A stretch of 59,462 nucleotides of DNA from Nitrososphaerota archaeon (GTDB lineage Archaea; Thermoproteota; Nitrososphaeria_A; Caldarchaeales; JAVZCJ01), in the NCBI GenBank assembly GCA_038874475.1, contig JAVZCJ010000003.1, forward strand, positions 1-59,462, written 5' to 3'. Under the pieces are notes generated by a model. The model ran no database searches. It had not been told where the DNA came from and saw only the letters and a list, made by a program, of their open reading frames with translations. Each line of letters begins with the position of its first letter. The first letter of the stretch is position 1. The position numbers and the translations under genes are program-made. Below are positions 1 to 59,462 of the stretch, in pieces.

Positions 1-227
1 TTAAAATGATGAATTGTATTTTTATTTAAATTTATTGGGTCTAAAAAAGATAATGTAATTAATGCTTTCGAATCTGCTCCTCCAACAAATTTTGAATAAT
101 AAATTATTATTGAAATAATTATTGCAATAATAAATGTTATTATTATTCCAATTGGAGAAAATATTATCCAGATTTCATCATTTATTTCTCTTGTTTTTAT
201 ATCTTCATAAGAAGCAATTAATAGCAT
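1..227 (-). CDS. Prepilin/preflagellin peptidase (A24 family), 3' end outside window
   Basis: Membrane aspartic peptidase that cleaves the class III signal peptide of archaeal pilins and archaellins. The translation from the ATG at 227 opens with a hydrophobic helix and then SYEDIKTREINDEIW, which holds the first catalytic Asp. A second hydrophobic segment follows, and then GGADSKAL, the G-x-D motif with the second catalytic Asp. The frame is open to the window edge and the C-terminus is missing. The start is uncertain: a decayed copy at 16.7 kb has one T fewer upstream, which puts an ATG further upstream (MFNYLRKILS...) in frame there, whereas here that ATG is out of frame. The gene begins about 40 nt after the nuclease stop, so the two were probably co-transcribed. 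Family assignment is fairly sure; the exact substrate is unknown. Confidence 0.72.
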   Translation of the reverse strand, partial: MLLIASYEDIKTREINDEIWIIFSPIGIIITFIIAIIISIIIYYSKFVGGADSKALITLSFLDPINLNKNTIHHF

Positions 228-266
228 TATTAAAGATAATATTTTTCTTAAAATAATTAAACATAA

Positions 267-773
267 TCATTTTTTATATTCTTTATTCAAAATCAACCAT
301 ATTTTATGAGCATTTTTTGGAGGAATATTAGCTAATAAGCTTAAAGTTTGAGGAGAAGCATTAACTACATTCTTTATTGTTTTTAAATTTTTTAAAAGCC
401 TTTCTGCATATTTTTCTCCAATATAAGGAATAGAAGCAATAATATTTAATTGCTGTTCCGAAATGCTATCCGCCTTTTTCTTAGGTTTAATAAATGCTTT
501 ATTTATTTTCTCATATTTTCCATGTTTATGAATAATTTCTAAAATATTAGAAGTTTCTTCTATATCATTAGAGTAAATAATTTTACTTGCTTGTTCAAAA
601 ATTCTTCCATCAAAAATTGAAGCAACAAAATCTTTAGAAGTTTTTCTTTCAATAACAATATCTCCGATAATATAATCTCCTATTTTTAAATTTTCAAAAT
701 TAATAGGAATATTCTTTTTAATTAATAATTTTGGAATACCACTTTCTTTTTCTCTATAATCTATTAATATCAT
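267..773 (-). CDS. XPF/Mus81-type (ERCC4) nuclease, internally shortened
   Basis: Structure-specific endonuclease of the archaeal XPF family, which acts on 3'-flaps and branched DNA with PCNA. The N-terminus (DYREKESGIPKLL) and the catalytic signature GDIVIERKTSKDF (about residues 37-49) are present. A C-terminal tandem helix-hairpin-helix is also present (IPYIGEKYAERLL and ANIPPKNAHKI). The protein is only 168 aa; crenarchaeal XPF is usually about 230. The sequence jumps from FEQASKI directly to IYSNDIEETSNILEII, so about 45 residues of the nuclease core are absent (the strand resembling PILLVEGD and the helix after it). The reading frame is nevertheless open. Activity is therefore doubtful, and it may be a decaying gene. 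The upstream broken gene overlaps its start. Confidence 0.75.
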   Translation of the reverse strand: MILIDYREKESGIPKLLIKKNIPINFENLKIGDYIIGDIVIERKTSKDFVASIFDGRIFEQASKIIYSNDIEETSNILEIIHKHGKYEKINKAFIKPKKKADSISEQQLNIIASIPYIGEKYAERLLKNLKTIKNVVNASPQTLSLLANIPPKNAHKIWLILNKEYKK

Positions 774-1225
774 TAGAATTCACTTTAATTATTTCTTCTA
801 TTTCTTTTAATGAGAAAGCTTTAGAATGGTAGAAAATCATTAATGCTCTAAAATGAAGCTACTCCAATTAATCTCCCTGCTATATCATTTATTCTTATCC
901 ATTTTAATCTTGAATTTCTACTTCTTGAATTGTATTCTATTTCTTTCAAATTTTTAAAATAAACAATTATTATTTTATTTCTAAATTCATAAGGAAAAAT
1001 TTCATTTGCAATATAATCTATTTTTCCATATTCTTTTATTCTCATTGGAAAAAATTTCTTATTCTTTAAAAGAAAATCAATAATATCTTTATTTGGAAAA
1101 TAACATGCATATATTGAAAATCTTCTAAATTTTTCTAATGAAATAATCTTATCTATTTTAAATTTTTTTAAAAAATTTCTTCACAAACATTCTTCTATTC
1201 TCTTATTAAATTTCTTAATAATTAA
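754..1225 (-). pseudogene. Broken gene of unknown family upstream of the XPF-type gene
   Basis: One reading frame with protein-like composition runs from about 1225. It meets a TGA (after ...RIEECL), continues through RNFLKKFKIDKII and NDIAGRLIGVASF to a stop at 848, and is resumed one base out of frame as RALMIFYHSKAFSLKEIEEI. It ends at a stop inside the first codons of the nuclease gene. Deleting one T from the TTTT run near 857 joins VASF to RALMIF smoothly, so the second lesion looks like a single-base insertion. No start codon is visible upstream. I do not recognise the family. The 65-aa ORF at 848-1045 is only the middle of it. Two lesions suggest a pseudogene; sequencing error could explain the homopolymer but not the TGA. 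Confidence 0.5.
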
Positions 1226-1325
1226 TCAAAATTTATTTTAATACAATATTCTAATTTTAGAATATTTCTTAAATTAAATATTTTTATTATAGAAGGTTTT
1301 AATATTATTTTATGTAAATAATGAG

Positions 1326-1557
1326 GATTTGAGCGAATAAAAGATGCTCAAATCTGATGTGGGCTATTTAAGCCCTCTATGGTGGGGAGGGGGAACCGCT
1401 GTACGCTCCCTTAGATGCTTACCCACCGGGCGATGAATAGGGAGCTTTAAACATTTATACTGGCGATGGAAACAATGAGTCCCATGCTCTTTCTCTTCGA
1501 TGAAATTTGAAGTATTCGCTTCACTTTGAGAAGAAAAAGAGTATGGTATGAGTTTCC
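1326..1557. other. Structured, G+C-richer segment upstream of the endonuclease gene
   Basis: This stretch is richer in G+C than its surroundings and full of inverted repeats. A 9-bp stem pairs GATTTGAGC (1326-1334) with GCTCAAATC (1346-1354). GGGCT (1361-1365) pairs with AGCCC (1371-1375), and GGTGGG (1381-1386) with CCCACC (1422-1427). A long imperfect hairpin pairs 1468-1498 with about 1528-1557: GGAAAC/GTTTCC, CCATG/TATGG and CTCTTT/AAAGAG. It could be a structured RNA, or the end of the mobile element carrying the endonuclease. The minus-strand ORF of 78 codons across it (1364-1600) does not look like a protein. I cannot match it to a known RNA family. Confidence 0.45.
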
Positions 1558-1700
1558 ACCTTTGCTTGATTTTAGGCATGGTATTCATACTAGCTACCAT
1601 ATTCTCAGTTGAAATATACTGACTCCTCGCTTTTAAAATATGCGAGGAGGTGATATATGGTGGTTAGTATGAATATCATGTCTAAAATCAAGCAGAGGGG
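1557..1700. repeat. Inverted repeat copying the 5' end of the endonuclease gene
   Basis: The first roughly 44 bases of the endonuclease coding sequence (1657-1700) reappear in inverted orientation at 1557-1600 with few mismatches. Read on the minus strand, the copy encodes MVASMNTMPKIKQR, against MVVSMNIMSKIKQR in the gene. The two arms are separated by 56 bases that contain the ribosome-binding hairpin. The same layout, with a shorter arm, is found at the second endonuclease gene (16343-16455), so it looks like a property of the element. Confidence 0.75.
1623..1654 (+). promoter_or_regulatory. Hairpin overlapping the Shine-Dalgarno site of the endonuclease gene
   Basis: CTCCTCGC (1623-1630) pairs perfectly with GCGAGGAG (1642-1649). 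The loop TTTTAAAATAT is A+T-rich. The Shine-Dalgarno sequence GGAGGTGAT (1646-1654) starts inside the 3' arm, a few bases before the ATG at 1657. If this part is transcribed, the stem would mask the ribosome-binding site. Alternatively the loop is the TATA element of a nearly leaderless transcript. A weaker version with a similar loop precedes the second endonuclease gene. Confidence 0.5.
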
Positions 1701-2514
1701 AGAAGAATACTATGAAATTATGCAGAAAATCTATGAAGAAGCTATTAAATTACATAAAGAGAATAACTTTGGACGACGAAGAATTTCAAGAATAATAGAA
1801 GAAAAATACGGAATAAAAATACCTCATGCAACAATATATGGTTGGCTTTACAAAAGAAGACATCCATTAGGGAATTGCAAAAAACTTAAGCTTTGTCCTG
1901 AATTAGCATATGTCATGGGTGCATGGCTTGGTGATGGGTCATTAGCTCATGGTTCTCATGCTCAGTATATAATTAAGTTGCAAGTTGAAGACTATGAGTT
2001 TGCTGAAGAATTCGGGAAGTGTGCTGGAGTAATTAATAATAATCCATTACCTTATAAGCCATACCTAATTAGAGATAAATATGAAGTAAGATTTTGCAAC
2101 GTTCTACTTTACTATTTGCTAAAACATTCTAGAAAAGATCCATGGATATTAATGCCATATTTAAAGTCTTATCCTGCTGAAGCCTGTAGAGGATTCTTTG
2201 ATGCAGAAGGATCTACTAGTTTTGATGGAAAGTATTGCTATGTAAGAGTTTCGAATGACAATTTTGAGTTGCTTAAAATGATTACTGAACTTCTAAAGAG
2301 CTTAGACATCTCATCAAGGATTTATGCGATAAATACGCCGCGGAAAATAATGGTGATAAATGGAAGAACAGCGCATAGAAACAAAAATAGGACATTTTGT
2401 TTATACACTAGTGGAAAAGAAAGCACAAAAAAGTTTTATGAAGAAGTAGAATTTACAATAAAAAGAAAGCAAGAAGAACTTAAACAAGCAATGATAAGTT
2501 TAGGATGGATATAA
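1657..2514 (+). CDS. Free-standing LAGLIDADG homing endonuclease with N-terminal helix-turn-helix
   Basis: Site-specific DNA endonuclease of the archaeal LAGLIDADG group. Residues about 15-70 form a DNA-binding helix-turn-helix (ISRIIEEKYGIKIPHATIYGWL). The two LAGLIDADG-like helices are AYVMGAWLGDGS (about 88-99) and ACRGFFDAEGS (about 185-195); each ends in the acidic residue that binds the catalytic metal. The length of 285 aa is normal for a monomeric two-motif enzyme. A strong Shine-Dalgarno sequence supports the ATG at 1657. The gene is not inside a host gene: it lies between the broken gene and ychF. It is related along its length to the protein at 15550-16377, including the HPLG linker after the HTH and the IKRKQ ending, so both come from one element family. 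Confidence 0.85.
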   Translation: MVVSMNIMSKIKQRGEEYYEIMQKIYEEAIKLHKENNFGRRRISRIIEEKYGIKIPHATIYGWLYKRRHPLGNCKKLKLCPELAYVMGAWLGDGSLAHGSHAQYIIKLQVEDYEFAEEFGKCAGVINNNPLPYKPYLIRDKYEVRFCNVLLYYLLKHSRKDPWILMPYLKSYPAEACRGFFDAEGSTSFDGKYCYVRVSNDNFELLKMITELLKSLDISSRIYAINTPRKIMVINGRTAHRNKNRTFCLYTSGKESTKKFYEEVEFTIKRKQEELKQAMISLGWI

Positions 2515-2530
2515 AGGGAGCAGAACTATA

Positions 2531-2546
2531 TCCCCCTTTTTTTATT
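2531..2546 (+). terminator. Probable poly-T terminator after the endonuclease gene
   Basis: A run of C then seven T (2537-2543) follows the stop codon at 2514 by about 20 bases, the kind of U-rich signal that ends archaeal transcripts. The following 230 bases up to ychF are A+T-rich and show no gene. Confidence 0.4.
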
Positions 2547-2776
2547 TTTAAATGGAATATTTTAAAGAAAAACAAGCATTAAAAATATTATATAAAGATT
2601 GAAACCATATTTTTCCTAATCTAAAAAAATAAAGTTTAAACATTTTATCCTTTTAATTGGGATACTCGATCCCTTAAATGTTTTTGCTTACAAAGTTAAG
2701 ACTAAAACAATTTCTAAGCTTAAGGTATTTATAATAAAATGCTTTTTAAGTAGCTTTTTAGAATAAATTATTTATA

Positions 2777-3982
2777 ATGATAGCTGGTTTAGTTGGTAAA
2801 CCTAATTCTGGCAAATCAACTCTTTTCTCAGCTCTTACGCTTATTCCAGTTGAAATTGCTAGTTTTCCATTTACGACCATTAAACCAAATAGAGGAATAG
2901 CTTATTTAACTTCTCCTTGTGTTTGTAAAGAATTTGGAGTTAAAGATAATCCTAAAAATTCTACTTGTAATAATGGCATTAGATTTATACCAATAGAAAT
3001 AATAGATTGTCCGGGAATAATATATGATGCTCATAAAGGTAGAGGATTAGGTTTACAATTTCTTGATGAAATTAGGCAAGCTGATGCATTAATTGTTGTA
3101 TGTGATGCTTCTGGATCAACAGATATAGATGGAAATATAATTTCTCCAGGAAAATTTGATCCTGTTGAAGATATTAAAATAGTTGAAAGAGAATATGCTT
3201 ATTGGATAAAAGAAATAATAAAAAATGAATGGGACAAGATTATTAGAAATGTAGAAGCAAGAAAATCTAATTTAACAGAATTACTTGAAAAAAAACTTAC
3301 AGGCTTAGGCATAAAAGCAGAGCATATAGAAAAAGCATATGAATTATGCGGTTTAGATAATAAAAAACCATCAAATTGGAATGATGAAAATTTATTAGAA
3401 TTTAGTAAAGCGTTAAGAAAAATAGCTAAACCTTTTATTATAGCAGCTAATAAAATCGATATACCTATAGCAGAAGAAAATATTAAAAAATTAAAAGAAT
3501 TAGGCTATCCAGTCATTCCTTGCAGTGCTGAAGCTGAAAGAATACTTAGATTAGCTGCTTCAAATAATTTAATTAGATATACTCCTGGAGATAGCAATTT
3601 TAAAATAATTGATGAAAGTAAATTAAATCAAAAACAATTAAAAGTATTAAAAATGATTGATGAAAAAGTTTTAGCTGTATGGAATTCTACTGGAGTACAA
3701 CAATTAATAAATGAAACATATTTTAAAATACTTAAATATATTCCCGTATATCCAGTTGAAGATGTAGAAAAATTAACAGATCATGATGGGAATGTTTTAC
3801 CAGATGTATACTTACTTCTTGATGGAAGCACGATTAAAGATTTAGCTTATAAAATTCATACAGATCTTGGTAAAGGATTCCTTTATGGAATAGATGTAAG
3901 AACAAAAATGAGATTGAGCGATAATTATAAACTAAAATGGAATGATGTAGTATCTATAGTTTCTGCAATGGCTAGAAGTTAA
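2777..3982 (+). CDS. YchF/OLA1-like GTPase (Obg family) with TGS domain
   Basis: Translation-associated P-loop GTPase of the Obg/YchF type. The G1 loop GKPNSGKS is at residues 7-14, the switch II region IDCPGI at about 75-80, and the base-recognition NKID near 225. The C-terminal about 80 residues form a TGS domain (VYLLLDGSTIKDLAYKIHTDLGKGF). Length 401 aa fits the archaeal form. It starts with ATG very close to an A+T-rich upstream region and is probably leaderless. It converges on the DUF2095 gene with a 4-bp overlap at the 3' ends. Family certain; its cellular role in archaea is not well defined. Confidence 0.92.
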   Translation: MIAGLVGKPNSGKSTLFSALTLIPVEIASFPFTTIKPNRGIAYLTSPCVCKEFGVKDNPKNSTCNNGIRFIPIEIIDCPGIIYDAHKGRGLGLQFLDEIRQADALIVVCDASGSTDIDGNIISPGKFDPVEDIKIVEREYAYWIKEIIKNEWDKIIRNVEARKSNLTELLEKKLTGLGIKAEHIEKAYELCGLDNKKPSNWNDENLLEFSKALRKIAKPFIIAANKIDIPIAEENIKKLKELGYPVIPCSAEAERILRLAASNNLIRYTPGDSNFKIIDESKLNQKQLKVLKMIDEKVLAVWNSTGVQQLINETYFKILKYIPVYPVEDVEKLTDHDGNVLPDVYLLLDGSTIKDLAYKIHTDLGKGFLYGIDVRTKMRLSDNYKLKWNDVVSIVSAMARS

Positions 3983-4329
3983 TACTCGCCCCATTTTCTT
4001 GAATAATATCCATCTTCTTTTTTAGAACCAAAACTTCTAATGCCTTTTTCATGCAATTGTATTCTAAGTTCTTTTGCATACTCGGATGATATTTCTCCTT
4101 TTTTCTCAAGATAGGATATAACTTCTTCTCCTTCTTTATCATTTTCACATCTTCTTAAATAATCTATAGCAGTTGGCATATATGTTTCATGTTTTTCTAT
4201 TTCTTTAAAATCTTCTTCTCCTTTCTCTGTACGTATAGAATCTATTCTTAAACTCATTTTCTTTTTTATTATTTCTCTATATAAATTTGGGAAATTTTTC
4301 TTAAATTCTTCTTCATCTATTTCATTCAA
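3979..4329 (-). CDS. DUF2095 family protein
   Basis: Small conserved archaeal protein of unknown function. Typical family features are FKKNFPNLYREI near the N-terminus, AIDYLRRC in the middle, and the C-terminal segment GIRSFGSKKEDGYY. It is highly charged, with no membrane segment and no enzyme motif. Its start overlaps the end of the eS1 gene by 8 bp, so it is probably translated from the same message as eS1, Pcc1 and the RecJ-like protein. The context suggests a role in translation or RNA handling, but that is inference. Confidence 0.8.
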   Translation of the reverse strand: MNEIDEEEFKKNFPNLYREIIKKKMSLRIDSIRTEKGEEDFKEIEKHETYMPTAIDYLRRCENDKEGEEVISYLEKKGEISSEYAKELRIQLHEKGIRSFGSKKEDGYYSRKWGEY

Positions 4330-4954
4330 TTCTTTTTTCCTCTATATTTTTCTGCATTTCTTCTTTTGTAATAGGTTGCTTATAAGCTTCTTCTGGAATT
4401 TTCAAAACTTTTGATTTAATTACTCCAAGATGCTTTATTGAAGCAATTTTTCTAGCTTCATTATAAATGTCTGATGCAACTTTATCAAGTACTAATTCTT
4501 GTGCAAATTGGTCTAAATTCATATTAGAAGCTTTCTCTTCAACTATTTTCTTCATCGTACTTCTAATTTTCTTATTTTTCCATTCTCTACTTCTTCCAGT
4601 TAAAAAAGCTGTTATTGTTAATCTTAATTTATATTTATCTTTAGTTTCTATATCGAAAATTCCATCAATTCTAGTAGTTCCTCTTCTAATTAAACTTCTT
4701 AAATATTCTCTACCATACTCATGTCCATAAAAAACAGTTTCAGCTATATTATCAGTAACTCTAACTATTTTAAATTTTAAAAGTAAATATTGTTTAGAAA
4801 AATCATCAGTAATAGCATATAAACTAGTTCTTATAGTTCTATTTATTGCTTTTTCATTTTCAGTTACTATAGTTTCACCTATTTCTCTTGAACCAAAATA
4901 TGGTGGAGCAAGTATTGTTAATATTTTCTTTTCCTTTTTCTCTTTACTTGACAT
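4322..4954 (-). CDS. rps3ae: 30S ribosomal protein S3Ae (eS1)
   Basis: Archaeal/eukaryotic small-subunit protein eS1, located near the mRNA exit of the 30S subunit. Recognised by the segment FGSREIGETIVT, the central block AETVFYGHEYGREYLRSLIRR, and KDKYKLRLTITAFL. Length 210 aa is normal. The N-terminus is Lys-rich, as expected of a ribosomal protein. It sits 23 bp after Pcc1 and overlaps DUF2095. Confidence 0.93.
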   Translation of the reverse strand: MSSKEKKEKKILTILAPPYFGSREIGETIVTENEKAINRTIRTSLYAITDDFSKQYLLLKFKIVRVTDNIAETVFYGHEYGREYLRSLIRRGTTRIDGIFDIETKDKYKLRLTITAFLTGRSREWKNKKIRSTMKKIVEEKASNMNLDQFAQELVLDKVASDIYNEARKIASIKHLGVIKSKVLKIPEEAYKQPITKEEMQKNIEEKRIE

Positions 4955-4977
4955 TTTTTATCTCAGCTTTTTAAAAA

Positions 4978-5244
4978 CTATTTATTTTTAGTTATTTTTA
5001 GAGTTTTCTCTGAAAGTGAAATCATTTCAAATATATCATTTATTGTAAAAAGGAGAGAAGATAATCCTCTTTTACATTCTATATAAAAAAATATTTTATT
5101 ATTATCTATACAAGAATTTATTTTAAGTCCTTTTGGTAATGGTTTATTATCAGGGCTAATTGCTTTAAAAATTTTTTCTGCTATATTTTTCTCAGAAAAT
5201 TTTAAAATTATTTCAATTTCAGATTCTATTTCATTTTTTTTCAA
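4978..5244 (-). CDS. pcc1: KEOPS complex subunit Pcc1
   Basis: Small dimerising subunit of the KEOPS complex, which makes the t6A37 modification on ANN-decoding tRNAs. At 88 aa it has the normal Pcc1 size. The pattern EIILKFSEKNIAEKIFKAISPDN, then a short IDNNKIFFYIEC strand and a C-terminal helix, fits the family. The start overlaps the end of the RecJ-like gene by 14 bp, showing translational coupling. Kae1 and Bud32, its partners, are about 3 kb upstream in the same orientation. No Cgi121 gene is seen in this window. Confidence 0.85.
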   Translation of the reverse strand: MKKNEIESEIEIILKFSEKNIAEKIFKAISPDNKPLPKGLKINSCIDNNKIFFYIECKRGLSSLLFTINDIFEMISLSEKTLKITKNK

Positions 5245-6664
5245 TTATTTTCCCTATTTCTTTATCTAATTCTATTAAGAAACTATTTAATTTTATTATA
5301 GGTATTTCTGCACCCGCAGCTATCGCATGACCACCTCCTCTTCCATCAAATTTTTTAGAAATATTTGATAGTATTTCTCCTAAATTCAAACCTTTATTTA
5401 ATAATTCTCTATTTGCCCTTGCTGAAATTTTAGATTTTTCTTTAGTGAAAGCAATTGCTACTAAAGGTTTATCGCTTGGAATAAGAGAAGAAGAGGAAAT
5501 TATTGAAGCTATTGAACTTATTTGTTTTTCATCTATAATTTCATTCCCTCTTAATATTACTATATTATTCATTTCTTCTATAACTCCAGGCCTTAGAATA
5601 TATTCCATACTTTTAGCTATTTGCAAACGATATTCTTCAAGTATTTTATGAGCTTCTTCAATTATCCCCCCTCTAACACCCATTGCTATAAGTATTCCAA
5701 TCCAAGGTTGTCCAAATTTCCCACAAGCATTTAATAAAAATGAGAATTCTCTTGCATCTCTTAAGTATGTCCATTCTTCTTCTTTTATTAATTCATATAC
5801 TTCTCCAATAAATTCAGATGCAATTTTTGTTGATATTTTCCTTTCTGTAAGATACATTACAATTCCATTGTAAATTTTCTTTTTTTCTTCTTCTTCTAAT
5901 TCTGATAGAACTTTCCATTTATCATTCTCTTTTAATTTTATTCCAAGAGAAGATAGAAAACTTACACAATTTTCTTCTCTTCCACTTAAACCTGGAATAT
6001 AGGGAGAAGTTGTATTCGATAATGCTACATGAATTGGTTTATAGCTTCTTCCATAAAATATTAAATCTTCATTAACCGATAATAATCCATTTTCTACAGC
6101 TTCTTTAACTATTAATGAATTTAATCCTCTTAAAACTCTTTTACCATTTTTATCTTGTAAATCTCCTAATGCTCCAACAATAGCTATTGGAGAATATACT
6201 ACATTTTCCTTATTTATTTCTTTTGAAACAAAATATGCTATTCCTGATGCACTTATATCTATTGCACCATCTATTCCAAATAAATGTGGATTAAGATGAT
6301 TTATCTCTTTTTTCCCAATTATTTGATGGTGGTCTAAAATAAATATTGATTCTTCTTTATTGGGAAAAATATTTTCTATTTCATCCAAATATCCACTTCC
6401 TATATCGATAAAAATTATATTATCAGCATCTACATATTTTTCATTAAAATCATTTATAAAATCTGAAAAACTTTGTATTGTTCTAATAGTAAACCTTGCA
6501 TCTTCTCTATAAAATGTGCCGCATAATATTCCTGCAGATGCTAAACCATCCGCATCATTATGATTTATAATAAGGAAAGATTTATCTCTTTCTATTGCTT
6601 CCTTTAATTTATTAGCTATTTCTATAACTTTCTCTTTAAATTTTTCAAAATTAGGATTATTCAT
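5231..6664 (-). CDS. DHH-family RecJ-like exonuclease
   Basis: Metal-dependent phosphoesterase of the archaeal RecJ/GAN group, which degrades single-stranded DNA or RNA. Some members bind GINS in the replisome. The N-terminal DHH domain shows NHNDADG (about 34-40) and the DHH motif LDHHQ (about 110-115). The C-terminal DHHA1 domain has the substrate-binding motif GRGGGHAIAAGA (about 443-454). Length 477 aa is typical. It starts on the last base of the uS15 stop codon and overlaps Pcc1, so uS15-RecJ-Pcc1-eS1 look like one operon, an order common in archaea. Confidence 0.88.
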   Translation of the reverse strand: MNNPNFEKFKEKVIEIANKLKEAIERDKSFLIINHNDADGLASAGILCGTFYREDARFTIRTIQSFSDFINDFNEKYVDADNIIFIDIGSGYLDEIENIFPNKEESIFILDHHQIIGKKEINHLNPHLFGIDGAIDISASGIAYFVSKEINKENVVYSPIAIVGALGDLQDKNGKRVLRGLNSLIVKEAVENGLLSVNEDLIFYGRSYKPIHVALSNTTSPYIPGLSGREENCVSFLSSLGIKLKENDKWKVLSELEEEEKKKIYNGIVMYLTERKISTKIASEFIGEVYELIKEEEWTYLRDAREFSFLLNACGKFGQPWIGILIAMGVRGGIIEEAHKILEEYRLQIAKSMEYILRPGVIEEMNNIVILRGNEIIDEKQISSIASIISSSSLIPSDKPLVAIAFTKEKSKISARANRELLNKGLNLGEILSNISKKFDGRGGGHAIAAGAEIPIIKLNSFLIELDKEIGKIIEKK

Positions 6665-7110
6665 TAAGTTTTCAATCTCTCATATGGTAAAGTCCAATCA
6701 ATTGGAAGTTTTCCATTCTCTTTATAATATTTTACTAATCTATGGATTTTTGATTCTATTAATTGCAATCTATGAATATTTGCTCTATCAGATTTAAATC
6801 TTTTTAAATGAGCTATCATTCTTTGAGCTTTAGCTATTAAATTTGATAAATCTTCTGGTATTTGAGGTAAAAGATTATTTTCATTTAATATTTGTGTAAT
6901 AGTTTTTCCAACAATAGGTTTTACTAATGGAATTCCGTATTGATCTCTAAGAATTAAACCTATCATGCTTGGAGAATTTCCTTCTTTTGCAAGTTTTACA
7001 ACTAATGCTTCTACTTCTTCAGGAGTATATTTACACCATCTAGGAGGGGTTTTACTAAGCGGCCTTTTTGAACTAGATTTCCCCCTTTTTCGAGCATGCA
7101 TTCTACCCAT
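6664..7110 (-). CDS. rps15: 30S ribosomal protein S15 (uS15)
   Basis: Archaeal-type uS15 with the N-terminal extension ([16 protein letters not shown] and [17 protein letters not shown]). The conserved core is [26 protein letters not shown]. The protein binds helix 22 of 16S rRNA early in 30S assembly. 148 aa is normal. It is followed without a gap by the RecJ-like gene. Confidence 0.95.
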
Positions 7111-7181
7111 TTTCTTTCTTAAAAAATGATTTAAAACCTATATTAAAGAATTTTCATTTAAAAAGAAAGCTTATGATTTAT

Positions 7182-7742
7182 TTAATAATATTTTTTTATC
7201 CATTCACACATTTTTATAATAGCTTTTCCTCTATGAGAAATTTTATTCTTTTCTTCTATATCCATTTCAGCAAAAGTTTTATTATAACCTAATGGAATAA
7301 ATATTGGATCAAATCCAAAACCTTCTTTACCTTTAGAAGAAAAAGCTATTTTCCCTTTTGTAATTCCAGTGAAAATTTTAATTTTGCTTTTTTCATTAAT
7401 AAAAGCTATAGCAGATTTAAATATGGCATTTCTATTTTTTTCATTTTCCATAAGTTTAAGAATCCCGTTTAAACCTATTGTAGAATATACATAACTTGAA
7501 TATGCTCCTGGAAAATTTTTTAAAGATTTTATGAATAAACCAGCATCTTCTAAAAATATTTTTTTCTTAATTTTTCTCTTAATTATTTGTTTAGCACAAT
7601 TTTCAACAATTTCTTCAATAGAATTTGATTGTATTTCAATTGGTTTGAAAGGATACATTTCAATGTTTATACCATATTTTTCTAATATATTTTTTGCTTC
7701 TAAAAATTTATGCTTATTACTTGTTGCAAATAATATTTTCAA
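7182..7742 (-). CDS. XTP/dITP diphosphatase (RdgB/HAM1)
   Basis: House-cleaning enzyme that hydrolyses XTP, dITP and ITP to monophosphates. The substrate motif TSNKHKFLEA is at residues 6-15, the catalytic acidic pair is in LEDAGLFI (about 64-71), and the pocket loop is GFGFDPIFIP (about 141-150). SHRGKAI near the C-terminus is also conserved. Length 186 aa is normal. It lies 17 bp after Bud32, in the Kae1-Bud32-RdgB order found in many archaea. Confidence 0.92.
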   Translation of the reverse strand: MKILFATSNKHKFLEAKNILEKYGINIEMYPFKPIEIQSNSIEEIVENCAKQIIKRKIKKKIFLEDAGLFIKSLKNFPGAYSSYVYSTIGLNGILKLMENEKNRNAIFKSAIAFINEKSKIKIFTGITKGKIAFSSKGKEGFGFDPIFIPLGYNKTFAEMDIEEKNKISHRGKAIIKMCEWIKKYY

Positions 7743-7759
7743 TTTTAAAACCTCTTTTT

Positions 7760-8443
7760 TTAAATTTTCTTTTTTCTTAAAGATATATATCTTCCACGCA
7801 ATCTTATTTCTTCTACTTTTTTTAATATTTTTTGAGCAAATTCTTCTCCTAAAATTTTTTCATATCCTTTAAAAAAATTTTCCAAGATGTTTTTTAAAAA
7901 ATTATAATGTGAACTTTCAAGAGTTCTTATAAACAAATGTATATCAACTGCTTTTTCTTCAATTTCATTAGTGAATGCCCCTAATCCATAATCTATAAAA
8001 ACAATATCTTTATTATTATCAATTATCATATTTGAAGTTGTCAAATCTCCATGAACAATATCTCCTTTATGAAGTTTAGCTACAGATTCTCCAATTAAAA
8101 AGGATATTCTTGAAATTTCTTCATTTGATAAAAATGGTATTAATTCTCTTAATCTATTTCCGTTAATGAATTGCATTATTAAAGCTGTATTAATTCTATC
8201 TATAAAAATTACTGCTGGACATTTTACTCCTAATTGCTTACTATTTAATAATAGTTTAGCTTCATGCAATGTTCTACTAAGCCTTACATCATAATCAATT
8301 TTTGGATGCCTATAGTTTTTTATTCTCCTTTTTTTAACTATTAATGGTACTCCTTTCCAAAAAATTTTATAAATAGTTGCTTCTGCACCAATTTTTAATA
8401 CTTCAGCATCATATTCATTAAAAAGAATTTTTATTTTCTCCAA
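7760..8443 (-). CDS. bud32: KEOPS kinase Bud32
   Basis: Small RIO-like kinase/ATPase that binds Kae1 and supports t6A synthesis. The catalytic loop is VHGDLTTSNMI (about 133-143) and the metal-binding DFG equivalent is FIDYGLGAF (about 150-158). The N-terminal lobe has GAEATIYKI. It ends in the basic tail RLRGRYISLRKKK. The gene overlaps the end of kae1 by 13 bp, so translation is coupled. Here it is separate from kae1; some archaea carry a fused Kae1-Bud32. Confidence 0.92.
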   Translation of the reverse strand: MEKIKILFNEYDAEVLKIGAEATIYKIFWKGVPLIVKKRRIKNYRHPKIDYDVRLSRTLHEAKLLLNSKQLGVKCPAVIFIDRINTALIMQFINGNRLRELIPFLSNEEISRISFLIGESVAKLHKGDIVHGDLTTSNMIIDNNKDIVFIDYGLGAFTNEIEEKAVDIHLFIRTLESSHYNFLKNILENFFKGYEKILGEEFAQKILKKVEEIRLRGRYISLRKKKI

Positions 8444-9443
8444 TTTATTTCAACTTCCTCTGGTCTCATTCTTGGATTAATAAAACTTTCTTCAATAGAA
8501 ATATATTTACCATTTAAATATTGTAATAATCCATTCCAAGCTATCATTGCACCATTATCTCCAGCAAAATCATTTGGCACAACATAAAATTTTGCATTAT
8601 GCTCTTTTACCATTCCTTCAAGCATTTCTCTTAATCTTTTACTTCTTGCTACTCCTCCAGTTAATAAAACTTCTTTTTTATCCAATTGAGCTAAAGCTCT
8701 TTCAGTAACTTCAGTAAGCATTGAATAAGAAATTTCTATTATTGATAAACAAATATCTTCAATTTTTTCTCCTTTCTTTAAATATTTTAAAGCTGAAGTT
8801 AATAAACCACTAAATGAAACATCCATCCCTTTTACTCTATAAGGAAAATCAAGAATTTTCTCCCCTTTTTTAGCATATTCTTCTATTATTGGTGGGCCAG
8901 GCAAACCAAGTCCAGCTTCTCTTGAAAAAGTATCTAAGAAATTTCCAATAGCTATATCTAATGTTTCTCCAAAAACCCTATATCTTCCACTTTCAAAAGA
9001 TAAAACCATTGTGTTTCCACCTGAAACATAAAGTGTTACTGGATCTTCGCATTTACATAATAATCTTCCTATTTCAATATGAGCTATGCAATGATTAACA
9101 TTTACTAAAGGAATATTCATTGCTTGAGAGAGAGTTCTTGCAAAAGTTGCTCCAGTTCTTAAACAAGGTCCAAGACCAGGCCCTTGAGAAAAAGCTATAA
9201 CATTTATATCTTTTAATTTTAAACCAGATTTTTCAATTGCAGAAGAAAATACTTTTATTGCATTTCTTGAATGAGATTGAGCTGCTTCTCTAGGATGTAT
9301 TCCCCCTTTTAAAGGTTCATATATGGATTTTTCATTAGCTAATATTTCTCCATTTGAAGAAACTATTCCTATACCAAAAGTATTTCCGCCCTTTTTTAAA
9401 GGTGTGCGGTTGATTCTATTCCTAAACAGAAAATTTTCTTCAT
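8431..9443 (-). CDS. kae1: KEOPS Kae1 (t6A synthase subunit), interrupted by a 20-nt BHB intron
   Basis: Catalytic subunit of KEOPS, which transfers the threonylcarbamoyl group to A37 of tRNA. The coding sequence starts at ATG 9443 (MKKIFCLGIESTAH). It runs 40 nt to position 9404, skips 9384-9403, then continues from 9383 to the stop. The joined frame is 331 codons (330 aa), the normal family size, and restores GIESTAHTFGIGIVS. Metal-binding HCIAH is in VNHCIAHIE, and a C-terminal GGVARSKRLREM is present. Without removal of the insert the message stops after 15 codons (TAA in the intron). An internal start at 9120 would lack the nucleotide-binding N-terminal third. It overlaps bud32 by 13 bp and follows the upstream gene by 10 bp. 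Confidence 0.93.
9384..9403 (-). other. Bulge-helix-bulge intron in kae1 mRNA (20 nt)
   Basis: Read on the minus strand, exon 1 ends ACCGCAC and exon 2 begins ATACTTTTGG. Joining gives GCA CAT ACT TTT (AHTF), the invariant Kae1 sequence. The fold is: central helix CCGC/GCGG, 5' bulge ACA cut AC^A, inner stem CCTTT/AAAGG with a 3-nt loop, and 3' bulge AAA cut AA^A. Both cuts fall between bulge nucleotides 2 and 3, as for the archaeal splicing endonuclease. The outer helix is weak. Very few introns of any kind are this short. Confidence 0.85.
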
Positions 9444-9453
9444 TTTTCTTCTT

Positions 9454-9873
9454 CTATTTTAAATATGTTAATTTATTATCTTTTTCTTTCTTTTTCTCTT
9501 CTATTGATATTTTAGGTAAAGGTATAGGGGGAGGAATATTTAAGCTTCTTGTTAATACTGTTGCTTCAATTATTGAGAAATTTACAATAGTTTGAATTAA
9601 ATAAGGCGGTAAAGCTTCTTTTTTATCATACTTCTCAACGATTTCAAATATTTTTTCATCATCTTTTAAGATCCCTTCTCCTTTAATATTTATATGAGCA
9701 ATAGATGGAGAATAGGTAATATCTGTAATGAATGAAAATTTTATTCCATCTTCTATTTTTTGTATATTTGTTACATTTACATTTGTTGAAATATTAAATT
9801 GAGTTGAAATAAATTGATCATTTTCAATAAATTTTTCAGCTGAAAAACTTTTTAAAAATATTCTGACCTGCAT
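9454..9873 (-). CDS. Conserved archaeal protein, possibly SecB-like fold
   Basis: A 139-aa protein if it starts at the ATG at 9873 (MQVRIFLKSFSAEKF). A longer in-frame extension to 10053 reads antisense through the start of the IF2 gene and is rejected. The body has alternating strands (QFNISTNVNVTNIQKI, SIAHINIKGEGIL), then a helix (YLIQTIVNFSIIEATVLTRSL), the Pro-rich NIPPPIPLP and a charged tail. This strand-helix layout recalls SecB-like archaeal proteins, but I do not recognise it surely. It ends 10 bp before kae1 and is divergent from the IF2 gene, so it probably heads the kae1-bud32-rdgB operon. Confidence 0.6.
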   Translation of the reverse strand: MQVRIFLKSFSAEKFIENDQFISTQFNISTNVNVTNIQKIEDGIKFSFITDITYSPSIAHINIKGEGILKDDEKIFEIVEKYDKKEALPPYLIQTIVNFSIIEATVLTRSLNIPPPIPLPKISIEEKKKEKDNKLTYLK

Positions 9874-9949
9874 TTTAATTAAATTTATTTCAAACTTGAA
9901 TATAATCCTTTTTTTATAAAAATATTTTTCATCTTTAGAAAAGCTATTC

Positions 9950-10009
9950 ATGTAGAACTTAAATATAAGCATATTGCAAAATAAAATTGAAAATATAAAG
10001 GTGTTGAGA
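9950..10009 (+). promoter_or_regulatory. Promoter and ribosome-binding site of the IF2 gene
   Basis: A TATA-like element (CTTAAATATAAG, about 9958-9969) lies about 40 bases before the ATG at 10010. A Shine-Dalgarno-like AAAGGTG sits just before the ATG. The message would therefore have a leader of about 15 nt. The spacing to the divergent gene starting at 9873 fits a shared intergenic promoter region. Confidence 0.4.
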
Positions 10010-11818
10010 ATGTCTTTAAGATCACCTATAGTAGTTGTTCTAGGCCACTCCAAAAAATATTAATTTTTTTGGGGCTTAGTAGATCATGGAAAAACTAGTT
10101 TACTAGATAAAATGCGTGGAACATTAGTTGCTGCTAGAGAAGTAGGAGGAATAACTCAACATATTGGTGCTAGTTTCTTTCCCCTAGATGCTATTATTAA
10201 TGTTTGTAGTAAACTTATAGAAAAATATAATATCACATTAAAAGTTCCTGGAATTCTATTCATCGATACTCCTGGACATGCTGCTTTTACAAATTTAAGA
10301 AGAAGAGGAGGTTCAATGGCTGATATAGCTATATTAGTAATAGATATAATTAATGGAGTTCAAGAACAAACAATAGAAAGTATTCAACTTTTAAAATCTA
10401 GAAAAACTCCATTTGTTGTAGCAGCTAATAAAATTGATTTAATACCTGATTGGAAACCTTTTGAAAATGAAAATTTTCAAGAAACTTTTAATAAACAATC
10501 TAAATATGCTAAAGAAGAATTTGAAAATAGAATTTATAAAATGATAGGAGATTTATCTTTTTTAGGTTTTAAAAGTGATTTATATACAAATATAAAATCT
10601 TTTAAAGAAAATATTGCAATAGTTCCAGTAAGTGCTAAAACTGGTGAAGGAATTCAAGATTTATTGCTTGTTATACTTGGTTTATCTCAAACTTTTCTTA
10701 AAGATAAGCTTACATCAATTATAACTACTAGTGAAGGTTCAATATTAGAAATAGTTGAAGAAGAAGGTTTAGGTGTTACAGCTAATTTAATACTTTATTC
10801 TGGAAAAATAAATGTTGGCGATAGATTTGCATTTATGAGTAAAAGCGGGCCAACTATATCTAAAGTAAGAGCTTTGCTTTTACCTAAGCCTTTAGATGAA
10901 ATGAGAGACCCTAGAGATAAATTTACTCAAGTAGATTCTATTTCAGCTGTTGCAGGTGTAAAAATTGTTGCAAATAATCTAGATGATGCTATCCCAGGTT
11001 CACCTTTAATAATTATTGATAAACCAGAAAATGAAAATGAGATAATCGATAGGATCAATAAAGAAGTTGAAAGTTTAAAAATAAATGTAGATAGAATTGG
11101 AGTAATTTTAAAAGCAGATACATTTGGCACTCTTGAATCTGCAGTATATTTCCTAAAAGATAGAGGAATACCTGTCAGAATAGCAGATATTGGAGACATT
11201 TCAAAAAGAGATGTTTTTGAGGCAAGTATTGTTAAACAAAAAGATGAATTTTTAGGTGTTATTCTAGCTTTTAATGTTCATATTCCTCCAGATATTGAAA
11301 AAGAAGCTATTGATAAAGGAGTAAAAATTTTTAAAGAAAAAATATTGTTTAGGCTTTTTGAAAATTATCTTAATTGGGTTGAGGAAGAAAAGAGTAAAAA
11401 AGAAAGAATGAAATTTGAATCTTTAATTAAACCTGGTAAAATAAAGATTCTTGAAGGATTTGTTTTTAGAAGAAGTAATCCAGCAATTTTTGGGATTGAA
11501 GTTTTAGCTGGAAGAATTAAACCAAAATATAAATTAATGAATTTAGAGGGAAAAATTATTGGTGAAATTTCTCAAATACAAGATAAAGGCCAAAGTATTC
11601 CAGAAGCTACTATTGGAGCTAAAGTAGCAATTTCTATGAAAGAACCAATAGTTGGAAGACATATACATGAAAAAGAAATTCTTCTTGTAGCAGTTCCTGA
11701 GGAGCATGCAAGAGCTTTATTAAAAGATTATGCTCATCTTCTTAAAGAGGATGAAAAAGAAGCATTGAATGAATTAATAGAAATTCAAAGAAAAGAAAAA
11801 ATATTATGGGCAAGATAA
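10010..11818 (+). CDS. infB: Translation initiation factor aIF5B/IF2, interrupted by a 30-nt BHB intron
   Basis: GTPase that joins ribosomal subunits and positions initiator tRNA. Exon 1 (10010-10048, 13 codons, MSLRSPIVVVLGH) is followed by a 30-nt insert, and exon 2 runs 10079-11818. The spliced frame is 593 codons (592 aa) and restores the G1 loop GHVDHGKT. Then come the DTPGH switch II motif and NKIDL for guanine recognition. Domain II has the EGLGVTANLILYSG barrel, and the C-terminal part contains domain IV. Unspliced, translation stops after GHSKKY. A start at 10112 would lack the P-loop and cannot make a functional GTPase. Normal archaeal length, about 590-600 aa. Confidence 0.94.
10049..10078 (+). 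other. Bulge-helix-bulge intron in infB mRNA (30 nt)
   Basis: This is the clearest of the three. Exon 1 ends CTAGGCCAC and exon 2 begins GTAGATCATGG, so joining gives GGC CAC GTA GAT CAT GGA (GHVDHG). Fold: outer helix UCUA/UAGA, central 4-bp helix GGCC/GGCU, 5' bulge ACU cut AC^U, inner 8-bp stem CCAAAAAA/UUUUUUGG with a 7-nt loop, 3' bulge UAG cut UA^G. All parts of a canonical hBHBh' motif are present. The intron contains an in-frame TAA. Confidence 0.9.
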
Positions 11819-11895
11819 TTTTTAATTATTTTAAAAAAAGAAGTAAATGCTTAATTATTAGAAAAAAATAAAAAATTTAATTTAAAGGTGAAGGA

Positions 11896-12327
11896 ATGTC
11901 TAAAAAGGAAAAAGCAGTTGGAATAAAACTTTGTTTAGCTAATCCTAAAGAAGGAAAAACAGAAAACATAATTCTAAATCCTTCACAATTAGCATATTTC
12001 ATTGGCAAAAAAATAGGAGATGAAATAGATGCCTCCTTTTTAGGACGTTCTGGCTATTTTATAAAAATTACTGGTGGAACTGATAGAGATGGTTTTCCAA
12101 TGAGACCTGATGTTTCAGGTGGTAGAAAAGTTGCTATTCTTCTTTCAAGTGGCATAGGTTATCATCCTAAAAGGAAGCCTTCTTCAAAAAAGAAAAAGAA
12201 AAGAGCTAAAAGACCTATTAAAGGGAAAAGAAAAAGAGTGATTGTTCGTGGAAATGTTATAACTGATGCTATTGCTCAAATAAATGCTATTTTAATTGAA
12301 AAAAGTAAAGAAGTAAAAAAGGAATAA
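11896..12327 (+). CDS. rps6e: 30S ribosomal protein S6e (eS6)
   Basis: Archaeal/eukaryotic eS6. Typical blocks are FIGKKIGDEIDASFLG, the near-invariant GGTDRDGFPMRPDV (about 57-70), and GIGYHPKRK. These are followed by a long basic stretch and VIVRGNVITDAIAQINA. 143 aa is slightly long because of the Lys/Arg-rich insert. An AAAGGTG Shine-Dalgarno-like site precedes the ATG. It follows the IF2 gene on the same strand by 77 bp and converges on eS27. Confidence 0.93.
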   Translation: MSKKEKAVGIKLCLANPKEGKTENIILNPSQLAYFIGKKIGDEIDASFLGRSGYFIKITGGTDRDGFPMRPDVSGGRKVAILLSSGIGYHPKRKPSSKKKKKRAKRPIKGKRKRVIVRGNVITDAIAQINAILIEKSKEVKKE

Positions 12328-12329
12328 GC

Positions 12330-12503
12330 TTAAGATTTATATTCAACATATGAGCATTTTCCACAAGTATATCTTTCTTCATGCTCGGCCATAAATGTTC
12401 CAGGTCCGCATCTTGGACAAAATCTCTTTTTACGGATTAATTTTCCATTTTTTACTTCATATTTTTCCCATATTTTATTTTTTTCTTTCTTTTTTTCACT
12501 CAT
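12330..12503 (-). CDS. rps27ae: 30S ribosomal protein S27ae (eS31), zinc-binding
   Basis: Small 57-aa ribosomal protein with the zinc ribbon CPRCGPGTF-x6-ERYTCGKC. It is preceded by [18 protein letters not shown], the standard archaeal S27ae layout without a ubiquitin fusion. Its ATG overlaps the TGA of the eS24 gene (ATGA), so translation is coupled. The eS24-eS27 pair is a standard archaeal arrangement. Confidence 0.93.
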
Positions 12504-12802
12504 TTCTTTTCTCCTTCTTTTTTAATTTCTAAAGCTTTTTTATTTCTTTCAAGTATATGTTTTTGTTCAAATCTATTTTTATCTTCTGGAGTATCATATA
12601 TATGACAATGCCCTTTCATTTCTGGTTTACCAAAAATATTTTCAATTTTAACTAAAACTATCCTATCAATATCTATTCCTAATTTTTTAGATAATAATTC
12701 AATTGCTTCTTTTCTAGTTAAAGGTTTATCTAAATCTTTTATTAAAAAATCTATTTCAAATCTTTTTAATAAAGGCTTTTCGTATTTTGAAAGAATTTCC
12801 AA
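12500..12802 (-). CDS. rps24e: 30S ribosomal protein S24e (eS24)
   Basis: 100-aa archaeal eS24. Family features: NPLLKR-like start ([13 protein letters not shown]), [16 protein letters not shown], and the loop [21 protein letters not shown]. It lies 13 bp after the dephospho-CoA kinase gene and is coupled to eS27. Confidence 0.93.
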
Positions 12803-12815
12803 TGTTTTTTCCTCC

Positions 12816-13343
12816 TCATTCTTTAATTGCTTTTTTAAAAAACTTGTTTATAAATTTCTTTCTTTCATTCGTAGCTTCAATTATTACAGACCCTTCATTT
12901 GGTTGACCATATATAACTATTGAATTTTTTGGAGCAAATTTTATAGCTAAAAGAGTTAATAAATCTTCTTCTCCATCAATATAAACAATAACCTTTTTTC
13001 CTTCTTTAGAAATTAATTTAAATGCTTTTTTTATAGCATTTATTGCTGATGAAGAAATTGTCCCAGCTTGATTATATGCATATATTTTTGTATAAGAATT
13101 GATTATGAATTTTTCAATAGGTTTTCTTTCTATTTTCGAATCTACAATATATAAATTTGCATATATTCCTTTTTCATATAGTATTCTAGAAGTATAATCT
13201 CCTACAATTATTATTAAGCTTTTTTTATTAATATTTTCCTTAATTTCATTAATTAATTCTTCATTTTTATTAATTAATTTTCCTAATGGTTTTTTTAATT
13301 CCTTTTTTATTTCTTCTGGGAAAATAATTAATAATTCTTTCAA
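12816..13343 (-). CDS. GTP-dependent dephospho-CoA kinase (DUF359)
   Basis: Last step of coenzyme A synthesis in many archaea, using GTP rather than ATP. The family pattern is visible: IIVGDYTSRIL (about 46-56), VDSKIERKP (about 67-75), NQAGTIS (about 90-96), IDGEEDLLTL with its conserved acidic residues (about 122-131), and YGQPNEGSV (about 143-151). At 175 aa it has the normal size. The position next to eS24 and Rpo7/Spt4 is the usual archaeal neighbourhood. Assignment is firm at the family level. Confidence 0.9.
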   Translation of the reverse strand: MKELLIIFPEEIKKELKKPLGKLINKNEELINEIKENINKKSLIIIVGDYTSRILYEKGIYANLYIVDSKIERKPIEKFIINSYTKIYAYNQAGTISSSAINAIKKAFKLISKEGKKVIVYIDGEEDLLTLLAIKFAPKNSIVIYGQPNEGSVIIEATNERKKFINKFFKKAIKE

Positions 13344-13448
13344 AATTTTTCAATTATTCTTTAAAAATGGATAAATTTTAATTTTTATATTTATTTAAGC
13401 GCATTCTTCTATAAGTATAAAAAAGGTAAGATTAAAGGTTAATTGAAA

Positions 13449-14423
13449 ATGGAAGAAATAAAGAATTGGATAATTACTCATGGAGATGCGGATGGCATTT
13501 GTGCTGGAGCTATAGCTTATAGTGTTTTTAAAGATTCAAATATATTATTTTCTAATCCAGTTAATCTTTTAAATACATTAAATGAAATTTCAAATGAGGC
13601 GTATAGAATAATTATAAGCGATATAGCAATTATTGATAGTGATGCTAAAAAAATTGAAGAAAAATTAATGCAATTAAGTAATAAATATGAGATTATTTAT
13701 GTAGATCATCATCCTCTTCCAGAAGATTTTGATATTAAAAAATTACAAATAAAATTTATGCATGAAGAAGAAGCATGTGCTTCTGAATTAATTTTCAGAT
13801 TTCTTAATGATAAATTAAATAGTGAGATGGAAAGAGTTATGCTAATAGGTGCAATATCAGATTATGCAGATAATACTCCTTTTGTAAAAAAATTTTTAGA
13901 AAAATGGGATAAAAGGACTTTATATTTTGAAGCAGGAATTTTAGTTAATGGTTTGGAAAGTTTTAGAAAAAATAAAGAAGATAAAGAAAAAATTTTAAAA
14001 GTTTTAGCATCAGGTAAACCACCAAGTTTTCATCAAGGGTTAATAGGTGCAGCAATAATGACTGCTTATTTAGAAGAAGAAATGAGGTATAGAATTAAAA
14101 ATAATTATAAAAAAATTGGTGAGGTTTCATACATAATTGACCCAAAAGGTCCAATAGGAAAAGCAGCTACATATGTGAAAAATGAGGGAAAAACTTTAGT
14201 AGGAATAGCAATAGATATTGAAAATAATAAAGCTGATATGAGTATAAGAACATCTTCTAATAAAATAAACTTAAATTTAATTACAAAAAAAGTAGCTAAA
14301 AAATTTAATGGAAGTGGAGGAGGACATTCAAATGCAGCTGGAGCAAGAATTCCAAAAATTAACTTAGAAGAATTTTTAAAAGAATTTAATAAAGAAATTG
14401 AAGAGCAATTAAAATCTTTTTAA
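13449..14423 (+). CDS. DHH/DHHA1 phosphoesterase (RecJ/nanoRNase-like)
   Basis: Second DHH-family protein of the window, about 324 aa. DHH domain motifs: THGDADGICAG (about 11-21) and VDHHPLP (about 93-99). The DHHA1 motif is NGSGGGHSNAAGA near the C-terminus. It is shorter than the RecJ-like protein at 5231 and lacks extra domains. Likely a nuclease acting on short oligonucleotides or single strands; the substrate cannot be told from sequence. The ATG at 13449 is preferred; a TTG two codons earlier is possible. It stands alone on the plus strand, converging on Spt4, and interrupts the usual Rpo7-Spt4-DPCK order. Confidence 0.87.
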   Translation: MEEIKNWIITHGDADGICAGAIAYSVFKDSNILFSNPVNLLNTLNEISNEAYRIIISDIAIIDSDAKKIEEKLMQLSNKYEIIYVDHHPLPEDFDIKKLQIKFMHEEEACASELIFRFLNDKLNSEMERVMLIGAISDYADNTPFVKKFLEKWDKRTLYFEAGILVNGLESFRKNKEDKEKILKVLASGKPPSFHQGLIGAAIMTAYLEEEMRYRIKNNYKKIGEVSYIIDPKGPIGKAATYVKNEGKTLVGIAIDIENNKADMSIRTSSNKINLNLITKKVAKKFNGSGGGHSNAAGARIPKINLEEFLKEFNKEIEEQLKSF

Positions 14424-14488
14424 GGAATAATTTTTTAGAAATTGCTTAAAAATGAAATTAATAAAAAATTAAGAATGGAATGGTTAAC

Positions 14489-14680
14489 TTATCCTACTTT
14501 TATAGCATATGTACCTGGTTTATCTATTTTTAATGCTTTTGCAATATCAGATTTTTCTGGATCAAATATGATTACATATCCTAAGAATGAGGTTGATAAA
14601 TCTGTTGATCCACAAACATCACATGTATTTCCAGTAACTATTCTATGGCATTTTCTACATGCTTTTTCTTGCGTAGGCAT
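14489..14680 (-). CDS. spt4: Transcription elongation factor Spt4 (RpoE'')
   Basis: 63-aa zinc protein that partners Spt5 on the RNA polymerase clamp. Motifs: KACRKCHRIVTGNTCDVCG with four Cys ligands, then the conserved GYVIIFDPEKSDIAKAL and GTYAIKV ending. It sits directly after Rpo7, the usual archaeal pairing. Confidence 0.94.
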   Translation of the reverse strand: MPTQEKACRKCHRIVTGNTCDVCGSTDLSTSFLGYVIIFDPEKSDIAKALKIDKPGTYAIKVG

Positions 14681-14681
14681 T

Positions 14682-15248
14682 TTACTTTTCCTCTTTCTTT
14701 TCTCCCTTTTCTTCTCCTTTTGTCTCTTCTTTTATCCATTCAATTTTTCCAAGGAATGGTTGCCTAGTTGTTAAACCTATTTTCCCTTCTTTTTCAAAAG
14801 ATATTGCAACAATTTTAGCTCTAACTTTGTCTCCTATAGTTAGCTTCCTACCAGTTTTTTTCCCTAAAAGCATTGAATGTTTTTCATCATATGATATAAA
14901 CTCATCCATTATTTGTGATATATGAAGAAAACCATCTATTGGCCCTATTCTTACAAATGAACCGAATTCAAGTATTTCAATAACTTCTCCTTCAACAACT
15001 TCTTGAAGTCTAGGATAAAATGTTAACAATCTACAATTAACTTTATGATAACTTGCTCCATCTCTTGCTACAAGATATCCTACAGGATCTACTTTTGCAT
15101 CTATTACTAAAATAATATAACCTAATTCTTCACTTATTTTTCCTTCATATATTTCTTTAAGTTGTTCTAAAGCAACATCATTAGGATTTTCATTAAATTT
15201 ATTCGGAGGTATCCTAACAAATTCTTCTAATTCTACTATCGCAAACAT
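14682..15248 (-). CDS. rpoE: DNA-directed RNA polymerase subunit Rpo7 (RpoE')
   Basis: Stalk subunit of archaeal RNA polymerase, homologous to eukaryotic Rpb7. The N-terminal RNP-like domain (VRIPPNKF, ALEQLKEIYEGKI) is followed by an S1 domain (VVEGEVIEILEFGSFVRIGPIDGFLHISQI, written here in parts: residues about 80-110). The 188-aa length includes a Lys/Glu-rich tail beyond the S1 fold. It is co-directional with Spt4, with 1 bp between the genes. In many relatives PIN and aIF2-gamma follow directly; here about 1.9 kb of inserted sequence separates them. Confidence 0.94.
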   Translation of the reverse strand: MFAIVELEEFVRIPPNKFNENPNDVALEQLKEIYEGKISEELGYIILVIDAKVDPVGYLVARDGASYHKVNCRLLTFYPRLQEVVEGEVIEILEFGSFVRIGPIDGFLHISQIMDEFISYDEKHSMLLGKKTGRKLTIGDKVRAKIVAISFEKEGKIGLTTRQPFLGKIEWIKEETKGEEKGEKKEEK

Positions 15249-15381
15249 TTTAATGCATTTAATTTAAATAAAGCATATATAAATATCTTTAAGTAGATGG
15301 GTAAAAAATATAATTTTACAGGAGTTTATTATACTAATTTTGGTTAAAAATAACTAGAAGCAAACAATTAGAGATTTATTT

Positions 15382-15504
15382 TTAGAAGTTTTTAATTTTT
15401 AAATAGAGATAAGAATGAAAATTGGTTTTAATTATTAAAAAAAGATAGAAAGCTAAAGTAAAAGATATTATTGTTAAAAAGGGAATCATAAAACGGGCAA
15501 ACAT
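15382..15504 (-). CDS. Possible 40-aa membrane peptide in the Rpo7-endonuclease gap
   Basis: In the 300-bp gap between Rpo7 and the second endonuclease gene the only open frame of note is 40 codons from the ATG at 15504. It starts MFARFMIPFLTIISFTLAFY and is hydrophobic over residues 5-26, a possible single membrane span. There is no clear ribosome-binding site and no recognised family. A+T-rich sequence yields such frames by chance, so it is listed mainly to describe the gap. Confidence 0.15.
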   Translation of the reverse strand: MFARFMIPFLTIISFTLAFYLFLIIKTNFHSYLYLKIKNF

Positions 15505-15549
15505 TAAAATTAATTTAAAAACTCAATAAAAAAGAGAGGAGAAATAAAT

Positions 15550-16377
15550 TTATCGTTCAATAGCTTTAATTAATCTTTGTTGTTTTCGTTTTATTATAAA
15601 TCCTATGTAGTCATAGAAATTTGACAGAGTATTAGTACGAATGTAAAGATAATAGCAGTTTTTAGTAGTTTTTGTTTTTTTATTAAAATGTGGTCCTGTA
15701 GCATCGATATTGAAGTATTTCTTTAATAGATATTTAGCATAATTTAATAATCCTACATTTGTATTATAAAGCTTTAATTCTCGCACATGATGCTTTTCAT
15801 TTACATATATACTACCTTCTGCATCAAATAAAGCTTTCAGAAATGCAGAAACAGTATCTTTAGAATGTTCAATATATGGCTTTAGCTCTTCTAATGGTTT
15901 ATTTAAGAATTTATAAAGCAAGAAACTGTAACCTTGTGCTATCCATTGTTTTAATTTTTTACTCCAAAACGGCTTGTATGGTCTTTTTCTTCCTAATACT
16001 TTAGCCAAGCACTCCCCAAACTTTTCCGCAAACTCATAATCTTTAACAGCTAATTGTAAACGATAATTTCTTTTATAAAAGTATCGGCAACCATCACCAG
16101 ATATTACTCCAATGATATATGTAAATTCTGGCGAAGGATTTTCATCGAATTTATTAACTCTTCCAAGTGGATGCTTTTTCTTATTAATCCAAAATCCAAT
16201 GATAGCTATAGATAATCGTCTTCCATATTTTTCATAAATTCTTTCTTGAACTTCTTTATATGTCAATCCTTTTTTGCGTAATTCATGAACTTCTTCATAC
16301 ATCTTTATTCTTATTTCTAATGGTAAATATCTTCGTCTCTCCCCCTCCTTACTTATACTCATACTAACCATATTCAT
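15550..16377 (-). CDS. Second LAGLIDADG homing endonuclease with N-terminal helix-turn-helix
   Basis: Relative of the protein at 1657-2514, in inverted orientation. HTH: LTYKEVQERIYEKYGRRLSIAIIGFWI (about 38-64 in parts), then the shared linker KKKHPLG. LAGLIDADG-like helices: FTYIIGVISGDGC (about 85-97) and VSAFLKALFDAEGS (about 176-189). The C-terminus GFIIKRKQQRLIKAI also matches the first copy. 275 aa is a complete two-motif enzyme. A good Shine-Dalgarno (GGAGGTGAT) precedes the ATG at 16377. It separates Rpo7 from the PIN/aIF2-gamma pair and so marks an insertion into a conserved gene neighbourhood. No host intron or intein surrounds it. Confidence 0.84.
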   Translation of the reverse strand: MNMVSMSISKEGERRRYLPLEIRIKMYEEVHELRKKGLTYKEVQERIYEKYGRRLSIAIIGFWINKKKHPLGRVNKFDENPSPEFTYIIGVISGDGCRYFYKRNYRLQLAVKDYEFAEKFGECLAKVLGRKRPYKPFWSKKLKQWIAQGYSFLLYKFLNKPLEELKPYIEHSKDTVSAFLKALFDAEGSIYVNEKHHVRELKLYNTNVGLLNYAKYLLKKYFNIDATGPHFNKKTKTTKNCYYLYIRTNTLSNFYDYIGFIIKRKQQRLIKAIER

Positions 16378-16455
16378 ATTATCACCTCCGCATATTTAAG
16401 AAGAGCGGGTCGGAATTAAACTAAGAAATAGTTAGTATGAGCATAAATAAGAGGG
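16343..16455. repeat. Inverted repeat of the second endonuclease 5' end
   Basis: GTTAGTATGAGTATAAGTAA and the next few bases, read on the minus strand inside the start of the gene (16343-16368), recur on the plus strand at 16431-16455 as GTTAGTATGAGCATAAATAA and following bases. Between the arms lies the Shine-Dalgarno site, preceded by a small stem (CCGC 16388-16391 with GCGG 16405-16408) with the loop containing TTAAATAT. This is the same architecture as at 1557-1700. Confidence 0.65.
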
Positions 16456-16569
16456 TTCAAGTAGCAGTATATTGAAGGGAAAACTAAATCATTAATCCTC
16501 TGAGGCCTGGTTTTTTATAGTAGTATTTCTATTTTTTAATAAATTATGAAGTTTGGATTTAAAAATAGA

Positions 16570-17035
16570 ATTCAAAAATCATTATTAGAAGCATTATTAA
16601 AATAATTAAAAATTATTAAAAACAATTAAGAGTATAGTAAATGCTTCTCTACAAGCATTAAGCTTAATAGCTAATATTCCTCCAAAGAATGCTTATAAAA
16701 TATAGTTGATTTTAAATAAAGAATATAAAGAATGATTATGTTTAATTATTTAAGAAAAATATTATCTTTAATAATGCTATTAATATGCTCTTATGAAGAT
16801 ATAAGAAAAAGAGAAATTGATGATAAAATTTGATAATATTTTCCTCAAATTGGAATATTAATTACATTATCTTTTTTAGACCAAACAAATTTAAATAAAA
16901 ATACAATTCATCATTTTAATTCAATAATTGTTTTAACAAATAGTTGCATAATATCTTTGATAATTCCTTTAATTCTTTTCATTTATAATTTAATTTATAT
17001 AGAATTTTCAAAGAAAGAGAAAATATTTTAAAGGT
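16570..17035 (+). pseudogene. Decayed inverted copy of the XPF 3' end and prepilin peptidase 5' part
   Basis: Read on the plus strand, 16.60-16.73 kb encodes a damaged XPF C-terminus (SIVNASLQALSLIANIPPKN, then AYKI, a stop, LILNKEYKE). This is followed at once by MFNYLRKILSLIMLLICSYE and further peptidase sequence. It matches the reverse complement of positions 1-390 almost base for base, with substitutions. In the peptidase part W has become TGA, a base is lost in the segment around QIG, and the middle, including the GGAD motif, is deleted up to ITLSFLD, apparently between two similar ATTAATTACATT-like stretches. The frame then continues to about 17031. This is a dead inverted duplication. 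Confidence 0.8.
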
Positions 17036-17184
17036 TTGAAAATTAGAAAAATTTCTTCTTTATTTAAAATCCAATTATATAAAAACATTTAAATTTACCT
17101 AATTTTCTTTATATTTTCCTTTATTTCCTTTTATTTATTATTTTCCATTTTTTAATTAAGGCTTGTACATAAAGATTTTTCTTT

Positions 17185-17571
17185 TTATTCTATTATTCCT
17201 TCAATATTGATTTTTCCATCTTTTTTTAAGAAAATTACAGGTATTTTTTTCTCTCTTAATTTTTTCTTAAGTTTTATATCGCATGTTAAAACTGGATATT
17301 TATTTTTAAAAGCTATTTCTAATAAAGCTTCATCTGTAGGAATATTTTCATTATAAGCAATTTTATTATATTTATTAGCAATTTCTAATGCAAGTTTAGC
17401 TTCCTTACTTTTTTTCCCTTTAATTAATAAGATGCTTTTTAATTCTTTTAAAACGTTTTCTAAAATTATAGGTTCTATAGGAATTTTTAAAGTTTCTTCT
17501 AATCTATAAAATAAATCTTCCCCTCTTTGAATGCATGTTAATAAAAAACTAGTATCAATGAGTATTTTCAT
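17185..17571 (-). CDS. PIN-domain protein (VapC9/FCF1-like)
   Basis: 128-aa PIN-fold protein with the expected acidic residues: ILIDTSFLL (D5), E-rich middle, TDEALLEIA (about D87/E88) and LTCDIKLKKKLREK (about D106). This type sits next to aIF2-gamma in many archaea and lacks a VapB partner here, so it is more likely an RNA-processing nuclease than a toxin. It lies 6 bp after the aIF2-gamma stop codon, forming an operon with it. Confidence 0.82.
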   Translation of the reverse strand: MKILIDTSFLLTCIQRGEDLFYRLEETLKIPIEPIILENVLKELKSILLIKGKKSKEAKLALEIANKYNKIAYNENIPTDEALLEIAFKNKYPVLTCDIKLKKKLREKKIPVIFLKKDGKINIEGIIE

Positions 17572-17577
17572 TGTTTT

Positions 17578-18828
17578 TTATCCACCAATAACTTTCCCAT
17601 ATCCGATAAGACGCCAACCTAAACCAATTTTTCTAGAAAAAACTACTTTTTCATTATCTTCAATACATAAAGGTCTAGTAAGTTCAATTTCTACAATATC
17701 TTTCTTACGATTTTTAACTATTCCACTTGTAACTGCAGAGTATGCATTTAGTACTAATATTTCTTTAATTTCTAATGGTTTAACATTTATAGATTCTTTT
17801 ACACCTATTACTTTTTCAAATAATTTATATTCTAAAATGAGAGTTTTACGTGTAGGTGGTAAAGTTCCAGGTTTTCCAGCAATATTTCCAACAAGCCCAT
17901 CGCTTTTTGTTAATGATGGATCTAATTTAGTTGCTACACCTATTAAACCTCCACTTTTAGCTATTTCTAAATTTTTATTTCCTACTTTTATGCTTACTAC
18001 TTCAGAAAATAATGGTGAATATTCAGATTTAGGATCTCCTTCTTTAATTGGTACTCCTGGAGCTATTTCTATTTCATCTCCAATTTTTAAAGTACCTTGT
18101 GTTATTGAACCACCAATTATTCCTCCTTTTAGCTTTAATGCATCTTCTCCAGGTAAGTTTATATCAAAAGATCTTAATATAGGCATTCTGTAAGGCTTTG
18201 ATAAATCTCTTTGAGGAGTTGGAATGTATTTTTCAATAGCCCATAATAATACATCAATATTTACTCCGTGTTGTCCAGAAAGAGGTATTATAGGAGCATT
18301 TTCAGCGATGGTTCCTTTAACTCCATTTATTATTTCTTTATAGTTTTCCATTGCTCTTTCCATACTTACTATATCTACTTTATTTTGTGCAATGATAATT
18401 TTCTTTATATCCATTATGGTTGCTGCTAAAAGATGCTCTTTATCTTGCAATTGTGGAAAATGAAAATGAGCATCTGCTACAAGTATTGCTCCATCAAACA
18501 ATGCTGCACCTGAAAGCATAGTTACCATTAAACTATGATGTCCTGGACAATCAATAAATGAGATTGCTCTTTGGAAAATTGTTTCAGATTTGCAATGTGG
18601 ACAAATTTTTTTATTTGTGTAACATTGTGGAGGGGGACAATTTGGACATTTGTATATCACAGCATCAGCATAACCAATTTTAATAGTAATTCCTCTCTTA
18701 ATTTCTTCTGAATGTCTTCCAGTCCATATGCCAGTTATACTTTGAACAATTGTTGATTTTCCATTATCAACATGCCCCAAAGTTCCTATATTAACTTCTG
18801 GTTGACTCGGTAACTCCTCCTCTTTCAT
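17578..18828 (-). CDS. eif2g: Translation initiation factor aIF2 gamma, with unusual GTPase motifs
   Basis: GTP-binding core of the aIF2 complex that carries Met-tRNAi to the 30S subunit. Length 416 aa, normal. The zinc knuckle (CPNCPPPQC ... CPHC, about 55-80) and NKVD (about 159) are typical, as are switch I sequences GRHSEEIKRGITIKIGYAD. Several otherwise near-invariant positions differ. G1 reads GHVDNGKS instead of GHVDHGKT, switch II reads DCPGHHSLM instead of DAPGHE.LM, and the following loop is VADAHFHFPQLQDKEHL instead of VAANE..PQPQT.EH. The catalytic His of PGH is kept. It is still in its standard place before the PIN gene, so it is probably the working aIF2-gamma, but divergent. 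Confidence 0.9.
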   Translation of the reverse strand: MKEEELPSQPEVNIGTLGHVDNGKSTIVQSITGIWTGRHSEEIKRGITIKIGYADAVIYKCPNCPPPQCYTNKKICPHCKSETIFQRAISFIDCPGHHSLMVTMLSGAALFDGAILVADAHFHFPQLQDKEHLLAATIMDIKKIIIAQNKVDIVSMERAMENYKEIINGVKGTIAENAPIIPLSGQHGVNIDVLLWAIEKYIPTPQRDLSKPYRMPILRSFDINLPGEDALKLKGGIIGGSITQGTLKIGDEIEIAPGVPIKEGDPKSEYSPLFSEVVSIKVGNKNLEIAKSGGLIGVATKLDPSLTKSDGLVGNIAGKPGTLPPTRKTLILEYKLFEKVIGVKESINVKPLEIKEILVLNAYSAVTSGIVKNRKKDIVEIELTRPLCIEDNEKVVFSRKIGLGWRLIGYGKVIGG

Positions 18829-18987
18829 ACCATATTCTTATTCAAAAACATAATGATAAACATTTCCTAATTTCCATTTAAAAATTGCTCCTTATATAAA
18901 AAAGCTTATAACTTAATACCACTATTAACTTAAAAATAATCAATTAGTTAAAGAAATAATATATGTTTTTTAACATTATTATGTCTA

Positions 18988-19200
18988 TTAATTCCATTGA
19001 AATGGTATATCTTCATGAATGGTTCTTACCATACAAGGATTTCTTACTAAATATTCAATTTTACTATAAATTCTTCACATATATTCTTAGGAGAGCCATA
19101 TTTTTCCCTAATTTTCTTTGCTTCTTATCGCCACCGTAAAATTTTTCATAAATCTCCTAGGAGTCCTTATCATACAATATGGGTAAATATTAGGCAAAGC
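18988..19200 (-). pseudogene. Gene remnant upstream of the corrinoid operon
   Basis: The 425-bp gap between aIF2-gamma and the corrinoid gene holds protein-like pieces in different minus-strand frames. These are EAKKIREKYGSPKNICEEFI, then EYLVRNPCMVRTIHEDIPFQ with a final WN and stop, and an upstream piece PYCMIRTPRRFMKNFTVAI. They look like the C-terminal part of one gene broken by frameshifts. I do not recognise the family. The rest of the gap shows nothing else except the promoter region of the next operon. Confidence 0.35.
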
Positions 19201-19204
19201 TTAA

Positions 19205-19253
19205 AAAATAAAAAACTTTTTATATTATTTTTTAAAAGAGGGATACGAGTAAT
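19205..19253 (+). promoter_or_regulatory. Promoter region of the corrinoid/URO-D operon
   Basis: A TATA-like CTTTTTATATTA (about 19217-19228) lies about 25-35 bases before the ATG at 19254. AGAGGGAT just upstream may serve as a Shine-Dalgarno site. Weak but in the right place. Confidence 0.35.
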
Positions 19254-19913
19254 ATGAAGGGGGATAAAAATCAAGCATTAAGAGGGATGAAAGAAAGTAT
19301 ATTGGAAATAGCAAATATTGAAGATATTAATAAACTTGTTAATGAAGCATTAAAATCTGGAACAGATCCTATAGATATTATAAATACATTAAATGAAGCA
19401 TTAGAAGAAGTTGGTAAAAAATATGAGAATGGAGAATATTTTCTTGCAGAATTAATGATGGCTGGATATTTAGCTTCTCAAATAGTGGCTACTCTAAAAC
19501 CTTATCTAGTGAAAATGCAGAGAAAAACTCTTGGAAAAATAATTTTTGGAACTGTTAAAGGAGATATACATGATATTGGTAAGAACATAGTAATTATGAT
19601 GCTCCAAGCTGCAGGATTTGAAGTAATTGATCTTGGAGTTGATGTACCAGTAGAAAAATTTATAGATGCTTTAATTAATGAAAAACCAAATGTGTTATGT
19701 ATGTCAGCACTATTAACTTCAACAATGTACGAAATGAAAAATGTAATAAATGCTCTTGAAAGAAATAATTTAAGAGATAAAGTAAAAGTTATAATTGGTG
19801 GTAGACCAATAACAAAAGATTTTGCTAATGAAATAGGTGCAGATGGATATGCTGAAGATGCAGTTAAAGCTGTAAAAATAATTAAAGAATTAATAGGAAT
19901 AAAGGAGGGATAA
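19254..19913 (+). CDS. Methyltransferase corrinoid protein (MtaC/MtbC/MttC-like)
   Basis: Cobamide-binding protein that receives a methyl group from a substrate-specific methyltransferase and hands it on. N-terminal helical cap domain (residues about 1-85), then the Rossmann-like B12 domain with the signature GDIHDIGKN (about 104-112), whose His is the lower axial Co ligand. GVDVPVEKF, SALLTSTM and IGGRPIT follow, all typical of the pocket. 219 aa matches the family. It is the first gene of a tight operon: the next start is 3 bp after the stop. Confidence 0.92.
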   Translation: MKGDKNQALRGMKESILEIANIEDINKLVNEALKSGTDPIDIINTLNEALEEVGKKYENGEYFLAELMMAGYLASQIVATLKPYLVKMQRKTLGKIIFGTVKGDIHDIGKNIVIMMLQAAGFEVIDLGVDVPVEKFIDALINEKPNVLCMSALLTSTMYEMKNVINALERNNLRDKVKVIIGGRPITKDFANEIGADGYAEDAVKAVKIIKELIGIKEG

Positions 19914-19916
19914 GTT

Positions 19917-21023
19917 TTGAATAAAAGAGAAAGAGTTTTAAAAACACTTGAAATAAAAGAGCCGGATAAAGTTCCGATAATGGAAGTAGACATGGATGTT
20001 CCGATAATGGAAGCTTTATCTGGAGAAAAATTTCCCCAAGCAACATCATTGCAAACACAAGTAATCTCCGATAGAAATTTAGAGAGAAAAAGATGTGAGT
20101 TAAAGATAAAATGTTATAAGAAAGTCGATTTTGATGTAGTTACAGCTGACCTTTCTGCACCTGAAGATTGGAAGCCAATAATGAAGACAAATGATACATT
20201 AATTGATCTTTTTGGAAGAATTTTAATGCTTGATAAAAAAAGCATGGCTTGGGTTCCTTATGGTACAATATTTAATAATCCAGAAGATTTTGAAAATTTT
20301 GATTTGCCTAATCCAAACGCTCCAGGATGGACATTTGGTATAGAATATACTAAGAAAATTATTAAAGATGATATGGCTTTAGCAGCTTTTATAAGAGACC
20401 CATTTGCTCATGCTTGGGAAATGTTTACTCCAATGAAATTTACTATATGGATGTATCAAAAACCAAATTTCATAAAAAATGTTATTGAAAAATTAACAGA
20501 ATTTAATATAGAAATTATAAAACAAATTTCAGAGGCAGGTGCAGATTTTATTATTAGTGGAGGAGATTATTGTGAAGAGAAAGGACCAATGGTTTCTATA
20601 AAATTCTTTAGAGAAGTAATATTCCCAAATTTAAAAAAACAAGTTGATATTGCACATAAAAAAGGACTTAAATTTATTAAACATACTGATGGAAATATAA
20701 TGCCTCTTTTAGATGATTTATCAAAGATAGTTGATGGATTGCATTCTCTTGATCCTTCAGCTGGTGTAGATATAGGTAAAGTTAAAGAAAAATATGGACA
20801 TAAACTTATTTTAATTGGAAATATTTCTGTAGATAATTTAGCAAGAAAAAGTAAAGAAGAAATAATAGAAGAAACTAAAAATTGTATAAGAAAAGCATCT
20901 CCAGGTGGAGGACATATTTTATCATCAAGTAATTCATGGTCTGCTGGTGCAAAGTTAGAAAATTGTTTAGCTATGGTTGAAACTGGAAGGAGATATGGAA
21001 TATATCCAATAAAGATAGAATAA
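19917..21023 (+). CDS. URO-D family methyltransferase-like protein 1
   Basis: 368-aa protein of the uroporphyrinogen decarboxylase superfamily branch that works with corrinoid proteins (MtaA/MtbA, CmuA and relatives). It opens KRERVLKTLEIKEPDKVPI, the usual N-terminus of that branch. The expected zinc site of MtaA-type enzymes (His-x-Cys-Gly and a late Cys) is changed. Here the first motif is KHTDGNIMPLL (about 250) and the late one is GGHILSSSNSWSAG (about 337), without Cys in either. It may be a methyl acceptor-side enzyme with a different metal site or a demethylase of unknown substrate. It is translationally linked to the corrinoid gene. Confidence 0.8.
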   Translation: MNKRERVLKTLEIKEPDKVPIMEVDMDVPIMEALSGEKFPQATSLQTQVISDRNLERKRCELKIKCYKKVDFDVVTADLSAPEDWKPIMKTNDTLIDLFGRILMLDKKSMAWVPYGTIFNNPEDFENFDLPNPNAPGWTFGIEYTKKIIKDDMALAAFIRDPFAHAWEMFTPMKFTIWMYQKPNFIKNVIEKLTEFNIEIIKQISEAGADFIISGGDYCEEKGPMVSIKFFREVIFPNLKKQVDIAHKKGLKFIKHTDGNIMPLLDDLSKIVDGLHSLDPSAGVDIGKVKEKYGHKLILIGNISVDNLARKSKEEIIEETKNCIRKASPGGGHILSSSNSWSAGAKLENCLAMVETGRRYGIYPIKIE

Positions 21024-21076
21024 AATGATTATTGAAAAAAATATAAATATTCAATTATAAACATTATGATAAATAT

Positions 21077-22150
21077 ATGTCCATATGGGATAATGCTATA
21101 GAAATTGCTTTAGGTAAAAAAGAAGATAGTATTCCTATAGTTTTGCAAGCATATTCGCTTGTTCTTAAAAGATTTGCAGGTGTTAAAGAATATGAATATT
21201 ATCATAATGTTAAATTACAACTTGAAGCAAAAATTGCTTTTCAAAAAAGATTTCCTGAAGTTATAAATATTGGAATGGGAACATTTCCAGAACATGGAGA
21301 GTTCGTAGGACCAATACCAACAGCTTTTGGTGGTGAACTTAAATGGATGGAAGATGCCCCTCCTTATGTGATAGAACCAATTAAAAAACCTGAAGATGTT
21401 GATAAAATTGTAGAAGCTGGCATACCTGAACCAAATGCTGGAGTAGCATCAGAAATTTTAAAAATGCTTGAATATTTTTATGAATGGTTTCCAAAAGATT
21501 TAAGAGAGGAATATGGATATGTTGATGGTGCATTATGTCCTGGTGCATGTGTAGAAGGTGCAGCTCTTGCAATGGGATATGATAAATTTTTCATATGGAT
21601 GCGCTTATATCCAGATGTTGTACATAAATGGCTTAGAATAGCAACAGATTGGTATTTAAAATATTGTGAAGCAATGGAAGAAATAGTAGGAAAATGCAAA
21701 GTATTATGGATACCAGACCATACTCCACATATGGTTAATAAAGAACAATTTAATGAATTTGTATTACCATATTTAAATAAAGTTTTTGGAAAATATAAAG
21801 GAGCTTTTAGAATATGGCATAATGAAGGAAAAGTTGGTAATAAATTAGAAGATATTGATAAAATTGATGCAGAAGTTTGGCATTTTGGTCCATTTGATGA
21901 TGTAACACAAGTTAGAGCAAAAACTCATTTTTGTCTTCAAGGAAATTTGCATCCACCATATTTTGCAAAATATTCTATAAAAGAAGTTGAAGAAGAATGT
22001 AAAAAATTGATAATGAATATTGGAATTGGAAAATTTTGGTTATCAACAGGTGGAGGATTAGCACCTAATACGCCATTCAGAAATATAGATTTAATGATTA
22101 AAGTTGCAAAAAAATATACGGAAGTACCTTTAAGAAAAATAAAAAAATAG
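21077..22150 (+). CDS. URO-D family methyltransferase-like protein 2
   Basis: 357-aa second URO-D superfamily member, distantly related to its neighbour. It has RIWHNEGKVGNKLEDI (about 252) in place of the zinc-binding His/Cys motif, then EVWHFGPFDDVTQVRA and the late block FWLSTGGGLAPNTPFRNI. VDGALCPGACVEGAALAMGYD (about residues 147-167) holds two Cys. No cobalamin-binding domain. With the corrinoid protein and protein 1 it forms a three-gene module moving one-carbon groups. Neither substrate nor acceptor can be inferred. The gap to protein 1 is 53 bp, with no sign of a separate promoter. Confidence 0.75.
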   Translation: MSIWDNAIEIALGKKEDSIPIVLQAYSLVLKRFAGVKEYEYYHNVKLQLEAKIAFQKRFPEVINIGMGTFPEHGEFVGPIPTAFGGELKWMEDAPPYVIEPIKKPEDVDKIVEAGIPEPNAGVASEILKMLEYFYEWFPKDLREEYGYVDGALCPGACVEGAALAMGYDKFFIWMRLYPDVVHKWLRIATDWYLKYCEAMEEIVGKCKVLWIPDHTPHMVNKEQFNEFVLPYLNKVFGKYKGAFRIWHNEGKVGNKLEDIDKIDAEVWHFGPFDDVTQVRAKTHFCLQGNLHPPYFAKYSIKEVEEECKKLIMNIGIGKFWLSTGGGLAPNTPFRNIDLMIKVAKKYTEVPLRKIKK

Positions 22151-22331
22151 ATGTTAAAGAATTAAGAGAAGTAAACTAATACTATCTTACATTAAGTTAC
22201 CTAAATATATTTTATTAAACAACTTACGTAATTTCTTAATATTTATTTATATAATTTTATAAAACTCTCAAGATGAAAAATGGTTTAATTTTTTGACATT
22301 TAAATTAAAACTTCTTAAAAAATGAATAATA

Positions 22332-22889
22332 TTAAGATGATGTTTTTATTAAATAAAGACCTTTAAGAACTAAAGCTTTGTACCATAAATTATTAAACTC
22401 TCCTGAGACTGCATTTACTACTTCTATATCATAAAAATTATTTTTATTAAAGTATATTACGTAAAAAGGATAGTAAATTAATTCTTTGTTCAATATTTCT
22501 ATGGAAAATATTTTTTTAAATTTGCGAGCTAAAACCTTTTTTAAAGTAGCAATAGCTTCTTCTTCACTTATTTTTTTGATTGATTCAAATACTTTTTGAT
22601 CTATTGGCAATATAATATCATCAGGGACTTCTATTTCAATAGAGTCCTTTATATCTTCTTCCCTTCCTTTATAAATTGCGCTTTCACCTAAAATGCAATC
22701 AATAATAAATATTATTTTTAAATTTTTTACTTTTTTTCCATAATTAATATTAATCATAAAAAAAATAAAAGGAATGTAAACTAGTTCGATTGCAATGAAT
22801 TTACCAAGCTTTTTAGCTTTTTTTGATGTATGGATTCTTTGAAGTACGTTACTGCTTTCAAGGAATGTTTTCACTGCCCGAATTTTCAT
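22332..22889 (-). CDS. Unknown protein in symporter operon
   Basis: 185-aa protein I do not recognise. It has a short hydrophobic patch (ELVYIPFIFFMI) and a second similar one (IYYPFYVIYF) followed by YDIEVVNAVSGEF. This two-fold pattern is seen in some bacterial and archaeal proteins that sit beside membrane transporters. A basic first half and charged helix (SEEEAIATLKKVLARKFKK) lie between and before the patches. It starts 3 bp after the small membrane protein, so it belongs to the symporter operon. Confidence 0.6.
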   Translation of the reverse strand: MKIRAVKTFLESSNVLQRIHTSKKAKKLGKFIAIELVYIPFIFFMININYGKKVKNLKIIFIIDCILGESAIYKGREEDIKDSIEIEVPDDIILPIDQKVFESIKKISEEEAIATLKKVLARKFKKIFSIEILNKELIYYPFYVIYFNKNNFYDIEVVNAVSGEFNNLWYKALVLKGLYLIKTSS

Positions 22890-22892
22890 TAG

Positions 22893-23183
22893 CTACCACA
22901 TTAAGATTAATAGTATTATCGAAACTATCAAAGTAAATATCTCCCAAAATCTAGGATTTTTATACCATGGAAGTTTTTCTGGTAGATAATATGATCCCTT
23001 CTTTATAATACCGAGTACTTTGCTTTTTTCTTCTTCAGAAAGGCCACTTAATCTTTCATATTCTTTTTTAAGAATTCTATAAAGAATTGCATAGAGCACT
23101 AATGAGATTGCTATAATAGCAATGATCACTACAATAGATTCAATGACTGATAAAGCTCCTACTTCTGGTGACACATTATCCAC
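22893..23183 (-). CDS. Small two-span membrane protein, symporter accessory
   Basis: 96 aa with membrane segments at about 9-33 and 78-95, joined by a cytoplasmic loop rich in Lys/Glu (KKEYERLSGLSEEEKSKV). It starts 1 bp after the symporter stop codon. Small accessory subunits commonly accompany SSS-family carriers, so a role in assembly or function of that carrier is likely, by context only. Confidence 0.65.
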   Translation of the reverse strand: MDNVSPEVGALSVIESIVVIIAIIAISLVLYAILYRILKKEYERLSGLSEEEKSKVLGIIKKGSYYLPEKLPWYKNPRFWEIFTLIVSIILLILMW

Positions 23184-23184
23184 C

Positions 23185-24783
23185 TCATAGCATATTATTA
23201 ATAGGGGTAGAGGATGAATTAGATAAGTGTATTTTCTGTATCCTTGAATTTAGAATGGTTTGCATAGATTTAGTTTTAACATATTTAGTTGGTAAAGTAA
23301 TTATAGCACCTATAAGTTCTTCGTCAGGTATAGGTCCTTTAACTTTATTTTCAATTACACTTACTATCACCATTACTATTAGGCATATAGAGGTAGAGTA
23401 TATTGGAACCATCCAAGAATGTGAGAGCCATGAAGGCAATGGTGTAACAAAAGAATTTACAATACTAATAAACAGGCCTACTATACCTCCACTTATGCAT
23501 CCTATGAATGCTGACTTTCTGCTAAAGAATCTTGATACGGAACCTACAACATATGGTATAAATGTAGGAGTTACAAGTGCCCCTGTCACCATAATATATA
23601 ACATAGCCACAAATGGTAAAGCCATTTGAAACGGTACCCAAATAGCTGGAATTATACACCATAAAATAGTTAATATCTTACTTAATTTTACATAATGAGC
23701 CTCTGGTGCTTCCTTTTTTATATAACGTTTATAGAAGTCAACTGTTAAGAGTGAGGCAATAGTTTGTGTAGTTGATCCAAAATCCGCACTAGTAGCAATA
23801 AAGCTTCCTATAACAAATCCTAATAAACCTATTGGAATGTAATCTCTAACGAAATAACCAAGTACATAATCTGCTGGTTTAACACCTGGATATAATTCTC
23901 TTCCAAGAATTCCAAGTAATGCAAATGGAAGCATCCATAAGCTCCATACTAGCATATTAGGGAAGAAAAGAGCTGTTCGTGCTTCGTACTCACTTCTTCC
24001 ACTTAAAGCTTTACTTATATACTCTTGATTAATAATGCCATACGTGGCACACACCAGTACCATTCCAATAAATGCTATTTCGTTTGGAACTCCCTTGACA
24101 ACTTCTATTGGTACCTTTACCCAATGCATATATGGAGCTATAGCACCTATAAAGTTTGATAGCCCAAGCTTCATAATAACAAAGAATAGTAAAACAAAAC
24201 CAGCAATCATTGAAAAAGTAGCTTGTACAACCTGGCTAGCCATGAGGTATATTTTACCACCAACAGCTGTTGCTATAACTGAGATTGCTCCAGCTAAAGC
24301 TATACCTTCATAAAATTGCATACCAGTTGTAACTTCAAAAAGTATAGCAATTCCTATAAGCATGCCTGATAGCACATATGACCTTTGAAGAATTTGCATC
24401 CATGCTGCTAATTGCCTCATGTAAGGATCAAATCTTTTTTCCAACCATGTAGTATTTGTAATAACACCTAACCTATACATGGCCGGAAGAATCCACATAG
24501 AGAGAAACCATGAACCAGCAACCCATCCCCAAGGCATATTTTGTGAAAAACCAAACAACCCCCAAGCATAACACCAAGTTAATGTGAAATATAAGTTACC
24601 AATATCCAATGCCACAGAAGCTAAATCAATACCAACCATCCACCACGGTGTTATCCTTCCAGTTATATAGTATTCTTCGAGAGTTTTTGTATACTTTCTG
24701 AAAAATATTGAATAAATCCATGACAGCCCTAATAGAAGTATCAAGGTCGCGATATCAAACTCGTTTAATAACCCCCAAGCCAT
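23185..24783 (-). CDS. Sodium:solute symporter (SSS family)
   Basis: 532-aa membrane carrier with about 13 hydrophobic segments. It starts outside (FDIATLILLLGLSW), then EYYITGRITPWWMVGIDLAS, the SSS family region around the first helix break. Later motifs are ATSADFGSTTQTIASLLTVD (Na+ site region, about 330-350), then DFYKRY. Substrate class cannot be told; the neighbouring one-carbon operon makes organic acids or methylated amines thinkable. It is the first gene of a three-gene minus-strand operon. A purine-rich AAAGGGGAG sits before the ATG. Confidence 0.88.
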   Translation of the reverse strand: MAWGLLNEFDIATLILLLGLSWIYSIFFRKYTKTLEEYYITGRITPWWMVGIDLASVALDIGNLYFTLTWCYAWGLFGFSQNMPWGWVAGSWFLSMWILPAMYRLGVITNTTWLEKRFDPYMRQLAAWMQILQRSYVLSGMLIGIAILFEVTTGMQFYEGIALAGAISVIATAVGGKIYLMASQVVQATFSMIAGFVLLFFVIMKLGLSNFIGAIAPYMHWVKVPIEVVKGVPNEIAFIGMVLVCATYGIINQEYISKALSGRSEYEARTALFFPNMLVWSLWMLPFALLGILGRELYPGVKPADYVLGYFVRDYIPIGLLGFVIGSFIATSADFGSTTQTIASLLTVDFYKRYIKKEAPEAHYVKLSKILTILWCIIPAIWVPFQMALPFVAMLYIMVTGALVTPTFIPYVVGSVSRFFSRKSAFIGCISGGIVGLFISIVNSFVTPLPSWLSHSWMVPIYSTSICLIVMVIVSVIENKVKGPIPDEELIGAIITLPTKYVKTKSMQTILNSRIQKIHLSNSSSTPINNML

Positions 24784-25414
24784 TTTTTTCTCCCCTTTTT
24801 TATTAATGTAGTGTTATTCTAAAAAATATAAATTTTTTCATTGCTTAAGACATGTTCCAGGAATTGAAATTTTATTTTTTACGTTTAATCCTTAAAAATA
24901 ACTTTAAAAAAATAAACATAAGTATGTTAAAAATTTAAAAAAATGAGTTATTTTTGATGATGAAAGTGCCTTCTTTCTTAATATTTACAATTGTACCAAT
25001 ACCTTTTCCTACCATCATTCATTGTGAATTACTTATTCCTATATTTCCAATTCTATTTTAATTAAGATCATATTTGATTAAGTTGATAAACACATCATTA
25101 ATTCTATTAACAATTTATAAGACTCATTATTAAAAATTGTTGCTTTAAATTCCTTAACATATACCTTTAGGATGGGTATTTTTTATTTCTCTAATCACAT
25201 ATCTACGAAAACCAAAAATGATTTTAAAATTTTAAAAAGATTAAAAGAAAATGAAGAGTAGCTAATTTCCTGAAATTAAAAACTTTAAATTTTTATTTTT
25301 ATTATAAAAATCTTAGAGTTGAGGCGAATGGCTTACCAAATTCATATTTTTATTTAAAAAATGACGGTTTTTCTATTAATAAATATATATTTCTTTTTAT
25401 GGAGAGTGTAGATA
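24784..25414. other. Non-coding gap with weak gene remnants
   Basis: 630 bp without an intact gene, between the divergent symporter and ileS. On the minus strand, 26 codons from about 25019 (MMVGKGIGTIVNIKKEGTFI...) look protein-like. On the plus strand there is a short frame at about 25173 (MGIFYFSNHISTKTKNDFKI...). Neither is recognisable; both may be debris. The last 100 bases hold the ileS promoter region, with A+T-rich elements such as AATAAATATATATTTC near 25378-25393. Confidence 0.3.
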
Positions 25415-28400
25415 ATGAAAGAAATAAGTAGATACGTTCCTAAAAAAATTGAAAAGAAAATATACGAATGGTGGGAATCTAATAATATTCCTGAAAAAGT
25501 AGCTGAATTGAATAAAGGAGCACCTATATTCTCTTTTCTTGAAGGACCTCCTACAGCTAATGGTTATATGCATGTAGGCCATGCTAGAGGTCGTATTTAC
25601 AAAGATATATATCTGAGATATATGAATATGAAAGGTTTTTACGTTTGGAGAATGGCTGGATGGGATTGTCAAGGATTACCTACAGAGCTTGAAGTTGAGA
25701 AAAAACTTAATCTTTCAACAAAAAGAGATGTTGAAGCATATGGTATTGAAAAATTCATAGAAGAATGTAATAAACTTGTAGATTATTATATTTCTCATTG
25801 GGTTGAAGCATCGAAGAAACTTGCTTTATGGCTTGATTATAAAAATGATTATCAAACAAGAAGAAATGAATATATGGAACATATATGGTGGCTTCTAAAA
25901 AATGCTTATGAAAACGGATTATTAATTGAAGATTTCAAAGTTGTTCCTATTTGTCCTCGTTGTGAAACAGCACTTTCATCTCATGAAGTTGCTCAAGGTT
26001 ATGAAGAAGTTTATGATCCTTCAATCTATGTAAAATTCAAGATTAAAGGAAAAGAGAATGAATATATCCTTATTTGGACAACAACACCATGGACATTAGT
26101 AGCAAATGAAGCAATAGCAATTCATCCAAATGAAAATTATGTTATAGTTTCTATTGGAAATGAAAAATGGATTTTAGCTGAAGCTTTATTAAATAAAGTT
26201 TTTGAAGAAATAGGAATAAAAGAATATAAAATTATTGAAAAATTTAAAGGAGATAAACTTATTGGTTTAGAATATATCCATCCTTTAATAGAAGAAGTAA
26301 AAATTCATGAAGAACATTTAGAAAAAGCGCATAGAGTTTATCCAGCAGAATATGTAAGCATGGAAGAAGGTACTGGATGCGTTCATACAGCTCCAGCTCA
26401 CGGACCAGAAGATTTTATATTGGGTAAAAAATTCAATCTACCAATTTTCTGTCCAGTATCACAAAATGGCATATTTACTTCTGAGGGAGGAAAATATTCT
26501 GGTTTATACTTTAAAGAAGCGGATAATATAATAATAGAAGACCTTTCTAAAAAAGGTTTATTAGTAAAAGCTGGAAAAATACTTCATACATATCCATTTT
26601 GCTGGAGATGTGGTACTCCTTTAATATATTTATCAAGTAAGCAATGGTTCTTAAAAGTTGAAAAAATAAAAAATAGAATGATCGAAGAAAATAAGCGTAT
26701 AAAATGGTATCCTGAATGGGCCGGAACAAATAGATTTGGAGATTGGCTACAAAATGCTGAAGATTGGTGTATCTCAAGAACAAAATATTGGGGAACACCT
26801 TTAAATGTTTGGACATGCTCAAAATGTGGTAATAGAAAAGCTATAGGAAGAATAGAAGAATTGGAAGAAGCTATAAAGAAACCCCAACGTTTAGAATTAC
26901 ATAGACCATGGATAGATCAATTTGTTTTTAAATGTGAAAAATGCAATGGAGAAATGTACAGGGAACCTTATGTATTAGACACATGGCTTGATTCTGGAGT
27001 TGCACATTTTGCTAGTATAAATTACATAAATGATAAAACATTATTTGATAAACTTCATCCATTTGATTTTATAACAGAAGCAATAGATCAAACCAGAGGA
27101 TGGTTCTACACACTTTTATTCACATCGATAATTGCATTTAATACTACTTCATTTAAAACAGTTCTTACACAAGGACATGTTTTAGATAAAGAAGGAAAGA
27201 AAATGTCAAAATCTCGTGGAAATGTTATATGGGCTTTAGATGCTTTTGAAAAATATGGAGTAGATCCCCTTAGAGTATATTTAATATCAAAATCTCAACC
27301 ATGGGATTCAATGAATTTTATTCCAGAAGAAATTTCAGAAGTTAGAGAGAATTTAAATATTCTATTTAATGTTTTCTCATTTGCTAAAACTTATTTTGAA
27401 TTAGATAAATTTGATCCTTCAAAACATTCTATTCAATTATATCAATATCATATGAGAATTGAAGATAAATGGATCATATCAAGAATAAATTCTTTAATAA
27501 AAAATGTAGAAGCTTCTTTTGAATCTTATCAACCACATTATACTGTTAGACAATTGTTAGATTTTACAGTAAATGAATTAAGCAGAATATATATACGCGC
27601 TATAAGAAGGAGAGCATGGATTGAAGAAACTACAAAAGATAAAATTGCTGCTTATGCTACTTTAAATTATGTTTTAGAAAGACTTATTAGATTATGGGCT
27701 CCAATAATACCTTATCTTTCAGAATTTTTATATCAATTAATGAAGAAGCCAGAAGACCCAGAAAGTGTTCATATGCTTAAATGGCCTAGAGTAGATGAGC
27801 AATATATTGATCAAGAAATTGAAGATTCGATGGAAATAGTTCAAGAAGTATTATCAACAGCTTTTTCATGTAGACAAAAAGCTGGTAAGAAGCTTAGATG
27901 GCCTGTTAGTCGTATATTAATTTCTCCAAATTCTATCAAAGTTAAAAAATCTTTAACAATTTTCAAAGATTATCTTAAAGAACAAATGAATACAAATAAA
28001 TTAACAATTCTTAATATAGGCGAGAAACCAGAGGAAATAACTATTAAAGCTAAACCTATTCCATCAAAATTAGGTCCTAAGCTAGGTAAAAAATTAGGAG
28101 TATTAATAGAAACATTGAAAAATATCGATAATGAAAAAATATTTTCTGAAATAATTAATAAAAATGAAGCAGAAATAAAATTAATAGATGGATCGATTGT
28201 TAAAATTAATTCGGGAGAAATAGAATTTATTGAAGAAATTCCAGATTATATGAATGTTTCTGAGGGAAAATTTTCCAAAATATACTTAGATAAAAGAGAA
28301 GATGAATACATTAAATCCATTTCATTAGCAAATGAAGTTATTCGTAGAATACAAATAATGAGAAAAGAGTTAAAATTGAATGTGAGTGATTATATAGAAT

Positions 28401-28600
28401 GTGTAACATTGGTACCATCCAAAGAAATAAGTGATTTATTAATAAAAGCAAGCAATTATATTAAAGAAGAAACTAGAGCTAAAGAAATAAGTATACTATA
28501 TGAAAAAATACCTTTGGAGAAAAAAGATTATTTAATTAAAGAATGGAATATCATAGGAGAAAAATTTGAAATTTATGTTAGAAAAGCAAACAATCAATAG
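25415..28600 (+). CDS. ileS: Isoleucyl-tRNA synthetase
   Basis: Class Ia aminoacyl-tRNA synthetase charging tRNA-Ile. HIGH motif variant HVGH at residues 53-56, KMSKS loop at about 596-600 (GKKMSKSRGN), and the tryptophan-rich WRMAGWDCQGLPTE block. The CP1 editing domain has the TTTPWTLVANEA segment. 1061 aa is the normal archaeal/eukaryotic-type length. Zinc-type Cys pairs are present (CPRC, CSKCG, CEKC). The last 26 bp overlap the PHP gene. Confidence 0.96.
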   Translation: MKEISRYVPKKIEKKIYEWWESNNIPEKVAELNKGAPIFSFLEGPPTANGYMHVGHARGRIYKDIYLRYMNMKGFYVWRMAGWDCQGLPTELEVEKKLNLSTKRDVEAYGIEKFIEECNKLVDYYISHWVEASKKLALWLDYKNDYQTRRNEYMEHIWWLLKNAYENGLLIEDFKVVPICPRCETALSSHEVAQGYEEVYDPSIYVKFKIKGKENEYILIWTTTPWTLVANEAIAIHPNENYVIVSIGNEKWILAEALLNKVFEEIGIKEYKIIEKFKGDKLIGLEYIHPLIEEVKIHEEHLEKAHRVYPAEYVSMEEGTGCVHTAPAHGPEDFILGKKFNLPIFCPVSQNGIFTSEGGKYSGLYFKEADNIIIEDLSKKGLLVKAGKILHTYPFCWRCGTPLIYLSSKQWFLKVEKIKNRMIEENKRIKWYPEWAGTNRFGDWLQNAEDWCISRTKYWGTPLNVWTCSKCGNRKAIGRIEELEEAIKKPQRLELHRPWIDQFVFKCEKCNGEMYREPYVLDTWLDSGVAHFASINYINDKTLFDKLHPFDFITEAIDQTRGWFYTLLFTSIIAFNTTSFKTVLTQGHVLDKEGKKMSKSRGNVIWALDAFEKYGVDPLRVYLISKSQPWDSMNFIPEEISEVRENLNILFNVFSFAKTYFELDKFDPSKHSIQLYQYHMRIEDKWIISRINSLIKNVEASFESYQPHYTVRQLLDFTVNELSRIYIRAIRRRAWIEETTKDKIAAYATLNYVLERLIRLWAPIIPYLSEFLYQLMKKPEDPESVHMLKWPRVDEQYIDQEIEDSMEIVQEVLSTAFSCRQKAGKKLRWPVSRILISPNSIKVKKSLTIFKDYLKEQMNTNKLTILNIGEKPEEITIKAKPIPSKLGPKLGKKLGVLIETLKNIDNEKIFSEIINKNEAEIKLIDGSIVKINSGEIEFIEEIPDYMNVSEGKFSKIYLDKREDEYIKSISLANEVIRRIQIMRKELKLNVSDYIECVTLVPSKEISDLLIKASNYIKEETRAKEISILYEKIPLEKKDYLIKEWNIIGEKFEIYVRKANNQ

Positions 28601-29270
28601 ATATAAAAAAGAAGAATATAGCTATGATTTACATATTCATAGCATATATTCTTATGACAGCTTATCAAAAATAGAAGATATAATTGAAGCAGCTATTAAG
28701 AAAAACCTTTCAGGAATAGCTATAACAGATCATAATGAAATAAACGGAGCATTAAAAGCTAAGAAAATTGCAAAAGGGAAAATAGACGTAATATTGGGTG
28801 AGGAAATAAATACTAATGAAGGACAAATATTAGCTTTATTCATTCAAGAGAAAATTAATGAAAAAGATCTATTGGATGTATTAGATAATATTCATAATCA
28901 AGATGGAATAGCTATATTACCACATCCAACATCATTTAGAAATAAAAAACTCTTAGAAAAAATCTTAAAAGAAAGAGAATTAAAAAATAAAATTAATGCA
29001 ATAGAAGCATTTAATGCAAGAAATATTTTTTCAAAAGATAATGAAAAAGCATATGCTATAGCAAAAAAAGAGAAATTTTCAATAACAGGAGGAAGTGATG
29101 CGCATACAATTTTTGAAATAGGTTCAGGTAAAACTATTATAAAAGATTTTGGAATAGAAAATCTAAAAAAGGCAATATTAAATGGTGAAACATATATTTC
29201 AGGTAACAAACTTAGTATAATATGTCATCTTTCATCAATTTATGCAACATTATATAAGAAGCTTTTTTGA
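28575..29270 (+). CDS. PHP-domain metal-dependent phosphoesterase
   Basis: 231 aa. PHP motifs in order: DLHIHSIYSYDS (motif I), TDHNEINGA (II), HPTSF (III) and GGSDAH (IV), all the His/Asp metal ligands. No extra domain, so this is a stand-alone PHP enzyme, perhaps acting on small phosphate compounds or nucleotides (a YciV-like role is possible). The ATG at 28575 lies inside the end of ileS; a TTG at 28566 is also possible. The stop overlaps the start of the RIO2 gene. Confidence 0.87.
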   Translation: MLEKQTINRYKKEEYSYDLHIHSIYSYDSLSKIEDIIEAAIKKNLSGIAITDHNEINGALKAKKIAKGKIDVILGEEINTNEGQILALFIQEKINEKDLLDVLDNIHNQDGIAILPHPTSFRNKKLLEKILKERELKNKINAIEAFNARNIFSKDNEKAYAIAKKEKFSITGGSDAHTIFEIGSGKTIIKDFGIENLKKAILNGETYISGNKLSIICHLSSIYATLYKKLF

Positions 29271-30181
29271 AAATGTCCTTAGAAATTTTTTTAAAGAAAT
29301 TTAAAGAACTTGAAAAAGAAGATTTCATTATTCTTAAAGAATTGGCTAAAAAAATGATTTATTTTGAAGCTATACCATTAGAAACAATAATAAAATATTC
29401 TAAACTTCATGAAGATGAAATAAATTATAGAATTAAACGTTTACAATCATATAAATTAATATGGAAACCAGGAGGTATTAAAAGATATGTATTAAATAAT
29501 CTTGGGTTGGATGTATTAGCTATTAAAAAATTATTGGATAAAAATATTTTATATGCTATAGGTAAAAAAATAGGAGTTGGAAAAGAATCGGATGTGTATG
29601 AAGGAATAAGTCCTAATGAAGAGAAGATTGCATTAAAATTTTTTAGAATTGGAAGAACTAGTTTTAAAAAATATACAAGAAGTAGAGAATATATAGCTGA
29701 AGAACATAATAGATTAATTGCTTCGATTAAAGCTGCTAAAAAAGAATTTGATGCGTTAAGAATATTGTATAAAGAGAATATAAAAGTGCCAAAGCCTATT
29801 GCAAGAAGTTTTCATATAGTTGTTACGGAAATTTTTATAGGCACCGAATTATCAAATATAGCAAAACTTGAAAATGCAGAAATTGTTTTAGATAAAATTA
29901 TTGAAGAATTAATAAAAATATTTAAAATAGGCATAGTTCATAGAGATTTAAGCCCATATAATATATTAATTAAGCCAAATTTAGAAATACTTTTTATAGA
30001 TTGGCCCCAGTGGGTAAATAAAAATCATCCAATGGCTTATGAATATTTACATAGAGATATAGAGAATATATTTAGCTTTTTTAAGAGAAAATATGGAATA
30101 GAAAAGAAATATTATGAGATAGATAAAATTTTTAAGGAAGAAAAAAACTTTATATCCAAAAATAATTATACTGAAAAGTGA
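29267..30181 (+). CDS. rio2: RIO2 kinase
   Basis: Atypical kinase/ATPase needed for maturation of the small ribosomal subunit. The N-terminal winged-helix domain (about 1-90) is followed by the kinase fold. The ATP loop is GKKIGVGKESDVYEG (about 95-109), the catalytic loop VHRDLSPYNILI (about 223-234) and the metal loop FIDWPQWV (about 242-249). All are characteristic of RIO2 rather than RIO1 or Bud32. Length 304 aa is normal. Start at TTG 29267 or ATG 29273; either overlaps or abuts the preceding gene. Confidence 0.92.
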   Translation: MKMSLEIFLKKFKELEKEDFIILKELAKKMIYFEAIPLETIIKYSKLHEDEINYRIKRLQSYKLIWKPGGIKRYVLNNLGLDVLAIKKLLDKNILYAIGKKIGVGKESDVYEGISPNEEKIALKFFRIGRTSFKKYTRSREYIAEEHNRLIASIKAAKKEFDALRILYKENIKVPKPIARSFHIVVTEIFIGTELSNIAKLENAEIVLDKIIEELIKIFKIGIVHRDLSPYNILIKPNLEILFIDWPQWVNKNHPMAYEYLHRDIENIFSFFKRKYGIEKKYYEIDKIFKEEKNFISKNNYTEK

Positions 30182-30187
30182 AAAAAA

Positions 30188-30757
30188 ATGGATAAAAAAA
30201 TTACTTTAGGAATAATATTCATTGCAATTGGTTTAATAATGATTTTCATTCCAACATTTTTAAATGCTTATTTTGAAATGAGTCAACAATCTAATCCTCT
30301 TGGATTTAATTTTTTTGGAATACCTGCATTCTTTTTCATATCAATAATAGGTGGAATAATATCTATTTATGGATTATATTCAACTATTAAAGAAATGAGA
30401 AAAAGTTATAGAGAAACTGAAGAAGCTGCATTAAAAATGATTGAAACAGAATATGAGAAAGCAAAGTCTACTGGAATTTTTGAAGAAATTGAGGAAGTTA
30501 AGGAAGAGGAGGAAAAAATAAGTAAAATACCAGAATTAAAAATTATTAGTGCAAGTAATGAAGAAGTATGCCCACATTGTGGTAGTTTAAATCCATTAAA
30601 AACTCAAAAATGTGAATCTTGTGGAAAAGATATATATATTATAAGTGAAGAAAAAATAAGTTGTCCAGTATGTGGAGCACCACTTGAAGATGTACCTGAA
30701 AGCGGTGGAAGAATAATGTGTAAAATATGCTTCTCAGAAATACAAGTAATAACTTAA
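30188..30757 (+). CDS. Membrane protein with C-terminal zinc ribbons
   Basis: 189 aa. Two membrane segments at about 6-27 and 41-60, then a Glu/Lys-rich helical region. After it come two zinc ribbons: CPHCGSLNPLKTQKCESCG (about 124-142) and CPVCGAPLEDVPESGGRIMC with KIC (about 158-180). No enzyme motif. The ribbons are likely cytoplasmic. It follows RIO2 by 6 bp, in the same transcription unit as RIO2 and LSm. Function unknown. Confidence 0.7.
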   Translation: MDKKITLGIIFIAIGLIMIFIPTFLNAYFEMSQQSNPLGFNFFGIPAFFFISIIGGIISIYGLYSTIKEMRKSYRETEEAALKMIETEYEKAKSTGIFEEIEEVKEEEEKISKIPELKIISASNEEVCPHCGSLNPLKTQKCESCGKDIYIISEEKISCPVCGAPLEDVPESGGRIMCKICFSEIQVIT

Positions 30758-30774
30758 TAACTATAGGTGGTTAT

Positions 30775-31014
30775 ATGGAAATAGAATATGGTAAGAGACC
30801 TTTAGCAGTAATCCAAAAACATTTAAATCAAGTAATCAAAGTGACATTGAAAAATGACACTTCTTATGAAGGGAAAATGGTTGATTGTGATAATTATATG
30901 AATCTTGTAATAGAAAAAGCTGTAGAGTATCATGGTAATGATAAAAAAGCTGGTTATGCAAGTATTTTAATAAGAGGAAATAATATTTTATATATTCAGC
31001 TTTCTTCACAATAA
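30775..31014 (+). CDS. LSm (Sm-like archaeal) RNA-binding protein
   Basis: 79-aa Sm protein forming ring-shaped oligomers that bind U-rich RNA. Sm1 motif: VIKVTLKNDTSYEGKMVDCDNYMNLVIEKA (residues about 19-48 overall, shown by D-x-MN-LV). Sm2: ILIRGNNILYI. The ATG at 30775 follows a GGTGG ribosome site; a longer frame back to 30727 would extend into the previous gene and is not needed. Confidence 0.93.
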   Translation: MEIEYGKRPLAVIQKHLNQVIKVTLKNDTSYEGKMVDCDNYMNLVIEKAVEYHGNDKKAGYASILIRGNNILYIQLSSQ

Positions 31015-31048
31015 GTATTAAATATTAATAAATAAAAAGTGATTTAAA

Positions 31049-32275
31049 TTGCCCAATATATTAATTGAAAAATTATATCAAAAACCTGTTGAAGAACAAA
31101 AAACAGAATTTGTTGAAAGGAAAGGATTAGGCCATCCAGATTTTTTAATAGATACTGCTTGTGAAGCTGTTAGTGTAGCTTTAAGCAAATATTATTTAGA
31201 TAATTTTGGTCAAATATTGCATCATAATGTTGATAAAGGATTATTAGTAGGAGGGAGAGCAAATCCTTTTTTTGGAGGAGGAGTTATTGAGGAACCAATT
31301 TATATTCTAGTAGCGGGCAGGGTTACAACAGAAGTAAATTATAAAAATGAAAAGAATACTATACCTTATGGAAGCTTAATAATTTCTTCTATTAAACAAG
31401 TTATAAAAGAGAATTTTAGATTTTTAGATCCTGAAAAACATGTTATAATAGATTATAAAGTTAAACCAGGTTCAAGAGAATTAAAAAATATTGTAGAATC
31501 AAAAGAAAAAATGCCATTAGCAAATGATACTTCTTATGGAGTTGGCTTTGCTCCTCTTTCCAAAGTTGAAAAACTTGTATATAATACTGAGAGATTAATA
31601 AATTCAAAAGAATTTAAATCCAAAATACCTGAAAGTGGAGAAGATTGTAAAGTAATGGGCGTGAGGAATAAAGATAAAATAGTATTAACAATTGCTGATG
31701 GAATTGTAAGTCATTTAACTAAAGATTTGGATCATTATATATCTGTAAAAGAAGAAATTAGAGAGAAAGTTTTAGATTTAGCATGCAAACTTGTTCCTGA
31801 TAAAGAAATAGAAGTTTATATAAATACAGCTGATAAAATAGCAAAAGATTCTAAAAAAAGTAAAGTATACTTAACAGTAACAGGAACTTCTGCAGAAGCT
31901 GGAGATGATGGAAACACAGGGAGAGGAAATAGAGCTAATGGTTTAATAACACCTGCTAGACAAATGTCTCTTGAAGCTTGTGCAGGTAAAAATCCTGTGT
32001 CTCATGTTGGCAAAATATATAATGTTGCTGCTGAATTAATAGCAAAGAAGATATATGAAGAAGTGAAAGGTATACAAGAAGTATATGTTAAACTTGTAAG
32101 TCAAATAGGTAAACCAATAGATAAACCATTGTTATCTTCTGTGCAATTAATTACAGAAAACAATATTCCATTTAGATCTATAAAATATGAAGTTAAAGAA
32201 ATAGTTAAAAATGAATTGAAAAGTATAACAAATATTACTCAACTTGTATTAAATAGAAAAATACAATTATTCTAA
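31049..32275 (+). CDS. mat: S-adenosylmethionine synthetase (archaeal type)
   Basis: Makes S-adenosylmethionine from methionine and ATP; archaeal MAT family, not the bacterial MetK type. Conserved: [20 protein letters not shown] (about 22-41), [12 protein letters not shown] (about 57-68), [16 protein letters not shown] (about 282-297), and [12 protein letters not shown]. 408 aa is typical. The start is TTG at 31049; no ATG lies nearby in frame. A 34-bp gap separates it from LSm. Supplies SAM to the radical SAM enzymes found later in the window. Confidence 0.95.
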
Positions 32276-32363
32276 AAATTTACTTATACAACATTTAAAA
32301 AAGTCGGAATTTTATGCTATGTTGAAGCTTAATTAAAAAATTAGTGAATTTTTATAAATGAAT

Positions 32364-33512
32364 TTATTTTTCAATGAATATTTTATTCCATTCCTTAATT
32401 TTATCAAATATCTTTTCTATATCATTTTGTGAAACAAAAATGTTTAAAGGTTCAAAATCTTTTATTTGAAAAATTTTAAAATAGCTTTCTGGCATTTCAA
32501 TATTTTTATTAGCTGGATAAACCCAATCTCCTTCATAAAGATATTTTTGAACATCAAAAGATAAAATATACTCTATATATTTTTTAGCTAATTCTGGATT
32601 TTTTGCATTTTTAGCTATACTAACTCCATTTACTTTAATCCAACTATATGCTTTATTATTTTCATAAAATGGTTTAGCTGAAAAATAATCTAATGTGTTA
32701 TTCATTTCATAAATAAATATTGGGTCAGTAGAAGTACCTATTAAAATGAATATTTCTTTTTCTCCACTAAGCAAGTAATCATATGCTTTTCCTAATGTAT
32801 CTTTTATATTTACATTCCCTTTTATTCTTTCCCACCATTCAATCCAATTTTTATTTAAAATCTTTTCATAAAGAAAATTTTGTAATGCAAAAAAATGCAA
32901 ACCAAGTTCAACTTTATTTGGATCCATTAATACAATATGTGAACTTATCCTTTTGTCCGAAAGTGTTAATATTCCTGGATTATCTAATAATTGTTTATAA
33001 TTTTCTGGAATATTTCTTTCATTAATTATTATTGCTAAAGGAACATAAGAGAAAGGAATAGAATAGAAATCCTTATCTAAATAATCAATAAGCCAGCTAT
33101 GTATTTCATTTATTTTTTCTGGTTTATATGCTTGAAGTAAATTGTTTTTCTTCGCTTTAATTAATAAAATATTATCTATTCCAAGGAAAATATCTGGACT
33201 CGGCAATTTTCCATTTATTACGCTATCTAACATTATTGTTACATTTGGAAAATATTTAACTTCAATTTCAACATCGTATTTTTTCTTAAATCCATTAAAG
33301 AAAGCTTCTTCCCCTTCTTTTGAATTGGGACCTATTTTCATAAATCCTTGTAAAGTATATATTACAATTTTATTACTAACTTTCTCTGGTTTAAATATTT
33401 CATAAAAAATAGCTAACGCTATTAAAGCTATAATAAATATTAAAGTTAAAATTAATATCTTATTTTTATTATTTTTCTTTTTTATTTTCTTCTTTCTATT
33501 CAATTCTATCAA
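32364..33512 (-). CDS. ABC transporter substrate-binding protein, thiamine-type
   Basis: 382-aa extracytoplasmic solute-binding protein with an N-terminal membrane anchor (about 17-41, preceded by a Lys-rich stretch). The mature part, IVIYTLQGFMKIGPNSKEGE..., followed by PSPDIFLGIDNILL and FSYVPLAIIIN, resembles ThiB-like binding proteins for thiamine or related iron-type ligands. No permease or ATPase gene is adjacent. The divergent neighbour is a YjbQ-family protein. Substrate is inference. Confidence 0.7.
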   Translation of the reverse strand: MIELNRKKKIKKKNNKNKILILTLIFIIALIALAIFYEIFKPEKVSNKIVIYTLQGFMKIGPNSKEGEEAFFNGFKKKYDVEIEVKYFPNVTIMLDSVINGKLPSPDIFLGIDNILLIKAKKNNLLQAYKPEKINEIHSWLIDYLDKDFYSIPFSYVPLAIIINERNIPENYKQLLDNPGILTLSDKRISSHIVLMDPNKVELGLHFFALQNFLYEKILNKNWIEWWERIKGNVNIKDTLGKAYDYLLSGEKEIFILIGTSTDPIFIYEMNNTLDYFSAKPFYENNKAYSWIKVNGVSIAKNAKNPELAKKYIEYILSFDVQKYLYEGDWVYPANKNIEMPESYFKIFQIKDFEPLNIFVSQNDIEKIFDKIKEWNKIFIEK

Positions 33513-33601
33513 ATTTTAATGAAACTTGCTATTTAAAAATTTTCATTTATATATTTAATATTTACATTTTTATTGAAAAATTATATGGTAGGTGATTTAG
33601 A

Positions 33602-34024
33602 ATGGCTACATATTTTTATGAAGAAAGAATTTCAACAAAAGGAGAAAATGATATAATAGATATAACCGATTTAGCTAGTAGTATTATTAAGAAGTCTGAT
33701 ATAAAAAATGGTTTAATTAATATTTTTATTCCTGGATCTACTGGTGCAGTTACAACTATAGAATATGAACCTGGGCTTTGCGAGCATGATTTACCTGAAG
33801 CACTTAATAGGATTGCTCCAAAAAATGCTAAATATATGCATCATTTGAGATGGGAGGATGATAATGGTCATTCGCATGTAAGAGCTTCTATAATTGGACC
33901 AAGTTTAACTATTCCAATAAAAAATGGAAAATTAGTTTTAGGTACTTGGCAGCAAATTGTATTTCTAGAACTTGACACTAGACCTAGAGATAGAAGAATT
34001 GTATTTACAATAATAGGCGAATAA
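33602..34024 (+). CDS. YjbQ/UPF0047 family protein
   Basis: 140 aa, the compact YjbQ family sometimes reported to have weak thiamin-phosphate synthase activity. Conserved blocks: IFIPGSTGAVTTIEYEPGL (about 43-61), HHLRWEDDNGHSHVRASI with the His cluster (about 80-97), GTWQQIVFLELDTRPRDRRI. GGTGATTTAGA precedes the ATG as ribosome site. Divergently placed from the thiamine-type binding protein. Confidence 0.88.
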   Translation: MATYFYEERISTKGENDIIDITDLASSIIKKSDIKNGLINIFIPGSTGAVTTIEYEPGLCEHDLPEALNRIAPKNAKYMHHLRWEDDNGHSHVRASIIGPSLTIPIKNGKLVLGTWQQIVFLELDTRPRDRRIVFTIIGE

Positions 34025-34068
34025 AATATTTCTATAATTTAATTAATTTTTTAACCATATTTCCTTCA

Positions 34069-34281
34069 TTATAAATACTGTCGAACGGAAGTATTAATAA
34101 TCATCACGATCTTCTCTCATAGATTTAGTAGAAAAACCCTTAGGTACATTCGCAGGCCTTAATTTCTTTACTTTAAATCATTTATAATTTCTTTAAGAGC
34201 CTTTTCCTTTTTTATATATTTAATACGCTCAATAATATAATTTCTCAGTTCTTTAGACCATTGCCAAAGCCCTCCTACCAT
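34069..34281 (-). pseudogene. vapBC toxin-antitoxin relic
   Basis: The 305-bp gap between the YjbQ gene and the next gene holds a broken VapB antitoxin. The start MVGGLWQWSKELRNYIIERI, then KYIKKEKALKEIINDLK, runs to a stop at 34168. The next piece continues in another frame as PANVPKGFSTKSMREDRDDY and a stop at 34094. 'Trp-Ser-Lys-Glu-Leu-Arg', the Lys/Glu coiled helix and the C-terminal REDRDDY are typical of VapB. Overlapping its end is MIINTSVRQYL and a stop, matching the start of a VapC PIN toxin (M-I-x-D-T-S-V). Both genes are inactivated. Confidence 0.6.
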
Positions 34282-34330
34282 ACTTTATCCTCTCTTTTAT
34301 TAAAGTGTGATTAATTAAGAGAGAAATAAA

Positions 34331-34864
34331 CTACTTTTTTGATAAAAGAGCCGTTTCAAGAGCCCATCTAATAGCATTAATTATTTCTTTTAATCTAGAT
34401 TCTGAGCCGTAATTTTTTATAATTATCTCTCTTATATATTCTCCTTCTTGTAAAATATCATAGCTTATTTCCATTCCTGGTTGAAGTTGTCCAGAATCTA
34501 TTAATTTTTTATCTTTTTGAACCATACCATCTAATACTTTTTTTATAAAAAATGATTTAAATGGTCTATTTTCTTGACTTAATTCTATTTCTGGGCTTGG
34601 AGTTATTCTAATCATATTCGATGTTATTTGAATTGTTCCAAGCAATTCTCCTTTTCTAGATCTTATTTCTCTAAGTTCTTCAGCTTCTTTAGTAGTTTGA
34701 GTTTTAGGAATTTCAATTTGTTTAAAACTTTTAGCTACAAGTTGTTCATTAACTATACTTAAAATAATTTTAATCATATCTATTTCTTTATTTAATTCTA
34801 TTATTTTTTGTTCAAGATATTTTTTTATTTCAGCTAAAGCTTTAATCTTTTCTTCTTCATTCAA
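34331..34864 (-). CDS. Conserved hypothetical protein with N-terminal coiled coil
   Basis: 177 aa, unknown family. Residues about 1-45 form a Lys/Glu heptad-rich helix (EIKKYLEQKIIELNKEIDMI). The middle has short strands (GELLGTIQITSNMIRITP) and the C-terminal half a mixed fold (SYDILQEGEYIREIIIKNYG, then a helix with NAIRWALETALL). No cysteine or membrane segment. It stands alone between a dead toxin locus and the substrate-binding protein gene. Confidence 0.55.
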   Translation of the reverse strand: MNEEEKIKALAEIKKYLEQKIIELNKEIDMIKIILSIVNEQLVAKSFKQIEIPKTQTTKEAEELREIRSRKGELLGTIQITSNMIRITPSPEIELSQENRPFKSFFIKKVLDGMVQKDKKLIDSGQLQPGMEISYDILQEGEYIREIIIKNYGSESRLKEIINAIRWALETALLSKK

Positions 34865-35056
34865 ATATTTTCACTAGTATTATTTTTATATTATATCTTA
34901 ATATATAAATAATTTAAAAAGTTTTTTAAATAAACCTAAAGATTTTCTTTATTTTCTAGAAAATTTTAAAAAGGACCAGATTTAAAATAATAGTGGGATA
35001 GGAAAAAAATAAATATTAAAGTAAATTAAAGAATAATAAAATAAAGTGATGGAAAA

Positions 35057-37219
35057 ATGAATAAAAAAATATTGTCTATATCTCTATTAATACTTTGCTT
35101 TCTAATAATAATTTCAGCAAATCTAGTTTTTCCAATAAATGCTCAAGAACAAAAATTTGAACCTTATGGTCCAAGAGTAGATTTCGTAGTTTGTAGAATA
35201 TATACTAATGAACTTGCCGAAAGCTTTGCTTTAAGAGCTGGAGAAATAGATTTAATGGATTGGCCAGTAGCACCAGACCTTGTACCAGAATTTAAAGAAG
35301 ACCCAAACATTAAACTTTATCCATATGAAGAATTTGGAATGTTTCAAATAGATATAAATCATAGAAGATGGCCAACAAGCGATGTAAACTTTAGAAGAGC
35401 ATTAGCTCATTTAGTAAATAAAGAAAAGTTAGTATCTGAGGTTGTTAAAGGATTTGGAAAAGTTATGGATTCTCCTGTAAGTGATGTATGGGGCGTATTC
35501 TATAATCCAAATGTCCCAAAATATGAATATAATCCAGCTAAAGCAGCTGAAATACTTGATAAAGCAGGATTTGTTAAGGGCCCAGATGGATGGAGAATAG
35601 ATCCAAAAACAGGTAAGAAATTAGATCCAATAGTTTTCTATGTTAGATTGGACCATATACCAAGAAAAACCGCTGGAGAATGGCTTGCAGCAGAAATGCA
35701 AAAAATAGGGATACCTGTTGATTTGCAAGTTGCTGAAAGAGCAATATGTGCTAGAAAAGTAATGAGGGAATATGATTTTCATCTTTACACTGGAGGATGG
35801 AGCCTTGGAAGAGATCCAGATCATTTATATGATCTATATCATTCATCTATGGATGTTGCTCCGGAACCCTTAGCACTTAATTATCCAGGATTTAGAAATG
35901 CTGAATATGATAAAGCTGCTGAGAAAGTTAAATGGGGAGAAACATTTGAAGAAGTAAAAGAAGGTGCTTGGGAAGCACAAAGAATATTCATGGATCAAGT
36001 AGCAACTATTCCATTATATCAAAGTGCAGCTGTGATAGGTGCAAGTGCTAAATGGGAAGGGTGGGTGAATATGAAAGGCTTTGGTGTTGGTACTGGTGCT
36101 GGAGCATGGTGGAGCTTATTTAATGCTCATCCAAAAGATTTACCATTTGGTGGAACACTTAGATTTGGATTTAAGAGTGAACCTGAAGATTTAAATCCTA
36201 TTAGAGGAGAGTGGGTTTGGGATTGGTATGTTCTACAAATGATTTATGAAGGCATTCCTTATGCTGTAAATCCATATACATTAGAAGATTTTCCATGGAC
36301 GGCTACTTGGAAAACTGAACCTTGGGAATATAAGCCGGGAGAAAAAGGTATGAAGATAACATTTAAATTAGCTGAAAATATGACTTTCCATGACGGAAAA
36401 CCAGTTACAGCCGAAGATGTTAAATTCACTTATGATTTCCTTATGAAATATCAACCTCCAAGATATTTATCGGTAATTGAGAAGCTTGTTAAAGTTGAAG
36501 CTCCAGATAAGTATACAGTGATACTTTATTGTAACGTTTCAAGTTATCTATTATTGCATACTACTTCAATGATAATATTGCCTAAACATATATGGGAAAA
36601 AGTTGGTGAAAATTGGCCTACATATGATTGTGTTGCAGAAGGTACATTAATTGGTTCAGGACCATTCCAATTTGTTGAGTATAAACCAGGAGAATATGTT
36701 TTACTAAAAGCTTTCAAAGATTACTTTAGAAGACATCCAGATAAAAAGATTTCAGCTAAAGCTGTATCAATTCCATCAACAATTGCTGCAGGACAAAAAC
36801 CTTCAGTAACTATTCAAGCTATAGATTATTCAGGAAAGCCTATAACTGGAGATGCAAAAGTAACTTTAAGCGTTGCTGGACAAACTGTTGAAATGAGACA
36901 TATCGGAGGAGGAGTATGGGAAGCAACTTTACCAGCTTTAACTGAAGGTTCATATACTTTAGAATTTAATGTTATTTGGAAGAGCCCAATAGGAGATTAT
37001 TCTACAAAATTAACTTCTCCATTAACAGTTAGTGCTATCGCGCCTATTACAACAGCTACTTTGCCAACAGTTGCGCCAATAACAGCTCCAGCTCCAAGTG
37101 CAGGTATAGATATAGCATTAGGAATCATAGTGTTTGCAATAATTCTTTTAGCTATAGGATTTGTAATAAGTAGATTAAAAGTAGTGCCTACAGCACCACC
37201 AGCTCCAAAACCAGCTTAA
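35057..37219 (+). CDS. Membrane-anchored family-5 substrate-binding protein, domain order permuted
   Basis: 720 aa. Signal sequence 1-30; the mature part starts EQKFEPYGPRVDFVVCRIYT and reads like the second half of a peptide-binding protein (ALRAGEIDLMDWP, then DINHRRWPTSDVNFRRALAH). From about residue 375 comes what is normally the first half: GGTLRFGFKSEPEDLNPIRG, then FHDGKPVTAEDVKFTYDFL, then GSGPFQFVEYKPGEYVLLKA. An Ig-like segment (about 573-660) and a C-terminal membrane helix (about 684-706) follow, ending in Pro-rich KPA. So the two lobes occur in inverted order compared with DppA/OppA. It precedes two matching permease genes. Confidence 0.85.
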   Translation: MNKKILSISLLILCFLIIISANLVFPINAQEQKFEPYGPRVDFVVCRIYTNELAESFALRAGEIDLMDWPVAPDLVPEFKEDPNIKLYPYEEFGMFQIDINHRRWPTSDVNFRRALAHLVNKEKLVSEVVKGFGKVMDSPVSDVWGVFYNPNVPKYEYNPAKAAEILDKAGFVKGPDGWRIDPKTGKKLDPIVFYVRLDHIPRKTAGEWLAAEMQKIGIPVDLQVAERAICARKVMREYDFHLYTGGWSLGRDPDHLYDLYHSSMDVAPEPLALNYPGFRNAEYDKAAEKVKWGETFEEVKEGAWEAQRIFMDQVATIPLYQSAAVIGASAKWEGWVNMKGFGVGTGAGAWWSLFNAHPKDLPFGGTLRFGFKSEPEDLNPIRGEWVWDWYVLQMIYEGIPYAVNPYTLEDFPWTATWKTEPWEYKPGEKGMKITFKLAENMTFHDGKPVTAEDVKFTYDFLMKYQPPRYLSVIEKLVKVEAPDKYTVILYCNVSSYLLLHTTSMIILPKHIWEKVGENWPTYDCVAEGTLIGSGPFQFVEYKPGEYVLLKAFKDYFRRHPDKKISAKAVSIPSTIAAGQKPSVTIQAIDYSGKPITGDAKVTLSVAGQTVEMRHIGGGVWEATLPALTEGSYTLEFNVIWKSPIGDYSTKLTSPLTVSAIAPITTATLPTVAPITAPAPSAGIDIALGIIVFAIILLAIGFVISRLKVVPTAPPAPKPA

Positions 37220-37252
37220 TTTTTTTAATTCCTTCTTTTTTTTATTTTTAAA
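37219..37252 (+). terminator. T-rich terminator or attenuator after the binding-protein gene
   Basis: Two T-runs (TTTTTTT near 37221 and TTTTTTTT near 37234) directly follow the stop codon. They would end most transcripts and allow higher expression of the binding protein than of the permeases 115 bp further on. Confidence 0.35.
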
Positions 37253-37334
37253 AAATTAAATATCTAAATATTAATAAGCAACTTTTTAAAACGATTTAAA
37301 ACAGTAAAAGGTTTGAGAAAAGGGGCTTTTTTAT

Positions 37335-38318
37335 ATGGGTTTAAGAAAATATATAGTTAAAAGAACTATATACACAATTGTATTAATATATATAGTTTTA
37401 ACCGTTAATTTTATTATTTTTCAATTAATGCCAGCAGATCCTGTCACAATTATAGCCAGTTCTCTTAGGCTTAAACCTGAACAAACAAAGAGATTAGTAG
37501 AAATATTTGGATTAAACGAGCCTCTCTATATAAGATACATAAAATACATTAGGAATATGTTTTTATGGGAATTTGGCTATTCTTATTATTCTCAACATCC
37601 AGTAATTAATGAAATAATGGAAAGGCTTCCAAATACAATTTTATTGCTTGGTGTTTCAACAATTTTTTCAATAATTTTTGGAGTATTTACTGGAGTTTAT
37701 GCTGCTGCTAAAAGAGGAGCAAAGCTTGATTTAAGTATAATGACAAGTTCTCTTATAGTTAGTAATCTGCCTGTTTTTTGGACAGGGATGATTTTCCTTT
37801 ATGTTTTTGGTTTCATATTTAAAATATTTCCATTTGGAGGGACCATTAGTCCTCCATCTCCAACTAATCCTCTTACAGATCCATTAAGTATTACAATAGA
37901 TATTCTATGGCATTTATTCCTTCCAGGTTTTACATTATTCTTATTTAGTTATGGAGCATATACTTTATTGATGAGAAGCACGATGATAGAAAGCCTTACA
38001 GAAGATTATATAATAACTGCTAGAGCAAAAGGAGTTGATGAAAGGACTGTGCTTTTTAAACATGCTTTTAGAAATGCTTCTCTTCCATTAGTAACAAATA
38101 TTGCATTATCTTTTGCAAGTATAATAAGTGGTGCAATAGCTACAGAAACAGTCTTCTCATGGCATGGAATGGGTTTATTAACATGGGATTCTGTTATGCA
38201 AGCAGATTATCCTGTTCTTCAGGCAATATTCTATATATTTGCACTATCAACAATTTTTGCAAACTTTATTGCAGATATTCTTTATGGCTTTATAGATCCC
38301 AGAATAAAATATGAATAG
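37335..38318 (+). CDS. ABC transporter permease, DppB/OppB type
   Basis: 327 aa with six membrane segments. N-terminal LRKYIVKRTIYTIVLIYIVL starts with the usual short cytoplasmic arm. The EAA loop that touches the ATPase is DYIITARAKGVDERTVLFKHAFRNA (about 224-248, with A-x2-A-K-G). The N-terminal PADPVTIIA and LGLNEPL-like (IFGLNEPLYIRY) blocks are typical of the dipeptide permease family. 11 bp separate it from the second permease. Confidence 0.92.
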   Translation: MGLRKYIVKRTIYTIVLIYIVLTVNFIIFQLMPADPVTIIASSLRLKPEQTKRLVEIFGLNEPLYIRYIKYIRNMFLWEFGYSYYSQHPVINEIMERLPNTILLLGVSTIFSIIFGVFTGVYAAAKRGAKLDLSIMTSSLIVSNLPVFWTGMIFLYVFGFIFKIFPFGGTISPPSPTNPLTDPLSITIDILWHLFLPGFTLFLFSYGAYTLLMRSTMIESLTEDYIITARAKGVDERTVLFKHAFRNASLPLVTNIALSFASIISGAIATETVFSWHGMGLLTWDSVMQADYPVLQAIFYIFALSTIFANFIADILYGFIDPRIKYE

Positions 38319-38329
38319 GAGAAATAAAA

Positions 38330-39886
38330 ATGTCAAGCATATTTAAAATTTTTGGAGATCAAAGAACTTATAGAAAAATTATTAGAAGTGTAAAGAATTT
38401 TTGGAATAGTTTTAAAAGAAATAAGAAAGGGATTGTTGGTTTAGCTATATTATTATTCTTTATAGTAATAGCTATTTTAGCTCCAATTTTAGCTCCTCAT
38501 GATCCTTTAAATGATTATTACGTAGCTGGACATAGAGCTGCTCCTGAATGGGCTGCACCTTTTCTAAGCTCGTATAGTTTAAACATGTTTCCAGTAAAAG
38601 ATCCAAAGTTTCTTTCAGAGGATGCTTTAAGCGAATGGGATATTTCTTTACCTCATGGAAGTTTATTTGAAGCTTCCTCATCTTATTCAAAAATTACAAT
38701 TACTCCTGATATGCAAAAAATTTTAGCTTTGCCTAAAGAACAAAATGTTTTAGGAAGCATACATATAAGTCTTAAAAAAACTTCTAAAGAATCATTTTCA
38801 TTAAAAACAATCAATATTAGTAAAACTTTCATTTACGAATATTCAGCTCCACCTAAAAAATTTATATGCAGCTTTATGGCTCTAAAAGAAGGGCCTGAAG
38901 ATATATATGTTACAATAAACTATTTTATTATCACACCTAAATATGGAAAAGTAATTTTATTATCAAAAAGATTATCTGAAAATTCATGGCTTATACAAAA
39001 TGTTGATTCTCATAGTTCAGATGTTAAGAGAAATGTTGGTAAACTTGTTGGAGATCCAACTGGAATATTAACTGAAGTGCCTTCAACTCTTTTTACAACT
39101 AAAGGAAAATACACTTTTGGAATACAAATAGACATTTATGATGAATCACAGAATGAAAGTAATGCAGATATTTATTTAACAAATATGAATATAAAACTTT
39201 TAGGTTCAGCTTATGGAGTACTTGGAACAGATTGGGCTGGAAGAGACTTATATTCACAACTTTTGTATGGTTCTAGAACAACTTTATACATAGCTTTCCT
39301 ATGCGCATTCCTATCTGTTGGCATAGGATTAGTTGTTGGTCTTGTTTCTGGATACGTTGGAGGATTAACAGATGAAATATCAATGAGGTTTACAGATGTA
39401 TTATTAACTCTTCCATATCTTCCTTTAGTACTTGTTTTAATGGCTGTTTTGGGAGCTAAAATTGAAAATTTAATAATTTTGCTTGGTTTTCTAGGATGGA
39501 TGGGTTTTGCTAGAATGGTTAGATCTCAAACATTAAGCTTAAAAGAAAGAGCTTTTGTTGAAGCTTCAAGAGCTTTAGGAGCTTCTACTGGACATATAAT
39601 TTTTAAGCACATTTTACCAAACGTAATGGGATTAGTATATGTTGCATTAGCATTAAATGTTCCTACAATAATTGTAGCTGAAGCTTGGCTTAGTTTCCTT
39701 GGTTTAGGAGACCCAAATAGAGTAACATGGGGAAAAATGATTTTTGAGGCAGAAATAAATCATGCATTAACAGAATTTAATTGGATTCTTCCTCCAGGAA
39801 TATGTATTGGTCTTATATCTTTATCGTTTGTATTAATTGGATATTCTTTAGATGAAATATTAAATCCAAGACTTAGGAAAAGATAA
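38330..39886 (+). CDS. ABC transporter permease, DppC/OppC type, with enlarged external domain
   Basis: 518 aa, well above the usual about 300. The N-terminal membrane helix (about 36-54) leads to LAPHDPLNDY, typical of DppC. About 200 residues are then inserted, forming an external domain of strands with no cysteines (about 65-290). The family core resumes at YGVLGTDWAGRDLYSQLLYGSRTTL (residues about 302-326). Five membrane segments and the EAA loop ERAFVEASRALGASTGHIIFKHILPN (about 404-429) follow. The inserted domain may dock the binding protein. No ATPase gene follows in the window. Confidence 0.9.
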   Translation: MSSIFKIFGDQRTYRKIIRSVKNFWNSFKRNKKGIVGLAILLFFIVIAILAPILAPHDPLNDYYVAGHRAAPEWAAPFLSSYSLNMFPVKDPKFLSEDALSEWDISLPHGSLFEASSSYSKITITPDMQKILALPKEQNVLGSIHISLKKTSKESFSLKTINISKTFIYEYSAPPKKFICSFMALKEGPEDIYVTINYFIITPKYGKVILLSKRLSENSWLIQNVDSHSSDVKRNVGKLVGDPTGILTEVPSTLFTTKGKYTFGIQIDIYDESQNESNADIYLTNMNIKLLGSAYGVLGTDWAGRDLYSQLLYGSRTTLYIAFLCAFLSVGIGLVVGLVSGYVGGLTDEISMRFTDVLLTLPYLPLVLVLMAVLGAKIENLIILLGFLGWMGFARMVRSQTLSLKERAFVEASRALGASTGHIIFKHILPNVMGLVYVALALNVPTIIVAEAWLSFLGLGDPNRVTWGKMIFEAEINHALTEFNWILPPGICIGLISLSFVLIGYSLDEILNPRLRKR

Positions 39887-39889
39887 ATT

Positions 39890-40270
39890 TCATTTACTTG
39901 AAAATAATCCTCCTAAAAGTACTCCAATAAGCATTACAGGAGAAAATAAAAAAAATCTTACACTTATAGAACTTAAAGCATATCTTTCAAGTAAAGCTTG
40001 TATAGCTATAAGTCCTAAGGTTGCTGGTAAAACCATTATTTCATATATTATTATTGCTGAAAATATGATCGTTAAAATAAATATAATTAAAGCTTTTTTA
40101 ATATTAGCTATTAAATATCCTGATAAAAAGCTTGAAATAAAAACTATTATTATTTGAATAAAATCTATTGTTTGTTCTGCATATATTTTATACATTGATA
40201 TAAAATTTATATTTGAAATAATTATAGACCATCCGATTACTATTAGTATAGCTTTTATTTTTTCATTCAT
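39890..40270 (-). CDS. Four-span membrane protein, unknown
   Basis: 126 aa, almost entirely hydrophobic with about four membrane segments (about 7-28, 36-54, 59-81, 103-122). It has the short loop LLERYALSSISVR. No recognised family. Its 3' end lies 3 bp from the permease stop on the opposite strand. Confidence 0.55.
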   Translation of the reverse strand: MNEKIKAILIVIGWSIIISNINFISMYKIYAEQTIDFIQIIIVFISSFLSGYLIANIKKALIIFILTIIFSAIIIYEIMVLPATLGLIAIQALLERYALSSISVRFFLFSPVMLIGVLLGGLFSSK

Positions 40271-40335
40271 TTCCAGTAAATTATTTATAAGCTTCCTTAA
40301 AAATATTCTAAAATAATAATTTATGAGTGAATTAA

Positions 40336-40818
40336 ATGAGTGAAAAAAAATTAGCTTTAATCATATTTTTAATATTAGTATTTTCTTCTCTTATAACAAT
40401 TCTTTTTGCAATAAATGAGCATATAAAAATTTGGGAAACTATTTCTGAAATAGATATTAAAATAACTAATATTTCATTTAAAAAATATAATAAAGAAAAA
40501 ATTGATGCTATTATAGAATTTGAAATATTTAATCATAAGCCCTACTTAGGAGTTTCGTTAAAGAATTTTCAGGGAGCAGTATATTTTTATCTTGAGGATT
40601 GGATTAAAGTAGGAATTTTTGATGAAATGCTTGGTGGAATAATATACCCAAATTCTTCTAAAAAATTTTCAATAAATATTCCATTAACTGGAATTAATAT
40701 GGAAAATGTCTTAGAGATTATTGAAAAAAATCAATATAAAATCTACATAAACTCTAGATTATTCATTAGAGAACCAATAGAAGTTGGATTATTTTTTGAT
40801 TTATATTATCCTTCATAA
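40336..40818 (+). CDS. Membrane-anchored LEA-14/WHy-like protein
   Basis: 160 aa with an N-terminal membrane helix (about 6-24). Outside it is one beta-rich domain: IDIKITNISFKKYNKEKIDA, then IEFEIFNHKPYLGVSLKNF and KFSINIPLTGINMENVLEII. The alternating strands with an asparagine-rich 'F.I.N' element recall the LEA-2/WHy fold found in archaeal secreted proteins. The match is by pattern, not certain. Upstream a SD-like AGTGA precedes the ATG. Confidence 0.5.
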   Translation: MSEKKLALIIFLILVFSSLITILFAINEHIKIWETISEIDIKITNISFKKYNKEKIDAIIEFEIFNHKPYLGVSLKNFQGAVYFYLEDWIKVGIFDEMLGGIIYPNSSKKFSINIPLTGINMENVLEIIEKNQYKIYINSRLFIREPIEVGLFFDLYYPS

Positions 40819-40861
40819 AATATAAAACTTAATATTTTAAAAATTTTTATTTTTTCATCAA

Positions 40862-41683
40862 ATGTGTAGATTATTTGGCTTTATATCTATTAAACCTAAT
40901 AATGCTAAAGAATTTCTCATAGATTCAGAATGTTCATTATATACTCAAAGTTATATTAACAAAAATAGTAAGCAAAGCGATGGATGGGGAATTGCTTGCT
41001 ATAAAGATATAGAACCTGTAGTCTATAAAAGTACAAATCCTATTTATAATGAAAAGGATAAACTTCTAAATATTTTAAATAAGATTTCTTCAAGAATAAT
41101 TTTAGCACATATAAGAAAAGCAAGCAATCCTAAGCGCTTACCTATTGAAAAGCTACTTACTATAGAAAATGTTCAACCTTTCTATTATAAAAACTATGTA
41201 CTTATACATAATGGAACAATAAATATTCCTGATTATGTTATTTCAGAATTAGGAAATTATAAAAAAATGGTTAAAAGCTTAAATGATAGTGAAACATTTT
41301 TCTGGTATATCATAAAGAAATTAGAAGAAGAAAAATTAAATCTAGCTGAAGCATTAATCGATTTTGAAGATTTTTTATGGAATAAATGGAACTCTATTAG
41401 TATTAAAGAATTCAAAAATCCATATAGTTCTTTAAATTCTATTTTTAGTGATGGTAAAAAAGTTTATGCAATATGTAAATATAATGAAATCAATGGTACT
41501 TCTCTATGTTTTAAGGATCGACCGTATTTTGAAATGTGTTATAAAGTAAATAAAGATTTTCTTATAATTTCATCTGAAAAAGTAGATAACAGTGGCGAAT
41601 GGAAAGCTTTAAAAAATAATGAATTTTTAATAGCTCAAATTATAGATAAAGAAATAGTTTTTCAAGTAGATAAAATATTTTAA
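40862..41683 (+). CDS. Class II glutamine amidotransferase
   Basis: 273 aa, YafJ/Gn-AT-II type. Catalytic Cys is residue 2 (MCRLFGFISI), exposed after Met removal. Other active-site elements: SDGWGIACY (about 39-47), LAHIRKASNP (about 81-90), HNGTINIPDYV (about 117-127), NDSETFFWYI (about 141-150). It has no synthetase domain, so the ammonia acceptor is unknown. Its partner could be encoded elsewhere. It is preceded by a probable leaderless start. Confidence 0.87.
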   Translation: MCRLFGFISIKPNNAKEFLIDSECSLYTQSYINKNSKQSDGWGIACYKDIEPVVYKSTNPIYNEKDKLLNILNKISSRIILAHIRKASNPKRLPIEKLLTIENVQPFYYKNYVLIHNGTINIPDYVISELGNYKKMVKSLNDSETFFWYIIKKLEEEKLNLAEALIDFEDFLWNKWNSISIKEFKNPYSSLNSIFSDGKKVYAICKYNEINGTSLCFKDRPYFEMCYKVNKDFLIISSEKVDNSGEWKALKNNEFLIAQIIDKEIVFQVDKIF

Positions 41684-41705
41684 TTTGATATTAATTTATT
41701 TAAAT

Positions 41706-42338
41706 TTATTTTTTAGAAGCTAAAGCTTTAGCTATTGCTTCACCAAATTCTTCTGCAGCTGCTGGACCATTAGCAGTTATAATTTTTTCATCTATTTCAA
41801 CACTTGCACCAGTATAAATAGCTCCCATGTTTTTTATTTTTTCTGCTTCAGAAGGCCATACTGTAGCTTTTTTTCCTTGCAATATTCCCGCATTTGCTAA
41901 AGTAACTGGTGCTATACATATAGCACATAGAATTTTATCTTTTTTAATAGCTTCTTTAGCTATTGAATGAGCTATTGGATCATTCCAATATTGAGAGGCA
42001 CCAGAACCCCCTACAAAAATAATCGCATTATATTCTTCAATATTAATTTCATTTAATAAAATATCTGGTTTTATTTTCATCCCAAGCATTCCTGTAGCAA
42101 TATTAGTTGTTGAAGAAGCTATTACTACTTTCGCTCCATATTTTTCAAGTATTTCTTTAGGTTTTTGAAGTTCTTCATCTCGAAAATCTTTTTCAGCAAT
42201 TATCATAACAATTTTTAAACCACTTAAATTTATTCCTTCTTCAATTTTTTTAATAGGTTTATAATAGAACATAATCAATACACTTAATAATATTATTACA
42301 ACTACTATTAAAGAGATTATTATAAAAACTTTTTTCAT
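41706..42338 (-). CDS. DJ-1/PfpI family protein with N-terminal membrane anchor
   Basis: 210 aa. A single membrane helix at about 4-27 precedes a DJ-1/PfpI domain. Motifs: KIVMIIAEKDFRDEELQKP (catalytic Glu region), AIIFVGGSGASQYW, and the nucleophile elbow ICIAPVTLANAG with Cys at about 141. GKKATVWPSE and ITANGPAAAEEFGEAI follow. Family members act as proteases, deglycases or chaperones. The anchor suggests an extracytoplasmic location, unusual for this family. Confidence 0.87.
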   Translation of the reverse strand: MKKVFIIISLIVVVIILLSVLIMFYYKPIKKIEEGINLSGLKIVMIIAEKDFRDEELQKPKEILEKYGAKVVIASSTTNIATGMLGMKIKPDILLNEINIEEYNAIIFVGGSGASQYWNDPIAHSIAKEAIKKDKILCAICIAPVTLANAGILQGKKATVWPSEAEKIKNMGAIYTGASVEIDEKIITANGPAAAEEFGEAIAKALASKK

Positions 42339-42393
42339 GCAATTTAATATTCTACAAAAGTACTAGATAAGTTTTATTATTTTAAATAAGAAA

Positions 42394-43368
42394 TTATTTA
42401 TATTTATTTAAAATAGCTGCTATCGTTCCATATAGAACTATTTCATCCCCGAGAGGGGTTATTATTATTTCAGGAATTCTATTTACTGCATAATTTTCTA
42501 CATATTTTTTAATTGGGTTTATAACAAGTTCTTTATTTTTAAGAGTTATTGCTCCACCTATTGTAATTAAACTTGGATCATATACATTTATTAAATTTGC
42601 TATACCTATAGCATTTAATCTACCTATTTCTTCAACTATTTTTAATGAAATTTCATCTTTTTCTTTAGCTGCATCATAAAGCATTTTTGCTGAAATATTA
42701 TCAATGTTATAATTAGAGTATTTCATCAATAAACTTCTTTTCTTTTCCTCTTCATTTATTTTCTCAAGAAAAATTTTAACAAAATTTGGGATATTCGCTC
42801 CTGAACAATATGCTTCCCAATGTCCTCTTTTTCCACATCCACATTTAAGTTTTCCTTCATAATCTATTGTTATATGTCCTACTTCAGCAGCATTTCCATC
42901 TTTTCCAAGTAATAATTTTCCATCTACTATTGCTCCGCCACCTATTCCAGTGCTAAATGTTACATATACTAAATTGTCAATATTTTTACCTGCACCAAAA
43001 AATTTTTCTCCAAGAACAGCTGCATTACAATCGTTTAGAAGTTCTACATTTATTTTGAATTCTTCTTTTATTGGTTCTACTAATGGAATAAAATCATATT
43101 GAGGAATATTAGGTGTTCTAAGCAATCCCCCTCTTTTTAAGTCCAATGGCCCAGCAGAACCAATACCAATTCCTATAATATCTTCTTTTTTAATAGATTT
43201 TATTAATGAGTATATTAATCTTATAATTTGCTTACTTATTGCTTCAGCACCTTTCTCTTTTTCAGTTTTTTCAATAATTTTATTTAATATTTTCCCTTCT
43301 TTATTAGCTAAAGCAACTCTAACATTAGTAGCTCCTAAATCAACTCCAATGATATACTTTTTAACCAT
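42394..43368 (-). CDS. ROK-family sugar kinase (glucokinase-like)
   Basis: 324 aa. The ATP-binding N-terminus is GVDLGATNVRVALAN (about 8-22). The ROK signature region is VTFSTGIGGGAIVDGKLLLG. The metal-binding motif is GHITIDYEGKLKCGCGKRGH (about 165-184), followed by WEAYCSG, with His in place of the third Cys, as in archaeal hexokinases. Catalytic Asp is in LNDCNAA (about 103). Probably phosphorylates glucose or a related hexose. Confidence 0.88.
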   Translation of the reverse strand: MVKKYIIGVDLGATNVRVALANKEGKILNKIIEKTEKEKGAEAISKQIIRLIYSLIKSIKKEDIIGIGIGSAGPLDLKRGGLLRTPNIPQYDFIPLVEPIKEEFKINVELLNDCNAAVLGEKFFGAGKNIDNLVYVTFSTGIGGGAIVDGKLLLGKDGNAAEVGHITIDYEGKLKCGCGKRGHWEAYCSGANIPNFVKIFLEKINEEEKKRSLLMKYSNYNIDNISAKMLYDAAKEKDEISLKIVEEIGRLNAIGIANLINVYDPSLITIGGAITLKNKELVINPIKKYVENYAVNRIPEIIITPLGDEIVLYGTIAAILNKYK

Positions 43369-43427
43369 TTCTACTCTTAGAAAAATAATAAATTAGAATA
43401 TTTAATTTTTTATAAGAAAAATAAAAA

Positions 43428-43850
43428 CTATACTCTTCTTCCTCTTCTACCGCCTTTCTTTCTTATAGAATCGTGTGGAAGGGGTGTAACATCTTCTATT
43501 CTACCTATTTCTACTCCTGAACGCGCTATTGCTCTAATAGCTGCTTGAGTTCCTGGACCAGGAGTACGAGCTTTAGCTCCTCCAGGAGCTCTTACTTGAA
43601 TATGCACTCCTATAAGCCCTTTGCTTTTAGCTACTTCCATTGCATATGTTGCAGCTCTTGTTGCTGCATAAGGTGTTGGTTCAAGTCTTCCAGCATCAAC
43701 AAACATTCCACCTGTAGCTCTTGCGAGAGTTTCTGCACCTGTTAAATCAGTTATATGTACAATTATGTTATTATAAGAAGAATATATATGAGCTATTCCC
43801 CATATCCCTTTTTTAACCTTTTTCTTCTGAGCTAATTGTGCATCGCTCAT
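43428..43850 (-). CDS. rps11: 30S ribosomal protein S11 (uS11)
   Basis: 140 aa starting at ATG 43850 (MSDAQLAQ). An upstream GTG is less likely because AGGTGA, overlapping the uS4 stop, is correctly spaced for this ATG. Conserved: [69 protein letters not shown]. Last gene of the uS13-uS4-uS11 operon; the usual next gene rpo3 (rpoD) is absent here. Confidence 0.95.
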
Positions 43851-43859
43851 ATTTTTCAC

Positions 43860-44354
43860 CTATTTTCCAACATTTGCTTCAATAGGTATTTTTACTTTAA
43901 TTTTTTCTTCTTCTCCTCTTTTAACATGATAACTAGGAGATTTGACTTTTTTATCTCCTATTAATACATGCCCATGTGTTATTAATTGTCTTGCATGATA
44001 AATTGATTTAGCATATCCAAGATCGTATAAAACTGTTTGTAGCCTTCTTTTTAAGAAATCCCTCACGGTTAATCCTAAAATATCATCCAATGCTGCTCCT
44101 GGTTGCAAAACACCTAATTTAACTAATTTGTTTATAAGTATTTTTTCAAGTTTCTCTCTTTTTTCTCCAGTTAAAGCAAAAAGTTTTCTAGCAATAGCTC
44201 TATATTTTCTTAAAATACTAGTAGCTTTCCATAACTCACGCTTGTTTCTTAATCCAAATTCTCCTAATAATTTAAGTTCTTCACTTAAAATATCTGCTCT
44301 CCAAGGATGAGCTGGGCCTTCGTATTTCTTTCTTTGCCTTTTTGGATTCCCCAT
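43860..44354 (-). CDS. rps4: 30S ribosomal protein S4 (uS4)
   Basis: 164 aa archaeal uS4, a primary 16S rRNA binder. Opening GNPKRQRKKYEGPAHPW, then EFGLRNKRELWKA. The S4 RNA-binding domain is in the C-terminal half (YHARQLITHGHVLIGDKKVKSPSYHV in pieces, about 123-148). Placed 14 bp after uS13 and 9 bp before uS11. Confidence 0.95.
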   Translation of the reverse strand: MGNPKRQRKKYEGPAHPWRADILSEELKLLGEFGLRNKRELWKATSILRKYRAIARKLFALTGEKREKLEKILINKLVKLGVLQPGAALDDILGLTVRDFLKRRLQTVLYDLGYAKSIYHARQLITHGHVLIGDKKVKSPSYHVKRGEEEKIKVKIPIEANVGK

Positions 44355-44368
44355 AATTAATCACTTTT

Positions 44369-44854
44369 TTATTTTTTCTCTTCCTTCTTTTCAGTTTGAG
44401 CTTGAGCTAAAGCTCTTCTTAAAACTCCTATGGCAGCATGTTTTCTTCCAGTAGTTTTAGTTCTTTGCCCTCTAACTTTTAATCCTAATGAATGCCTTAC
44501 TCCTCTCCAAGATTTAATTTTCTTTTCCCTTTCAATATCATCCTTGATTGCTAATACTAGATCTGAACCATGCAAATGTAAATCTTTTCCTGTTTTCAAA
44601 TCTTTCCTTCTATTTAATAACCATGAAGGAATACCATATACTAAAGGGTTTGAAATTGCATCTTCAATTTTTTGAATTTGATTTTCAGATAAAAATCCAA
44701 TTCTTTCATCTGGATTTATATTTAAAGCTCTTGAAATAGCATATCCTAAAAATATTCCAACACCTTTAATTTTTGATAGAGCATAAGGTACTTTTAAAGA
44801 GCCATCTAAATCTGTACCTAATACTCTAACTATACGTTTAAATTCATTCGACAT
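44369..44854 (-). CDS. rps13: 30S ribosomal protein S13 (uS13)
   Basis: 161 aa. FKRIVRVLGTDLDGSLKV at the start, helix-two-turn-helix YALSKIKGVGIFLGYAI, then RGVRHSLGLKVRGQRTKTTG near the end. Standard archaeal extension ending EKKEEK. First gene of the operon, ahead of uS4 and uS11. Confidence 0.95.
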   Translation of the reverse strand: MSNEFKRIVRVLGTDLDGSLKVPYALSKIKGVGIFLGYAISRALNINPDERIGFLSENQIQKIEDAISNPLVYGIPSWLLNRRKDLKTGKDLHLHGSDLVLAIKDDIEREKKIKSWRGVRHSLGLKVRGQRTKTTGRKHAAIGVLRRALAQAQTEKKEEKK

Positions 44855-44910
44855 TTCTTATGCGACGAATTTAAAAGCAATATTTAAACTTTTAATGGAT
44901 TTTATTAAAA

Positions 44911-45189
44911 CTATTTTTTAATATTTTTAATTTTTGAATTAAATTCTATTAAAATTTTTGTTATTTCATTTTCAGTATTTAAAGTAATAACTTTCATTTT
45001 TTTAACTTCTTCTATTTTTATTATATTTTCCTTTTCAAGAGGTTGAATAACTCTTGCAATAGTTGATGGAGAAAGATTAAGCAATTTTGCTATAAAATTT
45101 TGAGTAACGATTTTATTCGGATTATCTAATAAAAATTGTAGAAGCTTTACTTGAGCTTTACTATTAAATATTGATACCAAATCAACCAT
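44911..45189 (-). CDS. Small winged-helix transcription regulator
   Basis: 92 aa with one winged-helix domain: FNSKAQVKLLQFLLDN, recognition helix LNLSPSTIARVIQPLEKEN, and wing IIKIEEVKKMKVITL. A C-terminal helix could dimerise. No ligand domain. Lies between the ribosomal operon and tbp, divergent from tbp, so it might act on that intergenic region; this is conjecture. Confidence 0.75.
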   Translation of the reverse strand: MVDLVSIFNSKAQVKLLQFLLDNPNKIVTQNFIAKLLNLSPSTIARVIQPLEKENIIKIEEVKKMKVITLNTENEITKILIEFNSKIKNIKK

Positions 45190-45295
45190 TCAAATCAGCT
45201 TTTCTTTAAAAATAATTATTCTTCTTATTTTAAAAAGTTATATTTAAAGCTTCTTTTATAATAAAGACATATTGAAAATTTTTTGTTTTTATAAG

Positions 45296-45352
45296 CTTTT
45301 TATAAATTTAATTTATAAATATATATAAACAACTTAAGGAAATAAAAAATGT
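45296..45352 (+). promoter_or_regulatory. Promoter region of the tbp gene
   Basis: A long A+T element with TTTATAAATATATATAAA (about 45311-45328) lies 25-40 bases before the ATG at 45353, the right place for the TATA box of a leaderless or near-leaderless archaeal mRNA. An out-of-frame ATG (45349, followed at once by a stop) just upstream is not used for tbp. Confidence 0.45.
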
Positions 45353-45959
45353 ATGTTTAAACTATCTAGAAAAACAAAACCTATAGTAAATATAGAAAAT
45401 GTTGTTGCTTCAGTAACTTTAAATCAAAGAATAGATCTTCCAGCTATACAAAAAACATTTCCGGACTTAGTAGATTATAGACCTAGTCAATTTCCAGGAT
45501 TAGTATTTAGATTGAAAAAACCAAAAACTGCAACTCTTATATTTGGTTCTGGAAAAATGGTTTCAACAGGAGCTAAAAGTGAAAAAGAATCGATAAAAGC
45601 TGTAAAAAAAGTAGTTAATATGCTTAAAGATGCAGGATTTATAATAAAAAATGAGCCACAAATAGAAATACAAAATATAGTAGCGTCGGTTGACCTTAAA
45701 GGGAAAGTTGATCTTGAAAAATCAGCTGAACTTTTAGAATATACTTTATATGAGCCCGAGCAATAAGTTTGCGTGTATCGCAAATTTGCTAATCCCTGGG
45801 CTCATATATAGAATGTTCAAACCAAAAGTAGTAATATTAATATTTGCTAGTGGAAAACTTGTTGTTACAGGAGGAAAAGAAGAGAGCGATGTATTTGAAG
45901 CTGTTGATATTGTAAAAAAGACTTTAGAATCTAAACAACTTATTACTTATAGCGAATAA
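45353..45959 (+). CDS. tbp: TATA-box binding protein, interrupted by a 28-nt BHB intron
   Basis: General transcription factor that binds the TATA box and recruits TFB and RNA polymerase. Exon 1 (45353-45764) encodes repeat 1 ([11 protein letters not shown] ... [11 protein letters not shown]) and the first part of repeat 2 ([17 protein letters not shown]) up to YEPEQ. A 28-nt insert follows, then exon 2 (45793-45959) supplies [12 protein letters not shown] and the rest. The joined frame of 193 codons gives a 192-aa two-repeat TBP, the family size, and EQFPGL matches repeat 1 SQFPGL. Reading through instead gives a stop immediately after EPEQ. The two open frames on either side are one gene, not two. 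Confidence 0.94.
45765..45792 (+). other. Bulge-helix-bulge intron in tbp mRNA (28 nt)
   Basis: Exon 1 ends GAGCAAT and exon 2 starts TCCCTGGG; joining yields CAA TTC CCT GGG (QFPG). Fold: central helix AGCA/UGCU, 5' bulge AUA cut AU^A, inner 8-bp stem AGUUUGCG/CGCAAAUU (one G-U) with the loop UGUAU, 3' bulge AAU cut AA^U. Outside, the exons pair over 11 bp (TATATGAGCCC with GGGCTCATATA) after a few unpaired bases, making the structure very stable. The first codon read into the intron is a TAA stop. Confidence 0.88.
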
Positions 45960-46094
45960 TTTTTAAGCTGCATGTATTACTTCATAAATTATTGATTTAA
46001 TTTAACATTATTTTTTTATTTCAATATTCTTCAAGAATACTTAAATAATTTACAAAAATATATTTAAGGAAAAATTTTAAATTAAGTTAAGCAT

Positions 46095-47204
46095 TTATGA
46101 AGATATACATGCTCTATTACATTTCTCTAATCTTCTCAGCATCCCATTCTTTATAAAACTATGATTTATTTCATTAATCGTTTCTAATAATATACATTCT
46201 TTCTCTCCATTACCATTACAATTATAAAAATCTTCTTCTAAAAATGCTGGATCTTCATAACTTGGATGTACTCCATATAAAATTTCTGCTGAAAGAGCTA
46301 ATAATCTAATTATATCCCCACCAACCCCTTTTATTGATAATAATTCTTCATATGTTCTTGGAATATTCTCATGGAGTTTATTCAATAATTTCCAATTAAT
46401 TACTTTTGGCATTCTTCTAGGAGAAAAATTAATTTCTTCTTCATTACTTATCCAATTTGTTAACTTCATTTGATTTTGACTATTTGCTTCAGTAATTCTT
46501 TTTATTTTTGATAGTTTTTCTTTAAGAATATCTATTGATGCTTTTCTACTTTCACTACTTTTCTTAGAAGTCATATCAAGTACTTCATTTACTTTTTGTT
46601 TACTTATTATTCCTTGATGAGGTTCTTCTACGAAATTTTTCATTTTCTTTGAATACCAATGATATCTTCTAGCAGTTCCAATTATTGGATTCATTGCTTG
46701 TTGGATTACGGCCCATGTTCCATTTTTAGAAATAATTATTAAATGATGATAAAGCTTAAATCCATCTTGTATAGCACAATTATCTACTTTTGCTGTCATC
46801 CTACTACAATACTTTAAGTATTCTATTTTTTCTTCTGAAAAACCAAAAATTTCTTTTAAATTATTCAATTCTTCAGGCACTTTAAAAGCTGATAAACTTT
46901 TACCTCCTGCAATAAATATTCCACTTTCATAATTTATAACTTCTTTTAGAATAGATGAAACTATTGTAGTTGTTCCACTAGTTATTTCTTCAAAACCAAT
47001 TGCATATAAAAAGCAATCAAAACAAAAAGGGTTTGAAATATTTTCTATGAATATCTCTTCTCCATATTTTTCAAGGAAATTATAAGTAATTATTTTAGTA
47101 TTCCTTAATAATGATCCATAATACCATTTAGCTGTTTTTCCATAATCTAGTTTTAATTCCTTCGACCCAATTTTCCACATTTTTTCCACTTTTTTATGCT
47201 TCAT
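46095..47204 (-). CDS. DUF763 family protein
   Basis: 369 aa. Family features: KELKLDYGKTAKWYYGSLLR at the N-terminus, GGKSLSAFKVPEEL, NGTWAVIQQAMNPIIGTARRYHW (residues about 178-200 in parts), FVEEPHQGI. A helix-hairpin-helix-like LLSIKGVGGDIIRLLALSAE lies near 283-302. The HhH suggests DNA binding; proposed nuclease or repair roles for the family are unproven. C-terminal Cys residues (C350, C363, C367) may bind metal. It stands alone between tbp and the radical SAM gene. Confidence 0.83.
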   Translation of the reverse strand: MKHKKVEKMWKIGSKELKLDYGKTAKWYYGSLLRNTKIITYNFLEKYGEEIFIENISNPFCFDCFLYAIGFEEITSGTTTIVSSILKEVINYESGIFIAGGKSLSAFKVPEELNNLKEIFGFSEEKIEYLKYCSRMTAKVDNCAIQDGFKLYHHLIIISKNGTWAVIQQAMNPIIGTARRYHWYSKKMKNFVEEPHQGIISKQKVNEVLDMTSKKSSESRKASIDILKEKLSKIKRITEANSQNQMKLTNWISNEEEINFSPRRMPKVINWKLLNKLHENIPRTYEELLSIKGVGGDIIRLLALSAEILYGVHPSYEDPAFLEEDFYNCNGNGEKECILLETINEINHSFIKNGMLRRLEKCNRACISS

Positions 47205-47359
47205 AACAATTTTTTTATTAGTTAGTTAAATTTGTTTAATTTATTAAAAATTAATTTATTGTTCAATAAAGTTCACAAACTATTTTTATTGTTTATTTAT
47301 GATTATTTTGAATATATTTTCTTTTTAAAATATAAAAATAGAGTTTATACTCAATTTTT

Positions 47360-47389
47360 TTAAATAAGAAAAATGTGATTCTTATTTAA
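47360..47389. promoter_or_regulatory. Perfect 11-bp inverted repeat between DUF763 and radical SAM genes
   Basis: TTAAATAAGAA (47360-47370) and TTCTTATTTAA (47379-47389) form an exact stem around the 8-base loop AAATGTGA. It lies just after the 3' end of the radical SAM gene (47415, minus strand) and upstream of DUF763. It may be an intrinsic stem of a 3' UTR or a protein-binding palindrome. Confidence 0.4.
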
Positions 47390-47414
47390 TATAAAGTCCT
47401 GTTAATAGAAAATC

Positions 47415-48530
47415 TTATTTAAGTAAATGAATATTTCCTAATTTCACATTTTTTAATCCAGCTTCTCTTGCAATTTTTAAACATTTTAAAGCCATTTCTT
47501 TACTTGTTATAGGCAAATCATTAAGTACATATTGTGGATAAAATGTTAATAAAGTATATGGAATCTCTTGATTTATGCTTGCTATAAATTCTGCTATATT
47601 TTTTATTTCAACTTCATCTATATATCCTGGAATTAAAAGTGTGCTTGCAGCTAATAAAGGAGGTTTTTCTCTTTCATTAAAAAATTTTCTTCCAATATTT
47701 TCAAAATTTTTTAATGATTGCTTATTACTTACACCTGTCATTACAATATTTAATGTTTCATCAAAAAACTTTAAATCAAATTTCATAATTCCGCCTGTTT
47801 TAAGAGAGAATTCAGCAGCTAGATTTGCATATCTTTCATTCATATTTCCATTTGTTTCCCAACATATTTTAACTATCCTATTATTTTCCTCACTATTTTT
47901 AATTATTATTTCACTAGTTTTTAATGCATGAGGCATTTGAGTTGATGGATCACCACCAAAAAAACATACACATGAAACTTTTTCTATAGCTTTTGAAGCA
48001 AGTTCTTCAGCTGAAAGAATTGGTTTTAAATCATTTGAAAGTTTTCTAAAATGCCAATTTTGGCAAAACAAACAATCAAAAGAGCAGCTTCCATAAAAAA
48101 CTGCTAGATTATAATATCCTATATCCCCTTTTCCAGTATAAGCATATTTTGGATATCCTAAACCAGTACAAGCAGCACATACCCACCAAGCAACACAATT
48201 TGTTGGAATAGGATCATAATACCATTCAAGAATTGCTTTTTCACTAATACCAGCCAATCTAACTATTTTATTATCAATATTTTTAACTAATCCACAAAAA
48301 CCTTTAGCATTTAAAGGAATTAAACAATTATTTCCGCAACCATTGCAAGGTTTACCATTTTCTTCTTTTGGAGGGAAAGGAGGTAAATTGAATAAAGCTC
48401 TAGTTTTTTCATGTATTTTCATTGAGATTTTTATAGCTTCTTCTCTTTTTTCTCTTATACATTTTAAGCATATTCCAAGATTTCTGCTTATGAGTATATT
48501 TTTATTTCCACAAATTTTACAAGAATTCAC
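47415..48530 (-). CDS. Radical SAM protein, PFL-activase-like with N-terminal zinc ribbon
   Basis: 371 aa. N-terminal CKICGNKNILISRNLGICLKC forms a zinc ribbon. A second Cys cluster is NGCGNNCLIPLNAKGFCGL. The [4Fe-4S]/SAM motif is CSFDCLFCQNW (about 155-165), then FFGGDPSTQMP (about 196-206). WETNGNM and LKFFDETLNIVMTGVSN are typical of the AmmeMemoRadiSam/PflA-like branch, which has unknown substrates in archaea. A TIM-barrel end with FYPQYVLND is present. Confidence 0.87.
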   Translation of the reverse strand: MNSCKICGNKNILISRNLGICLKCIREKREEAIKISMKIHEKTRALFNLPPFPPKEENGKPCNGCGNNCLIPLNAKGFCGLVKNIDNKIVRLAGISEKAILEWYYDPIPTNCVAWWVCAACTGLGYPKYAYTGKGDIGYYNLAVFYGSCSFDCLFCQNWHFRKLSNDLKPILSAEELASKAIEKVSCVCFFGGDPSTQMPHALKTSEIIIKNSEENNRIVKICWETNGNMNERYANLAAEFSLKTGGIMKFDLKFFDETLNIVMTGVSNKQSLKNFENIGRKFFNEREKPPLLAASTLLIPGYIDEVEIKNIAEFIASINQEIPYTLLTFYPQYVLNDLPITSKEMALKCLKIAREAGLKNVKLGNIHLLK

Positions 48531-48562
48531 TTATAAAAATAATAAAAGGAGATATTTTAAGA

Positions 48563-48898
48563 TTAATGCCTTTCTTCTATTAATTCTTTAGTTCTTTCCT
48601 TTTTTACAATTTTAAAGTATTCCATTAAATCTATATCCTCATAACTTCCATCTGGAAGCTTTCTTCTAATTATTATTGGAAGAAGCCCTTCTTCAAATTC
48701 TCTTTTAGCAATATCTATTGGTGTTTCATTTGGCTTAGGCTCTACAAGTGGAATAGCATCATAAGCTAATTGAAGAGCTCTCCCGCCTATAACTCTAGCA
48801 ATTTCATACTTTGTTAATTTTATTTTTCTCTCACTCTGTTGAGGATTCTTCAAGTCCCTCTTCTTCCTTTGGTCCTTTTCCTGGACCTTTTGTTTCAA
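48563..48898 (-). CDS. rpoK: DNA-directed RNA polymerase subunit RpoK (omega/Rpb6)
   Basis: RNA polymerase assembly subunit. Core: [26 protein letters not shown], then [22 protein letters not shown] (residues about 27-52 and 65-86). The long form of 111 aa from ATG 48898 overlaps the thermosome gene by 68 bp. A TTG at 48853 ([11 protein letters not shown]) would give 96 aa and a shorter overlap and is equally plausible. It follows the thermosome in the same orientation. Confidence 0.9.
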
Positions 48899-50495
48899 GC
48901 TTAGAAGCAGCTATCACATCATCTATTTTTAGTATCATTGAAGCTGCTTCTACTGCTGATTTGATTATTTGTTTTTTAACTAATGTAGGTTCAAGAATTT
49001 CTAGTTTATACATATCTGAAATTTTTCCATTTAAAACATCTATTCCAGCCCATTTTTGTCCATCTTTATGTTTAGCATTTAAAGTTAATAATGCTTCAAT
49101 TGGATCCATTCCAGCATTTTCAGAAAGTTGAGCTGGAATAACTTCTAATGCTTCTGCAAATTTTTCAATTGCAAGTTGTTCTTTTCCTGAAAGAGACTTT
49201 GCAAAATCTCTAAGTTTTAATGCAACCTCAGCTTCAGGTGCTCCACCACCAGCAACAATTTTACCTTCAATAATAACATCTTTTGCAACATTTATTGCAT
49301 CTTTAAGAGATCTTTCAGCTTCATCCACTATTCTTTTTGTTCCACCTCTAATCAATATTGTTATTGATTTTGGATTTTCACATCCTTCAATGAAAACCAT
49401 TTTGTCTTCTCCAACTCTCCTTTCTTCAATAAGTTTAGCTTTACCCAAATCTGAAGGATTTAAATCTTCTATTCTAGAAATTATTCTAGCACCAGTGGCT
49501 TTAGCTATTTTATCTATATCAGATTTCTTTATTCTACGTACAGCCATTATCCCTTTCTTAGCTAAGAAGTATTGAGCCATATCATCTATTCCTTTTTGGC
49601 AAAGAACAACATTTGCACCACTCTCAATTATTTTATTAACCATATCTCTAAGCATGTCTTCTTCTTGTTTCATGAAAGCTCTCATTTGTTCAGGAGATTC
49701 AATATTTAATTTAGCATCGAATTCTGTTTTTTCAATTTCTAAAGATGCATCAAGTAAAGCGATTTTTGCATTCTCAATTCTTTTTGGCATATCTGGATGT
49801 ACTACTTCTTTATCTAAAACAATTCCATCAATAATCTTTGTATCATGAAGAGATTCCCCTTCTTTCTTTTCAATCTTTATATCATCAAGGTCAACATAGT
49901 ATTTATCATCTCTTTTTTCAGCAACTCTTAAAACAGCATCTACTGCAAGTTTGCTAAGGTATTCTGATTCTTCTGAAACCATTTTGCTTGCAAGAGATGT
50001 TTTAGCAATTTTTTCTAATATTTTTCTATCAGTTGGTTTAACTGGAATGCTTATTTCATCAAGTATTTCTAATGCTTTAGTTGCTGCTTTCCTATATCCT
50101 TCAATAATTAATGATGGATGGACTTCTTTATCTATTAATTCTTCAGCTTTAGCTAATAATTCTCCAGCTACTACAACTACTGAAGTTGTCCCATCTCCAA
50201 CTTCTTCATCTTGAGCTTTAGCTGTTTCAACAAGCATTTTTGCAGTTGGATGTTCAACATCCATTTCTGAAAGAATTGTTGCTCCATCATTTGTTATAAC
50301 AACATCTCCAAAACTATCAACAAGCATTTTATCCATTCCTTTAGGACCAAGTGAAGATTTAAGTGTTTCAGATATTATTTTTGCAACCATTATATTTGCT
50401 GATTGTGCTTCTCTCCCTCTCGTCCTACGTGTTCCTTCTCTAAGAATTATAATTGGTTGAGTAGCTCCTGCTCCTGGAACTGATTGGTTTGCCAT
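48831..50495 (-). CDS. Thermosome subunit (group II chaperonin)
   Basis: ATP-driven double-ring protein-folding chaperone. Conserved: [28 protein letters not shown] (start of the equatorial domain), [15 protein letters not shown] (about 97-111), and [14 protein letters not shown] near 408-421. The tail [16 protein letters not shown] is shorter than the GGM-type tails of many relatives. 554 aa is normal. Only one chaperonin gene lies in this window. Confidence 0.96.
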
Positions 50496-50579
50496 ATAAT
50501 ATCACCCTAATTTAAAAATTTTTTAAAAAACTATTTAATAAGCTTTTACTCTCTTTTTTTAGTAAAATAAGCCTTTTTT

Positions 50580-51587
50580 TCAATAATATTTTTTCTTTAA
50601 TGTTAATTCTAAATATTCGCTTATTTTAAAGCCATATAAAGAAGCAAGAATCCCACTAATAAATAAAATATATAAAAGATTTATGAAATTTGCAATTATA
50701 GAAGAACTAATTATTGTTTCAATAGGTAATCCTATTAAAGAAAAAATTGCTATCCAAACAATTTGAAAAGAACCTACATATCCAGGAGCAGCTGGTAAAG
50801 CATGAGATAAAGTTATAATTAAAGAGATTATTAAAGCTGAAAATAAAGATATTTTTATATCAAGCGAGTATATAATCATTATAAAAATTAATGCTTGAAA
50901 GAAAGTTATAAAAAATGAGAATATATGAAAGAATATATTCTTATAAACAATTTTAAGAGTTTTACTTCCTTCTATAAGTGAAGTTGAAAAATTAATTAAA
51001 GCTTCTTTAATTTTCTTAGGAAATGGTTTTAAAATTTTTTTAATAAAATTTATGAATTCTTCTTCAAATTTTATAATAGAAAATATAAATATTAAACCAA
51101 TAAAAATTACTACTCCAGCTAATTCAAAAGAAGCTATAATAATTATATTTGAACTTATTGAAAATGGAATAAAGAATAATAAAATAGATAAAAATAATAA
51201 TAAATAAATTAAATCAAATATTCTTTCAATAATAACTGTTGCAAAAATTGATGCAAAACTTTTTTTACTTTCTTTAGAAATAGCTAATGCTCTTGCTATT
51301 TCTCCAATTCTTAAAGGAATCAATGTATTTATTAAATATCCTAAACCTGTAGCTGATAAAGCCATTGATATTTTAATTCCATTCATAGGTTTAATTAATA
51401 AAATCCATCTAAATGCTCTAAAAATAAAGAATAATATTGTAAAAATTCCTCCTAATAAAATATAAAAAATATTTAATTTTAATATTGTATAAATTATTTT
51501 ATCAATTCCAATATAAAAAATTAAAATTAAAATAAGAATTATGCCAATTATTAATGGAATAAATATTTTATAAAATTCTTTAAACAT
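50580..51587 (-). CDS. UPF0104/AglD-like flippase-type membrane protein
   Basis: 335 aa with about eight membrane segments, in the lysylphosphatidylglycerol-synthase transmembrane (DUF2156-less, UPF0104) family. Recognised by RAFRWILLIKPM, GLGYLINTLIPLRIGEIARALAISK and HALPAAPGYVGSFQIVWIAI. Members are associated with lipid or glycan export, but the substrate is unknown. Confidence 0.82.
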   Translation of the reverse strand: MFKEFYKIFIPLIIGIILILILIFYIGIDKIIYTILKLNIFYILLGGIFTILFFIFRAFRWILLIKPMNGIKISMALSATGLGYLINTLIPLRIGEIARALAISKESKKSFASIFATVIIERIFDLIYLLLFLSILLFFIPFSISSNIIIIASFELAGVVIFIGLIFIFSIIKFEEEFINFIKKILKPFPKKIKEALINFSTSLIEGSKTLKIVYKNIFFHIFSFFITFFQALIFIMIIYSLDIKISLFSALIISLIITLSHALPAAPGYVGSFQIVWIAIFSLIGLPIETIISSSIIANFINLLYILFISGILASLYGFKISEYLELTLKKKYY

Positions 51588-51706
51588 ATTTTATCAACAC
51601 TTATATTCATAAGTAAACAAAAAGATTTAAAAGAAACGTCTATTTATAAATTTATAACTAAATATTTATAAATAAATTTAAATTTCTTATATTGACGGTG
51701 GAAGCA

Positions 51707-51850
51707 TTGAAGCTTATTTCAGTAAAACTTCCTGAAGCATTAATAGAAGGAATGGATGAATTAGTAAAACTTGGAATGTATCCAAGTAGAAGTGCAGTAA
51801 TTAGGACTGCAATAAGAGATTTATTAAGAAAAGAACTTTGGAAAAAATAA
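51707..51850 (+). CDS. Ribbon-helix-helix (CopG-type) DNA-binding protein
   Basis: 47 aa from TTG 51707: [20 protein letters not shown] with the strand 1 / helix 1 layout, then [20 protein letters not shown] as helix 2. The ribosome site GGTGG lies 5-7 bases before the TTG. It lacks a metal-binding C-terminal domain and no toxin gene is adjacent; it is probably a small regulator. Confidence 0.85.
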
Positions 51851-51879
51851 TCTTCTTTATTTCATTAAATTTTAATAAT

Positions 51880-53670
51880 TCATGTTTCAATAATAAGGTT
51901 ACATTCATTAAGCAAGTTTAATAATAATATTATTTTCTCTTTATCAATTTCTATTCCAAATTCTGCTTCAAGTTTATTAATAATATCTTCAAATGATATT
52001 GGTTTATCTAAAAGCATCGGTAAAGCATGAAAGAATATTGTTGAATAATATTTTTCTTTATCAATAATTTCTTTTAACCATGCTATTTTCTCTTCTCCAA
52101 TATTTTTAATAAACCATTTAAGGTTTAATGGTCCTATGAATTTTCTAATGTATTTTTTCTTTTCTTTTTTATCTTCTATTTTATAAAATTGTTTAAGTTT
52201 TTCTCCTAATTTTTCATCAATTTTATTTATTACTAAGAAAAATTCTTTATAAAACTCTTTTTCACGTATTTCATAAATTCTATTAAGCTTGTTTATCATA
52301 GATTCTCCAAGTTTTTTATGAAGTAAACTCATAAAATAATGATAGACATATTTTTTCATTTCTGGAAATTTCTCTATAGAAGCTGATTTATATGCTGCAA
52401 CACCGGATGCTATAGCAATTTCTTTAAGAACATAAGGATCTATTTTATCAATTGTATCTTCGCTTGAATGATAAAATTTATCTGGCCATTGATTCAACAT
52501 ATATGCAGGTATGCCAAAATCAAGATAAATATCATGATCGCTTCCTGCTTCATAATCTACAATACTAAATTTTATAGATAATGCACTACTTAATCCACTA
52601 AAAGATTTTATTTTTGAGAAAACTTTCTCAATTTCATAATACAGGATAGCTTCTACAAAGGAAGTCTTGAAATATGGTGCTCTAACAAGCATTAAAGTTG
52701 AGCCTGTTATTTCTTGTTTTTCACCAATCATATCTAAATTTATTGCAGCAAAAATTTTTCTTTTTAGATTTGATAAAAAAGCAATTGTTCCATAGTATTC
52801 TGGATACCAAAGAAAACATATTTTCCTTAAAGGTTTTTCAAGTTTTCCTTTATCTAAAGCTCTCTTCATAGCTATAGCTAATTCAATTAATCCTGCTGAA
52901 CCACTTACGTTATCATTAATCGTTCCTGCTGGATGACAATAATGAGCTACTAAATCTATTTCTTCTTCACTATCTCCAATACTTGTTTCAATAATTTTTA
53001 TTTGAGGATTATCTCTATATTCAATATCAACTTTAGCTCTTAAAATTACTTCTTCATTTTTCTCAAGTATATTTAAAATCATATTTGCATTTCTTTTTGA
53101 AATATTCAATGCTATTGCATTTGCTTCATTTGCCTCTTCAATATCTAAAAATAATCCAGAATATGGTATAGCATTTTCAGGAGCTTCTTTTTTATAAAAA
53201 ATTATTCCAGCTGCTTTCTTTTTTAATGCTTTCTTATAAACAAAATAAGGATTTCCATATGATAAAATTATTTTCCCTTCAATATTTTTATTTTCATAAT
53301 CTTTATCATCTTCTCCTTTACCTATATAAACTACAGGAGCTTCTATTTCCCCTCCTGGACTATGCGTTACAACTAAAGTTTTAGCTTCATTAATTGTATG
53401 AAGTATTCTTTCTTTTGGTTTAACCATAGATAATTCAGCTGATTTAACATTCCATCCAATTAATGCTTCCATAAGACCATATTTCTTCTTATATGAATAA
53501 GAATAGATTCTTGTATTTAATCCATTATCATTCAATATCTTTGCAATATAATCAGCAGCTTCTTCTAATTCTATAGAACCTTGAATTCTATTATAGCTTG
53601 ATATATTTGCTAAAATTTTTAAACATTCTGAAATTGAAAATTCATTCATTAAAGCTTCATATACATTCAT
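51880..53670 (-). CDS. M28-family zinc aminopeptidase with PA domain
   Basis: 596 aa. The PA (protease-associated) insertion lies at about 110-190. Zinc-binding peptidase motifs: VAHYCHPAGTIND (first His and bridging Asp), WYPEYYGT (catalytic Glu), INLDMIGE (Asp), and DKFYHSSEDTIDKI (last His). Two domains follow, ending in a winged-helix-like tail (about 500-596). No signal peptide, so it is likely cytosolic. Related to the DUF4910-type aminopeptidases that act on peptides. Confidence 0.84.
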   Translation of the reverse strand: MNVYEALMNEFSISECLKILANISSYNRIQGSIELEEAADYIAKILNDNGLNTRIYSYSYKKKYGLMEALIGWNVKSAELSMVKPKERILHTINEAKTLVVTHSPGGEIEAPVVYIGKGEDDKDYENKNIEGKIILSYGNPYFVYKKALKKKAAGIIFYKKEAPENAIPYSGLFLDIEEANEANAIALNISKRNANMILNILEKNEEVILRAKVDIEYRDNPQIKIIETSIGDSEEEIDLVAHYCHPAGTINDNVSGSAGLIELAIAMKRALDKGKLEKPLRKICFLWYPEYYGTIAFLSNLKRKIFAAINLDMIGEKQEITGSTLMLVRAPYFKTSFVEAILYYEIEKVFSKIKSFSGLSSALSIKFSIVDYEAGSDHDIYLDFGIPAYMLNQWPDKFYHSSEDTIDKIDPYVLKEIAIASGVAAYKSASIEKFPEMKKYVYHYFMSLLHKKLGESMINKLNRIYEIREKEFYKEFFLVINKIDEKLGEKLKQFYKIEDKKEKKKYIRKFIGPLNLKWFIKNIGEEKIAWLKEIIDKEKYYSTIFFHALPMLLDKPISFEDIINKLEAEFGIEIDKEKIILLLNLLNECNLIIET

Positions 53671-53760
53671 AAATGAATAATCGTTTTTAGAAAATATATT
53701 TATTTTTTCATTTTACTCTATTATAAAACTTTATATTAAGGAAGAAAAGGCTTTATTAAT

Positions 53761-53916
53761 ATGTCTCAAAAAAAGGAAATTGCTGAATTACTTGAAAGAG
53801 TAGTTAGATTGGAAACAAGAGTAGATGAGATGGAAAAACGTTTAGAAAAAATATCAAATTATCTTAAAGAACTTTATTCTTATCTTCAAAAACAACAATC
53901 ACAATATTTGATATAA
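53761..53916 (+). CDS. Small coiled-coil protein
   Basis: 51 aa: MSQKKEIAELLERVVRLETR, then VDEMEKRLEKISNYLKELYS in heptad pattern, ending QKQQSQYLI. One continuous amphipathic helix is predicted, likely to oligomerise. No family known to me. ATG follows AGGAAG after about 15 bases, plausible but weak. Confidence 0.55.
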   Translation: MSQKKEIAELLERVVRLETRVDEMEKRLEKISNYLKELYSYLQKQQSQYLI

Positions 53917-53934
53917 AAAAAGAAGAAGATAAAC

Positions 53935-54378
53935 CTATACTGGTGGCGGTGGTGGAGGAACTGGAGGCGGAACCTTGCCAAAAAATGCTTTAACATGAGG
54001 CCTTGTTAAATAATAAAGTATTACTATATTAATAAGTATCGTAATGATTCCAGCAGGTAAACTAACTAAACCAAGCAATATACCTATTATAGAAAATATA
54101 AATGTTAATGTCCAAGCCCATCCTTTTCCAGTCCATAATCCATAAGCAAGCAAGAAACTTACTAATCCCAATATTAATAAAACTATGGAAACTACTAATG
54201 CGATCATTCCTAGAAAACCTCCAAAGAATTCCATTTCAGGAATTTCTTCAGGCATGAATCCCATCATCATTCCTAAGAATAGATTAATAAGCAATATGCC
54301 AGCAAGATATATTATTCCTCCTATTGCTTCTAGAATTGCTAGAATAGTTACTCCTAATGGTCTTTCTCTCTTTTCCAT
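53935..54378 (-). CDS. Membrane protein with poly-proline tail
   Basis: 147 aa with four membrane segments (about 9-27, 45-70 with a gap, 75-100, 105-125). It ends AFFGKVPPPVPPPPPPV, a Pro-rich cytoplasmic or exposed tail. No recognised family or enzyme motif; shares DUF2127-like sequence character (GKGWAWTLTFIFSIIGI). Confidence 0.6.
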   Translation of the reverse strand: MEKRERPLGVTILAILEAIGGIIYLAGILLINLFLGMMMGFMPEEIPEMEFFGGFLGMIALVVSIVLLILGLVSFLLAYGLWTGKGWAWTLTFIFSIIGILLGLVSLPAGIITILINIVILYYLTRPHVKAFFGKVPPPVPPPPPPV

Positions 54379-54506
54379 GATGATTATTATATAAATGCAT
54401 TATTTAAATCTTTAGGTTTATTTTTTAAGAAAGCTATATTTTAAATAATATTATTTAGGATGATGTTAAGGAAAAAATAAAGCAGAAATACTTTTTTTAA
54501 AAGGGG

Positions 54507-56033
54507 CTATACATAATCATTTAATTTAGCATTAGGATGAATTTTATGCCATTCCTCAATACTCATAGAATATTCTTTTTCTATAGGATAGCGATGAAGA
54601 GAATTTAATGTGCAAAATGGAATAATTGATCCATTTGGTAAAGCATAATGTATTACACATCTTTGAACACGTGCTAAATCAAAATTATTATGATCCATGA
54701 AATGCATGCATCCGATCATTATCATATTTCTTATGAGAGAACCAAGTGCTTTATAGGAACCTTTCGTTAATACTTCTTTAAATAATTTCCTTACATGTTC
54801 TTCTTTAACCAAAGGTAATAACTTTAATAATTGCAATTTTGCTTTTGTTTTGCTTCCTTCTATAGATGTATAATATATTTGCCAAAGTGTTTCAGCAAAA
54901 TTATCTACATCTACCATTCTTGTTATTGGAGTTATTTTACCATTTTCTACAAGTATAAATGTTGCTGCTCCACAATATGGATTCATTGTAAACCTTGGAT
55001 ACAATCTATTTTTTACTTGTTCCATTGCAAGCGATATTGGTACGGGCCAATCAACTGGTCTAAAATCCCATCTTGAGATTGCTCCATTTGTTTGTTCTTC
55101 TATTAATTTTAATACATCTGGAGTTGTAATTCTCATCTCTTTTATTTTCTCTTTAGTTGCTCTTCCAACAAAAGATATTGGTTGAATATTCACACATCTT
55201 ACAACATCTTTATTTTGGATAGCATAATTTATTATATTCCCAAGTTCATTATCATTTACATTTCTTGCTAATGTTACTACTAATACTATAGAATCCAAAC
55301 CTATTTTCCTTGCATTTTCTATTACTTTTTGTTTTATAGGTACTAAATCTGTTCTTCCTCTTAATTTTTTATATATCTCTGGATTTAAACCATCAAATTG
55401 TAAGTATAATGTTGACATTCCAGCTTCTCTTATACTTTTGAAGTATTCTATATCTTCTGCTAATCTTATCCCATTACTATTTACTTCAATATGCGTAAAT
55501 CCTAATTTCTTTGCTTCTTTTATTATTTTTGGTAAATCATTCCTTAAAGTTGGTTCTCCTCCTGAAAATTGTATTGCATTTGGAGCCCATGGCTTTGTAC
55601 TTCTTAAATTTTTTAGCATTTCTAATATTTGTTCATATGATGGTTCATAAACATATCCTATAGCTCCAGCATAAGCAAAACAAACTGGACATGCCATATT
55701 ACATCTATTAGTAACATCTATTATAGATAAAACTGTATGAGACTTATGTGCTGGGCATATTCCACAATCAAATGGGCAACCATTTATTGTTTCAGTTCTA
55801 GGGTTTTTTATTCCTGTTCCTGTATATTTTGCTTGATCCCATTTTTGCCAATATTTATAAAGTTCTGCATCTCCCCAGTAAATATCTTCAAATTTTCCAT
55901 GCTCAGAACATGTTTTTTCAAGATAAACTACATTATTTTCTTCGTACACATGCATTGGAATTATTTTTTGACATACTGGGCATATACTTTGAGTCCATTT
56001 ATCTATTTTTACTTCTTTTTCTACTACCTTCAT
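54507..56033 (-). CDS. Tetraether lipid synthase-like radical SAM protein (Tes/MJ0619 type)
   Basis: 508 aa. N-terminal rubredoxin-like CPVCQKIIPMHV; a second Cys cluster NGCPFDCGICPAHKSHT (about 85-101). The radical SAM motif is CNMACPVCFAYAG (about 112-124), then IQFSGGEPTLRNDLP and HIEVNSNGIRLAED. Extra clusters and C-terminal CYS (NPYCGAATF, CMHFMDHNNFDLARVQRCVIHYA) fit Tes proteins, which join lipid tails to make tetraethers. MJ0619 homologues are often annotated as methyltransferases, so the substrate is not certain. Strong family match. Confidence 0.82.
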   Translation of the reverse strand: MKVVEKEVKIDKWTQSICPVCQKIIPMHVYEENNVVYLEKTCSEHGKFEDIYWGDAELYKYWQKWDQAKYTGTGIKNPRTETINGCPFDCGICPAHKSHTVLSIIDVTNRCNMACPVCFAYAGAIGYVYEPSYEQILEMLKNLRSTKPWAPNAIQFSGGEPTLRNDLPKIIKEAKKLGFTHIEVNSNGIRLAEDIEYFKSIREAGMSTLYLQFDGLNPEIYKKLRGRTDLVPIKQKVIENARKIGLDSIVLVVTLARNVNDNELGNIINYAIQNKDVVRCVNIQPISFVGRATKEKIKEMRITTPDVLKLIEEQTNGAISRWDFRPVDWPVPISLAMEQVKNRLYPRFTMNPYCGAATFILVENGKITPITRMVDVDNFAETLWQIYYTSIEGSKTKAKLQLLKLLPLVKEEHVRKLFKEVLTKGSYKALGSLIRNMIMIGCMHFMDHNNFDLARVQRCVIHYALPNGSIIPFCTLNSLHRYPIEKEYSMSIEEWHKIHPNAKLNDYV

Positions 56034-56136
56034 CTTTTTATATCTCTTTTTTAGATAAATAAAAACATTTATTCATCTAAAATTTATATATAACTTTAAT
56101 TTTAAAAACTCTTAATTATTATAAAAGGCGATTTGA

Positions 56137-57324
56137 TTGTCCTTTTCTAAAAAAGCTTACATAGCTATTTTAATGATGGGAATTATTAGTTTATTTGGAG
56201 ATATTGTTTATGAAGGTGTAAGAGGAATTATACCAGATTATTTAAAATTTTTAGGTGCTTCAGCTACAATTGTAGGAATTATAATTGGTTTAGGAGAATT
56301 AATATCATATTTTTCTAGAATTGTTGGAGGAATTTTAGCTGATAAAACTCGTAGTTATTGGCCTTTAATGCTTTTAGGCTATGGATTAATTTTCTCTTTA
56401 CCTAGTTTATTTTTTTGTAATTTTTTTGGTGGATGGATTTTAGCTGCTTTATTAATAATCATTGAAAGATTTGGAAAAGGGATTAGAGCACCTGCAAGAG
56501 ATACTATATTATCTTTTGTTTCAACTGGTGTAGGAGCTGGGAAAGCTTTTGGATTGCATGAACTATTAGATCAAATTGGAGCCATTATAGGACCATTGAT
56601 TGTTGCTTTTATTTTTGCTTTTACTGCAAGTTATTCAATATCCTTTTTATTTCTTTTTCTACCTTATTTATTACTTTTAATTTCACTTTATTTAGTTTAT
56701 AAATTTATAAAAGGATACGAAGTACCATATGTCACAAAAAAAATTGAAATTGGAATAACTAAAGGTATGACATTATTTTATATTTTTGCAATAACATTCA
56801 ATTGCATAGGTATTGTTCCATCATCTTTAATTCTTTATAGAGCTTCACAATTAGCTGATATTGGAATAATCGATAGATGGTTTATACCATTGCTTTATGC
56901 CGGAATACAACTTATAGATGCCCCATCAGCTTTAATCTCTGGTTTATTATATGATAAAATTGGTCTTTCAACGTTAGTTGTGCCATTCACCATTTCATTT
57001 TTTATTTCTCCAATTCTATTTATTCCATCAAATAGTTTATGGATAGTTGTAGCTTCAGCTATATTATATGGAATTGTCTTAGGTACTCAAGAATCTATTT
57101 ATAGAGCTGCAATAGCAGATATTGTTCCACAAAATATGCGTGGAACAGCATATGGAATTATAAATGCTGCTTTAGGTATAAGCATTCTTATAGCAGGTTC
57201 GATGTATGGATATTTATTAGATATAAAAGCATCATTATGGATTATAGTTTTAATAACATTCTTTATAGAAATTTTTGCATTAATTTTAATATTGTTTGTT
57301 ATTTCTAAAATTAAGAAGAAATAA
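56137..57324 (+). CDS. MFS transporter
   Basis: 395 aa with about 12 membrane segments. Typical MFS loop 2-3 sequence GGILADKTRS (about 66-75), repeated as SGLLYDKIG in the second half. TTG start at 56137, with GGCGATTTGATTG just upstream. Substrate unknown; no neighbouring enzymes point to one. Confidence 0.85.
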   Translation: MSFSKKAYIAILMMGIISLFGDIVYEGVRGIIPDYLKFLGASATIVGIIIGLGELISYFSRIVGGILADKTRSYWPLMLLGYGLIFSLPSLFFCNFFGGWILAALLIIIERFGKGIRAPARDTILSFVSTGVGAGKAFGLHELLDQIGAIIGPLIVAFIFAFTASYSISFLFLFLPYLLLLISLYLVYKFIKGYEVPYVTKKIEIGITKGMTLFYIFAITFNCIGIVPSSLILYRASQLADIGIIDRWFIPLLYAGIQLIDAPSALISGLLYDKIGLSTLVVPFTISFFISPILFIPSNSLWIVVASAILYGIVLGTQESIYRAAIADIVPQNMRGTAYGIINAALGISILIAGSMYGYLLDIKASLWIIVLITFFIEIFALILILFVISKIKKK

Positions 57325-57411
57325 ATAAAAATTGTATAACATATAGAAATGTTTTTTAATAAGTGAAGAAATGTTTTGCTAAAAAAGTTTATATTTTAAT
57401 GGGTACCATTT

Positions 57412-58569
57412 ATGAAAATTGCAAACTTTTATTTAATGATAATCTTACCATTTATTTTTTGGACAGCAAGATACTTAATCAATCCAATTTTTCCTCTTTA
57501 TTTAATTAATATAGGAGCTTCAAAATTTCAAATTGGAATAATAATAGCAATTCCTTCATTAATATGCATTTTTACAAGAGTTCTTTTTGGGTTTGCTTTA
57601 TCTAAGTATGGAGGCTTAAGAATTATATTCTATGCTTTCTTAGCTCAAATTGTATCTTTTTTCTTATATTTTTTAATAAATAATCCATCATGGCTTTATT
57701 TAGTTGCAATAATAGATGGATTAAGTTTTTCATCTTTTGGTCCTACTGGAATGGAATTATCAATAAGAGTTTCTAGAGTAAATGAGAAAAATGAAGCAAT
57801 TGGAAAATATTTAACTTCTATTGGTTTTGCAATGGTATTAGGCCCTTTATTATGCAGCATTTTCATTTCATATTTTCCATATAATAAAATTTTTTTAATC
57901 TCTACATTTTTCTCAATTTTTGGATTATTATTTTTATTATTTGGAATAGGGAAAAATGATTTTTCACAAGAGAAAGTAAATATTAGAAAAATAAATATCA
58001 TATCTTCTTTAAAGAGTATTGTGAAAACTAAGAATCTTATGCTTCTGTATATTTCAACTTTACTATTTGCTATGTGTCAAGGAGTTTATAATACTCTTTT
58101 TTCAATTCATTCTAAAAATAATATAGGGTTGAATGACTCGATTATTGCTTTTCTTTTTACTATAAACGGATTATCAAACGCTCTTATTAGAATTCCATCT
58201 GGAAAAATTATTAGTAGATTTGGTAAGAAAAAAATTATTTTAATAGGGATGGTACTAATTTCTTTAATGTTTTTCATAATATCTATAACAAATGACGTAT
58301 CACTTCTATTATTAGCAATGATTATGTATGGGATAGGATGGGGTATGAGAGCAGTCGCTACTGCTTCAATGGTAGGTGAGTCGACTTCTGAAACTCTTAG
58401 AGGAATTGCATTAAATATTTTCTGGAATATGTTTGACATAGGTACTGTAATTGGAGCTATGTTTGGTGGATCATTAGCTTCTTTTCTTTACATGAGTTTT
58501 ATATTTAGTATTTGCTGCATAATAATTTTGATTGGTATAATTCTTGTTATTTTAGTAAAAGAAAAATAA
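57412..58569 (+). CDS. MFS transporter
   Basis: 385 aa, about 12 membrane segments. Signature loops FGFALSKYGGLR (about 62-73) and PSGKIISRFGKKKI (about 263-276). Related in fold to its neighbour but clearly a different subfamily. Begins 87 bp after it; the ATG at 57412 follows GGGTACC. Substrate unknown. Confidence 0.85.
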   Translation: MKIANFYLMIILPFIFWTARYLINPIFPLYLINIGASKFQIGIIIAIPSLICIFTRVLFGFALSKYGGLRIIFYAFLAQIVSFFLYFLINNPSWLYLVAIIDGLSFSSFGPTGMELSIRVSRVNEKNEAIGKYLTSIGFAMVLGPLLCSIFISYFPYNKIFLISTFFSIFGLLFLLFGIGKNDFSQEKVNIRKINIISSLKSIVKTKNLMLLYISTLLFAMCQGVYNTLFSIHSKNNIGLNDSIIAFLFTINGLSNALIRIPSGKIISRFGKKKIILIGMVLISLMFFIISITNDVSLLLLAMIMYGIGWGMRAVATASMVGESTSETLRGIALNIFWNMFDIGTVIGAMFGGSLASFLYMSFIFSICCIIILIGIILVILVKEK

Positions 58570-58634
58570 ATTTCCTTTATTTAATATATAAAATTTTGTA
58601 AAGAAAAATAACTTCTTAAATAATTGAAAATGAG

Positions 58635-58675
58635 AATCTATATACTTAAAGAGAATTCAGTTCTTTAAGTAGATT
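58635..58675. terminator. Hairpin between the MFS gene and the PHP gene
   Basis: ACTTAAAGA (58644-58652) and TCTTTAAGT (58662-58670) pair exactly, with the outer AATCT/AGATT extension after a 4-base bulge on the left arm. About 65 bases after the MFS stop; may mark a transcript end or be an operator for the downstream gene. Confidence 0.35.
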
Positions 58676-58794
58676 TTCAGAAAACTTATATTGAATTTCA
58701 GTAATAAAATTTTTAATTTTATTACTTCATCATTTTTTAGACTTTAATTATTTTTAAAAGATTATATTTTTCTTAAATATTAAATTTTGGCAAT

Positions 58795-59462
58795 ATGATG
58801 GTAAAAATAGACTATCATGTTCATACAGAGTATACATGGGATGCTAAAGGAAATGTTGAAGATTATTGTAAAATTGCAGAACATAAAGGGATTGAGGAAA
58901 TAGTTTTTACTAATCATTTTATTCCATTTTTGCTTAATGTTCCTAAAGGAAGTATAACAAAAGATGGAATAGAAAAGCATTTTAAGGAAATCGAAGAAGC
59001 AAGAAAAAAATATAATTTGAAAATTAAAATTGGTTTAGAAATAGATTATAATATTGCATATGAGAAAATAATTGAAAATATTCTAAATGAATATCAATTT
59101 GATTTTATCCTAGGCTCAATCCATTTTATAGATGGAATAGATATTATAGGAAGCCAATCATCTATGTTTTTTAAAGATAAAAATATGAATGAAGCATATG
59201 AAAGATACTTCTCAGAATTAAAGAAAATTGTTAAGAGCGGTTTAATAGATGTTCTTGCTCATCCAGATTATATTAGAAGGAGTGCTATAAAATATTATGG
59301 AGAAGATTTTATTTTTGAAGATAATAAAAATATTATTGAAGAACTTCTAGATTTAATGATTAAAAATGATGTAGGATTAGAAATTAACACTTCTGGATAT
59401 AGGCATGGCTTAAATGATTCTTTCCCAAAATTAGAATTTTTAAAATTTTGCTTTAAAAAAGG
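58795..59462 (+). CDS. PHP-domain phosphoesterase, histidinol-phosphatase-like, 3' end outside window
   Basis: At least 222 residues, open to the window end. Starts at ATG ATG (58795/58798): VKIDYHVHTEYTWDAKGN with the metal His motif. Then VFTNHFIPF, KIGLEIDYN (Glu ligand), FDFILGSIHFIDG (His ligand) and DVLAHPDYIRR. Fits the HisK-type or general PHP-hydrolase group; no his genes are nearby, so the substrate stays open. C-terminus missing. Confidence 0.8.
   Translation, partial: MMVKIDYHVHTEYTWDAKGNVEDYCKIAEHKGIEEIVFTNHFIPFLLNVPKGSITKDGIEKHFKEIEEARKKYNLKIKIGLEIDYNIAYEKIIENILNEYQFDFILGSIHFIDGIDIIGSQSSMFFKDKNMNEAYERYFSELKKIVKSGLIDVLAHPDYIRRSAIKYYGEDFIFEDNKNIIEELLDLMIKNDVGLEINTSGYRHGLNDSFPKLEFLKFCFKK

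Follow-up and report, generated by a model that had tools for sequence, protein, structure and literature searches.

Bulge-helix-bulge (BHB) introns are known from archaeal tRNAs and rRNAs, and among protein-coding genes the established location is cbf5, whose pre-mRNA intron in Desulfurococcales and Sulfolobales is 16-44 bp long (Watanabe 2002; Yokobori 2009, PMC2738675) and splits the catalytic codon (PMC2738675). In 2020, a study of a BHB in the 5'UTR of HVO_1309 of Haloferax volcanii stated that cbf5 was then the single further archaeal mRNA for which a BHB intron had been described (PMC7714728), and unproven BHB predictions in other genes have been mentioned with reference to a rudivirus paper and a Sulfolobus chapter (PMC2738675). 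Our search, which covered 5.39 million open papers, found only cbf5 and the one 5'UTR case as mRNA BHB introns, and no BHB intron in infB or EF-1alpha, consistent with the remark in a first-pass annotation of the present locus that no report was known for infB. A different kind of element, the IF2 P-loop intein (GHVDHGK/T, the slash marking the insertion point here and below), occupies the same region of infB and is removed after expression to restore the P-loop.

The window analysed here, meaning the whole 59,462-nt stretch of contig JAVZCJ010000003.1 from a Nitrososphaerota archaeon, carries a 30-nt insert in infB/aIF5B. Like the cbf5 intron, which is cut by a hetero-oligomeric EndA, the insert is short, forms a BHB in a protein gene, splits a catalytic motif and is patchy among relatives. 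It differs in its host, a translation GTPase, in occurring in other archaeal lineages and in having a canonical motif where that of cbf5 is often relaxed; splicing is proven for cbf5 and predicted for infB. With archaeal tRNA and rRNA introns the insert shares a 4-bp central helix and two 3-nt bulges cut between nucleotides 2 and 3, and the same enzyme would be expected to act on it; unlike them, it lies in an mRNA, has coding exon arms and holds no homing endonuclease within its 30 nt. The HVO_1309 BHB is likewise an mRNA substrate of the splicing endonuclease, but it is non-coding, and no reading frame depends on its removal. The IF2 inteins, in contrast, are long elements removed by protein splicing, have their junction a few codons downstream and are not homologous to the insert. 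A BHB intron is an element of a kind already known; the gene is new and the breadth is unexpected, as the putative introns would occupy an essential host gene, infB, at two insertion sites in about nine families, together with EF-1alpha.

A putative BHB intron in the P-loop of infB

Positions 10049-10078 are almost certainly an archaeal BHB pre-mRNA intron, with splicing predicted, because the only deletion that restores the reading frame is the one bounded by the cut sites of the motif. The interruption falls in the GTP-binding site (P-loop) of aIF5B, an essential protein-synthesis factor. The infB frame opens with an ATG at 10010, has GGTG upstream at 10000-10003, and runs through MSLRSPIVVVLGH into SKKY and the stop codon TAA at 10061-10063, with VDHGKT following past the insert; the frame of exon 2 picks up at 10079 as VDHGKTSLLDKM. 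An unspliced message gives only a 17-residue peptide ending at this TAA, and functional aIF5B therefore requires splicing. Joining 10048 to 10079, at a predicted junction of GGCCAC with GTAGATCATGG, yields a 592-aa aIF5B with an intact GHVDHGKT. This product scored above the curated NCBIfam thresholds for two archaeal IF-2 models, NF003078 and TIGR00491 (aIF-2), and aligned over its length with solved archaeal aIF5B (5fg3, 6.7e-183; 1g7r, 7e-169), its N-terminus fitting those of both PDB entries. The gene was single-copy in this genome (G000; 30 contigs, 97.5% complete, 3.1% contamination), where two further infB matches were weak and lay inside long frames without stops.

Table 1. Predicted features of infB/aIF5B and its insert (positions in the window).
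Feature	Position	Strand	Basis or remark
Exon 1 of infB/aIF5B, 13 codons, MSLRSPIVVVLGH	10010..10048	+	GGTG upstream; match to 5fg3/1g7r N-terminus
Outer helix, 5' arm UCUA (TCTA), pairing with 10080-10083	10039..10042	+	Motif search
Central 4-bp helix, 5' arm GGCC	10043..10046	+	Motif search; one G-U pair in helix
5' bulge ACU	10047..10049	+	Predicted cut 10048/10049
Putative 30-nt BHB intron with in-frame TAA (10061-10063)	10049..10078	+	29-nt version at the same place in sister species
Inner 8-bp stem, 5' arm CCAAAAAA	10050..10057	+	Folding and motif search; 7-nt loop
Inner stem, 3' arm UUUUUUGG (DNA TTTTTTGG)	10065..10072	+	Folding and motif search
Central helix, 3' arm GGCU	10073..10076	+	Motif search
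3' bulge UAG	10077..10079	+	Predicted cut 10078/10079
Exon 2 of infB/aIF5B, VDHGKTSLLDKM... to stop	10079..11818	+	Product passes NF003078 and TIGR00491
Outer helix, 3' arm UAGA (TAGA)	10080..10083	+	Motif search

The insert and its flanks can fold into a canonical hBHBh' arrangement (TCTA GGCC ACT CCAAAAAA...TTTTTTGG GGCT TAG TAGA), and cutting both bulges between nucleotides 2 and 3 removes exactly 10049-10078. In a scan of deletions of 1-79 nt at offsets of -40 to +59, this was the only one to restore VLGHVDHGKTSLLDKM, and its ends allow no shift, even of one base, since the register on either side encodes other amino acids. Across the two strands of the window, 118,808 positions were each taken as a 30-nt insert with its own flanks, and the canonical motif with at least 4 outer and at least 4 inner pairs occurred here alone. 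When the insert was swapped for each of 118,864 window 30-mers, 13 gave the central helix with an inner helix of at least 4 pairs and 2 gave an inner helix of at least 8. The first-pass annotation had claimed a canonical motif, an in-frame stop within the insert, a GHVDHGKT regained on its removal and a very unlikely chance agreement; the coordinates from 10039 to 10083 confirmed every helix, bulge and predicted cut site, the TAA is in place, and the single motif and unique deletion bear out the remainder. Counting against the motif is its short outer helix of four pairs, three of them A-U. Free-energy folding of the insert was not significant (z = -1.15), the overall fold being not unusually stable, and the evidence for an intron was taken from position and comparison, with thermodynamic stability not used. 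A search of 9700-10700 with Rfam models (group I and II introns and other RNA families) yielded nothing at E-values up to 1. An intein at 10049-10078 was rejected, as 30 nt is too short and includes an in-frame stop, and the location is not that of a cbf5-type intron, the host gene being infB/aIF5B.

The same site in relatives

The sister species (G001), the only congener found, carries an insert at the same place with the same BHB but 29 nt long, with one T fewer, and is 97% identical to G000 across the spliced infB protein. Comparison of the two sequences shows the predicted motif kept while the loop length varies. A 29-nt insert shifts the frame if kept, and its retention in the mRNA is therefore untenable. 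Between the two species the infB exons had a dN of 0.013 and a dS of 0.126 (dN/dS about 0.1), and aIF5B is therefore under purifying selection in both. Uninterrupted infB codons were found in 34 of 42 order-mates searched (families f2-f4; 27 read directly). Related infB genes were the comparison that the first-pass annotation had proposed, and a second intact infB, which it had regarded as evidence against an intron, was absent from the genome search; its reading of a pre-mRNA BHB intron, with splicing predicted, is supported by the motif, the 29-nt version in the sister species and the recurrence described below. In five f4 genomes the infB match began only at about residue 18, and an apparent intein at GHVDHGK/T was present in the two that were read (L047, L048). 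Apparent IF2 P-loop inteins were seen in G004, G025, G240 and G255 (L047, L048, L135, L136), with a C-terminal HN before TSLLDK or TTLLDK, a few codons from the BHB site.

Two genomes of the distant family f19 (G064 and G085) had BHB introns of 18 and 17 nt at the infB site of the window and a second intron at GGIT/QHIG. The inner stems of the P-loop-site introns differed between G000/G001 and the f19 pair, and all were paired. The first introns of G064 and G085 share TCC...GGGGCT ends with the intron of the window, and may be homologous to it or similarly constrained.

A second infB site in switch I

We scanned infB in 398 genomes of the phylum and then searched the N-terminal region in 80 of them; the gene proved to be interrupted in many species. 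Switch I holds an insert of 17-33 nt at G[GA][IM]T/QHIG in families f8, f16, f19, f30, f31, f33, f35 and f36. At 22 loci this insert forms a canonical BHB, and removal at its predicted cuts restores GGITQ, GGMTQ or GAMTQ; the same holds for G110; the infB loci with switch-I BHB introns are L036-L038, L040, L049-L068 and L134. The switch-I introns of G064 and G085 are 18 and 20 nt long and stand alongside their P-loop-site introns. Counting against the pattern, the inserts at L056 and L064 have one mismatch in the motif, and that of G099 (f28; L132) is without a canonical motif. Across 21 distinct switch-I sequences, the first five inner pairs were 97% paired, versus 48% (maximum 70%) when inner arms were exchanged between species, a comparison that leans somewhat in favour because a central helix and one or more inner pairs had been conditions of the scan. 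Each position of the inner helix showed four to six standard pair types, with many two-sided (compensatory) changes. Stops in infB of G098, G158 and G041 were rejected as introns, being C-terminal or isolated.

EF-1alpha and cbf5

About 0.79 Mb of the 1.92-Mb genome was sampled in stretches for BHB motifs. A structure-only scan was noisy in this A/T-rich sequence: the first 442 kb yielded 1,965 canonical motifs, and a larger sample searched with looser settings gave 7,767. Most of the candidates inspected bridged adjacent genes or took the wrong frame, and beside infB only EF-1alpha survived; one in an exosome subunit gene (L083, 10740) was rejected, its frame being correct unspliced. EF-1alpha of G000 has a 32-nt canonical BHB intron in its P-loop at GHVD/HGK (L093:5096-5127; G000:C1:84696-84727), with a matching 31-nt intron in G001 (L123), and the gene was uninterrupted in relatives with full-length matches. 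Between G000 and G001 (L004, L123), the infB intron and the EF-1alpha intron both show a length difference of exactly one base (30/29 and 32/31 nt), which lies in a homopolymer of the hairpin, with the stems kept. EF-1alpha of G223 and G283 (f44; L128, L129) carries inserts of 27 and 25 nt at LVI/IGHVD that are BHB-like with a weak outer helix.

The cbf5 genes of G000, G001 and G004 (L081, L079, L076) have a BHB insert of 13-14 nt at the catalytic codon, GGTLD/P; that of G000 is 13 nt (L081; G000:C3 near 155.4 kb). These inserts have no inner pair or one, and are shorter than the 16-44 bp of crenarchaeal cbf5. The 13-nt insert was missed by the scan because the scan requires an inner helix, which this insert does not have; it was located by homology, and further minimal introns may have been overlooked. 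By analogy with the proven case, the cbf5 insert serves as an internal positive control. In G058 and G133 (L077, L080) cbf5 is also interrupted near GGTL, where the scan gave no canonical BHB restoring the frame.

Alternative explanations

Automatic ORF calling produces a 568-aa ORF from an ATG at 10112, and infB might begin there with its P-loop simply lost. The product would lack the GHVDxGKT P-loop that inspected relatives have, however, and the codons flanking the insert encode an intact P-loop motif in both species, so we find this start scarcely credible. Nor do we give any real weight to a pseudogene or an assembly or sequencing error: a stop-bearing insert is how a dead gene is expected to look, and the assembly consists of 30 contigs at 97.5% completeness and 3.1% contamination, but the same insert is present in a separately assembled sister species, the exons evolve at a dN/dS of about 0.1 in the sole copy of an essential gene with no second intact infB found, and EF-1alpha of both species repeats the pattern.

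In programmed ribosomal bypassing the insert would stay in the mRNA and be skipped by the ribosomes, as happens in phage T4 gene 60 and the yeast mitochondrial byps, and elements of comparable length are known. An insert that is short, hairpin-forming and stop-containing suits such a mechanism, yet bypassing needs matching codons, and the take-off codon CAC (10046-10048) differs from the TTA (10076-10078) that precedes the resume codon. The bulge and helix geometry moreover agrees exactly with that of EndA substrates, recurring at two infB sites with compensatory changes, and cbf5, an established EndA-spliced gene, has a like insert in this genome; we consider bypassing very improbable. A reading that keeps the cleavage holds that EndA cuts the BHB mainly to regulate infB, through processing, decay or circular RNA, with ligation controlled or minor. 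EndA processing in the 5'UTR affects HVO_1309 expression in Haloferax (PMC7714728), and a negative regulatory role has been proposed for the cbf5 intron (PMC2738675). Regulation can add to splicing but not replace it, because there is no functional aIF5B without ligation, which makes regulation as the main purpose unlikely; any regulatory role of the infB intron is one that we infer.

Implications of interrupted translation factors

The loci described here suggest that mRNA splicing in archaea is much commoner than in the literature that we found. To a broader proposal we give an even chance: archaeal mRNA BHB introns would be a widespread, recurrent class that has repeatedly entered invariant catalytic codons of essential genes (the P-loop and switch I of aIF5B, the P-loop of EF-1alpha and the catalytic Asp of Cbf5), either by insertion that targets conserved sequence, as with inteins, or as introns that are hard to lose. 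If true, translation factors would be made dependent on tRNA-splicing enzymes, which could couple protein synthesis to tRNA maturation. The origin and spread of archaeal mRNA introns also becomes testable by comparison. Annotation will probably mistake genes of this kind for truncated or frameshifted ones, a concern given that aIF5B and EF-1alpha both serve as phylogenetic markers.

Proposed splicing and its machinery

With 10049-10078 read as a BHB intron, the infB transcript would fold into the canonical hBHBh' structure, whose two cut sites bound the deletion that restores the P-loop. A hetero-oligomeric tRNA-splicing endonuclease, built from two EndA-type paralogues, would cleave the transcript at 10048/10049 and 10078/10079, and RtcB, the tRNA ligase, would join the exons into an mRNA for the 592-aa aIF5B. 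Two EndA paralogues (PF01974) were found in G000 and G001, and two such genes in every genome checked. One, matching 3p1z chain B at 1.8e-48, has conserved the FAVY Tyr and the DHAPF His, and the other, divergent at these motifs, matches EndA entries more weakly; from their sequences, the two types are consistent with a heteromeric endonuclease. Heteromeric EndA is reported to have a broad substrate range that includes non-tRNA substrates (PMC7714728, PMC2738675). RtcB, the exon ligase, was not found in the 97.5% complete G000 assembly and was present in G001, where it is cut off by a contig end (L073, L131); an assembly gap is the likeliest reason for its absence from G000, because the G001 gene sits at a contig end. 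Many tRNAs in the sampled sequence were predicted by ARAGORN to contain introns.
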